This document shows, piece by piece, positions 1 through 64,000 of a DNA stretch of 64,000 nt. The DNA comes from Phyllobacterium bourgognense. Its GTDB lineage: Bacteria > Pseudomonadota > Alphaproteobacteria > Rhizobiales > Rhizobiaceae. The DNA lies in the NCBI RefSeq assembly GCF_003337575.1, contig NZ_QPJM01000005.1:186001-250000 (forward strand). Direction: 5' to 3'. The stretch's first letter is position 1. Each line of letters opens with the position of its first letter. Made by a program: the position numbers and the translations under genes. Under the pieces are notes generated by a model. That model saw only the letters and a list, made by a program, of their open reading frames with translations, did not search any database and was not told where the DNA came from.

Positions 1-1041
<1,041 letters not shown>

Positions 1042-1066
1042 TCATAACTGTTGACTACAGAGCATG

Positions 1067-1098
1067 ATGGCGGGCGTAATGCCCGCCATTTTCGTTCT
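1067..1098 (+). terminator. Rho-independent terminator after eno
   Basis: A perfect 9-bp stem (1067-1075 with 1081-1089, core GGCGGGC/GCCCGCC) encloses a 5-base loop and is followed by a T-rich stretch. It sits 26 bases after the eno stop codon. Confidence 0.75.
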
Positions 1099-1202
1099 GC
1101 CCCGCGCTGTTGGTAATCGCCTGTTAAGCAAAACATTGTCTTATGGACTGGTGAAAATCGGGCGATTGAGTCTGATTCCTTGGGTTTTGCGGTTCTATGC
1201 AA

Positions 1203-1535
1203 ATGTGGACAAAACAGCGAAAAAAAACAAAGCGGGGGCGGTTGATCGTTCCCTTGCTCTCCACTCTGTTTTTCGCCTATTTCGGTTTTCACGCATACCA
1301 TGGCGAATACGGACTCTATTCGACTATCAAGCTGCAAGAGCAGACCCAGTTGCTGCAGGCGCAACTCGACGCGGTCAAGGCAACGCGATCCGAGCTTGAA
1401 CGCCAGGTTCAACTTATGCATGATGGTACGATCGAGAAGGATATGCTAGACGAACAAGCCCGCAAAGGGTTGAATGTATCTCGGCCGGACGAAGTCACTA
1501 TAATGCGTGGCTCCGGCGATTTGGCTATTAACTGA
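1203..1535 (+). CDS. ftsB: FtsB-like septum formation initiator
   Basis: Small bitopic division protein of the FtsB/DivIC family, which in other bacteria bridges FtsL and FtsQ in the divisome. The 110-residue product has a basic N-terminus (KQRKKTKRG), one membrane segment at about residues 14-32, and a Gln/Leu-rich coiled coil at about 42-75. The family motif follows it (DGTIEKDMLDEQARKGLNVSRPDE, residues about 76-98, split here only for description). Two ATGs compete, 1197 and 1203, and neither has a good Shine-Dalgarno. I chose 1203 because relatives, as I recall them, begin with MWT. Its place between eno and pdhA is the usual rhizobial order. Confidence 0.85.
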   Translation: MWTKQRKKTKRGRLIVPLLSTLFFAYFGFHAYHGEYGLYSTIKLQEQTQLLQAQLDAVKATRSELERQVQLMHDGTIEKDMLDEQARKGLNVSRPDEVTIMRGSGDLAIN

Positions 1536-1557
1536 ATTTGGGTTAATCGCCTTTTTT
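1515..1557 (+). terminator. Putative terminator overlapping the end of ftsB
   Basis: GGCGATT (1515-1521) pairs with AATCGCC (1545-1551), followed at once by a run of six T. The left arm lies inside the last codons of ftsB. The loop is long (23 bases), so the stem may be weak, but the T-run position is right. It would separate ftsB from the pdh promoter region at 1558-1650. Confidence 0.5.
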
Positions 1558-1663
1558 CTCTGTGTTTTGAACACCTTATTTGCATAGCACTTATTCGATT
1601 CTGCATATTGTAAGTTCCGCCCCTGCTGCTATTCTCGTGCGACCAATTCACAGGGAGTGAGAT

Positions 1664-2695
1664 ATGGCCACGAGGGCGAAAAAAAGCCCTGCGCGTTCTG
1701 CGCAGACCTCCGCTATTAAAGCACCAAAACCAATCCAGTTTACCAAGGAACAAGAATTAGAAGCCTACCGGCACATGCTGCTGATCCGCCGCTTTGAAGA
1801 AAAGGCCGGTCAGCTCTACGGTATGGGTTTCATCGGTGGTTTCTGCCATCTCTACATCGGTCAGGAAGCCGTCGTCACCGGCATGCAGATGTCGCTGAAG
1901 GAAGGTGATCAGGTTATTACCGGCTATCGCGACCATGGCCACATGCTGGCTTGCGGCATGAGCCCGCGCGGTGTCATGGCGGAGTTGACAGGACGGCGCG
2001 GCGGCCTTTCCAAGGGGAAGGGCGGCTCAATGCACATGTTCTCCAAGGAGAAGCACTTCTACGGCGGTCATGGCATCGTCGGTGCGCAGGTTTCGCTCGG
2101 GACCGGTCTCGCCTTCGCCAATCGCTATCGTGATAACGGCAATGTTTCGCTGGCTTACTTTGGCGATGGTGCTGCCAATCAGGGCCAGGTTTACGAAAGC
2201 TTCAATATGGCTTCGCTGTGGAAGCTGCCGGTTATCTATATCATCGAGAACAATCGTTACGCGATGGGCACATCGGTTTCGCGCGCTTCCGCCGAGACGG
2301 ATTTTTCCAAGCGCGGTATCTCATTCAATATTCCCGGTATCCAGGTCGACGGCATGGATGTACGAGCGGTCAATGCCGCAGGTGAAGAGGCCGCAGCCTG
2401 GGCACGTTCCGGCAAGGGGCCGATGATTCTTGAAATGCAGACGTACCGGTATCGCGGCCATTCCATGTCGGATCCGGCCAAATACCGTTCCAAGGACGAA
2501 GTGCAGAAAATGCGCTCCGACCATGATCCTATAGAGCAAGTGAAGCACCGGTTGATCGAAAACGGATGGTCCACTGAGGATGACCTGAAGAAGATCGACA
2601 AGGAGGTGCGCGATATCGTGGCTGATGCCGCCGATTTCGCCCAGTCCGATCCGGAGCCGGATCCATCCGAGCTTTACACTGACATTCTGCTCTAA
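1664..2695 (+). CDS. pdhA: Pyruvate dehydrogenase E1 component, alpha subunit
   Basis: The E1 alpha subunit uses thiamine diphosphate (TPP) to decarboxylate pyruvate in the pyruvate dehydrogenase complex. The 343-residue length is typical of the heterotetrameric E1 class. The TPP-binding motif is visible as GDGAANQG followed about 27 residues later by IENN. The loop [14 protein letters not shown] near residue 265 is the conserved E1 alpha loop that in mitochondria carries phosphorylation sites. The N-terminus is a Lys/Ala/Pro-rich tail of about 25 residues before the fold begins. GGGAG seven bases before the ATG fixes the start. It is first of a compact pdh cluster; pdhB starts 13 bases after its stop. 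Confidence 0.96.
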
Positions 2696-2708
2696 GGGAG
2701 GCGCTATC

Positions 2709-4103
2709 ATGCCTGTAGAAATTCTGATGCCCGCGCTCTCGCCGACTATGGAAGAGGGCAAACTGTCGAAATGGCTGAAAAAAGAAGGCGACAAGGTCAC
2801 TTCCGGTGATGTGCTCGCTGAGATCGAGACCGACAAGGCGACGATGGAAGTCGAGGCTGTCGATGAAGGAACGCTTGGCAAGATCCTCGTTCCAGAAGGC
2901 ACTGACAACGTAAAAGTCAATGCGGTGATTGCCGTTTTGCTGGCTGACGGCGAAAGCGCCGATGCCGCGAGCGCACCGAAGGCGGCTAGTGCGGAAGCGC
3001 CTGCTAAGGCGGAAGAAGCGCCAAAACAGGAAGCAGCGGCGGAAAAGCCGGCTGCATCCGTTCCTGCAGCGCCTAAGGCCGAAGTGGCAGCTGACCCGGA
3101 TATCCCCGAGGGCACGGAGATGGTGTCCACCACTGTTCGCGAAGCGCTGCGCGACGCGATGGCGGAGGAAATGCGCCGCGACTCCAATGTCTTCATCATG
3201 GGTGAGGAAGTCGCCGAATATCAGGGCGCCTACAAGATCACGCAGGGCTTGCTTGACGAGTTCGGTCCGCGCCGCGTTGTTGATACGCCAATCACAGAAC
3301 ACGGCTTTGCCGGCGTCGGTGTTGGTGCCGCGATGACTGGTCTGCGTCCGATCGTCGAGTTCATGACTTTCAACTTCGCCATGCAGGCGATCGACCAGAT
3401 CATCAATTCCGCGGCAAAGACACTTTATATGTCTGGCGGCCAGATGGGCGCGCCGATGGTGTTCCGTGGTCCAAGCGGCGCTGCCGCCCGTGTCGCTGCC
3501 CAGCACTCGCAGTGCTACGCCGCCTGGTACAGCCATATTCCTGGTCTGAAGGTCGTGATGCCTTATTCGGCCGCCGATGCAAAGGGCCTGCTCAAGGCTG
3601 CCATCCGCGATCCGAATCCGGTGATCTTCCTCGAAAATGAAATACTTTACGGTCACTCGTTCGATGTGCCGAAGCTTGACGATTTCGTTCTCCCGATCGG
3701 CAAGGCCCGTATTCACAAGAAGGGCAAGGACGTAACGCTCGTTTCTTTCGGCATCGGCATGAATTACACGGTGAAGGCGGAAGCCGAGCTTGCGAAGATG
3801 GGAATCGACGCGGAAATCATCGATTTGCGGACGATCCGGCCGATGGACATTCCAACAGTCATTGAATCGGTAAAGAAGACGGGACGCTGTGTCACGATTG
3901 AAGAGGGTTACCCGCAGTCTTCGGTTGGAACGGAAATCGCAACCCGCGTCATGCAGCAGGCCTTCGATTATCTCGATGCACCGATCCTGACAATCGCCGG
4001 CAAGGATGTGCCCATGCCTTATGCGGCCAACCTTGAAAAGCTGGCTTTGCCAAATGTTCAGGAAATCATCGACGCCGTCAAAGCTGTGACCTACACCGCC
4101 TAA
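2709..4103 (+). CDS. pdhB: Pyruvate dehydrogenase E1 component, beta subunit, with N-terminal lipoyl domain
   Basis: E1 beta partner of PdhA, 464 residues. Residues 1-80 form a lipoyl domain with the acceptor lysine in ETDKATMEV (Lys43). An Ala/Lys/Pro/Glu linker (about 85-135) leads into the transketolase-type E1 beta domain, which runs from about 140 to the end and includes the segments [12 protein letters not shown] and [15 protein letters not shown] lipoyl domain on E1 beta is absent from most bacteria but known in rhizobia and some other alphaproteobacteria. The frame is open upstream to 2625, but the ATG at 2709 has a strong AAGGGAGG site and matches the lipoyl-domain N-terminus. Its lipoyl region is a near-duplicate of that in pdhC. 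Confidence 0.95.
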
Positions 4104-4118
4104 GGGGAGGAACCCGAT

Positions 4119-5483
4119 ATGCCGATAAATATCACCATGCCGGCGCTTTCTCCTACGATGGAAGAGGGCAATCTTGCCAAATGGCTGGTCAAGGAAGGCG
4201 ATAAGGTCACGTCCGGTGATGTCATCGCCGAAATCGAGACCGACAAGGCGACGATGGAAGTCGAAGCGGTTGACGAAGGCACTGTAGCCAAGATCGTTGT
4301 CCCTGCCGGTACAGAAGGCGTCAAGGTCAACGCACTGATCGCCATTCTGGCGGGCGAGGGCGAGGACGTCGCGGCAGCTGCCAAAGGTGGTGGCGACGTG
4401 GCGGCACCAGCCAAAGCGGATGCACCGAAAGAAGAGAAGAAGGCTGATGCTGCACCTGAAGCCCCGAAGGCTGAAGCACCGCAGGTGGCCGCTGCTCCAT
4501 CACCGGCAGCAACGTCTGCACCTGCCAAAACCGGCGATCGTCCATTTTCCTCGCCGCTTGCGCGGCGGATTGCCAAGGATGCAGGTATTGATCTCGGCGC
4601 CGTGACAGGTTCAGGCCCGCATGGCCGAGTGATCAAGAAGGACGTCGAGGCGGCGATTTCCGGTGGTGGCGCCAAGGCTGCTCCCGTTGCGGGAGCCGCG
4701 CCATCCGCTGCAGTGCCAGCTGCACCGAAGCCCATGTCTGACGATGCAGTGCTCAAACTGTTCGAGCAAGGCTCTTACGAGCTCGTACCGCATGACGGCA
4801 TGCGCAAGACCATTGCCAAGCGCCTGCTCGAAGCCAAGTCGACCGTTCCACATTTCTATCTGACGGTGGATTGTGAGCTCGATGCGCTTTTGGCTCTTCG
4901 CGCGCAGATCAATGCCGCTTCGCCCATGCGCAAGACGGAAAAGGGCGATGTTCCAGCTTACAAGCTCTCCGTCAACGACATGATCATCAAGGCGATGGCG
5001 TTGGCGCTGCGCGATGTTCCTGAGGCGAATGTCTCCTGGACGGAAGCCAACATGGTCAAGCACAAGCATTCGGATGTTGGCGTCGCTGTCTCCATTCCCG
5101 GTGGCCTGATCACGCCGATCATCCGCAAGGCTGAAGAAAAGACGCTTTCCGCCATTTCAAATGAGATGAAGGATCTTGCCAAGCGTGCTCGCGACCGCAA
5201 GCTGAAGCCCGAGGAATATCAGGGTGGAACGACGGCGGTTTCCAATCTCGGCATGTTTGGCGTCAGGGATTTCGCGGCGATCATCAACCCACCGCACGCA
5301 ACCATTCTTGCCATCGGCGCCGGCGAGGAGCGGGCGGTAGTCAAGAAGGGCGAGATCAAGGTTGCGACCGTTATGTCCGTGACGCTGTCGACGGATCACC
5401 GTGCGGTTGACGGCGCCTTGGGTGCAGAGCTTGCGCAGGCGTTCAAACGTCACATTGAAAACCCGATGGGCATGCTGGTCTGA
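4119..5483 (+). CDS. pdhC: Pyruvate dehydrogenase E2 component (dihydrolipoamide acetyltransferase)
   Basis: E2 core of the complex: it transfers acetyl groups from lipoamide to CoA. The 454 residues contain one lipoyl domain (1-80, Lys43 in ETDKATMEV), a long Ala/Pro/Lys linker, a peripheral subunit-binding domain at about 147-185 ([26 protein letters not shown]), a second linker, and the acetyltransferase domain from about 220. The catalytic HRAVD motif is at His427/Asp431. AAGGGGAGG precedes the ATG. It lies 15 bases after pdhB and 8 bases before the SGNH hydrolase, so translation and transcription are probably coupled. Confidence 0.96.
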
Positions 5484-5491
5484 GGGGCACC

Positions 5492-6130
5492 ATGAAAACG
5501 GTCCTTTGCTATGGCGACTCGCTGACCTGGGGATACATTCCCGATGGATCGGGTCGCCATGCGCTCAAGGATCGCTGGCCGGAGGTCCTTCAAACTGAAC
5601 TCGGGAATCGGGTTCATGTCGTTACCGATGGTTTGAATGGCCGCACGACCGCCTACGACGATCATTTGTCCGGTTTCGAGCGCAACGGCGCCAAGACGCT
5701 GACCACAGTACTCGGCGCGCATTTTCCGCTCGATCTCGTGATCATCATGCTCGGCAGCAATGACATGAAGAATTTCATTTGCGGCAATGCACAAGGGACC
5801 AAGCGGGGCGTGCAGCGCTTGATCGAGATCGTCCGCACGGCGCCGTATCAAATGAACGCAAAGGCGCCGCAGATTCTGATCATGTCACCGCCGGCGCTTA
5901 CGCCGATTGACGAGCTGGATTTTCAACGAACTTTCGAACAGGGCATCGAACAGTCACGCCTGCTCGCTGCCTTTTACAAGAATGCCGCTGAACTTGCCGA
6001 TTGTGCGTTTTTCGATGCGGGCTCGGTCGCCAGAACATCGCAGTTGGATGGCGTACACCTTGATGCAGAGAATACACGGGCAATCGGTAAAGCCATTGCA
6101 CCCATCGTTCGAGATATACTCGAGCTTTAA
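5492..6130 (+). CDS. SGNH/GDSL-family hydrolase
   Basis: A probable esterase or lipase of the SGNH hydrolase superfamily, 212 residues, with no signal peptide. Block I is GDSLTWG with the nucleophile Ser10, block III is GSND with Asn90, and block V is DGVHLDAEN with Asp186 and His189, so the catalytic set is complete. The natural substrate cannot be read from the sequence; related rhizobial proteins are usually called arylesterases. It sits inside the pdh cluster, between E2 and E3. The pdhC stop lies eight bases from its ATG, with the GAGGGG Shine-Dalgarno overlapping that stop. This placement may be an operon passenger rather than a functional link. Confidence 0.88.
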   Translation: MKTVLCYGDSLTWGYIPDGSGRHALKDRWPEVLQTELGNRVHVVTDGLNGRTTAYDDHLSGFERNGAKTLTTVLGAHFPLDLVIIMLGSNDMKNFICGNAQGTKRGVQRLIEIVRTAPYQMNAKAPQILIMSPPALTPIDELDFQRTFEQGIEQSRLLAAFYKNAAELADCAFFDAGSVARTSQLDGVHLDAENTRAIGKAIAPIVRDILEL

Positions 6131-6147
6131 GTAGGAGGACCAAGGTC

Positions 6148-7593
6148 TTGGCCAATAATTACGACGTGATCATCATTGGTTCGGGCCCGGGCGGCTACGT
6201 TACCGCCATCCGCTCCGCACAGCTTGGTTTCAAGACCGCGATCGTCGAGCGTGAACATCTTGGCGGCATCTGCCTGAACTGGGGTTGTATCCCGACCAAA
6301 GCCTTGTTGCGCTCGGCGGAGATTTTTCACTATGGCCAGCATGCCAAGGATTATGGATTGACCATCGAGGGAAAGATTTCCGCGGACGTCAAAGCAGTCG
6401 TTCAGCGTTCACGCGGTGTTTCGGGCCGGCTCAATGCCGGCGTCGGATTCCTGATGAAGAAGAACAAGGTCGATGTGATCTGGGGAGAGGCCAAGCTAAC
6501 CAAGCTCGGCGAGATCGTTGTCTCCAAGACCTCGAAAAAGCCGATGGAGCCACAACCGCCACTGCCGAAGAATACTCTTGGCGAAGGTACTTACTCGGCT
6601 AAGCATATCATTCTCGCCACTGGTGCCCGCCCGCGCGCACTGCCGGGTATCGAGCCGGACGGCAAGCTGATCTGGACCTATTTCGAAGCCATGGTGCCGC
6701 CGGAAATGCCGAAATCACTCGTGGTCATGGGATCTGGTGCGATCGGAATCGAATTCGCGTCGTTCTACCATTCCATGGGTGCAGAGGTGACTGTCGTCGA
6801 ACTCCTGTCAAATGTGATGCCTGTAGAGGACGCCGAAATCTCCGGGATCGCTCGCAAGCAGTTCGAAAAGCAGGGTATGAAAATCATTACCGACGCCAAG
6901 GTGACGAAGGTCGATAAAGCCGCAAATTCAATCACCGCGCATGTCGAGACCAAGGACGGCAAGGTAGAGAAGATCACTGCGGACCGACTGATTTCGGCGG
7001 TTGGTGTTCAGGGTAATATCGAAAATCTCGGGCTCGAGGCTTTGGGCGTAAAGACCGATCGTGGTTGCGTCGTCATCGACGGTTACGGCAAAACCAACGT
7101 GCCCGGCGTCTATGCCATTGGCGATGTTGCCGGACCACCGATGCTGGCGCATAAGGCTGAGCATGAAGGTGTGATCTGTATCGAGAAGATTGCAAACTTC
7201 CCGGGCGTTCATCCCATCGAGAAGGACAAGATTCCAGGCTGCACCTATTGCCAGCCACAGGTTGCGTCCGTTGGCCTCACTGAAGCGAAGGCCAAGGAAA
7301 ATGGCCGCGAGATTCGCGTCGGGCGTTTCCCGTTTGCTGCCAACGGCAAGGCGATTGCGCTTGGTGAAGATCAAGGTCTGGTGAAGACGATCTTCGACAA
7401 GAAGACAGGTCAGCTGATCGGCGCTCACATGGTCGGTGCGGAAGTCACGGAACTCATCCAGGGCTTCGTCGTCGCCATGAACCTCGAAACGACCGAAGAG
7501 GAACTGATGCACACTGTCTTCCCGCATCCGACTTTGTCAGAAATGATGAAGGAAAGCGTGCTGGATGCCTATGGTCGTGTGTTAAACGCGTAA
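6148..7593 (+). CDS. lpdA: Dihydrolipoyl dehydrogenase (E3)
   Basis: FAD enzyme that reoxidises dihydrolipoamide with NAD+, completing the pyruvate dehydrogenase cycle. The 481 residues show the FAD Rossmann motif GSGPGG (11-16), the redox-active disulfide GGICLNWGCIPTK (Cys42, Cys47), the NAD-binding segment VMGSGAIGIEFA, the second FAD segment VYAIGDVAG, and the C-terminal His-Glu pair in HPTLSE (about His460/Glu465). The start is a TTG eight bases after a strong GGAGGA; no in-frame ATG or GTG lies before the FAD motif. A Pro-rich insertion near residues 130-150 (KKPMEPQPPLPKNT) is characteristic of the PDH-linked alphaproteobacterial form. Confidence 0.95.
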   Translation: MANNYDVIIIGSGPGGYVTAIRSAQLGFKTAIVEREHLGGICLNWGCIPTKALLRSAEIFHYGQHAKDYGLTIEGKISADVKAVVQRSRGVSGRLNAGVGFLMKKNKVDVIWGEAKLTKLGEIVVSKTSKKPMEPQPPLPKNTLGEGTYSAKHIILATGARPRALPGIEPDGKLIWTYFEAMVPPEMPKSLVVMGSGAIGIEFASFYHSMGAEVTVVELLSNVMPVEDAEISGIARKQFEKQGMKIITDAKVTKVDKAANSITAHVETKDGKVEKITADRLISAVGVQGNIENLGLEALGVKTDRGCVVIDGYGKTNVPGVYAIGDVAGPPMLAHKAEHEGVICIEKIANFPGVHPIEKDKIPGCTYCQPQVASVGLTEAKAKENGREIRVGRFPFAANGKAIALGEDQGLVKTIFDKKTGQLIGAHMVGAEVTELIQGFVVAMNLETTEEELMHTVFPHPTLSEMMKESVLDAYGRVLNA

Positions 7594-7614
7594 ACAACGA
7601 AGGAAACTTGGCCT

Positions 7615-7878
7615 TTGGTCACCATCAAGGATAGCAGACCCTGGATCAACCTTTCATGGGCGATTCTCAAATGGTCGACCTTGATCGGCCTTGGGCTCGG
7701 GTTTGTGCCGTCCGCCTTGAGTCTGGTTTCAGGTAACACCATATCCATCAATGGAACGGCAATCGGCGGTTGGCTTGGTGTCTGGATTGTTACCTTTGCT
7801 TGCGGGTTGGGTGGTTTTCTTTTCGGTGCTATATGGGCCTTGGTGTTGCGCGCAATTGCCATTGCATCAGGGCGCTAA
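7615..7878 (+). CDS. Small hypothetical membrane protein
   Basis: An 87-residue protein of unknown function with two hydrophobic segments (about 20-40 and 50-80) rich in Gly and aromatic residues. The predicted start is a TTG nine bases after AAGGAA; no ATG is available. It follows lpdA by 21 bases and precedes the YeaQ-like gene by 17, so it is probably in the same transcript. I do not recognise a domain. Coding status rests on the Shine-Dalgarno, the tight spacing and the membrane-protein character. Confidence 0.6.
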   Translation: MVTIKDSRPWINLSWAILKWSTLIGLGLGFVPSALSLVSGNTISINGTAIGGWLGVWIVTFACGLGGFLFGAIWALVLRAIAIASGR

Positions 7879-7895
7879 CGAGGGGAGAGAAGCAT

Positions 7896-8174
7896 ATGGA
7901 TCAGCCAGTTGGTATTATGGGCATGCCCGGTGTCGGTTTCTTTGGAATGCTGCTTATCGGCTTCCTCGCCGGGTATATCGCAGAAAAGGCAACGAACCGT
8001 AATCATGGCCTTTTGACCAATATCCTTGTCGGCATTGCCGGCTCTTTCGTTGGCGGCACGCTGGCAGGTCTGCTGGATTTCAATTTCTACGGCTTTTTTG
8101 GAAACCTGATCGTTGCGACAGTTGGCGCAATTCTCATCCTGTGGGTTTTCGGCAAAGCCAGGCCCGCAAGCTAG
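7896..8174 (+). CDS. GlsB/YeaQ/YmgE-family membrane protein
   Basis: A 92-residue inner-membrane protein of the transglycosylase-associated or YeaQ/YmgE family, often linked to stress responses in enterobacteria; biochemical role unknown. Three Gly-rich hydrophobic helices are visible: about 10-28 (GFFGMLLIGFLAGYIAEK), 37-58 (LLTNILVGIAGSFVGGTLAG) and 66-86. The repeated GxxxG-like pattern is typical of the family. The reading frame is open further upstream, but the ATG at 7896 has GAGGGGAGAG directly before it and fits family length. It lies 14 bases before lipA. Confidence 0.8.
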   Translation: MDQPVGIMGMPGVGFFGMLLIGFLAGYIAEKATNRNHGLLTNILVGIAGSFVGGTLAGLLDFNFYGFFGNLIVATVGAILILWVFGKARPAS

Positions 8175-8188
8175 TCTAGGATAATTTG

Positions 8189-9154
8189 ATGGTAACGGTA
8201 CTCGACACGATCGATCAAAAGCGGCGCCTTCGGCATCCCGAAAAGGCGCATCGTCCGGATTCGGAGATTCTCAAGAAACCCGGCTGGATCAGAGTCAAGG
8301 CTCCCGTGTCGAAAGGCTATTCGGAAACACGCGATATCGTGCGCTCGCACAATCTCGTCACGGTGTGCGAAGAGGCCGGTTGCCCCAATATCGGCGAGTG
8401 CTGGGACAAGAAGCACGCAACATTTATGATCATGGGCGAGATCTGCACCCGTGCATGTGCGTTCTGCAACGTCGCGACGGGTCTGCCAACCGCACTTGAT
8501 CCGAACGAACCCGAGAATGTCGGCAAGGCCGTTTTGAAGATGGGCTTGCAGCATGTGGTCATCACCTCGGTCGATCGTGATGATCTTGCCGACGGTGGCG
8601 CTCAACATTTTGCCGATGTGATCCATGCCATCCGCCGTATTTCGCCCGGCACTACAATCGAGATTCTGACGCCGGATTTCCTGCGCAAGGAAGGCGCATT
8701 GGAAATTGTCGTGGCGGCCCGTCCTGACGTCTTCAACCACAACCTAGAGACCGTTCCATCCAATTATCTCAAAGTTCGTCCGGGGGCGCGGTACTTCCAC
8801 TCGATCCGCCTGTTGCAGCGGGTGAAGGAACTTGATCCGACGATCTTTACAAAATCCGGCATTATGGTTGGGCTTGGAGAAGAGCGGAACGAAGTGCTGC
8901 AACTGATGGATGATCTGCGTTCGGCGGATGTGGATTTCATGACGATCGGCCAGTATCTGCAGCCAACGCGCAAGCATCACGCCGTGCTGAACTATGTAAC
9001 GCCGGACGAATTCAAATCCTATGCAACGATTGCCAAAACCAAGGGCTTCCTGGTGGTTGCGTCGAGCCCACTAACACGTTCATCGCATCATGCCGGTGAA
9101 GATTTCGCCAGGCTGAAGGCTGCACGCGAGGCGCTGCACGCAAACCGCGCGTGA
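8189..9154 (+). CDS. lipA: Lipoyl synthase
   Basis: Radical SAM enzyme that inserts two sulfurs into octanoyl chains on lipoyl domains, so it makes the cofactor needed by PdhB and PdhC encoded just upstream. The 321 residues carry both iron-sulfur motifs: [12 protein letters not shown] (auxiliary cluster, C-x4-C-x5-C) and CTRACAFC (radical SAM cluster, C-x3-C-x2-C). The C-terminal [16 protein letters not shown] segment carries the conserved RSS element. A TTG one codon earlier is possible, but the ATG at 8189 has AGGA at suitable distance. It is followed three bases later by the RatA-like gene. Confidence 0.96.
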
Positions 9155-9157
9155 CCG

Positions 9158-9628
9158 ATGCCGAAATTTGAAACGACCCGCCATGTGAAGCATCGCGCCG
9201 AACAGATGTTTGATCTGGTCGCCGATATTGAGACTTATCCGCAATTTCTGCCGATGTGCGAGAGTCTGAAGGTGCGTTCACGCAAGGAAAGCCATGGCAA
9301 GACCCTGCTGATCGCCGACATGACTGTTGGCTATAAGCTGATCCGCGAGACCTTCACCAGCCAGGTCCTTTTGAAGCCGGAGGAGAAAGTCATCATCACC
9401 AAATATATAGACGGGCCATTCCGCTATCTCGATAACCGCTGGCAGTTCATCCCGGATGAGAATCCGGAACATTCAGCAGTGAAATTCTATATCGATTACG
9501 AATTCAAGAGCCGCACGCTCGGCTTTCTCATGGGGTCGATGTTCGACATTGCCTTCAGGAAATTCACCGAAGCTTTTGAAAAACGAGCCGACGCGATTTA
9601 TGGCATGGGACCTTCCCCCATGGCTTAG
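9158..9628 (+). CDS. RatA/COQ10-like START-domain protein
   Basis: A 156-residue protein of the polyketide cyclase/START fold (COQ10 family), named RatA after the E. coli gene. In mitochondria and alphaproteobacteria COQ10 binds ubiquinone; the E. coli protein was reported to affect ribosome association. Visible family features are the N-terminal HRAEQMFDLVADIETYPQFL segment and the C-terminal helix with GSMFDIAFRKFTEAFEKRA. It directly follows lipA, a common rhizobial arrangement. The fold assignment is firm; which function applies here is not shown by the sequence. Confidence 0.85.
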   Translation: MPKFETTRHVKHRAEQMFDLVADIETYPQFLPMCESLKVRSRKESHGKTLLIADMTVGYKLIRETFTSQVLLKPEEKVIITKYIDGPFRYLDNRWQFIPDENPEHSAVKFYIDYEFKSRTLGFLMGSMFDIAFRKFTEAFEKRADAIYGMGPSPMA

Positions 9629-9689
9629 TCAAGCTGCTGCGCCGGAACGAAAGCGGGTGCCATCCGTTACCATCCGCAAGGAGGTTGTG

Positions 9690-9920
9690 ATGTTGACAAC
9701 CAAATTCATCGGCGCGCTGTTTGTTGTTTGCGGGCTTTTGTACATGGCAGGCGCGACAGTCTATCGGGGCAGGATGAGCGAACCTCATTCGTCCAATAAT
9801 GAATCAGTCGGCCTTGAGCCGCGTCATCGCGGTTTGCGGTTTCTTGGCTTGAAAGCGAATTGGCCGGGCGTTGTGGTTGCTGCAATAGGCGCTTTGATGC
9901 TGTTATTGCCATCGGCGTAA
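9690..9920 (+). CDS. Small two-helix membrane protein, unknown
   Basis: A 76-residue product with hydrophobic segments at about 5-24 and 58-75, joined by a polar Arg/His-containing loop. The frame is open further upstream through the end of the RatA-like gene, but the ATG at 9690 has a near-perfect AAGGAGG site seven bases before it, which decides the start. No domain recognised. It is the last plus-strand gene before the convergent cinA. Confidence 0.65.
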   Translation: MLTTKFIGALFVVCGLLYMAGATVYRGRMSEPHSSNNESVGLEPRHRGLRFLGLKANWPGVVVAAIGALMLLLPSA

Positions 9921-9929
9921 CAGAGACTG

Positions 9930-10421
9930 TTACGACAGTGCCTGTAAAACCAGATCAAGCGCAGTATTGACGGCTGAATCGCGGATTGATGCACGACCGT
10001 GATCCGCGAACAGGCGGCGTGTCCCGATCGGCTGCCTGTCTTTCAACGCCACGGCAAACCAGACCAGTCCGACGGGCTTGGTTTCCGAACCGCCCCCCGG
10101 TCCAGCGATACCTGTTACCGAAACCGCAATTCCGGCGTTTGAATGGGCGAGGGCGCCCGAGGCCATAGCCAAAGCGACTTCCTCAGATACCGCGCCATAT
10201 TTGGCGATCAATTCATCCGGAACGCCAATCATCTCGCGCTTGGCTTCGTTGGAATAGGTGACGAAACCACGATCCACGACATCGGAGGAGCCACCGATAT
10301 CTGTCAGCGACGCTGCGATCAAACCACCGGTGCAGGATTCAGCCGTGGCCAGCAGAATGCCGTGGCGACGGCAGGCTTCGAGGACCGCAATGGCCTTGGC
10401 TTCTGCGATTAGCCCGCTCAT
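9930..10421 (-). CDS. cinA: CinA C-terminal-domain protein (nicotinamide-nucleotide amidase)
   Basis: A 163-residue stand-alone CinA C-terminal domain, related to E. coli PncC, which deamidates nicotinamide mononucleotide in pyridine nucleotide salvage. Visible motifs are [29 protein letters not shown] and [18 protein letters not shown], the last two being hallmark CinA segments. The open frame extends upstream into ispDF, but the ATG at 10421 overlaps the ispDF stop as ATGA (10418-10421), giving translational coupling. The N-terminal molybdopterin-binding-like domain of full-length CinA is absent, as in many proteobacteria. Confidence 0.92.
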
Positions 10422-11638
10422 TCCGGCAGACCTCCCGGGTAAATGACAGATGCGGTCGCAATGGCTGCAATGCCTTCCTTGCGGCCGATAAAACCGAGCT
10501 TCTCGTTGGTGGTGGCCTTGATGGAAACGCGATCTGTGGAAATTCCCAGCATTTTTGACAATGCTGCGGTCATCGCCTCGCGGTGTGGCCCTACTTTCGG
10601 CGCCTCGCAGATGAGTGTGACATCGGCATTGGCAATCCTGCCGCCGGCTTCCCTGACGATTTTTACCGCATGCTCCACGAAGATATGCGAGGCGGCGCCC
10701 TTCCACTGCGGATCGGACGGCGGAAAATGTGTGCCGATGTCACCCGCACCGCGTGTTGCAAGCAGGGCGTCGGTCAGCGCGTGCAGGGCTACGTCGGCAT
10801 CCGAATGCCCGGAGAGCTTTTGATCATGTTCGATGAACACGCCGGCGAGCACTACACCATTGCCTGGCTCGAAAGCATGCACATCGTAACCGTTCCCGGT
10901 GCGCACGTCCGGATATGCGGAATACTTTTGCGACAGACGATCATCGGCCATTTCGATATCCTTTGCCCAAGTCAATTTCGTGTTGTCAGCCGATCCTTCA
11001 ACGATCCGCACCGGCAGGCCATGCCATTCCGCGATCGCTGAATCGTCGGTGAAATCGGATCGGCCGGCTGTAAATGCTGCGTTATGCGCATCGAGGATCG
11101 GCAAATAGGGAAATGCTTGTGGAGTCTGCGCCGCATAAAGGCCTGCGCGCGGAACCGTTGCGCTGACCATCGCGTCAGATCCGGCTGCTTTCAACGTATC
11201 CGACACGGCAAGGACCGGCAGGACCCCGATATGCGGGGTGAGATTGAAAATGACCCGCTCCAGCAGATCTGCCGAAATAAAGGGGCGAACACCGTCGTGT
11301 ATCAACACGTGATCCGGTGTTTTCTCCTTAAGTGCAAGAAGCCCAAGACGTGTCGACTCCTGGCGGGTTGGTCCACCTGTTACCGCCGTAACCCTTGCGG
11401 CATGATCGCCAAGAGCGAGGGCAAACAGCGCATTGTCTTCCTTGTGGATTACCACAACGACATGGTCGATCAACGGGCAATCGAGAAATGCGCGCATCGT
11501 GTGCGCCAGAACGGCTTCGCCGCCGATCTTGCGATATTGCTTTGGTCCTTCAACGCTTTGGCCTGCGCGTTCACCGCGCCCGGCCGCTACGATGACCGCA
11601 GCTACCCGCATTTCCTTATTGTCAGACTTCCCCGGCAC
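10418..11638 (-). CDS. ispDF: Bifunctional IspD/IspF (MEP pathway of isoprenoid synthesis)
   Basis: A fusion enzyme, 406 residues, for two non-consecutive steps of the methylerythritol phosphate pathway. The N-terminal cytidylyltransferase (about 10-235) shows [11 protein letters not shown] and [10 protein letters not shown]. The C-terminal 2C-methyl-D-erythritol 2,4-cyclodiphosphate synthase (about 245-406) shows GNGYDVHAF with metal-binding Asp/His and [17 protein letters not shown]. Such fusions are typical of alphaproteobacteria. The GTG at 11638 has GGAG six bases upstream; an internal ATG nine codons later has its purine run too close. The gene reads divergently from dusB. Confidence 0.95.
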
Positions 11639-11814
11639 GCTTCTCTCCGTTCGATGCAGACTGCGTTACCCTTTGCCAAACGGAAAGACCAGTACTTTAG
11701 CAAGGAAACGGATCGAAATCCGGCCATTCACTGTACGCAATGCCTTGCGAAGAGGCACGGACGTGTCTAAAGGATAGGCTATTACGAAATTGCATACGAA
11801 ACAGGCAGAATCGC

Positions 11815-12804
11815 GTGATCGAATTGGATCAACCACTGGATGTTGGCGGAGTACTTGTGCGAAACCGCGTGTTTCTGGCGCCGATGTCCGGCGTCTCTGA
11901 CCTGCCGTTCCGCCAGTTGGCGTGGCAGGCGGGAGCCGGCATGGTCGTATCGGAAATGGTTGCCAGTGCAGAGCTTTGCACGCGCGAACGCGGCAACCTG
12001 TTGCGCCTCAGGGGCGATGGATTGGGCACGCACGTTGTGCAGATCGCAGGCCGTGAAACGCGATGGATGGCTGAAGCAGCGCGGATCGCCGAAGGCGAGG
12101 GTGCCCATATCGTCGATATCAACATGGGCTGCCCGGCCAAAAAGGTAACCGGCGGCTTGTCGGGTTCGGCACTCATGCGCGATCTCGATCATGCATTGAC
12201 ACTGATAGACGCAACTATCGGTGCTGTGCGCGTGCCAGTTACCTTGAAAATGCGGCTTGGCTGGGATGACACCAGTATCAATGCGCCGGAGCTAGCTGCG
12301 CGTGCAGAGCAGGCCGGTATCAAGATGATCACCGTGCATGGCCGCACGCGCTGCCAGTTCTACGAAGGCAAAGCTGATTGGCACGCTATTCGCGCTGTCA
12401 AGGACGCCATTTCGATCCCTCTCGTGGCTAATGGCGATGTTCTTAACCGTGACGATGCGATGGCTATTCTTGCAGCCTCGGGTGCAGATGCGGTCATGGT
12501 AGGGCGCGGATCCTACGGTCAACCTTGGCTACCAGGAACGATCGTTCACGGAAACGAACCAGATGCCAGCCACATGATCGCCGATTATGCAGTCGCGCAT
12601 TACGAAGCGATGCTCTCGCATTACGGCGAAGCCACGGGTATTCGGCATGCACGCAAACACCTTGGCTGGTATCTCGAGAAACACGGATTCGATGTAGAGC
12701 CCGCTGTCCGCGCGTCGATCATGACCGAAACCAATCCCCAACACGTTGCACGACGCCTCCACGCTGCGCTCACAAATACAGAAGAAATGAGGAAGGTGGC
12801 CTGA
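11815..12804 (+). CDS. dusB: tRNA-dihydrouridine synthase DusB (NifR3)
   Basis: Flavoprotein that reduces uridine in tRNA D-loops. Seen are [17 protein letters not shown] near the N-terminus, the catalytic-cysteine segment [30 protein letters not shown] and NGDV. Length from the GTG at 11815 is 329 residues. The frame continues upstream to 11740, but that stretch looks non-coding and the GTG start fits the family N-terminus; the Shine-Dalgarno is weak, so the start is moderately certain. The gene is historically nifR3 and precedes ntrB in Rhodobacter and rhizobia. Here its TGA overlaps the ntrB ATG. Confidence 0.92.
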
Positions 12805-13958
12805 TGACAGCATCGGATAAATCTATGCTGGGAGACCGGTTGGCGGGCGTCGTCCTGAATTCGATCCGGCACCCGGTTATCATGCTCGACGATGCAGGCT
12901 ACATTTCCTATGCCAACGCCGATGCTGAAGCATTCTTCCGCTCAAGCGCCAACATTTTGAGCCGTAACACGCTCGATATGTTGCTACCGTTCGGCAGCCC
13001 ACTGCTGGCGCTGGTCAAGCAAGTGCGCGAAAACCCGTCACCGGTCAACGAATATCGTGTCGACGTCTCGTCACCACGGCTCGGCCAGGACCGGATTGTC
13101 GATCTTTATGTCACTCCCGTCAGTGAATCGCCGGGTTCGATCGTCATCCTTTTCAAGGAGCGCTCGATGGCAGAAAAACTTGATCGGCAGATGACGCATC
13201 GCGGCGCGGCGCGCTCGGTTACCGGCCTCGCGTCCATGCTGGCGCACGAGATCAAGAACCCGCTTTCTGGGATCAGGGGAGCCGCGCAATTGCTTGAGAC
13301 CGGTCTTTCCGACGATGACCGGGCGCTGACCCGATTGATCACCGATGAGACCGACCGGATCGTGTCACTCGTCGATCGTATGGAAGTTTTTTCCGACGAA
13401 CGGCCGATAGAACGGGAAGCGGTGAATATTCACGTGGTGCTCGATCACGTCAAAGCCATCGCCAAGAATGGATTTGCCAGCCATATCAAGTTTCACGAAG
13501 ACTATGACCCGTCGCTGCCTTATGTGTTCGCAAATCGCGATCAGCTTGTTCAGGTTTTCCTCAATCTCGTAAAAAATGCAGCCGAATCCATCGGCGCCAA
13601 CGAGCCAGGAGAAATCACGCTCTCAACCGCGTTCCGTCCAGGTATCCGCCTGTCGGTGCCGGGTATGCGTACCCGGGTGTCGCTGCCGCTCGAATTTTGC
13701 GTTTCGGACACGGGTGCGGGTGTGACGCCTGATATCATGCCGCATCTGTTCGATCCGTTCATAACCACTAAGCCTAATGGTTCCGGGCTTGGCCTCGCTC
13801 TGGTCGCCAAGATCGTCGGTGATCATGGCGGCGTCATCGAATGCGATTCAGTGCCGCGCAAGACGACCTTCAGAATTCTCATGCCTGCGTGGCAGAGCGG
13901 TCCGCTTGATGACGATCGTGCAGACAACAGTCCATATACGAAGAAAGCAGGGTCCTGA
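12804..13958 (+). CDS. ntrB: Nitrogen regulation sensor kinase NtrB (GlnL)
   Basis: Cytoplasmic histidine kinase that, with PII protein, controls NtrC phosphorylation according to nitrogen status. The 384 residues comprise a PAS-like domain (about 10-120, [21 protein letters not shown]), an H-box with the phospho-His in [20 protein letters not shown], an N-box at [11 protein letters not shown], and G-boxes SDTGAGV and GSGLGLALV. No membrane segments are present, which separates it from NtrY. It overlaps dusB by one base (TGATG) and ends two bases before ntrC. The overlaps indicate one operon. Confidence 0.95.
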
Positions 13959-13960
13959 TT

Positions 13961-15421
13961 ATGAGTTTGGGCAGTATTCTCGTCGCAGATGACGACGCAG
14001 CGATCAGAACGGTCCTCAATCAGGCGCTTTCCCGTGCTGGCTACGACGTCCGTATAACGTCCAATGCAGCTACCTTGTGGCGCTGGATATCGGCGGGCGA
14101 TGGCGATCTCGTGATCACCGACGTAGTGATGCCGGATGAAAACGCGTTCGATCTTCTGCCGCGTATCAAAAAATCGCGGCCCGATCTGCCCGTCATCGTT
14201 ATGAGTGCGCAGAACACCTTCATGACCGCCATTCGTGCCTCTGAGGCGGGGGCCTACGAGTATTTACCGAAACCGTTCGATCTGACGGAGCTGGTCAGCA
14301 TCGTCGGACGGGCACTTTCAGAACCGAAGAAAAAGCCGGAAAAATGGGTTGCGGACGAACAACCCGATACAATGCCACTGGTCGGCCGCTCGCCAGCGAT
14401 GCAGGATATCTATCGGGTATTGGCGCGCATGATGCAGACCGATCTGACGGTGATGATCTCCGGTGAGTCGGGTACTGGCAAGGAGCTGGTGGCGAAAGCT
14501 CTGCATGAATATGGCCGCCGGCGCAAAGGTCCGTTTGTCGCCATCAATATGGCCGCGATTCCGCGGGATCTCATCGAGTCCGAATTGTTCGGTCATGAGC
14601 GCGGGGCTTTCACTGGCGCGCAGAACCGGTCGAGCGGACGCTTCGAACAGGCGGACGGTGGTACCTTGTTCCTCGACGAAATCGGCGATATGCCGATGGA
14701 AGCGCAAACGCGGCTTTTGCGCGTGTTACAGCAGGGCGAATATATGACCGTCGGCGGGCGCACGCCGATCAAAACCGACGTGCGCATTGTTGCTGCCACC
14801 AACAAGGATTTGCGCACCCTCATCAACCAGGGCCTTTTCCGCGAAGATTTGTACTATCGTCTCAATGTGGTGCCACTGCGCCTGCCGCCTTTGCGCGAAC
14901 GCGGTGAAGATATTCCGGATCTCGTGCGACACTTCTTCAAGATGGCGGCGAAAGACGGTCTGCCTGAAAAACGTATCATGGCCGATGGCCTCGATCTTAT
15001 GCGGCGTTACCCCTGGGCAGGCAACGTGCGCGAATTGGAAAACCTCGTCCGCCGTCTTGCGGCTCTCTACCCCCAGGAAGAGATCAATGCGGACGTCATC
15101 GAAGCGGAACTCAAGGCCGACCTGCGGCCAACCGAGCCATCGTCGAATTCGATGGCGGACCAGGATCTCACTATCGGCCAGGCGGTCGAACTGAACATGC
15201 AGCGCTACTTCCTTTCCTATGGAGACGACCTGCCACCCGTCGGTCTTTATCAGCGCGTACTGGAGGAGATGGAATATCCACTTATCCTTTCTTGCCTGAC
15301 GGCGACGCATGGTAACCAGATCAAGGCTGCCGAATTGCTGGGACTCAATCGCAATACATTGCGCAAGAAAATCCGCGAACTGGGTGTCAACATCTACAAG
15401 AGCGCCAAAAGTGAACGCTGA
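13961..15421 (+). CDS. ntrC: Nitrogen regulation response regulator NtrC (sigma-54 activator)
   Basis: Enhancer-binding protein of 486 residues. The receiver domain has phospho-acceptor Asp54 in [10 protein letters not shown] and Lys in YLPKPFD. The AAA+ domain has Walker A GESGTGKE, the sigma-54 contact loop GAFTGA inside [13 protein letters not shown], Walker [10 protein letters not shown] and the arginine finger region. A Fis-type helix-turn-helix closes the protein ([20 protein letters not shown]). All parts expected for an active sigma-54 activator are present, in contrast to NtrX in this window. It follows ntrB at two bases. Confidence 0.96.
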
Positions 15422-15622
15422 CTAGGTGGGTATTTGCCTTTTAAGAAATCATTAGGTATTATCAAATGATTCACCAGTTCGAACAATATCAGCAGAAGAT
15501 AAAATTGTAACTACTGCGACAGAGCCTTTTTAAGGTAAGTATGCGTAGAGTAATCACCAGAAATCTCGTGAATTAACGCAACCGGTAACGTGCCGAATTG
15601 CCATTCGATCACACGGAGGTGC

Positions 15623-16099
15623 ATGGTGTTCAGTTTTGCAGAGCGATTGATGTTGTTCAATCAATACGAAATCTTGAAGAAGCTTGATCCTCAGAAATCA
15701 AGCCTCTACTCGCGGCATCAGGAAGTCGTGGAGAAGGGTTTCGAGAGTCTTTATGAGGATCTCGGAATTTCAACGACGACGCTGAGCAAGGAAGAAGCGC
15801 AGGAAATGGACGATATCCTTGCGTTGTTTCGGGCAATCAAAACTTCGAGTGGAGGAGCGGCCAGCAACGTGCCGGGTAAAACGGCGTTTGTTGGCTTTGG
15901 CTCCAGCCAGCCTGACGAGCGTTTCGCTTATGCGGACTTCCTCAGCAACATCCTGAAGTTTCCGCTGGAAATCTCCAACAGCCCTGACAATCGGCCGGAA
16001 CTGCAGCTTGAAAAATATCGCACCATGCTGAAGCGCTGGGACGAAATCGGCAGAAAGCGTGAGCTTTCCCCTGACCAGATCGAACATCTGGTCGCTTGA
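15623..16099 (+). CDS. YfbU-family protein
   Basis: A 158-residue cytoplasmic protein resembling E. coli YfbU (function unclear; a role in cell death has been proposed). From memory of YfbU, matching segments are RLMLFNQYEILKKLDP at the N-terminus, EKGFESLYEDL, the TAFVGFGSSQPDERFAYADF block, LEKYRTMLKRW, and the C-terminal LSPDQIEHLV. The ATG at 15623 has CGGAGG four bases upstream and begins where the family begins. It stands alone, 200 bases after ntrC, in an AT-richer stretch, and faces a convergent gene across a strong hairpin. Its insertion here breaks the usual ntrBC-ntrYX order. Confidence 0.78.
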   Translation: MVFSFAERLMLFNQYEILKKLDPQKSSLYSRHQEVVEKGFESLYEDLGISTTTLSKEEAQEMDDILALFRAIKTSSGGAASNVPGKTAFVGFGSSQPDERFAYADFLSNILKFPLEISNSPDNRPELQLEKYRTMLKRWDEIGRKRELSPDQIEHLVA

Positions 16100-16117
16100 C
16101 CTGCACAGATATAAATC

Positions 16118-16145
16118 ATTGTGGCCGGCAAATGCCGGCCACAAT
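16118..16145. terminator. Hairpin between convergent genes
   Basis: A perfect 12-13 bp inverted repeat (16118-16130 with 16133-16145, core TGGCCGGC/GCCGGCCA) lies between the stops of the YfbU-like gene and the convergent DUF1993 gene. The T-runs are short on both sides, so it may act as a bidirectional terminator or mRNA-end stabiliser. Confidence 0.55.
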
Positions 16146-16161
16146 CATTCAGGCTTGACCG

Positions 16162-16671
16162 TCAACCCAATGAGCCAAGGTAGTCGAGTTTCCCGACAGG
16201 CACGCCATTGTGGCGCAGGATGTTTTGAGCTGTCGTGACATGAAAATAGAAGTTCGGCAGGACGAATTTCTGAATGTAGTCTTTGCCGCTCAACGTCACT
16301 CCCATCTTGCCGAATTTCAGCGTGACTTCCTTATCCGCAGTGCCATCAAGCGCTGACGGATCGACGCTCTCTAAAAATGCAACTGTCTTGGCGATGCGCT
16401 CGCGCAGTTCGGCAAAATCCGCTTCCTCATCGGGAAATTTCGGAACGTCGACTGACGTCAGGCGGGCGATTACGCCCTTCGATGTATCACTAGCCCGCTG
16501 GATTTGGCCGGAGAACGGCAGCATGTCCGGCGCCAGACGTGCGTTGACGAGAACTGCCGGAGCAATTTTCTTCTCCTCTGCGAATGCCTCAGCCTTGTCG
16601 ATCAAGGACGAAAGAACGGAGAAACCACGGACAAACGCCGGAACGGAAATCTTGTGCATGGATAATGACAT
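16162..16671 (-). CDS. DUF1993 family protein
   Basis: A 169-residue soluble protein resembling the DUF1993 family, whose members have a DinB-like four-helix bundle look; function unknown. Segments supporting this are the N-terminal SMHKISVPAFVRGFSVLSSL, a central DMLPFSGQIQRASDTSKG, and the C-terminal FVLPNFYFHVTTAQNILRHNG with conserved His residues. The longer open frame to 16848 is not needed: the ATG at 16671 has AAGGAG at correct spacing. No clear operon partner; the GGDEF gene lies 124 bases upstream on the same strand. Confidence 0.8.
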   Translation of the reverse strand: MSLSMHKISVPAFVRGFSVLSSLIDKAEAFAEEKKIAPAVLVNARLAPDMLPFSGQIQRASDTSKGVIARLTSVDVPKFPDEEADFAELRERIAKTVAFLESVDPSALDGTADKEVTLKFGKMGVTLSGKDYIQKFVLPNFYFHVTTAQNILRHNGVPVGKLDYLGSLG

Positions 16672-16795
16672 ATGTGTACTCCTTGAAGCATCGCCGGACT
16701 TGCGGATGGAGATGAGATGAGAATAGCTTTGGTGGCATTGTAGCGTGCCAAGCGCAAATACGTCGCGGCCTCTCTTTTTCAAGGCCACCCGGTCG

Positions 16796-17584
16796 CTAAA
16801 TCTTGCGAAGCTTGGGTTCGAAAATTGTGGCGGGACTATCATCGGCATGAACTATGCGGTTTCGCCCCTGGTTCTTCGCCGCATAGAGGCACTTGTCAGC
16901 GGCCACCAACGCTTCCTCCAGGCCTTGTCCAGGTCGGTGAATCGATATCCCGACGCTTACCGTCACGTCGAGATCGCCTATCCGAAGGTATTTGGAAATA
17001 TCCCGAACACCTGTGAGAATCCGGTGCGATATCCAATCGGCCTTTCCGAGGTCCGCACCCGTCAGGAAAATGGCGAACTCCTCGCCGCCGAACCGCGCGG
17101 CAAAATCCCACTCGCTAATGGTGGACCGGATGAGGATTCCAATTTCCTGGAGTACTCCGTCTCCAACCGCGTGGCCGTACCGGTCGTTGATCGACTTGAA
17201 ATGATCGGCGTCGATATAAAGGACTGCACCGGCACTTTTGTCCGGATCGCATAAGGCGATCTGTTTCTGCGACTGCATGTAGAATTCGTTACGGTTCGAG
17301 AGGCCGGTGAGATCATCTTTGCGTAAGGCAAGATCAAGTCTTGAGGCGGTTTGCTTCAGACGATAGTTGAGCCCGACGAGAAAAGCACCGAGCGGAACAC
17401 TCACGACAATGACAATGATTGTCGTGACGATGAGCGCCACATCGAGACGATCCAGTCTGACAACCAGGAAGAAAAGAACCGTGAGCAAATCCGAGGCGGC
17501 AATCGCCATGCCGACCATGATCGCGACCTGTTTTAGAGGTGGCGAGTCACCGAATTTCGTCATCCATAAATCGTAGGTCGTCAT
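16796..17584 (-). CDS. Membrane-anchored GGDEF diguanylate cyclase
   Basis: A probable diguanylate cyclase making c-di-GMP, 262 residues. Two membrane helices (about 17-41 and 48-73) leave almost no periplasmic sensor. A short linker follows, then the GGDEF domain (about 85-245): DDLTGLSNRNEF, DADHFKSINDRYGHAVGD, and the active-site variant RFGGEEF, which is a functional form in many cyclases. The product-inhibition RxxD site reads SEWD, so allosteric inhibition at that site is probably lost. The GC drops just upstream. No partner phosphodiesterase is encoded nearby. Confidence 0.9.
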   Translation of the reverse strand: MTTYDLWMTKFGDSPPLKQVAIMVGMAIAASDLLTVLFFLVVRLDRLDVALIVTTIIVIVVSVPLGAFLVGLNYRLKQTASRLDLALRKDDLTGLSNRNEFYMQSQKQIALCDPDKSAGAVLYIDADHFKSINDRYGHAVGDGVLQEIGILIRSTISEWDFAARFGGEEFAIFLTGADLGKADWISHRILTGVRDISKYLRIGDLDVTVSVGISIHRPGQGLEEALVAADKCLYAAKNQGRNRIVHADDSPATIFEPKLRKI

Positions 17585-17773
17585 TGCCGTCCGCCGAGTG
17601 TGTCTTTACTCCATATATCGACAGGACGATAAGGAAAGCTCTTTACGAACAGTGTAATTTTAACTGTTATTATTTTTTTATAGGATGTTCATCTGAGGAA
17701 ATTATTTCAGCCGCATGTTTTATAAACGCGCTCGCGGCTGGAATTATCGCAAAGGATGCAAAACTATTTCCTA

Positions 17774-18748
17774 TCAAACAAAACCCATGACGCGATGCGG
17801 AATATAGGGCCCTTCTAGCGCAGCAATTTCATCGTCAGATAATTCTATTTGAAGAGATGCAACAGCATCATCTAGATGTGATGCTTTTGTAGCGCCAACT
17901 ATAGGAGAAGTAACCTTGGTCAGAACCCAGGCAAGTGCTATTTGTGCGCGCGGCAGTTTCCGTTGCTCCGCAATTTTTGAAACTGCACTTACAACCTTCT
18001 TGTCAGCATCTTCAGTACCGGCATAAAGCGTTTTGCCGAATTCATCGGTTTCAGAACGAGCGCTCGTTTCCTCCCAGTCACGCGTAAGCCGGCCGCGGGC
18101 AAGGGGGCTCCATGGAATGACGGCAATGCCCTCGGCCTTGCACAGCGGTAACATTTCCCGCTCTTCCTCGCGATAGAGCAGATTCACATAGTTTTGCATG
18201 GAAACGAAGCGTGTCCACCCTCTCTGACTAGACGTCGCAAGCATTTGAGCGAACTGCCAGGCATACATGGACGATGCCCCGATATACCTCGCCTTGCCGG
18301 ATTTCACGACCTCATGAAGAGCTTCCAATGTTTCTTCGATAGGCGTTTCGTAGTCAAAGCGATGGATCTGGTAGAGGTCGACATAGTCAGTGCCGAGGCG
18401 CCGCAAGCTCGCATCGATTTCCGCGAAGATGGCTTTGCGGGAAAGGCCTGCGCCATTCGGTCCCTGGCGCATTCGGCTGTTCACTTTTGTGGCGATGACA
18501 ACTTCTTCGCGCGTACTGAAATCGTTGAGCGCACGGCCAACAATTTCTTCGCTGGAGCCGTCCGAATAAACGTTCGCTGTGTCGAAAAAATTGATGCCAA
18601 GTTCCAGCGCTTGCTTGATGAATGGCCGGCTTCTTTCTTCTGAAAGCGTCCAGGCATGGTTGCCCCGGTCAGGCTCACCGTAGCTCATGCATCCGAGACA
18701 TATACGCGAGACCTCGAGGCCGGTGTTGCCGAAACGCACATATTCCAT
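17774..18748 (-). CDS. Aldo/keto reductase
   Basis: NADPH-dependent oxidoreductase of the aldo/keto reductase superfamily, 324 residues, TIM barrel. The catalytic set is visible: Asp and Tyr in FFDTANVYSDGSSEEIVG, Lys in VIATKV, His in YQIHRFD. The cofactor region near the C-terminus has the usual IVGATK segment. The ATG at 18748 (MEYVRFGNTGLEVSRICLG) fits the family start and has GGAG ten bases upstream; the frame is open to 18796 but without support. Substrate unknown. It is part of the gene block between ntrC and ntrY and reads divergently from ntrY. Confidence 0.9.
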   Translation of the reverse strand: MEYVRFGNTGLEVSRICLGCMSYGEPDRGNHAWTLSEERSRPFIKQALELGINFFDTANVYSDGSSEEIVGRALNDFSTREEVVIATKVNSRMRQGPNGAGLSRKAIFAEIDASLRRLGTDYVDLYQIHRFDYETPIEETLEALHEVVKSGKARYIGASSMYAWQFAQMLATSSQRGWTRFVSMQNYVNLLYREEEREMLPLCKAEGIAVIPWSPLARGRLTRDWEETSARSETDEFGKTLYAGTEDADKKVVSAVSKIAEQRKLPRAQIALAWVLTKVTSPIVGATKASHLDDAVASLQIELSDDEIAALEGPYIPHRVMGFV

Positions 18749-19007
18749 CTCCAGTTCTCCATCTTTAGAAAAGTCGAGGTGGCAACGTCGGACCATTATG
18801 CAGGCGGCTCATGCCAACGCGCCAATTGACGGTGTTTCCGATAGTCGTAAGCCGTTTTGTCGATTTTGGAATGGCGATAGCAAGGTATAACAAGAAATTG
18901 ACGACAGATCAGGCCCGCAATTCGGATCCGGCAATTGTGGGTAAGTGCTGACAATCAGCATTGTTTCGCGACAAAACGTTGCATTTCCGCCACAATGTGT
19001 TGCATGA

Positions 19008-21299
19008 GTGCCACGTGTGGGAATCACGACAGAGATGCTTTTATCGAATTCGGTCAACCTATCTGGAAATTCGACGGCTGGCGCGACGAGCGGCGGCATC
19101 CAGAAGTTTTATTCAAGGGCGGGAATTGCGACGGTTGTCCTCGCGCTTCTCACGACAGGCGTCACTTTTCTGATTCTGACCGGAATGACGCCAATCCACC
19201 CAGACAGCCAGACTACGTTGCTGCTCACAAGCATCAATGCGGCGCTGATTGCGGCGCTGATGATGCTCATCGGACGGGAAGCCTACCGTATCGCGCGGGC
19301 AAGGACACGCGGAAAAGCAGCATCGCGCCTACATGTGCGTCTAATCATACTGTTTTCGCTCGTCGCCGCCGTGCCGGCAATGATCGTCGCTATTGTCGCG
19401 TCCATTACACTCGATCTCGGCCTCGACCGCTGGTTCGAGATGCGGAGTACGACCATCGTCAATTCGTCGATCAGCCTCGCCAATTCCTACATTCAGGAAA
19501 GTGCACGCAACTTGCAGGGCACGACGCTGGAAATGGTCAATGACCTCGATAGCCAGCGCACGCTTTATAATCTCGATCGCAGCGGATTTACCCGTTTGCT
19601 CACGCAACAGGCGCTGGGGCGGGGGCTTCTTGCTGCATCACTTGTCAGGTCAAATGGTGAAACCGCTGTACGCGCCGACATCAAGACCGACATCGCCATA
19701 CCTGCAGTAGCAAGGTCGGTATTGGAGACTGCATCGGACGGCAAGCCCGTGCTTATTCCGCCAGAACAAACCAATCTCCTCAGTGCGGTCATCATGATGC
19801 GTGAAATACCGGGTCTGTTTCTGTATACGGTGAGGCCCGTCGATGCGGACATTCTCAGTTCGAGCCGATTGATGGAGAAACGAACCGCCGACGAGCAAGC
19901 AAGCGCCGGCGACGGGGTAACCACACAGATCCTTTTTGCATTGCTCTATTTCGGCCTGACCCTGACGCTGCTCCTATCGGCTATCTGGACTGGCATAGCT
20001 GTTGCTGACAGGCTCGTGCGCCCCATTCGGCTGTTGATTGGTGCTGCTGATGATGTGGCAACCGGTAATCTCGATGTCTCGGTTCCCGTACATCGCAATG
20101 ACGGGGATATCGGTTCTCTTTCGCAGACGTTCAACACAATGGTGCGGCAGTTGGGGACGCAGCGCAGTGATCTCGTTGCTGCCAAGGATCAGATCGATGA
20201 GCGGCGCCGGTTCTCCGAAGCGGTCCTTTCGGGTGTGACCGCTGGCGTTATCAGTGTGAATGGTGATGGTGTCATAGGCATTGTCAACCGGTCTGCTGAA
20301 ACGATGCTATCGCTCGACCCGGCAACCGCGATCGGCAAGAACCTGACTGCGCTCGTTCCGGAGATCGGACTGGTTTTCGAAGTCGCGCATGCAACGGGCC
20401 GCTCCGTCTATCGCGAGCAGGTGACCATGTCGCGTCGCGGCAGCGCGCGGACGTTTAACGTCCAGATTACCGTGGAAGATGCTGAATCGATTGATCATTC
20501 GTACGTTGTGACCGTGGATGACATCACCGATCTGGTGGAGGCGCAGCGTTCGTCCGCATGGGCTGACGTTGCAAGGCGCATCGCTCACGAGATCAAGAAT
20601 CCCCTGACGCCGATCCAACTTTCTGCTGAACGTCTGCGCCGCCGCTATAGCAAGGTGATTACCGAAGATCGGGAGGTTTTCGACCAATGTACCGAAACGA
20701 TCATTCGGCAGGTCGGTGATATAGGCCGCATGGTCGACGAATTTTCCTCCTTCGCGCGCATGCCGAAACCCGAAATCAAGGCAATGGACCTGCGGGAAGC
20801 ATTGCGGGAGGCGTCTTTTCTCGTGGAAGTCAGCCGCAGCGATATCCGTTTCGAACGGGATTTTGGCAGTACCCCGCTCATCGGCCAGTTCGACAGTCGT
20901 TTAATGGGACAGGCTTTCGGAAATGTCATCAAGAATGCAGCTGAATCCGTTGAATCCATTGTGAAAGAGACTCATGCCAACGGACACATTCTCGTCAGAT
21001 CCAGACAGGACGACGCGACGATCGTGGTGGAGATTCTTGATAACGGCAAAGGCCTGCCGCGCGAACATCGCCAGCGGCTGCTGGAGCCGTACATGACGAC
21101 ACGCGAAAAGGGTACCGGACTTGGTCTTGCTATCGTCAAAAAGATTGTCGAGGACCACGCTGGACACCTCGAATTGCATGACGCGCCGGAAGATTTTTAC
21201 GGGGGCCGTGGCGCCATGATCCGCATGACTTTCCCAACCACACAGACCGTTACGCCGGTCGAAGCAGCGACCGATAAATCGGCAAAACAGGTGAATTAG
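19008..21299 (+). CDS. ntrY: Nitrogen regulation sensor kinase NtrY
   Basis: Membrane histidine kinase paired with NtrX, 763 residues. Two helices at about 37-60 and 68-88 and further hydrophobic segments near 110-133 and 305-330 frame an extracytoplasmic region. They are followed by HAMP (RLVRPIRLLIGAADDVATGNLDV), PAS (FSEAVLSGVTAGVISVNGDG), the phospho-His in [20 protein letters not shown], the N-box NVIKNAAESVE and G-boxes DNGKGLP and GTGLGLAIV. Starts possible are GTG 19008 or ATG 19035; neither has a strong ribosome site. ntrX begins one base after its stop. Confidence 0.95.
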   Translation: MPRVGITTEMLLSNSVNLSGNSTAGATSGGIQKFYSRAGIATVVLALLTTGVTFLILTGMTPIHPDSQTTLLLTSINAALIAALMMLIGREAYRIARARTRGKAASRLHVRLIILFSLVAAVPAMIVAIVASITLDLGLDRWFEMRSTTIVNSSISLANSYIQESARNLQGTTLEMVNDLDSQRTLYNLDRSGFTRLLTQQALGRGLLAASLVRSNGETAVRADIKTDIAIPAVARSVLETASDGKPVLIPPEQTNLLSAVIMMREIPGLFLYTVRPVDADILSSSRLMEKRTADEQASAGDGVTTQILFALLYFGLTLTLLLSAIWTGIAVADRLVRPIRLLIGAADDVATGNLDVSVPVHRNDGDIGSLSQTFNTMVRQLGTQRSDLVAAKDQIDERRRFSEAVLSGVTAGVISVNGDGVIGIVNRSAETMLSLDPATAIGKNLTALVPEIGLVFEVAHATGRSVYREQVTMSRRGSARTFNVQITVEDAESIDHSYVVTVDDITDLVEAQRSSAWADVARRIAHEIKNPLTPIQLSAERLRRRYSKVITEDREVFDQCTETIIRQVGDIGRMVDEFSSFARMPKPEIKAMDLREALREASFLVEVSRSDIRFERDFGSTPLIGQFDSRLMGQAFGNVIKNAAESVESIVKETHANGHILVRSRQDDATIVVEILDNGKGLPREHRQRLLEPYMTTREKGTGLGLAIVKKIVEDHAGHLELHDAPEDFYGGRGAMIRMTFPTTQTVTPVEAATDKSAKQVN

Positions 21300-21300
21300 T

Positions 21301-22662
21301 ATGGCATCTGACATTCTTGTGGTCGACGATGAGGTCGACATCCGTGAGCTTGTGGCTGGCATTCTCAGCGACGAAGGCTATGAGGCCCGCGTAGCGTCCG
21401 ACGCGGATAGCGCGCTCGCTTCGATAGACGACCGCATACCCCGGTTGATTTTCCTCGACATCTGGATGCAGGGCAGCCGTCTGGATGGCCTGGCGCTCCT
21501 GGACGAGATCAAGCTGCGGCACCCGGAGATCCCGGTTGTTATGATTTCTGGCCACGGCAATATCGAAACGGCCGTTTCGGCCATTCGCCGCGGTGCTTAT
21601 GATTTTATCGAGAAGCCTTTCAAGGCTGACCGTTTGATCCTGATTGCCGAGCGCGCCTTGGAAACATCGAAACTGCGCCGCGAGGTTTCCGACTTGCGCA
21701 AGCGCTCGAGCGAAAGCTTTGAACTTCTTGGCAGTTCGCTCTCCATGAACCACCTCCGCCAGACCATTGAACGGGTTGCGCCAACCAACAGCCGCATCAT
21801 GATCACAGGGCCTTCCGGTGCAGGCAAGGAACTCACCGCGCGTGCCATTCATGCCCTGTCAACACGTTCCAAGGGGCCGTTCGTCAATCTGAACGCGGCA
21901 ACTATCACTCCAGAACGAATGGAAGTCGAACTATTTGGCACCGAATCCGATGGTGGTGAGCGCAAGGTCGGCGCCCTGGAAGAAGCGCATGGCGGCATTC
22001 TCTACCTGAACGAGATAGCCGATATGCCGCGAGAGACCCAAAACAAGATCCTTCGCGTTTTGGTGGATCAGCAGTTCGAGCGGGTCGGGGGCACCAAGCG
22101 GATCAAGGTCGATGTTCGTATTATTTCCTCGACCGCACAGAACCTCGAGGCAATGATTGCCGAGGGACGTTTCCGCGAAGATCTGTTTCATCGGCTCGCG
22201 GTCGTTCCGGTCATCGTCCCGCCATTGGCTGACCGGCGTGATGATATTCCTGCGCTTGTAGAGTTCTTTATGGGGCAGATCGCCGATCAGGCGGGTATCA
22301 AGCCGCGAAAGATTGGCCCCGATGCCATGGCAGTGCTGCAGTCGCATTCATGGCCGGGCAACATTCGTCAGTTGCGCAACAATATCGAGCGCCTGATCAT
22401 TCTTGCCCGGGGCGACGATCCTGAATCGGTGATTACCGCTGATCTGCTGCCCGCCGAGATTGGTGATACACTGCCAAAACCACCTACGGAATCGGACCAG
22501 CACATCATGGCGCTGCCATTGCGCGAGGCACGCGAGCGGTTTGAGAAGGAATATCTGATCGCCCAGATCAATCGTTTTGGCGGAAACATCTCACGCACGG
22601 CCGAGTTCGTTGGCATGGAACGGTCCGCACTGCACCGCAAGCTCAAGTCTCTCGGAGTCTGA
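21301..22662 (+). CDS. ntrX: Response regulator NtrX
   Basis: NtrY partner, 453 residues, NtrC-like layout: receiver with Asp53 in FLDIWMQG, a AAA+ domain with Walker A TGPSGAGKE and Walker B GGILYLNEI, and a C-terminal Fis-type helix (GGNISRTAEFVGMERSALHRKL). The sigma-54 contact loop is missing: where NtrC has GAFTGA, this protein reads FGTESDGGERKVGALEEAHGG. As in other rhizobial and Brucella NtrX proteins known to me, it should bind DNA but not open sigma-54 promoters by the usual mechanism. Known roles of NtrYX elsewhere include nitrogen and low-oxygen control. Confidence 0.95.
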   Translation: MASDILVVDDEVDIRELVAGILSDEGYEARVASDADSALASIDDRIPRLIFLDIWMQGSRLDGLALLDEIKLRHPEIPVVMISGHGNIETAVSAIRRGAYDFIEKPFKADRLILIAERALETSKLRREVSDLRKRSSESFELLGSSLSMNHLRQTIERVAPTNSRIMITGPSGAGKELTARAIHALSTRSKGPFVNLNAATITPERMEVELFGTESDGGERKVGALEEAHGGILYLNEIADMPRETQNKILRVLVDQQFERVGGTKRIKVDVRIISSTAQNLEAMIAEGRFREDLFHRLAVVPVIVPPLADRRDDIPALVEFFMGQIADQAGIKPRKIGPDAMAVLQSHSWPGNIRQLRNNIERLIILARGDDPESVITADLLPAEIGDTLPKPPTESDQHIMALPLREARERFEKEYLIAQINRFGGNISRTAEFVGMERSALHRKLKSLGV

Positions 22663-22696
22663 TCAAAGCATCTAGTTTTGGCAGCCCTTCGACGTC

Positions 22697-22712
22697 GGGC
22701 ACACCCCTTGCT
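22697..22712 (+). promoter_or_regulatory. Candidate sigma-54 promoter (-24/-12)
   Basis: GGGCACACCCCTTGCT matches the sigma-54 consensus TGGCAC-N5-TTGCW except for the first base, with the required ten bases between the -24 GG and -12 GC. It lies after ntrX and about 62 bases before the MBL-fold start. Motif match only. Confidence 0.35.
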
Positions 22713-22773
22713 CCCGATTTGCATGAACGCTTAATGCAATGTCGTGGAACAGCACCAGAAAGAGACCAGCGGT

Positions 22774-23538
22774 ATGAAATTGCAACTCCTTCGCAACGCA
22801 ACGCTGAAACTTGACTATGCCGGCACGACTATCCTGATCGATCCGGATTTCGGGTCGAAGCACAGCCGTCCATCGTTCACGGGCCGCTCACCCAATCCAA
22901 TGGTCGAGCTGCCGGTATCGACGGATGAAATCCTTGCCGGAGTGGAACTTGTCATTGTTTCGCATCTGCATGCGGATCATTTCGACAAGGTCGCGCAGGA
23001 GCTTGTTCCCAAGCATTTGCCTCTCATTTGCCAACCCGGCGACGAAGAAAAAATCCGGTCATTCGGCTTTATCGACGTTACGCCTCTGACGGACGGATTG
23101 ACATATGAAGGTATTCATTTGACCCGTCGCGACGGCAACCACGGCTCTGGTCCTGTGCTCGAAAAGATGGGAAACGTCATTGGCCTCACGATCGAGGCAG
23201 AGGGCGAACCATCGATCTATTGGGCTGGCGATACGATCCTCTATCCGCCCGTGCGCGAAGCAATTGCTACATTTGCTCCGGACATTATCATCACCCATTC
23301 CTGCGGGGCCAAATGGGACGGTCTGCTGATTGTCATGGATGCCGAACAGACTGTCGATGTCTGCCGTATTGCTCCCGAAGATACGAGAATCATAGCAACC
23401 CATATGGAAGCGTTGGATCACGCAACTGTTTCCCGCGATGATCTGCAGGCCTATGCGAAGGCTCACGACATCGCTAAGCATAAGCTGCTTATTCCCAGCG
23501 ACGGAGAGATTCTCCATCTCTCCGCCCCGAACGCATGA
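22774..23538 (+). CDS. MBL-fold metal-dependent hydrolase (UlaG-like)
   Basis: A 254-residue cytoplasmic metallo-beta-lactamase-fold hydrolase. Visible are the N-terminal LLRNATLKLDYAGTTILIDP, the metal motif SHLHADHFD, the later IYWAGDT and the C-terminal ATHMEALDH carrying another metal His. It is similar in layout to UlaG or UPF0173 enzymes; substrate unknown. The GTG at 22744 is an alternative start, but the ATG at 22774 matches the fold's first strand. The stop overlaps the next gene by four bases. A sigma-54-like sequence lies just upstream. Confidence 0.85.
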   Translation: MKLQLLRNATLKLDYAGTTILIDPDFGSKHSRPSFTGRSPNPMVELPVSTDEILAGVELVIVSHLHADHFDKVAQELVPKHLPLICQPGDEEKIRSFGFIDVTPLTDGLTYEGIHLTRRDGNHGSGPVLEKMGNVIGLTIEAEGEPSIYWAGDTILYPPVREAIATFAPDIIITHSCGAKWDGLLIVMDAEQTVDVCRIAPEDTRIIATHMEALDHATVSRDDLQAYAKAHDIAKHKLLIPSDGEILHLSAPNA

Positions 23539-23546
23539 GATCAACA

Positions 23547-24650
23547 ATGCCAAAAACCTTTGCTTTCGTCGGTAACCTGAATCGCAATGCCTTGCCCGGT
23601 AAGGGAAAGGGCATCAGTGTCTTTCAATTCGATGGTGAGACGGGAGATATGACGCTCGCAAGCGAGTATCTGGCGATCGACAATCCGGGGTATCTAGCGA
23701 TTGACGAGAAGCGCAAGCGCCTCTACGCCGCTGTGGAAGTTCCGGCGTGGAACGAGAATATCGCCGCAGCCTTCGACATTGATCCCTCGACCGGTGCCCT
23801 GTCCTATATCAATATGCAATCGACGTTGGGTAACACTACCTGTCATCTCGGTTTCGACCAGACCCGCGAAATGATCTTCGCGTCGAACTACACGGTCGCC
23901 GAGCTGGGAGCGCGGCCGGGTAACGCGATCGCTGCGTTTGCCCTACGTGCAGACGGCGGGCTGGAGCCCGCCTTTGCCGCTGCGATCCACGAAGGCCAAA
24001 ACGCAATCCTGCCGACCGACAAGCGCCAGCACGGCCATTGTGCGATTGCAAGCCCCGACAATCGGACGGTCTTTGTCTGCGACCTCGGGCTCGACCGGAT
24101 CATGGCCTATGCACTGCCGAAGAAGGGCGAAAGCCTGGCCCTTGCCGTAACACCATTTACGCAAATGCCAGAAGGGGCCGGCCCGCGCCACATGGTATTT
24201 CACCCAAATGGCAAAATTGCCTATGTCATCAACGAGTTGAATAGCACCGTTTCCGTTTTGGATTACAATCCGGCAACCGCTGCGCTCATGGTGATCCAGA
24301 CATTGCCGGCACTGCCGGAGGGCTTTACCGGAACCAATACCTGCGCGGAAATCGCCGTAAGCCCCGACGGTCGGTTCCTTTATGGATCCAACCGAGGTCA
24401 CAACAGCATTGTCAGCTATGCTATCGCAGCTTCGGGTGAAATTGCCTTGATCGGCTGGACACCATCGCAAGGGATTGGTCCGCGCAATTTCGCAATTGAC
24501 CCGTCCGGCAAGTTCATGCTGGTTGCCAATCAGAAAGGCGGCGGGATTGCCATCTTCAAACGCGATATTCATGCGGGTGCGCTTGAGGATACCGGCAAAC
24601 GCGTTGCACTGGAGACGCCCATGCGCATCGTATTCGGTACATTCCACTAA
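23547..24650 (+). CDS. Lactonase-family beta-propeller protein
   Basis: A 367-residue seven-bladed propeller-type protein of the lactonase family (related to YbhE 6-phosphogluconolactonase). Repeated blades contain the SPDGRFLYGSNRG, FHPNGKIAYVINE and IDPSGKFMLVANQ segments, the typical NRG/NE motifs of this family. Whether the substrate is 6-phosphogluconolactone is not shown. The start is either ATG 23535, overlapping the MBL gene stop, or ATG 23547; I list the latter because MPKTFAFVGN begins the first strand. The D-amino-acid aminotransferase follows 11 bases later, so the three genes probably form an operon. Confidence 0.85.
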   Translation: MPKTFAFVGNLNRNALPGKGKGISVFQFDGETGDMTLASEYLAIDNPGYLAIDEKRKRLYAAVEVPAWNENIAAAFDIDPSTGALSYINMQSTLGNTTCHLGFDQTREMIFASNYTVAELGARPGNAIAAFALRADGGLEPAFAAAIHEGQNAILPTDKRQHGHCAIASPDNRTVFVCDLGLDRIMAYALPKKGESLALAVTPFTQMPEGAGPRHMVFHPNGKIAYVINELNSTVSVLDYNPATAALMVIQTLPALPEGFTGTNTCAEIAVSPDGRFLYGSNRGHNSIVSYAIAASGEIALIGWTPSQGIGPRNFAIDPSGKFMLVANQKGGGIAIFKRDIHAGALEDTGKRVALETPMRIVFGTFH

Positions 24651-24661
24651 AAGGAGACGCG

Positions 24662-25528
24662 ATGTCGCGCATTGCCTATGTAAACGGTCAATATGTCCAG
24701 CATTCGGAAGCTGGTATCCACATCGAGGACCGCGGCTACCAGTTCGCCGACGGTGTCTATGAAGTCTGCGAAATAGCACGTGGCAATATCATGGACATGA
24801 CCCGCCACCTCGACCGGTTGAACCGTTCGCTGTCAGAATTGAAGATTTCCTGGCCGATGGCACGCAAGGCACTCCAGATCATTATCAAGGAAGTCGTCCG
24901 GCGGAACCGGGTTCACGACGGTCTTGTCTATTTGCAAATCACGCGCGGCGTTGCCAGGCGCGATCACGTGTTTCCGTCGCCGGATACGCCACCAGCCATC
25001 GTCGTCACCGCCAAGCGCACCAGCCCTGCAGTATCTTCTGCACGGGCAGCCAAGGGCATCAAGGTGATAACTGTGCCAGAAAACCGCTGGGAGCGGGTCG
25101 ACATCAAATCCATTGGTTTGTTGCCGAATGTAATGGCCCGCCAGCAGGCGAAGGACCAAGGTGCTCAGGAGGCATGGTTCATCGATAGCGATGGTATCGT
25201 AAAGGAGGGCGCCGCGACGAATGCCTGGATCGTCACCAAGGATGGCGTTCTGGTCACCCGTCCCGCCGAGAGCGGAATCCTGCGCGGTATCACTCGCACC
25301 ACCATTTTCGACGTGGCAGAAAGGTTGGGGCTGAAGATCGAGGAGAGGGGCTTTTCTGTCGATGAAGCAAAGAAGGCCAAGGAAGTTTTCATGACCGCTG
25401 CGTCAACAGTCGTCATGCCAATCGTTGCGATCGACGGCGAATCGGTAGCAAATGGCCATCCTGGAACAACTACACTTTCCTTGCGGGAAGCGTTTTTTGA
25501 CATTGCGGAAAAAACGCCATCCTGTTAA
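24662..25528 (+). CDS. dat: D-amino-acid aminotransferase (PLP fold type IV)
   Basis: A class IV aminotransferase of 288 residues. It shows the IHIEDRGYQFADGVYE motif, HLDRLNRS, the PLP lysine in VDIKSIGLLPNVMARQ, GAQEAWFID, the GAATNAWIV phosphate-contact segment and ILRGITR. Residue choices resemble D-alanine transaminase rather than branched-chain aminotransferase, but the two are hard to separate by eye. It would interconvert D-amino acids and 2-oxo acids in peptidoglycan precursor metabolism. AAAGGAG precedes the ATG. Placement upstream of hfq is common in Rhizobiales. Confidence 0.88.
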   Translation: MSRIAYVNGQYVQHSEAGIHIEDRGYQFADGVYEVCEIARGNIMDMTRHLDRLNRSLSELKISWPMARKALQIIIKEVVRRNRVHDGLVYLQITRGVARRDHVFPSPDTPPAIVVTAKRTSPAVSSARAAKGIKVITVPENRWERVDIKSIGLLPNVMARQQAKDQGAQEAWFIDSDGIVKEGAATNAWIVTKDGVLVTRPAESGILRGITRTTIFDVAERLGLKIEERGFSVDEAKKAKEVFMTAASTVVMPIVAIDGESVANGHPGTTTLSLREAFFDIAEKTPSC

Positions 25529-25651
25529 CCGGAGAGTGAGGGGACTAACAGAGCGCTATTTTTCACCTCCTGCTGGAGCAAAGAAAGTTTTGCTTCCGCC
25601 GCAGAATTTTGTATGAGACACGTTTGCTGATCGCATAAAAGGACAAAAACA

Positions 25652-25891
25652 ATGGCTGAACGATCGCAGAATCTTCAGGACCTTTTTCTGAATTCAGTCA
25701 GAAAACAGAAGATTTCTCTGACAATATTCCTCATTAATGGTGTGAAACTGACTGGAATTGTCACGTCTTTCGACAATTTTTGTGTGCTTTTACGCCGTGA
25801 CGGTCATTCGCAGCTCGTCTATAAACATGCGATCTCGACCATTATGCCCAGCCAGCCCGTGCAGATGTTCGAAGTTGAAGAGAGCGAATAA
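25652..25891 (+). CDS. hfq: RNA chaperone Hfq
   Basis: A 79-residue Sm-like protein that forms hexamers and helps small RNAs pair with mRNAs. The Sm1 motif ([19 protein letters not shown]) and Sm2 motif [10 protein letters not shown] are intact, with the conserved N-terminal QNLQDLFLN. The C-terminal tail is short, as is usual in alphaproteobacteria. AAAGGAC lies nine bases before the ATG. The 123-base AT-rich gap upstream should hold its promoter. hflX follows after six bases. Confidence 0.97.
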
Positions 25892-25897
25892 CTACTT

Positions 25898-27310
25898 TTG
25901 ACAAAAGAAACGACGCGTAACGCACAGAACAATGGTGGGTCGACCGGCAACGGTGAAACCGCCAGAGAACCTACGCGTGCTATCGTAGTTGTGCCTGTCC
26001 TGCCACAGCGGTTTGCCGATGGCGGCAGTTCCGACGGCAGCGGGCGCTCGCAATTCCGACGTGAATTTCAGCGCAGCGACGATGCGCGGCTTGAGGAAGC
26101 GGAAGGGTTGGCGCGCGCCATCGACCTCGACATTGTACATTCCGATATCGTGCAGGTTTCTGCGCCGCGGCCGGCTACTTTGCTCGGAACCGGCAAGGTA
26201 GAAACCATTGGCGAGATCATTGAAGCTTCGCATGCGGAACTGGTAATCGTCGACCATTCGTTGACACCGGTGCAGCAGCGCAATCTCGAAAAAGAATGGA
26301 ATGCCAAGGTTCTCGACAGGACAGGCCTCATTCTCGAAATTTTTGGCCGCCGCGCCCAGACGAAGGAAGGTGCGCTGCAGGTCGAACTCGCGCATCTGAC
26401 CTATCAGAAGGGCCGCTTGGTGCGCAGCTGGACCCACTTGGAGCGTCAGCGCGGTGGTGGCGGCTTCCTTGGTGGTCCGGGTGAAACGCAGATCGAGGCC
26501 GACAGACGCGCCCTGCAGGAAAAGATACTGCGCATCAAGCGCGAGCTTGAGACGGTCGTTCGCACGCGTACGCTGCACCGGGCCAAACGCAAGAAGGTGC
26601 CGCATCCAGTTGTTGCCCTGGTTGGCTATACCAACGCTGGAAAATCCACGCTGTTCAACCGGCTGACTGGCGCAGGGGTCGTTGCGGAAGACATGCTCTT
26701 CGCGACGCTTGACCCGACGCTGCGGCGCATCAAGCTCGAACATGGCGAGACGATCATTCTCTCGGATACTGTTGGTTTCATTTCCAACCTGCCGACCCAT
26801 CTGGTCGCCGCCTTCCGCGCGACACTGGAAGAAGTGGTCGAGGCTGATCTTATCCTGCATGTGCGCGATATTTCCGATCCGGACACCGCTGCGCAGGCGG
26901 AAGATGTGCACGCGATCATGGAAAGCCTCGGCATCGAGCGCGGCGATACGAAGCGGATCATCGAAGTCTGGAACAAGATCGATCTGCTGGATGATGCCGG
27001 CCGCGAGGCAGCGCAGCGCTTGAGCGCCGCGGCGATTGGCAATGAACATCCGATCCCGGTCTCGGCGATCACGGGTGAGGGCGTGGACGCCCTGCTCAAG
27101 GAAATCGAGGACCGGATCGCCGGCAAACTCACCAAGGTCAAGGTCACGCTACAGCATAACCAGATGCGGCTCATGGACTGGATTTATCAGCACTCCAGCA
27201 ATGTGAAGCGCAAGGATCTCGATGACGGCTCGATCGCCTTGACGATGGATATGACAGTCAATTCGCAGGCAATACTCGACGAGAAGATGCTGAGCAGGGG
27301 CAGCAGGTAA
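25898..27310 (+). CDS. hflX: Ribosome-associated GTPase HflX
   Basis: A GTPase that splits stalled ribosomes, 470 residues. The N-terminal HflX domain (about 50-220) includes ATLLGTGKVETI, VDHSLTPVQQRNLEKEW and the Gly-rich GGGGFLGGPGETQIEADRR. The G domain shows G1 GYTNAGKS, G3 DTVGF and G4 NKID. The start is a TTG at 25898, six bases after hfq, with a weak ribosome site; the N-terminal 30 residues are polar and low-complexity. hfq-hflX is the conserved arrangement, so the weak start may depend on coupling to hfq. Confidence 0.95.
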   Translation: MTKETTRNAQNNGGSTGNGETAREPTRAIVVVPVLPQRFADGGSSDGSGRSQFRREFQRSDDARLEEAEGLARAIDLDIVHSDIVQVSAPRPATLLGTGKVETIGEIIEASHAELVIVDHSLTPVQQRNLEKEWNAKVLDRTGLILEIFGRRAQTKEGALQVELAHLTYQKGRLVRSWTHLERQRGGGGFLGGPGETQIEADRRALQEKILRIKRELETVVRTRTLHRAKRKKVPHPVVALVGYTNAGKSTLFNRLTGAGVVAEDMLFATLDPTLRRIKLEHGETIILSDTVGFISNLPTHLVAAFRATLEEVVEADLILHVRDISDPDTAAQAEDVHAIMESLGIERGDTKRIIEVWNKIDLLDDAGREAAQRLSAAAIGNEHPIPVSAITGEGVDALLKEIEDRIAGKLTKVKVTLQHNQMRLMDWIYQHSSNVKRKDLDDGSIALTMDMTVNSQAILDEKMLSRGSR

Positions 27311-27430
27311 GGCACCTTACTTCGCCGACTAGTCTTCCTGCCGCAGCTCTTCCATCGCCATAACACGCGCTCATTTCATGGGGCGCCGGGCGAGGGCAGC
27401 CAAGCTACCCCCGCCTACAGGCGATGCCTC

Positions 27431-29260
27431 TTATTTTATGAACTGGATGGTCTTGTCAGCGTTTTTTGTGGCCACGGGATTGCTGGCGACCAAGTCTTCG
27501 GCAGGCTTGTCAACATCCAGCGACCAGATTTTAACAGTGCCAGGGTTCATTTTGTCCATAATTGTCGGGATGTCTTTTGTGTCCGCATCCTTGGGGGCAA
27601 CAAACGCATCTGTCTGATCGACGAGGATATCGCTCGTTTCCGGCTTTTCCGCATTCTGCTGGTTTTGATTGGCCGTATCCTGCTGGTTCTGACTAACGGA
27701 ATCGAGCGCGGGTATATCAGTGTAGTCCATCGTCCCCAATCTTTTTCCGATGCCCTTGGTCCAGTTCAGTTTCCAGACTTGGGTCTCACCGGTCGTGGAA
27801 CTATAGTACCCTTCATTGCGAATTGCATATTGGATGAAAGGTGTCGTTGCATAATTAGCGATGTCCAAATCCATGCCTGCGGCGATCAGGAAATCCAGCT
27901 TGAACTCCTGTTCGTCGAGTTCCTTGAAGCGGAGCGGATCCTTTTGGAGACTTGCCTCAAGATAATCGAGGCAGATATCGACGCCGAAGGGCAAGTCCTC
28001 TACGATCCTGTTGTTGAATTTGGTGGAAAGCAAATTGCCGTTTCTATCGAATGATTGCGCCTGCGATGAAGAGACATGTTCGATCAGAACCTTGAGTCCG
28101 CTTTTTTCGCTCAGCAAGCACTCCATAATCGGATTGCTCAGACCGGGATGAGCGGGATTCGGCATCAGTGCGTTGCCGTCATCGCACCTATAGTGCTTAA
28201 CAAACTCATCGATATAATCAATCGACGATACCGCCCGTTTGGGCCATATCATATAGGCGGGGCGGGGATATTTGCTGTCGTTGAGTGGCAAATTATGCGT
28301 ACATACAAGGTGATTGGACGCGTTATAGACAATGGTTCCATCTGCCCCAACCAGCCTATCGTCGGCACGCCTGGCATCGGGGTTTGGCTTCAGCATGGCT
28401 GTCGTGCCTGGCAGCAGCACGATCTGCCCGTATTTCTCTATGGGAAATTTCGAGATCAAAGTCCGGACGTTGCGCGTTACTGTGTTGAGACAGAGATTTG
28501 CCGCCACCTGCAATTCCGCTTCATTCACAAAGTCGCCAAACGGTACGTTCCAATAGAATTCCGGCGCAGTGAAGAAACTGACATCGAATTCCCTAGGCGA
28601 ATGCTTTTGAAAGGCCGTCACCATTGCCCGGTATAGCAGCGCAAAACGATTATCCAGGGCGCGCTTCAGATAAGTCTCGATGCCTTCGATAATGATGGTA
28701 TCCGGTATCGGAACACCGCCCCCCCATGTGGATTCAAGCGGTCCGCCCCCGCTCAATTCTGATCCATCGATCTTGGACCGTTCCTTGGCCAACCAAAGTT
28801 TTGCAGGATTGTCTACCTTGACCGAGCCCGGCGTTCCCTCCTCCACAGTACGGCGCGTGGAAACCTGTGTGAACGAATTATACTGCAGGCTGTAGATACC
28901 GACTTTCTTGGGCTTGGAGAGGGCAGGCGCTTTGTCCGGCACGTGGGCGACCTCGACCGAGCCGGTCGTCAGCGTGTCCGGTTTATTCTCCGGCAATTTC
29001 ACCGGATCAGTTGTGCTGAAGGGCGGAATTCTGAGGTTCAGACGCTTGGTTACCTCGATTTCTATTGCCTGTAGTTGTTCAGGTGAGAATGTGGATGCGT
29101 CGCCGATGAGCGTCTCACCGCTATTGTCACATCCGCCCAGCATCGCCAGGAGCGGCGCTGTCGGCAGATAGGCGCAGGCCTTCAAAATGCTCCGTCGCAT
29201 CGGGGAGGGCTGATCGATATCGCGAGCCGGCTGGCGGCCCGTTTCAAAAATGTCTTTCAT
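27431..29260 (-). CDS. Exported nitrilase-fold lipoprotein, unknown function
   Basis: A 609-residue protein I do not recognise as a named family. The N-terminus has an RR-containing signal (MRRSILKA from residue 21) and a lipobox MLGGC with Cys44, suggesting a Tat- or Sec-exported lipoprotein. The middle resembles the carbon-nitrogen hydrolase fold: Glu234 in FFTAPEFYW, Lys341 in YMIWPKRAV, Cys430 in FGVDICLDY followed by LDFLIAAG. That would be the complete Glu-Lys-Cys nitrilase triad, but spacing is much longer than in ordinary nitrilases. The C-terminal 90 residues are Asn/Gln-rich with a repeated NQQ pattern. GGAG seven bases before ATG supports the start. Function and substrate unknown. 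Confidence 0.75.
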   Translation of the reverse strand: MKDIFETGRQPARDIDQPSPMRRSILKACAYLPTAPLLAMLGGCDNSGETLIGDASTFSPEQLQAIEIEVTKRLNLRIPPFSTTDPVKLPENKPDTLTTGSVEVAHVPDKAPALSKPKKVGIYSLQYNSFTQVSTRRTVEEGTPGSVKVDNPAKLWLAKERSKIDGSELSGGGPLESTWGGGVPIPDTIIIEGIETYLKRALDNRFALLYRAMVTAFQKHSPREFDVSFFTAPEFYWNVPFGDFVNEAELQVAANLCLNTVTRNVRTLISKFPIEKYGQIVLLPGTTAMLKPNPDARRADDRLVGADGTIVYNASNHLVCTHNLPLNDSKYPRPAYMIWPKRAVSSIDYIDEFVKHYRCDDGNALMPNPAHPGLSNPIMECLLSEKSGLKVLIEHVSSSQAQSFDRNGNLLSTKFNNRIVEDLPFGVDICLDYLEASLQKDPLRFKELDEQEFKLDFLIAAGMDLDIANYATTPFIQYAIRNEGYYSSTTGETQVWKLNWTKGIGKRLGTMDYTDIPALDSVSQNQQDTANQNQQNAEKPETSDILVDQTDAFVAPKDADTKDIPTIMDKMNPGTVKIWSLDVDKPAEDLVASNPVATKNADKTIQFIK

Positions 29261-29546
29261 TATGAACTCCAGAGCAAAATTGCTGAAATATTGGTCGTAG
29301 CGTTTTGTGGTTTAATCGAACCACACGCTTTCTGAGCAAGTAACGTGCCAAGTGAACATACAGGGCCCGAATTTTGCGTCGCTCGAGCCGATTGACAAAT
29401 TCAAGCCAAGACGAGCCATTTGGACGCGTTAAATTCACGCCAACCGGCCAAAATCACCAAGCCACAGTTGTGATAGGGTGCAGCGGATGCCCAATGTTTA
29501 TTCGGCATTTCGAAAATGCCTAACAATGACGCATGAGAAATGGGTG

Positions 29547-30368
29547 CTATTTCGCTGTCTTGGCCTGCTGCCATAGCGCTTCCATCTCCTCAAGAGTTGC
29601 TGCATCAAGGGAGTGTTGCTGCTCAGCCAGTTTGCGTTCGATGTAATGGAAGCGTTTGCGGAACTTCTCGTTCGTGCCGCGCAGGGCGCTTTCGGGCTCC
29701 AGCTTCAAATGACGGCCGAGATTGACGAGCGCAAAAAGCAGGTCGCCATATTCTTCTTCGGTATCCTGACGATTGCCGCTGGCAATTGCTTCCTTCAACT
29801 CGCCGATTTCTTCCTCGATCTTGTCGAGAATAGGCGCAGCTTCGGACCAGTCAAAACCGACTTTCGCGGCTTTCTGCTGCAGTTTCAAGGCCCGCATCAG
29901 GGCGGGGAAGCCATTGGGAATATCGTCGAGAAAACCGTCCGCTTCGGCCAAACCTGGATTGAGCGCAGCGCGGCGTTCGCGGCGCTCGGCTTTTTCCTCG
30001 GCCTTGATCTTGTCCCACATGCCTTTGGCCATACCGGCGCCACGGGCAGCCTCTTCGCCGAAAACGTGCGGATGACGGCGGATCATCTTGTGGGTGATGG
30101 CCTGAACCACATCGCCAAAATCGAACGCCTTGAGCTCCTCGGCCATGCGAGCGTGGAAAACAACCTGCAGCAGCAGATCGCCGAGTTCCTCGCGCAGATC
30201 GTCGATGTCGTTGCGCTCGATGGCGTCAATGACTTCAAACGCTTCCTCAAGCGTGTACGGCGCGATGGATTTGAAATCCTGCTCCAGATCCCAGGGGCAG
30301 CCCGTTACCGGCGTCCGCAAGGCAGCCATGATCTCGAGCAAGCGGGTTAAGTCGCGTGATGGTTTCAT
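29547..30368 (-). CDS. mazG: Nucleoside triphosphate pyrophosphohydrolase MazG
   Basis: House-cleaning enzyme that hydrolyses (d)NTPs to monophosphates, 273 residues. Two MazG repeats are visible: the first with CPWDLEQDFKSIAPYTLEEAFE and ELGDLLLQVVFHARMA, the second with GELKEAIASGNRQ and EEYGDLLFALVNLGRHL. The acidic residues of both metal sites are kept. A TTG at 30386 could extend it by six residues; the ATG at 30368 fits the family N-terminus. It is followed on the same strand, after a promoter-sized gap, by the nitrilase-like gene. Confidence 0.93.
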   Translation of the reverse strand: MKPSRDLTRLLEIMAALRTPVTGCPWDLEQDFKSIAPYTLEEAFEVIDAIERNDIDDLREELGDLLLQVVFHARMAEELKAFDFGDVVQAITHKMIRRHPHVFGEEAARGAGMAKGMWDKIKAEEKAERRERRAALNPGLAEADGFLDDIPNGFPALMRALKLQQKAAKVGFDWSEAAPILDKIEEEIGELKEAIASGNRQDTEEEYGDLLFALVNLGRHLKLEPESALRGTNEKFRKRFHYIERKLAEQQHSLDAATLEEMEALWQQAKTAK

Positions 30369-30461
30369 AAGCGTAGAATAGGCCAAGTCATTGGCGGCGA
30401 ATATGACGAAGCGCTGCCATCAATTGCTTGTCCACAACGTGCACGCCGGCGGGCAGGCCTT

Positions 30462-30773
30462 CTATAATGATCTTGGCGGAATATAGAGGCAGATCGATCG
30501 CCTTGCCTTGGGGTCGGCGCCGACAGTACAGCGATGAAAAAACTGATCCTTTGATGGTTTGATGCGGCTATCACCGTAGGCGATCAGTTCCCCGGTAACG
30601 ACAACACGGTAGCCATTTGGCGTTTCCAGGATGGCGCCGTCCTTCTCCTGCCAACAGTCGGTCATGCTGCAACATTCAGCACCATAGGCCCAGCCAAGCG
30701 GGGCGTCGTGAGCAAACGCGGGAGCTGCGAAGAGCAGGGCAATGACAAGGACCTTGTGGCGTATGGCTGACAT
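30462..30773 (-). CDS. Small secreted hypothetical protein
   Basis: A 103-residue protein with a clear signal peptide: hydrophobic stretch VLVIALLFAAPAFA and a probable signal-peptidase site after AFA. The mature part of about 83 residues holds five Cys (CC pair, TDC, RC and IC), suggesting a periplasmic disulfide-linked fold. No domain recognised. The Shine-Dalgarno GGGAGG abuts the ATG unusually closely. It lies between the SixA-like gene and mazG, all on the minus strand. Confidence 0.7.
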   Translation of the reverse strand: MSAIRHKVLVIALLFAAPAFAHDAPLGWAYGAECCSMTDCWQEKDGAILETPNGYRVVVTGELIAYGDSRIKPSKDQFFHRCTVGADPKARRSICLYIPPRSL

Positions 30774-30830
30774 CCTCCCGCTCTTGTAGCTTGACGGATT
30801 TCACGCCGCCGCCTGCAGCAATGACACATA

Positions 30831-31367
30831 CTACACCAATCCGGATAAACCGCTGCTGATCGACTTCGGCGTCACGAACCGTTCGAGTTGGCCGGTGCTT
30901 TCGGATACGACATTCCACTTGCTGGCTTCGAAGTCGATCACCACAAGCGCCGCAGTTGGGTATTTTTGTTGCAATCGAGACAGATTTTTCTGGCTTCCCG
31001 TTCTGATCAGTTTGAGAGCAAGCTGATGGAGTCCGGGATTATGTCCGACGACCAGCAACGCCTTAACATCAGGTGGCGTCTCGTGGATGACGTCAAGGAT
31101 CGCCTTGGCGGAAGCATCGTAGAGGCGCGGCTCGTCGATCTGCATTATGTCCTTCGTGAAAACAGCTCGGATCAGTTCCCATGTTTCCATGGTACGACGG
31201 GCTGTTGATATCATGGCAAGGTCGGGTAAAAGTCCTTGTTCCACCATGTAGATGCCCATCAACGGGCAGTCCCGACGGCCGCGTTCCGCAAGCGGGCGCG
31301 CATGGTCGTCAACGTTGTCGGGCCTGTCCGACTTGGCATGGCGAAGAAGCATTAGCCTGCGCATCAT
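30831..31367 (-). CDS. SixA-type histidine phosphatase
   Basis: A 178-residue histidine phosphatase superfamily protein. The catalytic RHG-like motif is LLRHAKSDR at the N-terminus and the second catalytic His is in LLVVGHNPGLH. The size and the RHAKS motif match SixA phosphohistidine phosphatases, which in E. coli act on the PTS; here the target is not shown. Two consecutive ATGs start the frame. It reads divergently from the CYTH-CHAD gene, 131 bases away. Confidence 0.87.
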   Translation of the reverse strand: MMRRLMLLRHAKSDRPDNVDDHARPLAERGRRDCPLMGIYMVEQGLLPDLAMISTARRTMETWELIRAVFTKDIMQIDEPRLYDASAKAILDVIHETPPDVKALLVVGHNPGLHQLALKLIRTGSQKNLSRLQQKYPTAALVVIDFEASKWNVVSESTGQLERFVTPKSISSGLSGLV

Positions 31368-31498
31368 CAGTCTTACCGCGCTGGTTGAGATCGCGACTAT
31401 CGACCCAAACAGGAAAGGCTGAATGCATCTACCAATATGAGTCCTGGAGGATAATATAGGATTGAGTTGGGAAGGAAATAAGAAAGGCGTTTTACAGG

Positions 31499-33094
31499 AT
31501 GATCGCGGTGGATCATGGTAAGGAGAAGCGAGCGAGCATCAAGGATGTCGATGTTGCCTCTCCACCGGCTCCGGTCGAAGTTGAACTGAAGCTGCGTGCC
31601 TCTCCAGGTTCGCTCGACCAGATTCGAACATCCACTGTTATTCTGCAAGATTCCCGGAACAAGGGTACGATCCGCCGGTTGGAAACAACGTATTACGATA
31701 CGGCTGACCATAAGTTGTTTGGCGCCGGCATTTCCCTGCGAGTTCGGCGCAGCGGCAAGTACCTGGTGCAAACCATCAAGCGAGTGTCCATCGATGATCC
31801 ACTGACACGCCAGGAATGGGAAGCGCCGGTCAGGACCTTGGCCCCGGATCTCGGAGCGCTGCCAGCGTCGGAAATCGATGGGATTTTCGATAGAATCGCT
31901 GTCGATCAACTCGTGCCGATCTTTGTGACCAAGGTTCGCCGGCATCGGGTTGTTGTCGATGTGTCTGAGGGGCAGATCGAGGTTGCGTTCGACGATGGCG
32001 TGGTGGAGGCCGGACCGCAACGGAAACCGCTATGCGAGGTCGAACTTGAATTGAAACAGGGCAGGGCAGCAGCGCTCTACCAACTAGGCCTCGGCTTGAT
32101 GGATATTTCGCCGCTGCGACTTGAAACCCAGAGCAAGTCCGCGCGTGGCTATGCACTCGCGCTCGCGATTGATCCGGTGGCTGTGAAGGCGTCCTCGTCT
32201 AATCTCGATTGTCAGGATACCGTGGATGAAGGTATCGCCAAACTCCTGTCGAGCTGCCAACAACAGATACTGGCAAACCTGTCTCCGGCAGAGAATGGCG
32301 GCGAACCTGAAGGCGTCCATCAGTTGCGTGTGGCGCTACGACGTCTGCGAACGGCCTTGTATTTTTTACGGCGCGAGTTTGAGACGCCATCACTGCAGGC
32401 ACTCGATACCGAGGCGAGGCGGTTCGCACGAACATTGGGACCAGCACGCAACTGGGATGTCTTTATCGACTCAACGCTCGCCGATATCGAGAAGACCAAT
32501 CTGCCGGACATCGACTTCTCCAGCTTGCGCGACGCAAGCGCGCCCTTCCGGAATGAGGGCTATGGCATTGTGCGCGATAATATCGCTGACTCGCAAACCA
32601 ACCGTTTTCTTTTGTCACTGGGGCTCGTGATTCAGCGGAAAAGCTGGCGAAACGAGGTTGCCAGCGACGATCTGCGGACACTTGCCGAGCCACTTACGAA
32701 ATTTGCGTCCAAAGTTCTCACGCGTATCGAGCGAAAGGCACTCAAGCGCGGGCGGCATTTTCGCCATCTTCAACCTGAAGCGCGGCACAAGCTGCGACTG
32801 ACCTTGAAGAAACTGCGCTATGCTACAGAGTTCTTTTTGCCACTTTTTGCAAACCGGGCATCGACCGGAAAATATCTCAAGCAGCTGTCTCGACTGCAGG
32901 ATGTTCTGGGCGAAGCCAACGACATCAGAACTTCGCGAACACTTCTGTCGAATATCCGGGAACGTGCGGAAAGTCCTGACCTGCATCGTGCCATTGGCGC
33001 TGTGATCGGCTGGCAGGGACATCTCGAAACGACGAGTGCCAGCCGGATGAACACCAGGTGGGGCAAGTTCAAACGGACCGCACAATTCTGGTAA
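31499..33094 (+). CDS. CYTH-CHAD domain protein (inorganic triphosphatase-like)
   Basis: A 531-residue two-domain protein. The N-terminal CYTH domain (about 25-215) has the EVELKLRA signature (ExExK) and the Arg/Lys/Glu tunnel residues, as in inorganic triphosphatases such as YgiF. The C-terminal CHAD domain (about 235-520) is helical with conserved His and Arg segments (VHQLRVALRRLRTALYFLR, RHKLRLTLKKLRYATEFF), a polyphosphate-binding feature. Expected role: triphosphate or polyphosphate metabolism in the cytoplasm. AAGGAAATAAG lies some distance upstream of the ATG; start moderately certain. Confidence 0.9.
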   Translation: MIAVDHGKEKRASIKDVDVASPPAPVEVELKLRASPGSLDQIRTSTVILQDSRNKGTIRRLETTYYDTADHKLFGAGISLRVRRSGKYLVQTIKRVSIDDPLTRQEWEAPVRTLAPDLGALPASEIDGIFDRIAVDQLVPIFVTKVRRHRVVVDVSEGQIEVAFDDGVVEAGPQRKPLCEVELELKQGRAAALYQLGLGLMDISPLRLETQSKSARGYALALAIDPVAVKASSSNLDCQDTVDEGIAKLLSSCQQQILANLSPAENGGEPEGVHQLRVALRRLRTALYFLRREFETPSLQALDTEARRFARTLGPARNWDVFIDSTLADIEKTNLPDIDFSSLRDASAPFRNEGYGIVRDNIADSQTNRFLLSLGLVIQRKSWRNEVASDDLRTLAEPLTKFASKVLTRIERKALKRGRHFRHLQPEARHKLRLTLKKLRYATEFFLPLFANRASTGKYLKQLSRLQDVLGEANDIRTSRTLLSNIRERAESPDLHRAIGAVIGWQGHLETTSASRMNTRWGKFKRTAQFW

Positions 33095-33217
33095 GTCCAG
33101 CGAATCTGCATCTTCGTATTGGGCGAAGCGCCCATGTATGTTGTGTGAGCGAGACACTACCAATTGAGATTGCATAAGATAGATTATGGAACTGTACCAT
33201 GTGGGCAAACAGGCAAT

Positions 33218-33688
33218 TCAGCCCGCAATATCGGCGATTTGCGCCTTTGCAGCTTTGGCCAATGCCTCTGGTTCGCTGGGGAAAACGAAGTTGGTTCCCC
33301 CGGCTGCAGCCCACACCACATCGAACTGCATGAGGCTTTCGTCGGCATAAGCCTTGATATCGATCAGATGTCCCAGTGGTGAAACGCCGCCAATGGCAAA
33401 ACCTGTTTCCTTGCGGATATATTTGGGATCAGCCCTGTGCAATGCCTCGCCGGTCAGCCTGGCAGCTTTGACGAGATCGAGCTTCCGCGGACCCGAAACG
33501 AGAAACAGATAAAGGTTGTGCGTATCAGCGCCTTGAAAAATCAAGGATTTGACGATCTGCTCAACGGTGACGCCGCACTGGATCGCCGCGTCTTCAGCCG
33601 TATGGGTCGAATCGGACATTTGACGAATTTCGATATCAAGTCCGGCCGCATGCGCCGCCTGACGGACACGCTCGACACTTTTGCTCAT
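33218..33688 (-). CDS. YbaK/EbsC-family aminoacyl-tRNA deacylase
   Basis: A 156-residue stand-alone trans-editing domain like YbaK/ProX, which hydrolyses mischarged tRNAs. Family segments are IVKSLIFQG, LFLVSGPRKLDLVKAARL, the GFAIGGVSPLGH loop and a C-terminal WAAAGGTNFVF. Which amino acid it edits cannot be read. It overlaps the preceding MBL gene by four bases, which makes it the last gene of the rlpA-to-ybaK operon. A small hairpin (33120-33134) separates it from the convergent CYTH-CHAD gene. Confidence 0.88.
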   Translation of the reverse strand: MSKSVERVRQAAHAAGLDIEIRQMSDSTHTAEDAAIQCGVTVEQIVKSLIFQGADTHNLYLFLVSGPRKLDLVKAARLTGEALHRADPKYIRKETGFAIGGVSPLGHLIDIKAYADESLMQFDVVWAAAGGTNFVFPSEPEALAKAAKAQIADIAG

Positions 33689-34494
33689 AGCTCGACCTCA
33701 AATGACAAACCATCATAGGCCGGCTCGACGTTGTCCGGAGTCTCGCGCAGCACAGTTCCATAATCCAGAGGTATGTGCATATGGGTCAAAATAGCTCGAC
33801 GAGGCTTGAGCTTTCCAATCCATTCTATTGATTCATTTAATGAAAAATGGCTTGGGTGTGTTCTGTATTGGAGAGCATCGATGACCAACGTATCGAGATC
33901 GAAGAGTTGCGCTGCAGTCGTATCGGGAAATGCACTGACATCCGAGCAATAGGCCACATCGGCAATCCGGAACGCCAAAGAAAGAATATCGCCATGGATC
34001 TGCGGTAACGGCAGAAAGCGTATCGCGCCGCCTGGCCCGTCAATCTCGAAGGCTTCGTGATGGATAATCTCGTGCGGTCGCAAGATTGGCGGATAACTCG
34101 AACCTTCCGGGGTTCTGAAGCAATAGCCAAAACCTTCCATCAGGCGCCGCTGTGTCATCGCATCAGCATAAATGTCCACCAAATCGCGGCGATCGATGAC
34201 GAATGTGCGCAGATCGTCCAAACCGTGGATATGGTCAGCATGCGCATGTGTATAGACAACCGCGTCGAGCTTTCCAGAACCGAAATCGATCATCTGCGAG
34301 CGAAAATCCGGTCCCGTGTCGATGATCACGGTCGTCACACCGCCATGATGCGCAATACGCTCAACCAGCATGGCTGCTCGCCGGCGCTTGTTCTTTGGCT
34401 CGTTCGGATCACAACTGCCCCAATCGCCATTGATGCGTGGCGTGCCCGGAGACGAACCGCAACCAAGAATGGTGAAACGCAAGCGATCAGGCAT
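33685..34494 (-). CDS. MBL-fold hydrolase, PhnP-like
   Basis: A 269-residue metallo-beta-lactamase-fold protein. Visible motifs are LGCGSSPGTPRINGDWG at the N-terminus (the Gly/Pro-rich start of PhnP and RNase-Z-like enzymes), the metal motif THAHADHIHG, IDTGPDFR, YCSDVSAFP and the late LTHMHIPLDY. Its position beside tatD is conserved in Rhizobiales. PhnP itself cleaves cyclic ribose phosphates, but the substrate here is unknown. A TTG or ATG at 34509 is an alternative start; either way it overlaps the tatD stop. Confidence 0.88.
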   Translation of the reverse strand: MPDRLRFTILGCGSSPGTPRINGDWGSCDPNEPKNKRRRAAMLVERIAHHGGVTTVIIDTGPDFRSQMIDFGSGKLDAVVYTHAHADHIHGLDDLRTFVIDRRDLVDIYADAMTQRRLMEGFGYCFRTPEGSSYPPILRPHEIIHHEAFEIDGPGGAIRFLPLPQIHGDILSLAFRIADVAYCSDVSAFPDTTAAQLFDLDTLVIDALQYRTHPSHFSLNESIEWIGKLKPRRAILTHMHIPLDYGTVLRETPDNVEPAYDGLSFEVEL

Positions 34495-35287
34495 TTGTGG
34501 TTCCAGCACTTGGCCTTGGCATCTTGGTGAACAGGCGGAATACGTTGTCGGTTGTTATTTTGCCGATCTCGTCTTCACTCACGCCAATCGTCTCGGCCAG
34601 CACAGCCGCCGTATGCCGGACAAAGCTTGGCTCATTGCGGTGGCCGCGATGCGGCATCGGCGCAAGATATGGCGCATCTGTCTCGACCAGGAGCCGATCT
34701 CGCGGCACGTTTTTGGCGATTTCACGTATCTCGGGTGAATTCTTGAATGTCAAAATACCCGAGAACGACACATAGCCGCCGAGTTCTACGCCCACTCGCG
34801 CCAGTTCCGCACCGGACGAAAAGCAGTGCAAGATGAAAGGGAAGGCGCCCTTCCCTGTTTCTTCCGTCAGGATTGAAATCATATCATCATCGGCAGCGCG
34901 GGCGTGGATGACCAATGGCAGGCCCGTGGCGCGGGAAGCGGCAATATGAGTGCGAAAACCCTGCGCTTGCGCTTCCGGAGGCGCATAGTCGTAATGGTAG
35001 TCAAGTCCGGCTTCGCCGATAGCGACCACCTTCGGATGCTCCGACAAGCGGATCAGGTCGTTCGCCGTCACATCGAGCTCTTCATGCGCATTGTTGGGGT
35101 GCGTTCCAACCGATGCGTAGACGCTGTCATACTGCTCCGCGATCTTTATGATATCGCCAAAGCGTCGGACGCGTGTGCAAATCGTAACCAGCCGCGTGAT
35201 GTTATAATCCAGCGCCCGCTGAACGATGGCATCCCGTTCCTCGGTAAAATCCGCAAAATCGAGGTGGCAATGACTATCGACAAGCAT
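34487..35287 (-). CDS. tatD: TatD-family deoxyribonuclease
   Basis: Metal-dependent hydrolase of the TatD family, 266 residues, TIM barrel. The N-terminal metal motif is DSHCHLDF (HxH), followed by GEAGLDYHYD with the metal Glu, IHARAADDD, HCFSSGAE and the late ETDAPYLAP with metal Asp. Family members show 3'-5' exonuclease activity. It begins four bases after metG ends and overlaps the MBL gene, so it is in the middle of a long operon. Confidence 0.94.
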   Translation of the reverse strand: MLVDSHCHLDFADFTEERDAIVQRALDYNITRLVTICTRVRRFGDIIKIAEQYDSVYASVGTHPNNAHEELDVTANDLIRLSEHPKVVAIGEAGLDYHYDYAPPEAQAQGFRTHIAASRATGLPLVIHARAADDDMISILTEETGKGAFPFILHCFSSGAELARVGVELGGYVSFSGILTFKNSPEIREIAKNVPRDRLLVETDAPYLAPMPHRGHRNEPSFVRHTAAVLAETIGVSEDEIGKITTDNVFRLFTKMPRPSAGTTNA

Positions 35288-35291
35288 GGAA

Positions 35292-36839
35292 CTAGTCTGC
35301 TTTTTCTGCTTCGACGTAACGCGGAAAGATCGGCTGCGGTGCCGGGAGATCGGTGCCAGGTATCAATTCGCTGGCTTTCAGATCGGCAAAATCCCGCTTG
35401 TCCGCCGGCACAGCAAGAATATCGAGCAGCTTGGCCGCTGATCCCGGTATGAACGGCTGACAAAGAATGCCAACACGGCGGATGACTTCCGCCGTCACGT
35501 AGAGCACCGTTTCCATGCGTGCCGGATCCGTTTTCTTGAGCGCCCACGGTTCCTGTGCGGCGAAATAACGGTTGGCTTCAGCCACGACGCCGAAGATCGC
35601 CGCCAGCGCCTGATGGAGTGCTTGGTTGCCAACCGCCTTGCGGGCGGTATCCAGCGCCGCGACGGCCTGATCGAGAATAGCCTTATCCGTGTCGGTCAAT
35701 GCACCTGGCTGTGGAACCTTGGCATCGCAGTTCTTTGCGATCATCGACAACGAACGCTGCGCCAGATTGCCGAGATCATTGGCGAGGTCGGCGTTCGTCC
35801 GATTGACGATAGCCTCATGGCTATAATTGCCATCCTGACCAAACGGAATTTCCCGCAGCAGGAAATAGCGCAATTGATCGAGACCGTAATGCTCCACCAA
35901 CGCAGTCGGATCAATGACGTTGCCAACCGATTTTGACATTTTCTCGCCGCGATTGAACACAAAGCCATGGCCGAAAACGCGCTTCGGCAGTTCGATGCCA
36001 GCGGACCATAGAAAAGCTGGCCAATAGACAGAGTGGAAGCGGATAATATCCTTGCCGATGATATGAACATCAGCAGGCCAATAACGCCAACGCTCGGCGT
36101 TTTCATCCGGATAACCCGCGGCGGTGATGTAATTCGTCAGCGCATCGACCCAAACATACATGACGTGTTTTTCATCGCCCGGAACCGGAACACCCCAATC
36201 AAAGGTAGTGCGGGAGATCGAAAGGTCTTTCAATCCCGACTTGACGAAGGAGACGACCTCGTTGCGGCGCTCATCCGGGCCGATAAACTCGGGATTTTCG
36301 CTATAGAGTTTGAGCAAACGGTCCTGATAGGCCGACAGGCGGAAGAAGTAACTCTCTTCTTCCAGCCATTCGACCGGAGCGCCACTTGGCGCATAGCGCA
36401 CATTGTCGGCACGCAGTTCCGTCTCTTCTTCCTGAAAATAGGCTTCGTCACGCACCGAATACCATCCGGCGTAACCGCCTTTGTAGATATCCCCTGCATC
36501 AGCCATCTTCTGCCAGATTGCCTGCGACGATTTATAGTGCCGCTCTTCTGTTGTGCGAATGTAATCATCAAATGACGCATTCAAAAGATAGCCCATATCA
36601 CGGAAAAGCTTGGCATTCCTGTCCGCAAGTTCACGCGGAGTAATGCCTTCTTTGCGCGCTGCCTGTAGCATCTTGATGCCATGTTCGTCCGTGCCGCTGA
36701 GGAACATGACGTCCTTGCCGTCATGGCGGTTAAACCGGGCGATCGCATCGGTGGCAATTACCTCATAGGCATGGCCGATATGCGGGCTCCCGTTCGGGTA
36801 GGCGATGGCAGTTGTGATGTAAAATGTTTCGCGGCTCAT
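35292..36839 (-). CDS. metG: Methionyl-tRNA synthetase
   Basis: Charges tRNA-Met, 515 residues, class I. It has the HIGH motif as [12 protein letters not shown] and KMSKS as [11 protein letters not shown], with GTDEHGIK and the anticodon-binding region in the C-terminal third. There is no Cys-rich zinc knuckle and no C-terminal dimer domain, which fits the short alphaproteobacterial form. The frame is open 28 codons further upstream (to 36923), but the ATG at 36839 begins the usual [17 protein letters not shown]. It sits between holB and tatD in the operon. Confidence 0.95.
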
Positions 36840-36935
36840 GCGTGACCTGATTTCGTCTTTGGTTTGGGCATCTTGGGAAAAAAACGTCTGGCTGACATAA
36901 CGCAAGTCGGACCTGATTGCCATACCGGCAGACCT

Positions 36936-37994
36936 CTATCTGCCCGATAGCGCGCGGTGCATTCTCTCGAGGAAAATAAGAACAGTCTGCTTGCGGTCGA
37001 GATTGAAAGCGGCGGCTTCCCTCGCCTCGTTCTGCATGTCCTGCCAGATACCGGACCAGCGGTTCGCCTGTGAAACGTCGCTCTGCTCTGCGCTGAGCCG
37101 CGCCTTCACTGCAATGCGCCCCAAAAGATCATCGAGAAAAAGATCGTACTGGATCTCGGCGTCGCGTCCCGACAGCGCCGTTGCCAACGCCTGGGCTTTG
37201 GGCACGTCGAACACAGGATTGCTCAGGATAGCATCGGTTGCCCCCGAGATTTCCAGCCCGCCAAATGCCAGCAACAATGCAGCTTTCCGAACGCTGCCGT
37301 TCGCATGGGCGATGAGCGAATCCGCATCGGGCAATTGTTCGGTATCGAGATTGATTGCCGAGAGAGCAGCGAGCAGGTCCTGGCGTTCAAGCGGTTCAAA
37401 ACGGATCGACTGGCAGCGTGAGCGGATTGTCGGCAACAGCCTGCCGGAAGAATGCGAGATCAGAATGAACAGGGTTCGCTGCGGCGGCTCTTCAAGAGTC
37501 TTCAGTAACGCATTGGCCGCATTGCGGTTCATGTCATCTGCAGGATCAACAATGACGATGCGCCACGCGCCGTCATGGGAGGTACGGTTGAGGAAGTGCG
37601 CGACCCGCCTGATTTCATCAACCGTGATGCCGGTCTTGAACTTGCCCGTCTTGGCATCTATCGGGCGGCTGATATGCAGCACGGACAGATGTGTTCCGCT
37701 TGCGAGTTGCCGGTAAGGCGCAACTGTGAAATTCGGCTCTGCAAGCGTCACCGGTGCCTCGCGTTCCGCAGGATATCTCAACATGTGGCCGGCAAGATGG
37801 AACGCCAGAGTTGCCTTTCCGACACCCTGCGCACCCTCGAGCAATAATGCGTGGTGCATCTGACCGGACTGATAGGATTGTGCGAGAAATGACCTTATCC
37901 CGGCGTGACCGAACAATGCGGGATTGGCCGAAGGTGCAGGAACACCATCGATAGTATCGTGGGTTGCCGGCACGTCGAGGGCGATGTCGCTCAT
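36936..37994 (-). CDS. holB: DNA polymerase III delta' subunit
   Basis: Clamp-loader subunit, 352 residues. A P-loop [15 protein letters not shown] is present, and the segments [23 protein letters not shown] and [14 protein letters not shown] are classic for delta'/DnaX relatives (sensor and SRC motif). Its start overlaps the tmk stop by four bases (ATGA). The spacer to metG is about 96 bases if metG starts at 36839. Confidence 0.94.
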
Positions 37995-38662
37995 TTCGCT
38001 ACCTCGATGCCTTGCTTCGTCTTCAGGCCGCGGCTGGTCTTCAACCGGTCGACCAGTGCGGCGATATCAGCTGCAATCTCATCAGCCGAACGATTTGCAG
38101 CAATCACCTTGCAGCGCTCGGGTTCTGCGGTCGCGATGGCGAGATAGGCGTCACGGCGCTTGCGGTGCAGATCGATCGTTTCCTTTTCGAAGCGGTCGGC
38201 AGTCCCTACCCCACGCCGTGCATGGGCGCGTTGCAGACCGACCTCGGCCGGCAGGTCAAGGATGATCGTCATATCCGGCATGAGACCGTTGATGGCGGCC
38301 CGTTCGATAGCGCGCATCAAATCCGGATCGAGATTGCCGGTCACGCCCTGATAGACGCGGCTGGAGTCGATGTAGCGGTCGCAGAGCACCATCTGGCCGG
38401 CCGTAAGTGCTTGACGTATAACTTGCTCCACATGGTCGTTGCGCGCTGCGGCAAACAGCAAGGCTTCCATGGCCGGGCCGAAAGGTTCGGCGGCGCCGCT
38501 CAATATGACATGGCGCACGGCTTCTGCACCCGGCGAGCCACCTGGCTCGCGCGTTACCAGCACGTCATCGCCACTGGCCCGCAAATGCTCCGCCAACCGG
38601 CCAATCTGTGTGGATTTGCCCGCGCCCTCGCCGCCCTCAAATGTTATGAATAGTCCTTGCAC
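37991..38662 (-). CDS. tmk: Thymidylate kinase
   Basis: Phosphorylates dTMP to dTDP, 223 residues. P-loop [12 protein letters not shown], the DR(Y/H) motif in LCDRYIDSS, and the lid segment ([12 protein letters not shown]) are visible. In other Rhizobiales tmk follows the dac gene directly; here a toxin-antitoxin pair lies between, only 33 bases upstream. The gene is essential in most bacteria, so how its transcription passes through or starts near the antitoxin gene matters. Confidence 0.95.
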
Positions 38663-38695
38663 GCTATCAGCTGTCTTTCGAATTCGAATGTGTGC

Positions 38696-38980
38696 TCACG
38701 CGGCATGCACAGCAAGCTTCAGGCCAAGCGCACGAATAACGCCGGTCAATGTTTCAAGCGTGGGGTTTCCCCCTTCGCTAAACGCTTTATAGATCGTTTC
38801 GCGACTGACACCGGCGTCTCTCGCAAGCTGTGTCATTCCGCGAGCGCGTGCAACATCGCCGATTACCGCGGTAATGAGAGCGGGATCACCATCTTCAAAT
38901 GCCGCTTCAACATAGGCCGCGATTGCTTCAGGAGTGTCCAGATGCTCTGTTATATCCCAAGGTTTGGTAGTGAGAGTCAT
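38696..38980 (-). CDS. Antitoxin of a HigBA/RelE-like module (XRE-type)
   Basis: A 94-residue DNA-binding protein of the addiction-module antidote family (helix-turn-helix with an N-terminal extension). The N-terminus (WDITEHLDTPEAIAAYVEAA) is the hallmark of this group, and the HTH is GMTQLARDAGVSRETIYKAF. It begins right after the toxin stop. The toxin-first order is characteristic of higBA modules. The protein probably represses its own promoter at the palindrome near 39282. Confidence 0.88.
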   Translation of the reverse strand: MTLTTKPWDITEHLDTPEAIAAYVEAAFEDGDPALITAVIGDVARARGMTQLARDAGVSRETIYKAFSEGGNPTLETLTGVIRALGLKLAVHAA

Positions 38981-39274
38981 TTACTCTATCTCCTTTGCCA
39001 ATGATTTTGCTCTCGCAATATCCGTGCTCTGTGTGCTTTTATCGCCGCCACATAGTAACAGCACCAAAACCAGTCCTCGTTGATGGTAGTAAATTCTATA
39101 CCCAGGCCCATAATCGATGCGTATCTCGCTGATGCCTCCTCCCACCGGTTTCACATCTCCCGGATTTCCCAATGAGAGGCGGCGAATCCTGATCTGGATT
39201 CGCGCCACCGCATTTTGGTCCTTCAATTTGGTAATCCAGTGAGAGAACTCAATGGTTTGGCGAATTTCGATCAT
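38981..39274 (-). CDS. RelE/ParE-superfamily toxin (HigB-like, phage Gp49-like)
   Basis: A 97-residue toxin of the RelE fold. Family features are the N-terminal IEFSHWITKLKDQNAVARI, a central Arg-rich RIRRLSLGNPGDVKPVGGGISEIRI, the GPGYRIYYHQRG strand and LLCGGDKSTQ near the end, as in the addiction-module killer group. Members of this fold cut mRNA at the ribosome. Start is ATG 39274 or GTG 39280. The pair is inserted between dac and tmk, with low-GC flanks. Confidence 0.88.
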   Translation of the reverse strand: MIEIRQTIEFSHWITKLKDQNAVARIQIRIRRLSLGNPGDVKPVGGGISEIRIDYGPGYRIYYHQRGLVLVLLLCGGDKSTQSTDIARAKSLAKEIE

Positions 39275-39281
39275 ACCCACT

Positions 39282-39295
39282 CTGTAATGTTACAG
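39282..39295 (-). promoter_or_regulatory. Palindromic operator candidate of the toxin-antitoxin pair
   Basis: CTGTAA-TG-TTACAG is a perfect 6-bp-arm palindrome eight bases before the toxin start. On the minus strand a TATAAT hexamer lies at 39310-39315, just upstream. This is where autorepression by a HigA-type antitoxin would act. Based on pattern and position only. Confidence 0.4.
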
Positions 39296-39341
39296 GCAAG
39301 TATCTGTCAATTATAATACACATATCGACAACAATTGGCGA

Positions 39342-40553
39342 CTAAAAATTCAATCGCCGGACCCAACCTGTCGTCAATTCGAATACCGCATCGAGCGAAC
39401 GCTTTTTCAGATCACCACTCTCGATTGCTTCCGCCGTATAGACCGGCGTTTCCTGGACGAGTGCATCGCCGATCCATATCCGCAATGTGCCGACCGGCTG
39501 ATCGGCTTTCAGTGGTGCCACCAATGGCCCTTGATAGACCACGTGCGCCTTTAGACGGTCGCGATTGGCGACCGGGATGAGAATGCTGATTTTCTCATGC
39601 GCTTTAAGAGCGACAGCTGATTTGATCCCGCCAAACACACTGGCTTCGCCAACGATTTCACCCTCAGCGAAGACGTCGGCCTCCTCGAAGGCCTGATAGG
39701 CCCATTCGAAGATGCGCTTGGCCTCCTCGGCGCGTTCCTTGTCACTGGCAAGGCCGCTGAGCGCAACGAAATAACGCCGTCCGTTCCGCTCCGCGGCGCC
39801 AACAATACCGTAGCCGGACTGTTCGGTGTAGCCGGTACCCATCCCGTCGGCGCCGATATCGAGACGCAGCAGCGGGTTGCGATTGCGCTGGAAGATATTG
39901 TTCCAGGTGAAATTATCCTGCGCATAGGTTCGGTAATATTCAGGATATTCGTGTTTGATATGCCGCGCCAGAGTGACGAGATCTGTCAGCGAAACCCTTT
40001 GCTTCGGATCAGGTAGGCCGGTCGAGTTGGTGAAGGTCGAGCTTTTCAGGCCAATTTCCTTCGCCCGGGCGTTCATCATCTCGGCGAATTTCTGTTCCGA
40101 GCCGGCAATGCCCTCGGCGAGGATAATACAGCCATCATTGGCCGATTGCACAATGACACCCTGGATCAAGTCGCCAACGCTGACGGAGGATTTCAGCTTG
40201 GCAAACATGGTTGATCCACCCGATGGTGCCCCGCCTGTTCGCCAGGCGTTTTCGCTCACGGTATACTGTGTCGATGGCGTAATCTCTCCTGTCTTGAGCG
40301 CATGGAAGACCACTTCCATGGTCATCAGCTTGGCAAGCGCCGCCGGCTCGATCAGTGTGTCAGGTGATTTTGCATAAAGAATCGTGCCAGTCTGATCCTC
40401 AACCATCAGCGCCTGCTTGGCCTTGGTATCAAACAGCGCATCCTGGGCGTTCGGCGCGCTAATCGAAGCGAGAGCGATGGCCGCGCCAAGAGCAAGAATA
40501 CGAAGTGGCACAGTCAGAGAACGTCCAAGCCGTTCGATATCAGTTACCGTCAT
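39342..40553 (-). CDS. DacA-like D-Ala-D-Ala carboxypeptidase homologue lacking catalytic Ser and Lys
   Basis: A 403-residue exported S11-family (PBP5-like) protein with a signal peptide (hydrophobic 16-34, cleavage near APNAQ). The fold is well kept (ILYAKSPDTLIEPA, SENAWRTGGAPSGGSTMF, SAND at 137-140, NRNPLLRLDIGADG). But the active-site SxxK reads A72-L-A-K75, and the KTG motif reads G239-T-G. Both changes were checked on codons (GCG at 40338-40340, GGT at 39837-39839, minus strand). So nucleophile and KTG lysine are missing while the frame is intact. It overlaps the rlpA stop by 14 bases. Likely a non-enzymatic muropeptide-binding relative; a second active DacA must exist elsewhere. Confidence 0.85.
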   Translation of the reverse strand: MTVTDIERLGRSLTVPLRILALGAAIALASISAPNAQDALFDTKAKQALMVEDQTGTILYAKSPDTLIEPAALAKLMTMEVVFHALKTGEITPSTQYTVSENAWRTGGAPSGGSTMFAKLKSSVSVGDLIQGVIVQSANDGCIILAEGIAGSEQKFAEMMNARAKEIGLKSSTFTNSTGLPDPKQRVSLTDLVTLARHIKHEYPEYYRTYAQDNFTWNNIFQRNRNPLLRLDIGADGMGTGYTEQSGYGIVGAAERNGRRYFVALSGLASDKERAEEAKRIFEWAYQAFEEADVFAEGEIVGEASVFGGIKSAVALKAHEKISILIPVANRDRLKAHVVYQGPLVAPLKADQPVGTLRIWIGDALVQETPVYTAEAIESGDLKKRSLDAVFELTTGWVRRLNF

Positions 40554-41847
40554 CACGGACGACGAAAGCATCGACGGCACCAGCCTTCCACGCCGCCTGA
40601 AGCAGAGTGTCGGCGTTCTTTCCAGCGCTTGCCCGTGCGATCACGGCAATACGAGGCCCTTCGGGGCTGGCAATTTCGGACAATTCGACCTTGCCAAGCG
40701 CAGTAAGCGCGGACATCACCCGGCTGGCTTCTGCTTTGCTGGAAAACAGGCCGACATCGATATATTCGCCCGAACCACCGGCGGCTCGCGGCATGTCGCT
40801 CATGCCCTTCCACGCGGTCGAAACAGCCTCTGGCGAAAGCAGGCTGTTTGCGGCTTGCGCGGTGCTGTTCGCACCTGCGACGCGCTCGCTGGCGTAGGAA
40901 CTGATGAATGGAGACACCTGCTTGCCGCCCTTGAGCGAGCCAATCAGGATCGTTGGCTTGTCATCAATATAGGGCCCGATCAGCGGTAGAACCGGAACGA
41001 TATCCATGTTGAAGGAAAGCCCCGAATTGTCCATCGGAGCCATTGCCTGTTGTGGTGCCGCGAGCTGAGCTGCCTGATCGTTCAGGGACATCGCTTGGCC
41101 ACCGAGGCTCGCCACCTGGATACCTGCTGGCTGAGGCAGCGCCATGCCTGGAATTGCGACAGGTGTATGCTGCGTCGGCGTCGGCCCATTCATGGCGATC
41201 ATCACGCCCGAAGCCGGCTGCCCGATCGGATCCGGTGCGCCGGAACCGCGATAGGAAGCCATCAGGTAATTATCATCGCGCCCTTCCAACGGTGCACGCC
41301 CGACATATTCAACCTTCACATTGGCTGTGCCGGTATCATGATAGTCGAGGAGTTGGGCCGCCTTTTGTGAAAGATCAATCAGGCGATTGCTGTGATAAGG
41401 ACCGCGATCATTGACACGGACGATAACCGAACTGCCATTGGTCAGGTTGGTAACACGGGCATAACTCGGCAAAGGCATGGTGGGGTGCGCGGCCGAGAGG
41501 TGGTTCATGTCGTATACTTCGCCGTTGGCGGTCAAACGGCCATGAAAAGCGGAACCATACCAGGAGGCCCTGCCCTTGCGGATATAACCCGGCTCTTCCC
41601 TGGGGTAGTACCATTTACCTGCAACCTGATATGGCCGGCCGGTCTGGTTGCGCCCCCCGCCGCGCGGCATGTTGCGGAAATCGGTGACGACGCGTGGACT
41701 GGCTTTCACACCATATTCTGCTTCGGCGAAATATTCCTTACCATGGGTTCGTTTGGCGACTTTGACTTGCGGCGATGATGCACAGGCTGCCATAAGGGCG
41801 CCCATTGCAACTACTCCCACAACGCGAAAAGCTTTGGCTTTTGACAA
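40540..41847 (-). CDS. rlpA: RlpA-like septal ring lipoprotein (SPOR domain)
   Basis: A 435-residue outer-membrane lipoprotein: signal with lipobox LMAAC near residue 22. It then has a double-psi beta-barrel RlpA domain (about 95-190: ASWYGSAFHGRLTANGEVYD, NHLSAAHPTMP, VRVNDRGPY), with the Glu, His and Asp used by Pseudomonas RlpA to cut naked glycan strands all present. A long linker follows, and a C-terminal SPOR domain (about 365-432, YIDVGLFSSKAEASRVM) should bind denuded septal peptidoglycan. The start is a TTG with a poor ribosome site, so uncertain. It heads the operon with the DacA-like gene. Confidence 0.9.
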   Translation of the reverse strand: MSKAKAFRVVGVVAMGALMAACASSPQVKVAKRTHGKEYFAEAEYGVKASPRVVTDFRNMPRGGGRNQTGRPYQVAGKWYYPREEPGYIRKGRASWYGSAFHGRLTANGEVYDMNHLSAAHPTMPLPSYARVTNLTNGSSVIVRVNDRGPYHSNRLIDLSQKAAQLLDYHDTGTANVKVEYVGRAPLEGRDDNYLMASYRGSGAPDPIGQPASGVMIAMNGPTPTQHTPVAIPGMALPQPAGIQVASLGGQAMSLNDQAAQLAAPQQAMAPMDNSGLSFNMDIVPVLPLIGPYIDDKPTILIGSLKGGKQVSPFISSYASERVAGANSTAQAANSLLSPEAVSTAWKGMSDMPRAAGGSGEYIDVGLFSSKAEASRVMSALTALGKVELSEIASPEGPRIAVIARASAGKNADTLLQAAWKAGAVDAFVVRDDGN

Positions 41848-42094
41848 TGCAAACCGCCGGCCGCGCAGGCCGCCCCCAAGGATTTTGTAATTTGATAGAC
41901 AGATCAGAATGCTGGCGCAACCCCGAGACCCATCATGGCAGGTGCACCAAGTGTATAAATGCCACCGATAGATTGATACCAGCTTAACAATATCTGGCCG
42001 TGGCTCTCTATTATCGCGTTCCTAAACGCCACCAGCGGTATGTGTTTGGGATTGGTTCACTTTTTGTGTAGGGCGGACTCATACCAGGAGTTGT

Positions 42095-44566
42095 TCAGTG
42101 TTTGATCTTCTTTGTCTCACTGGCGAGCTTGTCCCTTACCCGGTCTGTCAGCATCTCGACGATGGAATCGGCATCTTCTAGGTGCAGATTCACATCCCGT
42201 TGCGGATAAGGGATCTCGATCCCCTCCTCGGCAAAACGGTCGATCAAAGTGAAGCGGATTTCGTTCTGAACAGTGCCGGAGTTGGACAGATCCGCGAGAT
42301 GGACGCGCATCTCGAATTGCATGACTGACTCGCTGATTGCACTGAACGCGACAAACGGTTCCGGGTTCTTCAAGACAAGCGGGTGACCGCGGGCAATTTC
42401 CGTCAGGATGGCATGCACACGACGGGGGTCGACCTTATGAGAAACGCCGATCGGGATGTCGACGCGGCCGAGCTTGTTGCGATGCGTCCAGTTGCCAACA
42501 CTGCCGTTGATGAAGGATGAGTTTGGAATGATCAGGGACTGGCGCTGAAAGGTTTCAACCTCCGTTGCCCGGACGCTGATCTTCTTGACAATGCCGCCGA
42601 CGCCGCCGGTCTCGATCCAGTCGCCGACCTTGAACGGACGTTCCGCAAGCAAGATAAGACCCGAAACAAAGTTCGAGACAATCGCCTGCATACCGAAACC
42701 GATACCAAGCGACAGACCGCCGGCGACCAATGCCAGACTGGAAAGGTTGATGCCGGCCGCCGAAATGCCGATGACGCCTGCAATGCCGAGGCCAAGATAG
42801 CCAACTGCGGTGCGGATCGAATTGCGTACACCTGAATCGAGCCTGCCGCGCGCCATGACCCGATTGTCAAGCCAGCCCTGGAACCAGCGCGTAAATCCGT
42901 AGAAGAGCGCGAACAACAGAACGCCGATTGCAATCGAAACCAGTGAAATATTGACCGAACCAATCTGGAAACCCGTCGCGATCGCCACGAACCAGGCCGA
43001 CATTTCGCTCCATTGGAATCCCCACAGCAGGAGGATTATCGGAATACCAAGCGCTACGACGAAGATATTGATAACGATGCTCAACACCAGACCGAGCTGG
43101 TCGAGAGCAGTCTCATCCAAACCAAAACGGGTCTGCACCGCCCGTCCAAGCTTGGTCCCCGTCAGTGCATTCTCATCGGATACCGCGCGAGCCGTCAGGA
43201 AGCCGAGGTACATCGTGACGACCACGGCGCCGTTGATAACAATCTGCTGCGACACGAAGCGTGCCAGTCCGATATAACCGAGAAGCGCCGCGACGATAGG
43301 CACAAGACCGATCGTATAGAGGAAGAGCCGCATGGCCCTTGGCCAAGGCTTGATATTTCCGGTCTCTTCGTCTTCCAGCGGCCTCAACGACGCCATGGCG
43401 ATGATGAGGAGGCCCATCAGAACGGTGGCAAAGAGACTCTTCGCAACGGTCAATGACAATGGTGAACCAGCGATCTGATTGACCGTATCGGCGATGTAGT
43501 CGAGCCCGGTGATCGTTGCTGTGGCCGTGATCAGTACCATCAGGATCCGGCCTGGTCGCGGCGCTATCCGCACCAGACGCCAGTTGGGTGCACCCGGACA
43601 GATCACCGCCTGCGCCAGGGCGTGGACAAAATACACGATGCCAATAACGCAAAAGAGCATATAGATAAGTGATGCAATATCTGGTCGCAACACGTTGAAA
43701 TAATTAAGAAATAAGTAGGTAGTGACAAGGAAGACAACCACCGTCAGCGACCGCATGAGCGTCGACCAGAACGCGACAGCGAGGCGGCTGAGATAGGATG
43801 GCGATTCAATAGTCGCGTCACGCAGATAAAGATGGCCGAGTGTCCGCTGACCGCCTATCAGCAAAACGAGCGCTGCAATCGCCGCAAAAAAAGCAGCGGC
43901 CAGCATGGATTGCCATTTGAAGGAAACGACGAACCGCCACCAGGATGAAACAACCTGATTCATCGTTCGGATTTCCTGGCCGTAGGCTTCGGCGACTTCG
44001 CTACCGAGCGAATAATTGATGTTGACGCGCTGCGAAAGCGTGTTCGTGAACAATTCACGCCGTGCATCCACGGTTCGCTCAATCATCTTGTTGGCCGCGA
44101 TCAACTGATCCTCGGTCTCGCCGAGGACCGCATTGATTTCGGCCTTCTCGGTGATCAGCTTCGCCCGCTCATCGGTGACGATCTGGGCTTCCGGGGGCTG
44201 GCCTTGGGCTGGTGGAGGACCGAGCTGATCCAGCCGCGAATTGATTTCCGTGACACGCGGTCTGAATGACACGCCGATATCCAATAGTTTTTTGGCGCTG
44301 GCCTCCAGATTGAGGCGCAGATCCGCCAATGCTGCGTCGGTGTCGGCCTTCTCCATTTGTTGGGCATAATCTGTGATTTGCTTCTTCACGGCATCGATTG
44401 CCGGGCGCTGTTCCGCGACGATGCCCGTGACAGGAGCTTGTGCAGGCGCAGGCGCTTGCGCCGCCGCCGCATGTACCGCACCGGCGAGAATCAAAACCGT
44501 ATAAATCGCCAGAAGCATCTGCCGGACGGAGGAAGGAATCACAGGGCCAAATCCACGTAAAAACAA
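42095..44566 (-). CDS. MscS-family mechanosensitive channel, large form (DUF3772)
   Basis: An 823-residue inner-membrane protein. After a signal-like N-terminus (to about residue 36) comes a helical periplasmic domain of DUF3772 type (about 45-190, coiled-coil rich), then roughly ten membrane helices. The MscS core follows at about 600-790: the pore-lining GGLSLGIGFGMQAIVSNFVSG, then ERPFKVGDWIETGGVGGIV, RRSL-like FQRQSLIIPNSSFI and the C-terminal alpha/beta domain ending in IEIPYPQRDV. It should open under membrane tension during osmotic downshock. A single gene, facing the rlpA upstream region. Confidence 0.92.
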   Translation of the reverse strand: MFLRGFGPVIPSSVRQMLLAIYTVLILAGAVHAAAAQAPAPAQAPVTGIVAEQRPAIDAVKKQITDYAQQMEKADTDAALADLRLNLEASAKKLLDIGVSFRPRVTEINSRLDQLGPPPAQGQPPEAQIVTDERAKLITEKAEINAVLGETEDQLIAANKMIERTVDARRELFTNTLSQRVNINYSLGSEVAEAYGQEIRTMNQVVSSWWRFVVSFKWQSMLAAAFFAAIAALVLLIGGQRTLGHLYLRDATIESPSYLSRLAVAFWSTLMRSLTVVVFLVTTYLFLNYFNVLRPDIASLIYMLFCVIGIVYFVHALAQAVICPGAPNWRLVRIAPRPGRILMVLITATATITGLDYIADTVNQIAGSPLSLTVAKSLFATVLMGLLIIAMASLRPLEDEETGNIKPWPRAMRLFLYTIGLVPIVAALLGYIGLARFVSQQIVINGAVVVTMYLGFLTARAVSDENALTGTKLGRAVQTRFGLDETALDQLGLVLSIVINIFVVALGIPIILLLWGFQWSEMSAWFVAIATGFQIGSVNISLVSIAIGVLLFALFYGFTRWFQGWLDNRVMARGRLDSGVRNSIRTAVGYLGLGIAGVIGISAAGINLSSLALVAGGLSLGIGFGMQAIVSNFVSGLILLAERPFKVGDWIETGGVGGIVKKISVRATEVETFQRQSLIIPNSSFINGSVGNWTHRNKLGRVDIPIGVSHKVDPRRVHAILTEIARGHPLVLKNPEPFVAFSAISESVMQFEMRVHLADLSNSGTVQNEIRFTLIDRFAEEGIEIPYPQRDVNLHLEDADSIVEMLTDRVRDKLASETKKIKH

Positions 44567-44728
44567 TTTTCAGCGCACGATTGCCCGTTCATGTCGGCAC
44601 AATCAAGGCATTTTACGCTTTATATTGGCAGGCGGACGAGCTGTTGCCGTTCCGATATGGCGCCTGCGCTTGTCCTCCGGCTTTACCAACAAACATTCTC
44701 GCCGCCCGGCTGGACGCGCCCATGCCAA

Positions 44729-45196
44729 TCAAGGTGCCGGATTTAAAGTGACAGTCGTAACCCCTCCGGCGAAGTTGATGCCCTCCTGGCCCTCCACCGA
44801 AACGGGCTGCAAGGAAAATGCTCTGCCCGTGCCGCCTACAAGTATGTTTGCACCCGCGCCGGGCCCGACCGAGGCGTTTGCCCCGACACCGGCATAGGTA
44901 CCTGCGAGCGCTCCCGCTGGAAGTCCGCTCGTCGCTGCAACCACACCCCAGACCAGATGCCCCGACGCAACTTCTCCGATTGCAATGCCAAATTCGTCGA
45001 TTGATCCGGTGTAATTGTCGGTGTTACCCCCTTTGTCTTGCTTGAATGTGCAGGAAAGTTTTTGCTTCTCCACGACAAACATACCTATCCCTTTGGACAC
45101 ATCGCAGGCGAGCATTCCGATCTGGGTGGATTGCGCACCTGCATCAAAAGGAATGAAAACGGCGGCACACCCAAGAATCCTATGGAAAAAAGTCAT
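44729..45196 (-). CDS. DUF992 family exported protein
   Basis: A 155-residue protein with a signal peptide (ILGCAAVFIPFDAGA, cleavage near AGA) and a glycine-rich mature part typical of DUF992 proteins of Rhizobiales: IGMLACDVSKGIG, LSCTFKQDKGG, YTGSIDEFGIAIG, LVWGVVAATSGLPAGALAGTYAG and NILVGGTGRAFSLQPVSVEGQEG. Function unknown. AGGAG six bases before the ATG at 45196 fixes the start over an earlier TTG. Its upstream region contains the left arm of a 22-bp inverted repeat. Confidence 0.85.
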   Translation of the reverse strand: MTFFHRILGCAAVFIPFDAGAQSTQIGMLACDVSKGIGMFVVEKQKLSCTFKQDKGGNTDNYTGSIDEFGIAIGEVASGHLVWGVVAATSGLPAGALAGTYAGVGANASVGPGAGANILVGGTGRAFSLQPVSVEGQEGINFAGGVTTVTLNPAP

Positions 45197-45350
45197 TCGC
45201 AACTCCTATTGTTCGATCCGTTGGAAACAACGTTGGGCGGTTTCGAGCGATACACTGAAACCCCATAGGTTCGCTGCAGACCGAAGAAGTGAAGTACGTA
45301 ACAGTTACAGGGAGGCTGTCCGAAGAGCATTCGACGCCCGAACGTCGCAC

Positions 45351-45386
45351 CTGACAACACCACCGGGGCTGACAACACCACCGGGG
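45351..45386 (+). repeat. Tandem 18-bp direct repeat
   Basis: Two exact copies of CTGACAACACCACCGGGG (45351-45368, 45369-45386), followed by a partial third core ACCGGGGCTG at 45395-45404. It lies 50 bases before the channel-like gene, in its leader. Confidence 0.85.
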
Positions 45387-45435
45387 CGGATAGAACCGGG
45401 GCTGCAACTCTTCTTGGACTCATAAGGATAAAAGG

Positions 45436-45945
45436 ATGGACGAACTTTCAACCACCACGCCTGTTCTGGAAATTGCGGTTGGCACGCTGATATTGATCAT
45501 TGTCATTTTCGTCCACGGCGCGGGCATCAGAGTCATAAATCGACGCTTCAGCAGATCCTGGATTCATATGACAAGAAGCACGCCACATTGGCGCCCAAAC
45601 CTGCTGCTCGCAGTCACCATCGCGTCCCTGGCAACGTTGCATTTTGCCGAGACCCTCATCTGGGCCATTCCGATTTCTGCGCGAGGTTTAATTCCCTCGA
45701 TGCGGGACAGCTATTATTTCGTATTGGAAAACTACACCACGCTCGGCGAAGGCACCATACGGCTGCCCGATCAGTGGCGGTTGCTCGGACCAGTCATAGC
45801 AATATCCGGTTTGTTCACCTTCGGTTGGACAGGTAGCGTGCTTGTAAGCATCATGACAGAGTTTGGCAGGCTGGACAGGGAGCGAGCCAAGGGATTGGAT
45901 GATGGCGCTTCTTCGGAAGATTCCGGTAACCGGAATAGTTCCTGA
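45436..45945 (+). CDS. Potassium-channel-like membrane protein
   Basis: A 169-residue protein with three hydrophobic segments (about 10-30, 54-80, 113-140). A pore-like loop ENYTTLGEGTIRLPDQWRLLG (residues 98-118) precedes the last helix (FGWTGSVLVSIM). This matches the rhizobial ion-channel-type proteins that carry TTLGYG plus LP-x-WRLLG. Here the filter reads TTLGEG, with Glu105 in place of the aromatic residue, so K+ selectivity is doubtful. AAGGATAAAAGG precedes the ATG. The gene is alone inside a 22-bp inverted repeat. Confidence 0.75.
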   Translation: MDELSTTTPVLEIAVGTLILIIVIFVHGAGIRVINRRFSRSWIHMTRSTPHWRPNLLLAVTIASLATLHFAETLIWAIPISARGLIPSMRDSYYFVLENYTTLGEGTIRLPDQWRLLGPVIAISGLFTFGWTGSVLVSIMTEFGRLDRERAKGLDDGASSEDSGNRNSS

Positions 45946-46254
45946 CGTCCGTACAGAAGTTGAACAATTAAAACTTTAGGGGCCTGCCGAGAATATCCGC
46001 GTTTGTAACTGTTACGTACTTCACTGGCAGCTGATCCGACAATAATTTGAAGTAGCAGACATACCTTCGAGTAAAATACTTAGTCGGCGTTTAAACGGAG
46101 GACACCTCACGGCTGCGGATCTGCGTAATTTGCTCACCATCGAACACCCAATCAGCATTGCTCGGATCATTGTTTCGTACAGCCGGGAGGGACGTTTCAG
46201 CCCTCCGTGATCTCGTTAAGAATGAATACGCAATATCAAACGGAGAAGCTAAAA
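45946..46254 (+). other. Gene-free leader upstream of the arylsulfatase
   Basis: About 309 bases without a credible gene. It holds the right arm of the inverted repeat (46004-46025) and a hairpin GGAGGG/CCCTCC (46186-46191 with 46201-46206) 49 bases before the sulfatase start. The hairpin has no T-run and might act in the mRNA leader. Short frames here lack ribosome sites. Confidence 0.5.
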
Positions 46255-47925
46255 ATGACCGGGAGAACCCTGAAGTTCAGTCTTGGTGCTTTGGTAGCCG
46301 GGACGATGTTATGCGGTGTGCTCGCGCCCGCCGAGGCGCAGGACGCGCAAAAGAAGCCCAACATCCTATTCATCGTATCCGACGACACTGGCTATGGCGA
46401 CCTCGGTCCTTATGGCGGCGGTGAAGGGAGAGGCATGCCAACGCCGAGCATCGACAAACTGGCCAGCGAGGGCATGAGCTTTTTTTCGTTCTACGCGCAG
46501 CCCAGTTGCACGCCTGGCCGTGCCGCCATGCAGACAGGCCGCATTCCGAATCGTAGCGGCATGACGACAGTAGCGTTCCAGGGACAGGGCGGAGGACTGC
46601 CGGCGGCCGAATGGACGCTTGCCTCGGTGCTGAAGCGAGGTGGTTATCACACCTACTTCACCGGCAAGTGGCATCTCGGTGAAGCCGACTACGCGTTGCC
46701 CAATGCCCAGGGCTACGACGAGATGAAATACGCCGGCCTCTATCACCTCAACGCCTATACATACGCGGACCCGACCTGGTTCCCTGACATGTCTCCAGAA
46801 CTGCGCGCCATGTTCCAAAAGGTGACGAAGGGCGCGCTGTCCGGCAAGGCTGGGGGGCCGGTGACAGAGGAATTCAAGATCAACGGCCAATATGTCGATA
46901 CCCCGACGATCGACGGCAAGGAAGGCGTGGTCGGCATCCCGTTTTTCGACGGCTACGTCGAGAAGGCAGCGATCGAATTCCTTGATGCAGCATCACAGAA
47001 GCCGGACGAACCTTTCTTCATCAACGTTAATTTCATGAAGGTGCATCAGCCGAACATGCCGGCACCGGAGTTCGAGCACAAATCACTGTCAAAGAGCAAA
47101 TATGCGGATTCGGTTGTCGAACTCGACACCCGCATCGGTCGGATCATGGACAAGCTACGTGAGACGGGCATGGACCGGAACACGCTCGTTTTCTACACGA
47201 CTGACAATGGCGCGTGGCAGGATGTCTATCCGGATGCCGGCTACACGCCTCTCCGCGGCACCAAGGGCACCTTGCGCGAAGGCGGCAATCGTGTCCCGGC
47301 GATTGCGGTATGGCCCGGCAAGATCAAGCCCGATACGAAGAATCATGACATCGTCGGCGGCCTCGATCTCATGGCCACGTTCGCCTCGGTTGCTGGTGTT
47401 CCGCTTCCCGACAAGGATCGCGAAGACAAACCCATCATCTTCGACAGCTATGACATGTCGCCTATTTTGTTGGGTACAGGCAAATCCGAACGTAAATCCT
47501 GGTTCTATTTCACCGAGAACGAGCTTTCACCCGGCGCTATTCGCGTTAACAACTACAAGTTCGCGTTCAATCTTCGTGGCGATGACGGAGCCTCGACCGG
47601 CGGACTGGCAGTCGATTCGAACCTCGGCTGGAAGGGCGCGGAAAAGTATGTCGCCACGGTACCCCAGGTGTTCGACCTGTGGCAGGACCCGCAGGAACGC
47701 TATGATATCTTCATGAACAACTTCGCAGAGCGGACCTGGATGGGTGTGGTCATGGGCGAGGAACTTCAGAAAATCATGAAAACTTATGTTGAGTATCCGC
47801 CCCGCAAGATGCAGAGCGTCGGCTACACAGGACCCATCACGCTTTCGAATTATCAGAAGTTCGAGTGGGTGCGGGACTCGCTCGCGAAGGAAGGCGTCAC
47901 TATTCCACTGCCAACCGGCAACTAA
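46255..47925 (+). CDS. Arylsulfatase (formylglycine type), exported
   Basis: A 556-residue sulfatase with a signal peptide (hydrophobic 8-27, cleavage near AEAQ), so periplasmic. Metal Asp residues are in FIVSDDTGYGDLG (Asp43/Asp44). The formylglycine motif C85-T-P-G-R89 lies in SCTPGRAAMQTGR, then TGKWHLG and a later FYTTDNGAWQDV carry metal and catalytic residues. The Cys85 must be oxidised to formylglycine by a maturase, which is not encoded in the window. GGAG lies eight bases before the ATG at 46255; upstream ATGs lack support. A hairpin and the HAD gene follow. Substrate unknown. Confidence 0.92.
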   Translation: MTGRTLKFSLGALVAGTMLCGVLAPAEAQDAQKKPNILFIVSDDTGYGDLGPYGGGEGRGMPTPSIDKLASEGMSFFSFYAQPSCTPGRAAMQTGRIPNRSGMTTVAFQGQGGGLPAAEWTLASVLKRGGYHTYFTGKWHLGEADYALPNAQGYDEMKYAGLYHLNAYTYADPTWFPDMSPELRAMFQKVTKGALSGKAGGPVTEEFKINGQYVDTPTIDGKEGVVGIPFFDGYVEKAAIEFLDAASQKPDEPFFINVNFMKVHQPNMPAPEFEHKSLSKSKYADSVVELDTRIGRIMDKLRETGMDRNTLVFYTTDNGAWQDVYPDAGYTPLRGTKGTLREGGNRVPAIAVWPGKIKPDTKNHDIVGGLDLMATFASVAGVPLPDKDREDKPIIFDSYDMSPILLGTGKSERKSWFYFTENELSPGAIRVNNYKFAFNLRGDDGASTGGLAVDSNLGWKGAEKYVATVPQVFDLWQDPQERYDIFMNNFAERTWMGVVMGEELQKIMKTYVEYPPRKMQSVGYTGPITLSNYQKFEWVRDSLAKEGVTIPLPTGN

Positions 47926-47936
47926 TACTCAAATGA

Positions 47937-47961
47937 AGCCCCTGGTTTTGAACCGGGGGCT
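47937..47961 (+). terminator. Hairpin after the arylsulfatase
   Basis: AGCCCCTGG (47937-47945) pairs with CCGGGGGCT (47953-47961), with one G-T pair and a 7-base loop. No T-run follows, so it may be a leaky terminator or a stabilising intergenic hairpin between the sulfatase and HAD genes. Confidence 0.45.
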
Positions 47962-48021
47962 CTCTCACTCGCTCTGCCTGCACGTTGGGCGCGCGTAGTT
48001 GGCATTGGAGGATTTTGCATC

Positions 48022-49029
48022 ATGCTTGCAGCATATCTTGTTAAAGTCGCCCGCGTTGCTGTGGTGAGCATCGCGACCGTATTGCTCGGCACGGTCCAGG
48101 CGTTGGCGCAAAACGATCCGCTGCCGTCGTGGAACGATACGGCCCCGAAGGCGGCCATCGTCGCTTTCGTCGAGAAGGTGACTAGGGAGGGCTCAACCGA
48201 CTTCGTCGCGGAACCAGAACGCATCGCCGTTTTCGACAATGACGGCACTTTGTGGGTCGAGCATCCGATGTACACCCAACTTGCCTTCGTCCTCGATCGC
48301 GTCAAGGCCGAAGCCGCATCCCACCCGGAATGGAAGGACACCCAGCCATTCAAGGCGGTGCTCGAGAGTGATATGAAGACGCTGGCCGCCCTTGGAGAAA
48401 AGGGTCTGGTGGAACTCCTGATGACCACACACTCCGGAATGACGGCCGAAGAATTTCAAACGATAGTGACCGACTGGATTGCAACGGCGCGTGACCCGCG
48501 GTTCAAGAAACCTTACACCGAGCTTGTCTACCAGCCGATGCTCGAACTGCTTGCTTATCTGCGCGCCAACGGCTTCAAAACCTTCATCGTATCGGGTGGC
48601 GGCATCGAGTTCATGCGGCCGTGGACGGAGAAAGTCTATGGCGTTCCGCCCGAACAGGTCGTCGGCTCATCGATCAAAACACAGTTTGAGATGAAGGATG
48701 GCGCGCCAACGCTGATGCGCCTGCCGCAAGTCAACTTCATTGATGACAAAAGCGGCAAGCCGGTGGGAATCAATGAACACATTGGCCGCCGCCCGATCGC
48801 GGCGTTCGGCAATTCCGACGGCGACCTCGAGATGCTGCAGTGGACGACTTTGGGCGAAAAACCGGGATTCGGGCTGATCGTCCACCACACGGATGCCGAG
48901 CGCGAATATGCCTACGACCGGAACACGGAATTCGGCCGCCTAGATACGGCGCTCGATGCGGCGGCTGTGAACCAGTGGACCGTCGTCGATATGAAGGCCG
49001 ACTGGAAGCAGATCTTTCCAGAGAAATAG
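48022..49029 (+). CDS. Exported HAD-superfamily hydrolase
   Basis: A 335-residue haloacid-dehalogenase-like phosphatase with a signal peptide (about 8-30, cleavage near ALAQ), so probably periplasmic. Motif I is FDNDGTLW with nucleophile Asp72 and Asp74, motif II is FIVSGGG, and motif IV is AFGNSDGDLEML. The cap region is inserted between motifs I and II. It resembles acid-phosphatase-like HAD proteins of rhizobia; substrate unknown. It lies between the sulfatase and the octaheme cytochrome c, all on the plus strand and all exported. Confidence 0.87.
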   Translation: MLAAYLVKVARVAVVSIATVLLGTVQALAQNDPLPSWNDTAPKAAIVAFVEKVTREGSTDFVAEPERIAVFDNDGTLWVEHPMYTQLAFVLDRVKAEAASHPEWKDTQPFKAVLESDMKTLAALGEKGLVELLMTTHSGMTAEEFQTIVTDWIATARDPRFKKPYTELVYQPMLELLAYLRANGFKTFIVSGGGIEFMRPWTEKVYGVPPEQVVGSSIKTQFEMKDGAPTLMRLPQVNFIDDKSGKPVGINEHIGRRPIAAFGNSDGDLEMLQWTTLGEKPGFGLIVHHTDAEREYAYDRNTEFGRLDTALDAAAVNQWTVVDMKADWKQIFPEK

Positions 49030-49086
49030 GACGGACAGCCGGGTAAACGATTGGATGCGGGTGCGGGTAAAGTTGTGCTGACTGAA

Positions 49087-51384
49087 ATGCGAAACATCCG
49101 GTTGCGCGCTCGTCATACCGCGCTTTGGACGGCACTTTCGCTTACCGTTCTGCTCGTGTTCGCCGGGCAGGCTATTACCGCCGAGAATGTCCCTGCTCCC
49201 AATACTGATCCCATGATCTCCATACATGAGGGATTCGTAGACGAGAAAACCTGCACATCATGCCATGCCAATGAGGCGGCGGCATTCGCCAAATCGAATC
49301 ACGCCAAGGCGATGGCCCTCGCCAACGACAAGACGGTGCGGGCGGATTTCAACAATGTCCGCTTCGAGCACGATGGCCTTGTTTCAACGTTTTTTCAGCG
49401 AGACAAGCGCTTCTTTGTTGGCACCGAAGGACCTGACGGCAAGCAGGCGGAGTTTGAGGTCAAGTATACTTTTGCCTACGAACCGCTGCAGCAGTATCTC
49501 GCCGACACTGGCAGCGGCAAGCTGCAGGCGCTCGACATTGCCTGGGACACGGAAAAACAGCAATGGTTCTGGCTGGGCGAAGGCAAGCCGGCAAAACCGG
49601 GTTCCACCTATCACTGGACGGGCTCGTTCTATCGCTGGAACCGCACCTGCATCGACTGTCATTCAACCGATCCCCAGACCAACTTCCAGCCAGGGACGAA
49701 GGAATACCGGTCAACCTATGTCGCGACCAGCATCGGCTGCCAGTCCTGTCATGGCGGCGGCGCGAAACACGTCGAATGGGCCGAGGCTAAGGCGCGACCT
49801 GCTCTGACGACCGTGGGCCCTGATCCAGGACTTTCGAGGCCTGACGCGAGCGCTTGCTTTGGCTGTCACTCGCGGCGGACCAGGCTTCTCGGCGGCCAAC
49901 GGGCCGGGCAGCCGTTTCTCGACCAGTTCTCGCCGGCGCTACTCCGGCCTGACCTCTATTTCCCCGACGGGCAGATACTCGACGAGGTGTTCGAGTACGG
50001 CTCCTTCCAGCAGAGCAAGATGGCAAAAGCAGGCGTCACCTGCCTCGACTGCCATACGCAACATGAAGCCAAACTCAAGGCGCAGGGCAACGCCTTGTGC
50101 ACGCAATGCCATACGAAATTGGCGCCGGAGCGCTTTGTGAAATACAATCCTGGTGGCGACTTCGACACTCCCGCCCACACGCATCACCCGGTGGGGTCGA
50201 CCGGAGCGCAGTGCACCAACTGCCATATGCCAGAGCGTACTTATATGAAAGTCGACCCTCGGCGCGACCACTCCTTCGTCATTCCACGTCCTGACCTGTC
50301 GGCCGCCTATGGTACGCCGAATGCCTGCACAACCTGTCATGAAGGCAAGACCAACGTCTGGGCGACCGACACCATGGACAGGTGGTATGGCAGGGCCTGG
50401 CGTGAGCGCAAAACAACTGCCCATGCTTTTGCAGGGGCAGCACAGAACCATCCGGAATCGATCGAGGCATTGCGCAAGATCGTCGCCGACAGCGAACAGA
50501 CGGGCATCGTCCGAGGCAGCGCGGTTGCCGCCATGAGCCGCGTCGGCGGCCAAAATATCGGTGCTGACATAAGGACAGCAGCGGAAGATCCCGAGCCACT
50601 CGTCCGGCTTGGGGCAGCAGAGGGGGCCGCTAATCTGCCACCGGAACAACGGCTGGATGCAATAGGGCGGCTTCTTGCCGACGACACGCGCGCCGTGCGC
50701 GTTGCCGCTGTCACCGCTCTCGGCAGCACCCCCTCGCTCGATTTACTTGGCGATGCGAGAAAGAACTTCGACAAAGCCGTCGAAGATCTGCGTGCCTATG
50801 TCCAGGCCAATGCCGACGTTGCCGAGACACAGAACAATTTTGGCACGTTCCTGTTCGGCCAGCAACGTGCGGGCGAAGCCGAAGAAGCCCTCCGCCAGGC
50901 AATCGACCTCGATCCGGCGCTTTCAGGTGCACGCATCAACCTGGCCGAACTCTACCGTGCGACGGGCCAGAACGAAAAGTCCGAACAGGCCTATGCCGAG
51001 GCGATCGCAGCGTCACCCGATCAGGCTGATCTTCGCTATGGTCACGCTCTGTCGCTGGTTCGCCAGAAAGCCCTGCCACAAGCAATCGGGGAGCTGGACG
51101 AGGCTGTCCGGCTTGATCCTGGCAACAGCCGGTACAAGACAACGCTCGCCATCGCACTCGATTCGGCCGGGCGTACAGGGGACGCCCTCGCGTTGCTCGA
51201 TCTTGCGGTTGCAGGTGGAGAAACCGATGTCAGTCTTCTTGGCACTGCCATCCAGTATGGGCTGAAGCTTCGCCGCTATCCCGAAACGTTGAGATATGCC
51301 GGTGCACTGGCTCGGCAGCGCCCGGATGACCCGCAACTAGCCGAGCTGATCAAGCAGTTGCGCGCTGCAACTGGCGCCAACTGA
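49087..51384 (+). CDS. Octaheme c-type cytochrome with HEAT-like and TPR repeats
   Basis: A 765-residue exported multiheme protein. The signal peptide is at about 12-32. Eight CxxCH heme motifs occur at Cys 56, 188, 218, 257, 319, 338, 376 and 414 (CTSCH, CIDCH, CQSCH, CFGCH, CLDCH, CTQCH, CTNCH, CTTCH). A HEAT-like Ala-rich region (about 455-560) follows, then TPR repeats to the end (EALRQAIDLDPALSGARINLAEL, ELDEAVRLDPGNSRY). Start is uncertain: a TTG at 49051 would add 12 residues. The heme part should transfer electrons in the periplasm and the TPR part bind a partner. Neighbours suggest a role with the sulfatase and HAD proteins. Confidence 0.9.
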   Translation: MRNIRLRARHTALWTALSLTVLLVFAGQAITAENVPAPNTDPMISIHEGFVDEKTCTSCHANEAAAFAKSNHAKAMALANDKTVRADFNNVRFEHDGLVSTFFQRDKRFFVGTEGPDGKQAEFEVKYTFAYEPLQQYLADTGSGKLQALDIAWDTEKQQWFWLGEGKPAKPGSTYHWTGSFYRWNRTCIDCHSTDPQTNFQPGTKEYRSTYVATSIGCQSCHGGGAKHVEWAEAKARPALTTVGPDPGLSRPDASACFGCHSRRTRLLGGQRAGQPFLDQFSPALLRPDLYFPDGQILDEVFEYGSFQQSKMAKAGVTCLDCHTQHEAKLKAQGNALCTQCHTKLAPERFVKYNPGGDFDTPAHTHHPVGSTGAQCTNCHMPERTYMKVDPRRDHSFVIPRPDLSAAYGTPNACTTCHEGKTNVWATDTMDRWYGRAWRERKTTAHAFAGAAQNHPESIEALRKIVADSEQTGIVRGSAVAAMSRVGGQNIGADIRTAAEDPEPLVRLGAAEGAANLPPEQRLDAIGRLLADDTRAVRVAAVTALGSTPSLDLLGDARKNFDKAVEDLRAYVQANADVAETQNNFGTFLFGQQRAGEAEEALRQAIDLDPALSGARINLAELYRATGQNEKSEQAYAEAIAASPDQADLRYGHALSLVRQKALPQAIGELDEAVRLDPGNSRYKTTLAIALDSAGRTGDALALLDLAVAGGETDVSLLGTAIQYGLKLRRYPETLRYAGALARQRPDDPQLAELIKQLRAATGAN

Positions 51385-51534
51385 GATCAACAACAATGAA
51401 TGCAGGCGAACGCAGCAGAACAGGTTGACGCTGCAATCCGAAAGGCTATAAAGGCCTCCGAATAAACATTCGGTAGCAAACCGCTTATTGCCGAAATGAT
51501 CATGAACCGGATCATCAAGTTTTTTCAACAGGTT

Positions 51535-51624
51535 GGAGGGGTGGCCGAGCGGTTTAAGGCACCGGTCTTGAAAACCGGCGTAGGTGAGAGCCTACCGTGG
51601 GTTCGAATCCCACCCCCTCCGCCA
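51535..51624 (+). tRNA. tRNA-Ser (anticodon UGA)
   Basis: A 90-nt cloverleaf: acceptor GGAGGGG (51535-51541) pairs with CCCCTCC (51614-51620), discriminator G and encoded CCA at 51622-51624. The anticodon stem CCGGT/ACCGG (51562-51566 with 51574-51578) encloses a 7-base loop with TGA at 51569-51571. It has a long variable arm and the T-loop GGTTCGAATCC. These are class II serine tRNA features. Confidence 0.97.
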
Positions 51625-51920
51625 TTTCATCACCCATCTACCTGATTTTTAACAATAGAATATATGCCCCAATCTCTAGTACATTTGTACCTACGATGAG
51701 CAAACGCCCCATCGGAGCAAATCACAGCAGGGCGCGCTATTGCCGAGCTCAAACTGCCGGTGCCGCGTTGATTTGCCTCTACTCAATCAGCTCCGGGCAT
51801 ATCCACTCCCCCTATCCGCCAGACGGCTATCGCGTGGCGTCCAGCGAATAACCGCCGGGTCTCTATATTTGCCAGGTTCCGCTATTTGTGAGCTTATGTG
51901 CATTAGTCGGGGGGCTAGCT

Positions 51921-52709
51921 ATGAAAACGATAACGCGCGGATCGTTCGTGTTTATTCTCGTATTAGGAGGATGCGGCACCCTACCAATACTCCCAGTGAA
52001 ATATCCGGTAGAAGTTTCCGATGTTGTCAATCACGTTCGATGTGAGTTGCAAGAAGCGTCGCGAGCGTCAAATTTTGTGACAGACGGACCTGGCTGGAGT
52101 GTCGCTATAGGGCTCAATCTGAAGGTTCTCACGGACGCGGGCATTGGCGCTGATGCCTCAATTGAATCACCCGTCTCGTCAGGAAGTGTGATCGTTGGTG
52201 GAAAAGCTAGTCTGGCCTCAACTGCTAGTCGTGAGGCCGCGCTATCAATTGTTGAAAACCTTGATGAGCCGGACAAAATGTCCTGTGTAGTGCGGCCAAC
52301 GGGAGTTCGGCTTTTAGGAGATCTAGGCGTCAAAGAGTGGATTAGTGATCTCCAAACTGCGATCTCCAGCACTAAAATGGATATGGAAGGTTTTAGCTAT
52401 ACCGTAGAGTTCACGATCGAAAAGAGACTGTCAGACGTCGGTCCAGATTTCTCACTTATACCCTTCCGCAGAAATACTATCGGCGGAGGCTTTGGTTTGT
52501 CGGGGGGACGGAAGGACACCCACTCGTTGGTACTCACATTCACGAAGAACGAAGTGATCAAAGTGGTAAAATTCAAAAAGGTCATAGGAAAAGATGGAGT
52601 ACCGGTGAGAGTCCCCAGTGTGGTACGTGGCGCGACCAATGTTCCAGAATTATTGAACAAACTCGATAGCCTGAGACTTCAGAATGCTCTCCAGCGAAGT
52701 CTTCGGTGA
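51921..52709 (+). CDS. Orphan lipoprotein, unknown function
   Basis: A 262-residue protein with a lipoprotein signal (MKTITRGSFVFILVLGGC, lipobox LGGC, Cys18). The mature part has no recognised domain. It contains a Gly/Ser-rich stretch (about 75-110), then a beta-rich C-terminal half with TVEFTIEKRL and SLVLTFTKNE. Base composition is visibly lower in GC than in the core genes, and it lies just after tRNA-Ser, both signs of acquisition. The frame is open 11 codons further upstream, but the ATG at 51921 gives the clean signal peptide; GGGGGG lies nearby as a possible ribosome site. Confidence 0.7.
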   Translation: MKTITRGSFVFILVLGGCGTLPILPVKYPVEVSDVVNHVRCELQEASRASNFVTDGPGWSVAIGLNLKVLTDAGIGADASIESPVSSGSVIVGGKASLASTASREAALSIVENLDEPDKMSCVVRPTGVRLLGDLGVKEWISDLQTAISSTKMDMEGFSYTVEFTIEKRLSDVGPDFSLIPFRRNTIGGGFGLSGGRKDTHSLVLTFTKNEVIKVVKFKKVIGKDGVPVRVPSVVRGATNVPELLNKLDSLRLQNALQRSLR

Positions 52710-52963
52710 GGCTTGGCGTTTCCAATCCGTTTTTGAAGTAGGAAGTTCCGCTTCGTCTCCACTCGATCTATGCATCGGCGTTGGTTCGATGTCTCTTGGC
52801 CAAAATGATGCCTGGACGAGCTGTAACCGCCTGCTTCGAGCTACGGCTGCGTCGCCCCTTGCGTTCTGGATGAGTATGAATAGAATCTTTTCTGGCAGGA
52901 TATATCGGGTTCGGGCAGGCCCCGCCAGGAGCGGTTATCGTCCAACCCATCCCGGAGAAACAT

Positions 52964-54031
52964 GTGAGCGGTGGGTTGATCGACGAGCAGCCGGCAACCG
53001 GGGACAAGCCCCCACGCCGCCCCTACCTGCGGTGGCCATTCATTGTCATCATCGTCGGGCTGGCCCTGCCTGCCGCCATTTACGCGAAGCTCACCAGCAA
53101 TGTCAGGCACATCGAAGTCACCCGCGAGGATCTCGGCGACGCCCGCCCTGCCAAGGCACCAACCGCTGCGCTTAATATCCTGGTCGTCGGGTCGGACCAG
53201 CGAGACGACAAGTACGCCGGGAAACGTGCGGACATTATTATGCTCGTGCACATGTCCCCCACACGCAACGAGGCGGCCGTGATCAGCTTTCCGCGCGACT
53301 CGTTGGTGGAGCTTCCAGCCTGCCGCTCCCGGGAAAGGCGGCCGGGTCAGCAGCGGCGCATCGGCATGATAAACTCGTCATTCAGCTCCGGCGGTATCGG
53401 CTGCACCTGGAAGACCGTGGAAACGCTCACCGGCATCCATATCGACCATTTCGTCACGGTTGATTTCATCGGTTTCAAGGGCATGGTGGATGCGATTGGC
53501 GGCGTCAACCTCTGCATCCCTGAGCCTATCCGCGACGAATACGTCCAGTTAGACCTGCCCACCGGGTGGCAAACGCTGCTGGGAGAACAGGCGTTGGGAT
53601 ACGTCCGGACCCGCCATAGTATCGGCGACAGGTCCGACATCGGCCGGATCCAGCGCCAGCAGGATTTCGTCGCGGCCATGGCGAAGAAGACGCTGAGCAG
53701 CTGGACGCTGATCAACCCGGTGCGGTTGTTTGGCTTCCTCAACACGGCCACCAAGTCTATCACCGCCGACCCCGGCCTTACACTCGGCGTGATGTTGGAC
53801 CTCGCGCTTACTACCCGCAGGCTGTCGTCCGACAAGGTTCACTTCGTCATCACGCCATGGCGTTACTCCACGACCTACCCCGGCCGGGTGGAATGGCTTC
53901 AGGGGCCGGCCAAGAAACTGTTCCGGTTGATCGCCGCCGACAAGCCCCTCACCGGGACCAAGATCAGGCCCAGCTCACCCGAGGCGCCGCCGGCAACGGC
54001 ACCCTGCCCGCCAGTGAATTCCGTCCTGTAA
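52964..54031 (+). CDS. LCP (LytR-CpsA-Psr) family protein
   Basis: A 355-residue membrane-anchored protein: cytoplasmic tail of 23 residues, one membrane helix (about 24-42), then an extracytoplasmic LCP domain (about 68-265). LCP hallmarks are NILVVGSDQRDD, ADIIMLVHMSP, VISFPRDSLVELP, INSSFSSGGIGCTWKTVE, IDHFVTVDFIGFKGMVDAIGGVNLCI, GEQALGYVRTRH and DIGRIQRQQDFV. These enzymes attach phosphate-linked glycopolymers to peptidoglycan in Gram-positive bacteria; they are rare in alphaproteobacteria. The start is GTG with GGAG seven bases upstream. GC at third positions is higher than in both neighbours. It precedes an ABC glycan exporter by about 200 bases. Confidence 0.88.
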   Translation: MSGGLIDEQPATGDKPPRRPYLRWPFIVIIVGLALPAAIYAKLTSNVRHIEVTREDLGDARPAKAPTAALNILVVGSDQRDDKYAGKRADIIMLVHMSPTRNEAAVISFPRDSLVELPACRSRERRPGQQRRIGMINSSFSSGGIGCTWKTVETLTGIHIDHFVTVDFIGFKGMVDAIGGVNLCIPEPIRDEYVQLDLPTGWQTLLGEQALGYVRTRHSIGDRSDIGRIQRQQDFVAAMAKKTLSSWTLINPVRLFGFLNTATKSITADPGLTLGVMLDLALTTRRLSSDKVHFVITPWRYSTTYPGRVEWLQGPAKKLFRLIAADKPLTGTKIRPSSPEAPPATAPCPPVNSVL

Positions 54032-54090
54032 GCCAAACTCCCGCGCCAAACACAGCGGCATGACGGCCTTCCCGCTATTATCGAGTGCTT

Positions 54091-54113
54091 GAGGGCTTTC
54101 AGAGACTGCCCTC
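54091..54113 (+). terminator. Weak hairpin after the LCP gene
   Basis: GAGGGC (54091-54096) pairs with GCCCTC (54108-54113) around an 11-base loop; no T-run follows. It sits 60 bases after the LCP stop, in the 203-base gap before the exporter genes. Confidence 0.3.
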
Positions 54114-54234
54114 TTCATGCTACCGCCACTTTTCGTTGTTGTTGGTGGAACTTGATGCCGCATAGAACCCCCGGGGCATTAAGTATATAGCCCATCGTTC
54201 AACACCACCTTGTTACGATCCAGAGAAAGACCAC

Positions 54235-55047
54235 ATGCCCATGACGATAGCGAACTCCCAAAAAATAACCGCGTGGGAAGACGTCACGGCCGCGGTGGGT
54301 AATTTCCGTCTCGCTGCGCTTCTCGGTTGGCAAGATGTGGCGCAGCGCTATCGCAGATCGAGTGTGGGAGCTTTCTGGCTCACTATCAACATGGGTGTCC
54401 TCATCGGTGCACTGGGTCTCATTTTTGGAACGATTTTCAGGTCGCCGATGTCTGAGTTCCTGCCGTTCATCTGTGTCGGCCTGATAATGTGGGGCTATTA
54501 TTCCCAGTTGATCAATGAGGGCTGCCTAAGCTTCATTTCCAATACGGAAACCATGCTTCAACTGCCCTTGCCGTTTTTCACATACATTCTCAGGACATGG
54601 TGGAGAAACTCGATAATATTATTCCATAATATCGTCATTTTTCCCGTAGTTCTTTTGATATTCGGTAAGTTTATAAGCTTCAATTCCTTGCTTGTTATTC
54701 CAGCATTCTTTCTGGTTTCTCTGAATATGCTGTGGATGATGGTTATTTTGTCTGTCATATGCACTCGTTATCGCGATTTGACACAAATCATACAGAACAT
54801 TATGCAAGTTGGTATGTACGTTACACCGATCATGTGGCAGCCTCATCAACTACCCGCCGACAAATCAATTTTGATACTTGATTTCAACCCGTTTTATCAT
54901 CTGATCAGCGTCATTAGAGATCCCTTGCTTGGCGGGACTGGTACACTTCTCAATTGGGGTGTCGTCGTCGTCATGGCACTTGCCGGATGGACCGCTGCTC
55001 TCCTCTTCCTCAACCGCTTTCGCTCACGCGTTACCTATTGGTTATAA
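54235..55047 (+). CDS. ABC-2 type polysaccharide exporter, permease (Wzm-like)
   Basis: A 270-residue membrane subunit of the ABC-2 family that exports O-antigen, teichoic acid or capsule (Wzm, TagG, KpsM). The N-terminal amphipathic segment LLGWQDVAQRYRRSSVGAFW is the family signature, followed by six membrane helices and the MYVTPIMWQPHQLP and NPFYHLISVIRDPLL segments near the end. Mid-gene base composition is AT-rich compared with the flanks. ATG 54235 or 54241 may be used. The ATPase gene follows after 31 bases. No glycosyltransferases are in the window. Confidence 0.9.
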   Translation: MPMTIANSQKITAWEDVTAAVGNFRLAALLGWQDVAQRYRRSSVGAFWLTINMGVLIGALGLIFGTIFRSPMSEFLPFICVGLIMWGYYSQLINEGCLSFISNTETMLQLPLPFFTYILRTWWRNSIILFHNIVIFPVVLLIFGKFISFNSLLVIPAFFLVSLNMLWMMVILSVICTRYRDLTQIIQNIMQVGMYVTPIMWQPHQLPADKSILILDFNPFYHLISVIRDPLLGGTGTLLNWGVVVVMALAGWTAALLFLNRFRSRVTYWL

Positions 55048-55078
55048 AAAACAGCCCAACGATTTCGCGAAGGTGATC

Positions 55079-55828
55079 ATGACTTCAATGACTCTCGAAG
55101 ATGTCACTGTAGATTTTCCTATCTACAATGCAAAAAGCCGCTCCCTCAAGAATCAGGTGATGAGCCTGGCAACCGGAGGGACGATTGGGTCCAACGCTGA
55201 CGGTCATGTCGTCATCAGAGGGCTGGAATCGATCAATATCTCTCTCAACGATGGCGACAGGCTGGGGCTGATAGGTCACAACGGCTCTGGAAAGACCACG
55301 CTTTTGCGGGTGATGAGCGGTGTTTATTATCCTTCGGGCGGACGCATATCGATTCAAGGAAAATGCACATCCTTGATCAATATTTCGCTGGGAATCGATG
55401 CCGAGGCGACGGGCCGCGAAAATATTGGGATTCGCGGCGCTCTCCTCGGGTTCACCAAACGCGAGATGGCGGAAAAGCAGGCCGAAATCGAAGAATTCTC
55501 GGAACTGGGCAACTTCCTCGACATGCCCGTCAGGACATACTCGACGGGTATGCAACTTCGCCTGGCATTTTCTATCTCGACCGTCATACAACCGGAAATC
55601 CTGATCATGGATGAATGGCTGGCCGCGGGTGATGAAGGATTTCAGCACAAAGCAAACGAACGCCTGCACGAGCTCGTCAACAAAACCAAGATTTTGATTA
55701 TCGCCAGCCATTCTAAAGACCTGCTTGTAAAGAACTGCACCCGGATCGTTTGGCTCGAGCACGGAAAAGTCAAAATGGATGGCGACGCCGAGACGGTTGC
55801 CAACGCCTATTTCGGCCATCATAGCTAG
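55079..55828 (+). CDS. ABC polysaccharide exporter, ATPase (Wzt-like)
   Basis: A 249-residue nucleotide-binding subunit. Walker A GHNGSGKTT, Q-loop region, signature YSTGMQLRLAF, Walker B ILIMDEWLAAGDEGF and switch His in IIASHSKDL are present. The N-terminal region (NAKSRSLKNQVMSLATGG) matches the Wzt/TagH type that precedes Walker A with a longer segment. There is no C-terminal carbohydrate-binding extension as in E. coli O9a Wzt, so the substrate is not selected by such a domain. The ATG at 55079 is chosen over an open upstream frame that overlaps the permease. Confidence 0.92.
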   Translation: MTSMTLEDVTVDFPIYNAKSRSLKNQVMSLATGGTIGSNADGHVVIRGLESINISLNDGDRLGLIGHNGSGKTTLLRVMSGVYYPSGGRISIQGKCTSLINISLGIDAEATGRENIGIRGALLGFTKREMAEKQAEIEEFSELGNFLDMPVRTYSTGMQLRLAFSISTVIQPEILIMDEWLAAGDEGFQHKANERLHELVNKTKILIIASHSKDLLVKNCTRIVWLEHGKVKMDGDAETVANAYFGHHS

Positions 55829-56187
55829 GACTGGCGCGCGCTTCGCCGTCGAAGGTCCGGCAGGGGTAGCCGGTTCGCGCCGGACCGGCCGTTCAGGATT
55901 GTTCCGAAAATCCGCGCCTACCTATTTTTTTGACCATAATTCACGCTGGTTTCACGCTGGAATGACACACGGGTTGTATGTCCCTGTAATCCAGCCAGCC
56001 CATCTGGCTCCAAATTGGGAGCAGAATAGTGTACAACTTCCCGGGAATAAGCGTTCCTGTTTACCCGCGAGGGCTGCCAATACACGCAGACATGTTGCCA
56101 AAGTTGCTTTTTGTGCCAAACTTGGAACGGGAGCCTAAGCGTAAACAAGATAAAGCAACTCACGAGGCTCCTCGGGGACTAACTCTG
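55829..56187 (+). other. Gene-free region upstream of the SARP-like regulator
   Basis: About 359 bases. It starts GC-rich with partly self-complementary CCGG-rich segments (about 55855-55895) and becomes AT-richer. The regulator's frame is open back to an ATG at 56029, but that part reads like non-coding sequence. No promoter or repeat could be assigned with confidence. Confidence 0.45.
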
Positions 56188-58017
56188 ATGGACCGCAGTC
56201 AGCAGAGCGAAGCGGCTTATCGCATGTACCTTATTGGACCCTTCGCGATCACTGATCCGGAGGGGAAGGTTCTGACGCCTAAATCCCAGAAGTCTCAAGC
56301 GATCCTTGCTATGCTGGCTGTCTCCCTGAGGGGATCCCGTTCAAGAGTATGGCTCCGTGACAAACTTTGGAGCGACCGCCCGGAGGACCAAGCGTCCGCC
56401 AGTCTTCGCCAGGCGCTGCTCGATATCCGTAAATGTCTGGGTAATGCACGCGATATCCTCGTGGCTGACAAGAACACCGTCTCGCTTCGCATGGACTGCA
56501 TACGGCTGGATATCGATGACATCCTTTCCGAGCGCCACACAGCGGGAGATGACGAGGTCGCAGCAGAACATTTTCTCGAAGGCGTCGACGTCAGAGACCC
56601 TGAATTCGAGGAGTGGCTGACATTGGAACGTCAGGTCTGGCAGCGTCGTTGCGATGAAGGGCAGCTTCAGCATAAATTCGAACCAAAGCTGGAGTTTGCG
56701 CGTGAACAGCGGGCACCAACTCCCCTCGTTCCTTTGACGGCCAGCAATCGGGGTAAGGATAGTGGGGCTGCCAATGGGCCGTCGGACGATGCGACTGGTG
56801 GTTCGGGTTCCAACGTCAGTTCGAGACAATGGGTGGTCGCGATCTTGCCCTCGCGCATCGCCGGACAAGGCGAAAATGGGCCGATTCTGGCATCGGAGGT
56901 TACGAGTCTCATCGCAAAATCACTCGTCGAGGGAACCGATATCCGTGTCACTGACTTTTCCTTCGGCGGCGGGCCTTGGGCGAACTCGTCGAACGGTGTT
57001 GGACCGGGCAGCGAAATTGCACTGGCAACGCCCATCGGCATACAGCTTGAACTGACGCTCACCAATCAAACTGTTCTTATCGTGGCGAGTATCCTGCGTT
57101 TGGCTGATCATAGTCTGATCTGGAAAGATAGTTGCGTTGTCGATAAGCGACTGCTCGAAAGAGGCGAAAGCAACCAGTTACATGCGCTCATCAATCACCT
57201 GATCGATGAAGTCCATGGCAGCTTTCTCTTCCGGGCTGAAGGCGGGAGACTGGAGCGCGAAACAACTTTGGTCGAGGCGGTCAACTCTATTTTTCGATTG
57301 TCCCGGGAGGATCTTGATAGAGCGGAACGCATCCTTCATAAAATTGCTGCTGATCGGCCCTCTTCCTCTGTCTATGCATGGCTTGCCTTTATCAGGACCT
57401 TTCGTGTTGGGCAGCGTTTCAGCCCTTATGACTCGACAATAATCGAAGAAGCCGAATTTTACGCCCGCAAGGCATTGGAGCTGGATGTCAACAATTCCGT
57501 TGCGCTTGCTCTCGTTGGGCACGTCCATTCATTCTTGTTTTGCGAATACGATTATGCGGCCGGACTGTTCGAAAGAGCGATAAGGATCAACCCCGCTCAA
57601 CCACTCGGTTGGGATCTTTACTCGATGTTGCATTGTTACGCTGGGCAGCCTGAAAAGGCGATGGCCATGGCAAACTGGGTCCAGAACCTGGGGTTCTACA
57701 GCGTGCACAAATATTATTTCGACACGACCAAGTGCATCAGTGCGGCTCTGGCCGGCGATCACGCAGCCGCCATTGCTGCTGGTGAAGACGCGCTTAGGAT
57801 GCGTCCGGATTTCAATTCTCTCTTGCGCTATATGGCGGCAAGCCATGCACATCGGGGTGAGATGGAATTGGCGGGAAGGTATGTAGAACGCCTCGAGGCT
57901 GTCGAACCGAATTTCTCGATCGAGTCCCTCAAGGACAATCGCTACCCGCTGTTAAAAACTGGGGGAGGCAAAATGCTGATCGCCGGGCTTACCAAGGCCG
58001 GTGTCAAGCTCCGGTAG
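56188..58017 (+). CDS. SARP-like winged-helix/TPR transcriptional regulator
   Basis: A 609-residue soluble regulator. The N-terminal OmpR/SARP-type winged helix (about 8-105: YLIGPFAITDPEGKVL, SQKSQAILAMLA, RVWLRDKLWSDRPEDQASASLRQALLDIRK) is joined by a bacterial-activation-type helical region. A central beta-rich module (about 215-330, VVAILPSRIAGQGENGP) resembles the TolB-like part seen in rhizobial adenylate-cyclase/TPR proteins. C-terminal TPRs follow (about 360-600: AEFYARKALELDVNNSVALALVG, GLFERAIRINPAQPLGWDL). No receiver domain. It may sense a protein or ligand through the TPRs and control the two following genes. An ATG at 56029 would extend it by 53 residues. Confidence 0.82.
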   Translation: MDRSQQSEAAYRMYLIGPFAITDPEGKVLTPKSQKSQAILAMLAVSLRGSRSRVWLRDKLWSDRPEDQASASLRQALLDIRKCLGNARDILVADKNTVSLRMDCIRLDIDDILSERHTAGDDEVAAEHFLEGVDVRDPEFEEWLTLERQVWQRRCDEGQLQHKFEPKLEFAREQRAPTPLVPLTASNRGKDSGAANGPSDDATGGSGSNVSSRQWVVAILPSRIAGQGENGPILASEVTSLIAKSLVEGTDIRVTDFSFGGGPWANSSNGVGPGSEIALATPIGIQLELTLTNQTVLIVASILRLADHSLIWKDSCVVDKRLLERGESNQLHALINHLIDEVHGSFLFRAEGGRLERETTLVEAVNSIFRLSREDLDRAERILHKIAADRPSSSVYAWLAFIRTFRVGQRFSPYDSTIIEEAEFYARKALELDVNNSVALALVGHVHSFLFCEYDYAAGLFERAIRINPAQPLGWDLYSMLHCYAGQPEKAMAMANWVQNLGFYSVHKYYFDTTKCISAALAGDHAAAIAAGEDALRMRPDFNSLLRYMAASHAHRGEMELAGRYVERLEAVEPNFSIESLKDNRYPLLKTGGGKMLIAGLTKAGVKLR

Positions 58018-58062
58018 TTCTTCCTCAATCAGAATTCGGTTCGAAGATGAAGGATACGCGAA

Positions 58063-59013
58063 ATGGTCGACGTTGCTAAGCAATCACCGCTGATACAGTT
58101 CCTGAACAGTTTTCGATTTGAGGTCGATGCCGATCACGTATCGCCCTGCCCTCCTTTGCCGTCCATCACAATTGACCCGCAATCGCGCCAGCCTGCAGCA
58201 GTTGGAGCGGGTGTCGCTAGCCCGCAGACGCCGTTGGCAGGAGCCGCTTTTGGGAGCGGCGGCGTTGCCAACAAGACGGTGTTGAACAAGTCCTCGCTGA
58301 ACAAGAACAAAAACAAGAACAAAACCTCATTCGGCGGAATCAGCACCGGCAATGCACAGTTGATACCGGCGTTCCAGTTGCGCAGGTTGCACCAGCAACC
58401 TTCCCGGAACGCCTTTACTGCTGCCGCTCGGTTCACATGGGAAATGCTCGACATTACGCCGCCACCGGGACCGGATTTCAGTCGCCTGGAAACCAAAGTG
58501 CTTCTGTCGATGCAGAAGCGCGACCGCGAACGAGCCAGACGACTTCCGGATATTCAACAGGAAGCCTCGCTATCGGTCGCCGAGTTTACGCGGCCTCTTT
58601 CTATCGAGAACATAGCCGGGTTCGAACAGACCGAGGGGCTTTTTCAGAATATCCTGACCGCGTGCGAGTATGTTGGGCTCATTTACAAGAATAAGTTCAA
58701 TCGGTTGCGGCCCAGTCAGTTTGAACCGCGCCTGCGGCCGCTCCTGCCAGTTCCAGCGCACGAATCCTTCCAAAGCAATCATGCATTCCAATCCTTTTCT
58801 ATTGTGTTTGCATTCAACACCATCCTTCCCGAGCATCCCGCGACCGAAGAATTGGCGCGAATTGCCCAAAATGTCGCAGAAAATCGTGAATGGGCCGGCC
58901 TTCATTATCCGAGCGATACGAAAGCAGGACGTGATCTGGCCCGCCGATTCGCTCCCTATCTGAGAGATGCGTTCGCCGCGACGTATAATGCGGTGCACAA
59001 GGAATGGGTGTGA
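58063..59013 (+). CDS. PAP2/vanadium-haloperoxidase-fold protein
   Basis: A 316-residue protein without a signal peptide or membrane helices. Three active-site motifs of the PAP2 superfamily are kept: KX6RP as K209...R216-P217, the central histidine in S238-N239-H240 (usual PSGH), and RX5HX3D as R275...H281...D285. Soluble form and motif variants point to the vanadium-dependent haloperoxidase branch rather than lipid phosphatases; phosphatase activity is the alternative. Residues 62-87 form a Gly/Ser/Asn/Lys low-complexity linker with repeated LNK and NKNK units. It lies 45 bases after the regulator and 52 before the protease. Confidence 0.8.
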   Translation: MVDVAKQSPLIQFLNSFRFEVDADHVSPCPPLPSITIDPQSRQPAAVGAGVASPQTPLAGAAFGSGGVANKTVLNKSSLNKNKNKNKTSFGGISTGNAQLIPAFQLRRLHQQPSRNAFTAAARFTWEMLDITPPPGPDFSRLETKVLLSMQKRDRERARRLPDIQQEASLSVAEFTRPLSIENIAGFEQTEGLFQNILTACEYVGLIYKNKFNRLRPSQFEPRLRPLLPVPAHESFQSNHAFQSFSIVFAFNTILPEHPATEELARIAQNVAENREWAGLHYPSDTKAGRDLARRFAPYLRDAFAATYNAVHKEWV

Positions 59014-59065
59014 AGAAGGTGCATTCAGCTTCAGTGATTTCTCTAGAGTGTAAATGAGGTTACAG

Positions 59066-60769
59066 ATGGCGCTCCTCCAATCAGACAACACAAAGCCTGC
59101 ACCCGTCGGCTATTATTATCTCTGGCATTTGGCTGCTTTGGGCGTGATTACCGCGGACTTCGGATCCTCGAGTAGTCCGATACCATCCAATAATGAGAGT
59201 GCCCTGCGCGCCACGCCTTCTCCTGTTATTTCCGGTTCAGTTTGGGACACAATTGCCAACCTGGCTGCGGTTTCACCCGCGAGAGTGGCTCTCATTGACG
59301 TCGGGATATCTCCAGATCATCCGAACCTGACAACTCGAATCGATCAAACTGCTTCCATCGACCTGGCAACGCACAAGTACGGTGCGCGTGCGTTGGACAT
59401 CCTCGACGATACAGACAGTACCTACAAGGAGGAGAAAGAGGCATTCTTCGCCGAACTGGATATATCCGGACTCGGAAACCTTGGACTGTCAGTTGATGAC
59501 AAGGAATATCTCGACGATATTGTGGCCGAGTATGCCGCCTCGTACGGCGTCTTGCGCCGGATACTGGATTCGAGCACGATGTTCGCAGCTCACGGCACCG
59601 CCTGTGCCGGTTTGATCGTGGCCGAGCCTGCCGCCTTGCCATCGGAGGGCGGCACAAACCCATCTCCACCAGAAGACATCTTTACGAATACCGATTCGAC
59701 CGAAACCCATCCCAACAAAAATCCCAACCTGTTACCTTACTTTGGCGCTGATCCTTTTTCGCGCCTCGTTAACATTACGACGTCGTTCGAAGAAAATGCT
59801 GTACAGTTCATAGCTGCGTTCCTTTATGCATATTCGCAGAACGTTGACGTCATCGTCATGCCCCGCGGCATACCCGATCCGAAACGAAGCGCCATTGAGC
59901 CGAAGAACGAATTGAAGGCCGACCTGGAGCGCTGGGCCAATCGTGATGCTGCGGACCTATTTGCGCGTATCGCCTTGGCGGAACAGGGACCAGTGGAACT
60001 CGAGCCCAGGGCAACGCAGTTGGGTTCCAACCCGGACCGCATGTGGAATATCCTGAAACAGCTGATTATCGGTGTGAGCCGAAAGATTCCGGTGATTTGC
60101 GCTGCCGGCAATAGCGGCGAAAGCCAGCTAATCTATCCAGCGAGCCTCGCGGCTCCCGACAACGGGATTATCGCCGTCGGTGCAGTCACGGCTGAAGGCT
60201 TCCGGTCCGGCTACAGCAACTATGGCGAAGGCCTGACTCTAGTTGCACCTTCTGATGACGGCGAGGTATTCAATCGCCATCAATTGCGGATCAATCGTCT
60301 ATCGCCCTTGATCGCCAAGCATCAGTATAGCCCGGATACCGGGAAAGAATATTGCTATTCCCACCTCAGTCTATTGAGCACGGATCTTCCAGGAGTTTTT
60401 GGTTATGATGAGGGAAAGGCCCCTTGGTCCACACTGCTCCCCTCCGCAAATAATCCCGGCGTTGGGGGTGGTTACTACACCAGCTTTGGCGGCACGTCTG
60501 GAGCTGCAGCCTTGGTCGGGGGCGTTGCAGCTCTCGTTCAACGGGCCCATCGTGCCGTTCACGGTGGATCAGGTAAATTAGACGGCATAGCCGTCAAGTC
60601 CATCCTCGAGGAGGCGTCCAGCCGAAGCAGCGATGTCGGCCCGGGTATTCGTCCTCTGACACCTGACTGCATGAATGGGGACCACGAAGATGTCATCGAT
60701 CCCAGATACTTTTTTGGAGCGGGACTGCTCAATGCAGCCAAGGCCGTCGGTGCAGTGCTGAACAGTTAA
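59066..60769 (+). CDS. Subtilisin-like (S8) serine protease
   Basis: A 567-residue S8-family peptidase with the full catalytic set: Asp78 in VALIDVGISPDHP, His176 in AAHGTACAG, oxyanion Asn349 in CAAGNSG and Ser478 in FGGTSGAAAL. No signal peptide is visible, and no separate propeptide domain is apparent beyond the first about 65 residues, so it may act in the cytoplasm or use another export route. An acidic insertion (about 110-165) sits between Asp and His. GAGG six bases before ATG 59066 favours that start over ATG 59054. It directly follows the PAP2-fold gene and ends at a strong terminator. Confidence 0.9.
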   Translation: MALLQSDNTKPAPVGYYYLWHLAALGVITADFGSSSSPIPSNNESALRATPSPVISGSVWDTIANLAAVSPARVALIDVGISPDHPNLTTRIDQTASIDLATHKYGARALDILDDTDSTYKEEKEAFFAELDISGLGNLGLSVDDKEYLDDIVAEYAASYGVLRRILDSSTMFAAHGTACAGLIVAEPAALPSEGGTNPSPPEDIFTNTDSTETHPNKNPNLLPYFGADPFSRLVNITTSFEENAVQFIAAFLYAYSQNVDVIVMPRGIPDPKRSAIEPKNELKADLERWANRDAADLFARIALAEQGPVELEPRATQLGSNPDRMWNILKQLIIGVSRKIPVICAAGNSGESQLIYPASLAAPDNGIIAVGAVTAEGFRSGYSNYGEGLTLVAPSDDGEVFNRHQLRINRLSPLIAKHQYSPDTGKEYCYSHLSLLSTDLPGVFGYDEGKAPWSTLLPSANNPGVGGGYYTSFGGTSGAAALVGGVAALVQRAHRAVHGGSGKLDGIAVKSILEEASSRSSDVGPGIRPLTPDCMNGDHEDVIDPRYFFGAGLLNAAKAVGAVLNS

Positions 60770-60791
60770 CGCGAGCTCGACAAAAACACCC

Positions 60792-60819
60792 AAAAAGGAC
60801 CCGCTCGCGGGTCCTTTTT
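60792..60819 (+). terminator. Strong rho-independent terminator after the protease
   Basis: A 12-bp stem (60792-60803 with 60808-60819; core AAAGGACCCG/CGGGTCCTTT) with a 4-base CTCG loop; the right arm ends in five T. It closes the regulator/PAP2/protease unit. Confidence 0.9.
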
Positions 60820-60952
60820 ACGTTTTGCCCTGCATTTTTGACGGTGCCTTGACGGTCAGACAGCGCTCTGGAGACGCCTCCCCGGTAATATTCTCTCAAT
60901 ACTCCGGCAACCCAATCGATCCGGAGATCAAAGACTGCAGGAGGGAAAACCG

Positions 60953-61210
60953 ATGTCAACAATTCTTACAAGAAAATACCGGTGGCCATCGTTTGCCAGA
61001 TTGATCAAGCGACCGAGACTGCCGACCGGTCTTCGCCTTTCTTACACGAGGCTGAAAGCAACAGTGGAGCAGGAGATCCGTATTATTCATCTTTCGATCT
61101 TAGCTCCGGTGCACAAGCCTGCTTTTCAACCGTGTCCGATTGTCAATGACCCGAAGGGACAATCCCGTTCGCAGCGGACCTGCCGCGGCAGTTCCCGCTA
61201 TTTTCGATGA
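60953..61210 (+). CDS. Small basic hypothetical protein
   Basis: An 85-residue frame rich in Arg and Lys with no recognised domain. The ATG has a good AGGAGGG site eight bases upstream, the main support for coding status. Composition (TRKYRWPSFARLIKRPRLPT) suggests a nucleic-acid- or membrane-binding peptide, but this is not evidence of function. Confidence 0.4.
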   Translation: MSTILTRKYRWPSFARLIKRPRLPTGLRLSYTRLKATVEQEIRIIHLSILAPVHKPAFQPCPIVNDPKGQSRSQRTCRGSSRYFR

Positions 61211-61261
61211 GATCGTAACGGCGGCAAGGTATCGCCGGACAATTCATGGAGCTCGACGAAC

Positions 61262-61498
61262 ATGGTTTTAATGAGTGAGCTATCGACAGACGAATGGGAA
61301 GCACTGAAACGCCTGTCGCAAGGCGAAACCGCCCGGCGAATAAACGAAAAGACGGTAAAACGCCTTGCAGCCATCGGCGCCCTGCAAAGTAAGAGGGGTG
61401 AAATGGAACTCTCTTACGCTGCAATACAGCTCTTGATCGAACGCATGGCGCGCATCAGCCGCGCGCGAACCAGCAACAGTCAAACGTGGTGCAATTGA
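61262..61498 (+). CDS. Small hypothetical protein upstream of LuxR-type regulator
   Basis: A 78-residue, helix-rich soluble protein of unknown function (STDEWEALKRLSQGE, RRINEKTVKRLAAIGAL). The layout looks like a short winged-helix-type domain: a helix, a turn, then a likely recognition helix and beta hairpin, but this is a visual guess. GGAG ten bases before the ATG; an internal ATG at 61271 is possible. The LuxR gene starts 48 bases later. Confidence 0.55.
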   Translation: MVLMSELSTDEWEALKRLSQGETARRINEKTVKRLAAIGALQSKRGEMELSYAAIQLLIERMARISRARTSNSQTWCN

Positions 61499-61545
61499 GA
61501 TTCAATGTTGCGAACCTGTGTCAATGAGAAACTGGGGATAAGAAA

Positions 61546-62301
61546 ATGTCAGGAATTATGTATGAACGAATACCGGAAGCTGATCATGCCGTTTACAATC
61601 GGCATGCGGCGGCCCGCCGTGCAGCGTTCCACATTGCATCGACAGAACTCCGTCCACAACGGACCCTTGCCATCATTGACGGACGTACCGTTGCTCGAGA
61701 GCACCTTTCGCGAGGACTTCTATCCAATGGGCTCGGACTGCGCATGGCCGCATATAGCTCGGTCGAAGATATAGAGATATATGAAGCCGAGGCTTTTTCG
61801 GTCATCCTTCTATGCGTCGGCGACTCCCGATTCATGGATAATTCCATCGTGCTCGAAATCGGCGCGCTTGTTCGCAGATTTCCGAAGGTCCCGGTCATTG
61901 TGCAGGCAGAACTCTGCGGACTGCAGCAAATCTTGGGCGTTCTCCAGCAAGGTGCACGTGGCTACCTTCCGGGCAACGCCGGAATATCCGTGTGCATTGA
62001 AGCAATATCGATGGCGTTGGCAGGAGGTGTTTTCGTCGCGGCTGAAAACCTGAACGATATTCAACGCATCTTCGGGGCCAGACGTCATCAGTCCAAGCGT
62101 CTGGAAATGTTCACGCGACGGGAACATCAGGTCATTGACGTCCTGCGGCAGGGAAAAGCAAACAAGACGATTGCTTATGCCCTTGGGCTTGCTCCAAACA
62201 CGGTGAAAGTTCACATGCGCAATATCCTAAGAAAGGTTCGGGCGACGAACCGGGCAGAAGCGATCTACAAAATCAACGCCCTGTTTGAGGAAATTTCTTA
62301 A
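61546..62301 (+). CDS. LuxR-type transcriptional regulator with degenerate receiver
   Basis: A 251-residue NarL/FixJ-layout protein. The C-terminal LuxR helix-turn-helix (about 185-248) is canonical: FTRREHQVIDVLRQGKANKTIAYALGL, NTVKVHMRNILRKV. The N-terminal receiver-like domain (about 38-160) has lost key residues: the acidic pocket reads IIDG and the phospho-acceptor position reads Cys90 in VILLCVGD. It therefore probably works without phosphorylation. A terminator follows. The target genes are unknown; the small upstream gene may belong to the same unit. Confidence 0.85.
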   Translation: MSGIMYERIPEADHAVYNRHAAARRAAFHIASTELRPQRTLAIIDGRTVAREHLSRGLLSNGLGLRMAAYSSVEDIEIYEAEAFSVILLCVGDSRFMDNSIVLEIGALVRRFPKVPVIVQAELCGLQQILGVLQQGARGYLPGNAGISVCIEAISMALAGGVFVAAENLNDIQRIFGARRHQSKRLEMFTRREHQVIDVLRQGKANKTIAYALGLAPNTVKVHMRNILRKVRATNRAEAIYKINALFEEIS

Positions 62302-62639
62302 AGCGTCGTTTAGCAAATAGAACGCTGTTAGGGGCGACGGGGGCCGCTCCTACAACTGACCCTCCCTCTTGTGGAGGGTCCTTTTTTGAATCTCGCACGG
62401 ATGGGCAAATTTCATAATATTTTGGAACCATCGGGAGCGGTACGCGTTGTATCTCTGCCAGGATGGCATTGGACAAGTTCCAAAAAGTATCCTGACACGA
62501 GGCTCAGTATAGTCCACCAAAATGGGCTACCTGGGCCTCACCTGTCATCACGGGCAATGTGGTTAGGATTAATTCCTCTAAAATTGGATCGAACAGCGCT
62601 TCCAGACGTTGAGCGAATTCAACCAGAAGGACGTCAGCT
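62302..62639 (+). other. Gene-free region holding a terminator
   Basis: 338 bases between the LuxR-type gene and the next small gene. The only clear element is the terminator at 62358-62387. A frame across it (62371-62643) has no ribosome site and starts inside the terminator stem. Confidence 0.5.
62358..62387 (+). terminator. Rho-independent terminator after LuxR-type gene
   Basis: GACCCTCC (62358-62365) pairs with GGAGGGTC (62373-62380) around a 7-base loop, followed by CTTTTTT. Confidence 0.9.
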
Positions 62640-62945
62640 ATGAACGCAGCCAATCTGCAGATCGAAGGTCTCTGTCTCGCCATTGCATCGATAAACCGGT
62701 TGCTCGTGGCCAAGGGGCTTGTTTCGCAAGACGAGTTGGACGTCGCGTTTCAGAAAGCCGAGGCGACTGCCCATGGAGATAATCGTTTTGCCGAAGACCT
62801 GTCCCCGTCCAACCGGGACGCTGTATGTTTTCCCATCAGGGTCCTCCAGGTCGCCAACGATACCGGAGCGGAAAAACCTTGGTCCTTCTCGGAATTGGCC
62901 AAACTCGTTGGGGAAACCAAAGAACCTTACAATGATCAGCTCTAG
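62640..62945 (+). CDS. Small hypothetical protein
   Basis: A 101-residue soluble protein. The helical N-terminus (LCLAIASINRLLVAKGLVSQDELDVAF) resembles the short helix-turn-helix of prediction-only rhizobial proteins with a KGL(V/I)S segment; function unknown. AAGGACG seven bases before the ATG supports translation. It converges on the pentapeptide-repeat gene with only eight bases between the stops. Confidence 0.6.
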   Translation: MNAANLQIEGLCLAIASINRLLVAKGLVSQDELDVAFQKAEATAHGDNRFAEDLSPSNRDAVCFPIRVLQVANDTGAEKPWSFSELAKLVGETKEPYNDQL

Positions 62946-62953
62946 GTAAGTTC

Positions 62954-63655
62954 TTAATCGGCCGTACAGGGCCAACTGCCGGGCGTAGATAAACCGGCCG
63001 GTAGTCTCGTTGACGTGTCACCACACGCAAGATCGATTTGAGACTGCTGCAGGCCTTGCGCCGCGGACAAGTCCACCCCCTCTATTCTGGTGCGGAACAT
63101 GAATGCACCTTCGAACACTGGCTTGCCCCCCATCGTGGCCCCTGTCAGGTCCGCGCGCGAAAGGTTGGCAAGGAAAAACCGTGCGTCTGTCAATACTGCC
63201 TTTTGGAAATTTGCGCGCCCAAGCTCTGCCTTCTCAAAGTTTGCTTTCTTCAAGCTTGCTCCGCTGAAATCGCCGCGCTGAAATTCCGCACTGGCGAAAG
63301 ATGCGCCATCGGCAGAAACATTGGTGAAATTTGATCGATAGGCTTCAACCCTGGAAAAATTGGCATTCTCGGCTTTGGCACCCGCCAAGGACGCCCGCAT
63401 CAAACTGGCCTTTTCGAAATTTGCTGAGTTGACGTTGGAATTGCCCAGATCCGTTGCATTGAAATCGGTTCCGGTCAGATTAGCTCCTTCCAGATTGCTC
63501 CCCGGAATGATGATGCTTTTCTTGTTGCACTCACTCCAGTCAAGGCCTGGCGAGGCCATGCTGCCGCAATCCGCTGCCGCGGCCGCCCCACACCCATATG
63601 TAGACGCGGCGGTTGAAACAACCAACACGAAAGCCAGGGACATAATTGTTCGCAT
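62954..63655 (-). CDS. Exported pentapeptide-repeat protein
   Basis: A 233-residue protein with a signal peptide (about 1-28, cleavage in the AAAAA run). The mature part is a run of A(N/D)LXX/A(N/S)FXX pentapeptides from about residue 52 to 190 (NLEGANLTGTDFNATDL, ANFEKASLMRASLAGAKAENANF), which would form a right-handed quadrilateral beta helix. The C-terminal QIDLACGDTSTRLPAGL ending is common in rhizobial pentapeptide proteins. Function unknown; export argues against a gyrase-mimic role. GAGGAG upstream supports the ATG. Confidence 0.87.
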   Translation of the reverse strand: MRTIMSLAFVLVVSTAASTYGCGAAAAADCGSMASPGLDWSECNKKSIIIPGSNLEGANLTGTDFNATDLGNSNVNSANFEKASLMRASLAGAKAENANFSRVEAYRSNFTNVSADGASFASAEFQRGDFSGASLKKANFEKAELGRANFQKAVLTDARFFLANLSRADLTGATMGGKPVFEGAFMFRTRIEGVDLSAAQGLQQSQIDLACGDTSTRLPAGLSTPGSWPCTAD

Positions 63656-63762
63656 TGCTGAAAAGACTCCTCGTTAATCGGGAGAATGGCGCCTTGCCGA
63701 CTGAAATTCAATTCGGATAATTGCGCGGCGCAGATATTGTGTGATGCGGCTCGACTGAACCC

Positions 63763-64000
63763 CTAGGCCTGATGCCCGCTTATGTCAGAGCCCGCGTTGG
63801 GCGAGAAGCGCCTGTTCCAGATCGTCGCGGTGAGCGAGATTGCAGTCACGACGAGAAACGCCACGGAAAAGTCGCCAAGCTTGGGGTCGGTGTGATCTTG
63901 CACAAGCATCGATGTGTTCAGGGCCAATGCGCCGACGCAGATGCCGAGCGAAAGCATCAATTGCTGGAAGGTCGTATAGAAGCTCGTTGCCGAACTCATT
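63763..64000 (-). CDS. DHA2-type MFS transporter, C-terminal fragment at window edge
   Basis: The last about 79 residues of a membrane transporter whose start lies beyond base 64000. It begins SSATSFYTTFQQLMLSLGICVGALALN, which matches the region before the last helices of EmrB/QacA-like drug exporters, then a loop and the final helix VAFLVVTAISLTATIWNRRF. Truncation is by the window, not a mutation. Substrate unknown. Confidence 0.75.
   Translation of the reverse strand, partial: MSSATSFYTTFQQLMLSLGICVGALALNTSMLVQDHTDPKLGDFSVAFLVVTAISLTATIWNRRFSPNAGSDISGHQA

Follow-up and report, generated by a model that had tools for sequence, protein, structure and literature searches.

PBP5-type carboxypeptidases are standard penicillin-binding enzymes, and bacteria keep several of them, one of which adjoins rlpA. 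This neighbor is dacA in Escherichia coli and dacC in Pseudomonas aeruginosa (PMC9712689), and Sinorhizobium meliloti is described as having four D,D-carboxypeptidase genes, SMc00068 among them (PMC7327166). The E. coli mutant protein PBP5 S44G is reported to bind no penicillin, to lack trimming activity and complementation, and to lose its septal localization (PMC2909392). Its presence is also described as leading to bulging cells and an altered dimer form (PMC5596342), which indicates that an inactive PBP5 can act by being present.

The 64,000-nucleotide stretch of Phyllobacterium bourgognense DNA analyzed here (the window) carries, next to rlpA, a PBP5-like gene whose product has neither the SxxK serine nor the KTG lysine of this family (Table 1). 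Below we set out how this gene compares with its relatives, how the losses may have arisen and what the protein may do.

Table 1. Features of the rlpA-dacA region, in coordinates of the window
Feature	Position	Strand	Basis or remark
PBP5/DacA-like protein of family S11 (403 aa), predicted to be catalytically inactive	39342..40553	-	single open frame
Hydrophobic helix at the N terminus (residues 7-31), presumed signal peptide	40461..40535	-	model helix H7-31; signal role presumed
Codon 72, GCG (Ala), replacing the SxxK serine	40338..40340	-	Ala in 20/20 Phyllobacterium genomes
Codon 75, Lys of SxxK, kept	40329..40331	-	Lys in 212/213 relatives
Codon 110 (Pro), loop over the active site	40224..40226	-	linked-position scan
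SAND (SxN motif), residues 137-140, kept	40134..40145	-	Asn139 kept in 212/213 relatives
Codon 239, GGT (Gly), replacing the KTG lysine	39837..39839	-	Gly in 20/20 Phyllobacterium genomes
PBP5_C domain, residues 289-378	39420..39689	-	PF07943, 68.8 bits
Helix at the C terminus (residues 382-402), presumed amphipathic membrane anchor	39348..39410	-	model helix H382-402; anchor role by analogy with PBP5
rlpA, RlpA-type lytic transglycosylase	40540..41847	-	PF03330 90.6 bits, TIGR00413 138.7 bits; E110/H121/D147 kept
tmk, conserved downstream neighbor	37991..38662	-	part of neighbor-gene tree
holB, conserved downstream neighbor	36936..37994	-	part of neighbor-gene tree
metG, conserved downstream neighbor	35292..36923	-	order matches S. 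meliloti Ak57 annotation

The DacA-like gene and its neighborhood

The uninterrupted reading frame encodes a protein that exceeds the Pfam cut-offs for both Peptidase_S11 (PF00768, 213.9 bits against 27.6) and PBP5_C (cut-off 21.2). Its AF2 model, computed from an alignment with 70 relatives, is a confident fold (mean pLDDT 91.3, pTM 0.82) and a PBP5 fold by its top Foldseek matches, E. coli PBP6 and P. aeruginosa PBP5; identity to the solved PBP5, PBP6 and PBP6b structures matched was 27-36%. The protein is a member of the peptidase S11/PBP5 family by descent and falls outside the NCBIfam equivalogs DacA, DacC and DacD (195.9 to 234.9 bits against cut-offs of 610-765).

A preliminary description had reported that the SxxK serine and the KTG lysine are absent while SAND and the frame are intact, and this is what the frame contains. 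SxxK reads ALAK at residues 72-75 (context EPAALAKLMTM), KTG reads GTG at residues 239-241 (context ADGMGTGYTEQS), and Lys75, Asn139, Thr240 and Gly241 are retained, so that two of the three motifs of an active carboxypeptidase have failed and only SxN is left. Judged by these residues, the Phyllobacterium protein would neither trim D-Ala nor bind beta-lactams covalently, the latter because the SxxK serine is absent.

The alignment of orthologues that the same description proposed shows Ala72 and Gly239 to be shared by 20/20 Phyllobacterium genomes (our own and G001-G019), the genus that also holds the closest named relatives of the protein. A sequencing or assembly error is thereby very unlikely, and an alignment slip at KTG is rejected, as the DG-x-x-TG segment aligns free of gaps. 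One locus (L023) has ALVK at residues 72-75; all other Phyllobacterium genomes searched have ALAK. Across 16 genomes, made up of the window and 15 further loci, codon 72 is GCG, GCA or GCT and always encodes Ala, and codon 239 takes all four Gly forms (GGT, GGG, GGA and GGC). In this set the median pairwise dN/dS was 0.084 for dacA (42/120 pairs usable, dS 0.05-1.5) and 0.053 for its catalytic domain (65/120 pairs). The neighboring genes gave 0.129 (rlpA), 0.082 (tmk), 0.059 (holB) and 0.041 (metG). All these values are rough, since synonymous changes have almost reached saturation (median dS 1.33). Fixed residues over drifting codons, together with low dN/dS, are signs of purifying selection on a form that lacks its catalytic residues and are unlike those of a dying gene; the earlier view of an intact, selected gene that still adjoins rlpA is borne out, with selection that is strongly purifying.

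The rlpA and dacA frames overlap by 14 bases (the rlpA ORF ends at 40540, the dacA ATG lies at 40553), and the true rlpA start may be internal to its ORF. E110, H121 and D147, presumably the catalytic residues of RlpA, are kept in 129/129 loci in which the domain was covered, 63/63 lysine-less and 66/66 lysine-bearing. By eye, RlpA seems to end in a SPOR-like tail, but Pfam gives only DPBB_1 even at E 1. Upstream of rlpA, an MscS-type mechanosensitive channel is encoded at 42095-44566 on the minus strand (PF00924, 82.1 bits). Past dacA the window continues with tmk, then holB, then metG. The dacA-tmk gap is about 680 bases here, 680 in L010 and 79-202 in 18 other Phyllobacterium genomes. In the window this gap holds a toxin-antitoxin-like pair (38696-39280, minus strand), consisting of a Gp49-like protein slightly below the PF05973 cut-off (38981-39280) and an HI1420-type addiction antidote (38696-38980, PF21716, 97.1 bits).

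Losses among relatives and their history

Relatives were gathered from whole genomes and named contigs, and merging of identical cores left 213 distinct sequences (rows). Dropped before counting were L001 (the same gene as L005), six paralogues or far relatives (L002-L004, L092, L093 and L265), four partial sequences (L090, L094, L261 and L263), the full, lysine-bearing L237, and L025 and L049; the KTG lysine is present in L025, L049, L237, L261 and L263, and L090 and L094 end before KTG. The lysine is kept in 123/213 rows, which include nine second, off-operon copies, and lost in 90/213, where position 239 is Gly in 50, Ala in 19, Val in six, Glu in four and another residue in 11. Both serines are kept in 123/123 lysine-bearing rows. 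At the SxxK position the lysine-less rows have 64 Ser, 24 Ala, one Thr and one Asn (26 without serine), and the 64 with serine may still be acylated. One of the most degenerate pockets, L250 (G046, from another family of the order), has also lost Lys75 and Asn139, with motifs reading SxxL, IAY and MVG.

The genomic setting is largely shared. A neighborhood with rlpA upstream or tmk/holB/metG downstream was seen for 158/213 rows, that is, 88/90 lysine-less and 70/123 lysine-bearing; the remaining rows came with too short a flank. Among loci longer than 3 kb with an S11 match, rlpA lies upstream on the same strand in 132/143, a count in which some genomes appear twice; the remaining 11 comprise the three own-genome paralogues, two Firmicutes, L091 with rlpA 2.7 kb off, L068 and L079 with little upstream sequence, and L026, L112 and L113, for which rlpA was not found in the 1.5 kb upstream examined. 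Downstream, tmk, holB and metG are all present in 76/80 regions, and the other four have one or two of them. The gene can also be lost, as 27/394 family genomes (some incomplete or reduced) have no match at E 1e-60. In genus g105 of this family, five nearly complete genomes (G123, G202, G262, G315 and G355) have no match at the same threshold, which makes a complete loss of the gene possible. No relative of the protein was present on the viral contigs searched.

How often the lysine was lost depends on the tree. On a tree of tmk, holB and metG (129 taxa, with one of 130 left out, quick method), the trait requires a minimum of 13 changes, and 17 when regain of the lysine is disallowed, with nine independent contrasts on well supported branches. 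The dacA tree, computed without the motif columns, requires just three. In AU tests on 43 taxa that we picked, a single branch that sets every lysine-less row apart is compatible with the dacA data (p 0.29), which reject an 11-row clade with good support in the neighbor tree (p 0.007), whereas the neighbor genes reject such a lysine-less side (p 7e-7). We have therefore withdrawn at least 13 independent lysine losses as a settled number. Either the lysine was lost repeatedly, with mutual attraction of fast rows in the dacA tree, or it was lost only a few times and dacA by itself was then transferred or replaced; we weakly prefer repeated loss. The disagreement of the two trees exceeds what the AU tests allow, which hints at dacA-only transfer or replacement within a conserved operon, or at strong attraction. 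A few losses spread by transfer would in themselves argue for the usefulness of the dead form.

A serine lost with the lysine kept was seen in 0/123 rows. On the neighbor tree the SxxK serine is lost six times and the SxN serine 25 times, never on lysine-bearing branches; 5/6 and 17/25 of these losses, respectively, fall in lineages that were already lysine-less, the rest on the lysine-loss branch itself. That the lysine went first is well supported, though not shown in every case. In Phyllobacterium the lysine loss is common to sister genera and the serine was lost on the genus's own stem (neighbor tree), so the two changes do not amount to a single local event.

A further position may be tied to these losses. 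Pro110 occurs in 87/90 lysine-less and 31/122 lysine-bearing rows (one gap), and column 110 comes first of 339 in an independent-pairs scan. Taken by itself, the sign test gives a weak signal (uncorrected p with a median of 0.031 and a range of 0.016-0.375) and presumes that dacA follows the neighbor tree, and Pro110 is also found in lysine-bearing rows of outgroup families. By our count on the alignment, position 110 lies opposite PBP6 residue 79, within the active-site groove loop, and deletion of the matching PBP5 loop is reported to abolish carboxypeptidase activity (PMC9320039). Pro110 as a change linked to lysine loss is a lead only.

Interpretations of the altered pocket

Selection has fixed the residue losses throughout the genus, many lysine-less relatives occupy the same neighborhood, and the paralogues and the RlpA residues are intact. 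Weighing against a noncatalytic role are the SxxK serine in 64/90 lysine-less rows, a number of losses that differs between the trees, a gene that can be lost, and PBP5 S44G, which is non-complementing and delocalized. On balance, the Phyllobacterium protein is probably a pseudo-carboxypeptidase under selection that serves wall remodeling structurally or by binding. As a PBP5-type protein without an acylable SxxK serine or a KTG lysine, encoded with the lytic transglycosylase RlpA and presumably anchored in the inner membrane, it may act by its shape, as a scaffold or regulator within the wall-remodeling machinery. Its partner could be RlpA, the active carboxypeptidases (in mixed dimers) or both, and in lineages with Ala72 the pocket might be retained as a ligand-holding site for stem peptides.

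A wider scenario, which we put forward only tentatively, covers the Hyphomicrobiales as a whole: the carboxypeptidase encoded with RlpA would have turned into a noncatalytic partner, many times or a few times with transfer, three lineages would have reached the same inert but intact pocket, and the product would be a subunit that holds stem peptides or serves as a scaffold, linking the supply of pentapeptide to the cutting of glycan by RlpA.

Relaxed decay is the alternative that survives best, and we regard it as unlikely; the operon copy would be redundant, its active site would rot and the gene would survive only by sitting among essential genes. Redundancy is plausible, since the search for a canonical DacA recommended in the preliminary description returned three further S11 proteins in the genome, all with SLTK, SAND and KTG. 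Relaxation is visible as well: of 350 columns, 137, 239 and 240 lose the most constraint in lysine-less rows, and among family-f1 operon copies only, 137 and 239 are still at the top with 240 fifth, and mean column entropy is higher without the lysine (1.57 vs. 1.17). However, this entropy is about equal in the full set (1.62 vs. 1.59), the proteins show no shortening where the lysine is lost (medians of 398.5 residues without it and 392 with it, for start codons that we chose), and column 110 gains constraint. In Phyllobacterium, the catalytic-domain dN/dS and the fixation of Ala72 and Gly239 despite synonymous drift also speak against decay.

In wider control searches of 35 lysine-less genomes (30 per search), the top matches to two of these own-genome paralogues (60 loci) had SxTK, SAN and KTG intact in 46/46 distinct genes. 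Compensation by extra S11 genes was rejected, with means of 3.98 in lysine-less and 3.90 in lysine-bearing genomes (40 vs. 40, p 0.73). Outside that comparison, 13 further genomes of nine genera with Aurantimonadaceae-like operon copies have five to six S11 matches each and carry a second, motif-complete close copy. L230-L233, L235 and L239-L242 (G063, G065, G066, G070, G084, G085, G095, G121 and G144) form one clade with a lysine-less operon copy and a motif-complete copy elsewhere; the second copy in this nine-genome clade could be a paralogue of long standing, or it could have replaced the activity that was lost.

Non-covalent binding of D-Ala-D-Ala stem peptides, by which a protein without Ser72 and Lys239 would serve as a sensor that holds the pentapeptide uncut and is not trapped by beta-lactams, is in our judgment improbable as well. 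Ser-to-Ala at position 72 arose in three separate lineages on both trees (Phyllobacterium; Kumtagia with genus g104; genus g61), and position 72 requires six changes on either tree. A single origin of the three is rejected by the neighbor genes (AU p 3.7e-11; 20 vs. 23 rows that we chose). All three keep Ser137, Asn139, Gly239, Thr240, Gly241, Arg260 and Pro110, and six sequences compared from them are identical at 17 pocket positions. The three events fall on the Ser137/Gly239/Thr240 background, which makes up 16% of the lysine-less branch length, post-event branches included. From its sequence, the pocket of these lineages looks preserved yet made inert. The earlier proposal of stem-peptide binding agrees with this pocket and has partial support; with most other lysine-less rows it agrees poorly. 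Of the 90 lysine-less rows, 47 are without Ser137 and 24 without Thr240, and 39 retain both, 23 of which are Ala72 rows. Of the 67 rows that lack the Ala72/Gly239/Ser137/Thr240 combination, 51 have lost Ser137 or Thr240, and a fourth Ser-to-Ala case (L251, other family) has the eroded pocket AKANFLG. These losses and the delocalization reported for E. coli PBP5 S44G (PMC2909392) disfavor a stem-peptide role.

An enzyme working by another route, with a substitute for Ser72 and Lys239 or a changed reaction, is very improbable. Lys75, Asn139 and Gly241 are almost invariant (212, 212 and 211 of 213 relatives), as such an enzyme might require, but Arg260, a conserved basic residue close by in the sequence, relaxes too in lysine-less rows, and no replacement nucleophile was seen at the 17 pocket positions compared. 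Least credible is an escape from beta-lactams, whereby a protein without acylation residues is spared inhibition in antibiotic-rich soil: the residues lost would be those that beta-lactams need, but the paralogues checked keep all motifs, and P. aeruginosa PBP5/6 is described as a decoy target, so that loss of acylation need not help (PMC10269149).

If the wider scenario for the Hyphomicrobiales is true, one annotated carboxypeptidase of rhizobia such as S. meliloti would not be an enzyme. In many species catalytic residues are missing from the rlpA-adjoining copy, while its neighborhood, its fold and, in Phyllobacterium, selection persist, which would separate what a carboxypeptidase does structurally from what it catalyzes. 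Natural separation-of-function proteins would then be on offer, including one in the model species S. meliloti, and annotation by family name may overcount the carboxypeptidases of this order. The S11/PBP5 family is known; what would be new is a selected pseudo-carboxypeptidase of the rlpA neighborhood with many lysine-less relatives.

Comparison with known systems

The closest described proteins are E. coli PBP5 (DacA), PBP6 (DacC) and PBP6b (DacD) of MEROPS family S11, with which the Phyllobacterium protein has the fold, the PBP5_C domain, the C-terminal helix and the rlpA neighborhood in common, and from which it differs in having no SxxK serine and no KTG lysine. No E. coli relative is known to be inactive by nature in this way, and an earlier description of an inactive DacA in this order was not found in the literature searched, which covered few subscription papers.

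In S. meliloti Ak57 the annotated order is rlpA, a "D-alanyl-D-alanine carboxypeptidase" (LZK74_24590), tmk, DNA polymerase III delta' and metG. LZK74_24590, perhaps the SMc00068 gene, shares with the Phyllobacterium protein the gene order, the loss of the KTG lysine (ATG) and Pro110; it differs in keeping the SxxK serine (SLAK) and losing that of SxN (LAN), and it is annotated as a carboxypeptidase. Similar operon copies occur in Shinella sp. PSBB067 (Val at 239) and Sinorhizobium sp. M103 (Ala at 239).

The laboratory mutant PBP5 S44G is likewise without its nucleophile and is reported to have cellular effects (PMC2909392, PMC5596342). It is, however, hand-made and keeps KTG, whereas the Phyllobacterium protein carries two losses fixed across a genus. 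The degenerate LytM activators EnvC and NlpD and other wall pseudoenzymes have a hydrolase fold without catalytic residues and act on real enzymes. The Phyllobacterium protein likewise has the fold of a wall hydrolase without the catalytic residues, although its fold is not that of EnvC and NlpD.
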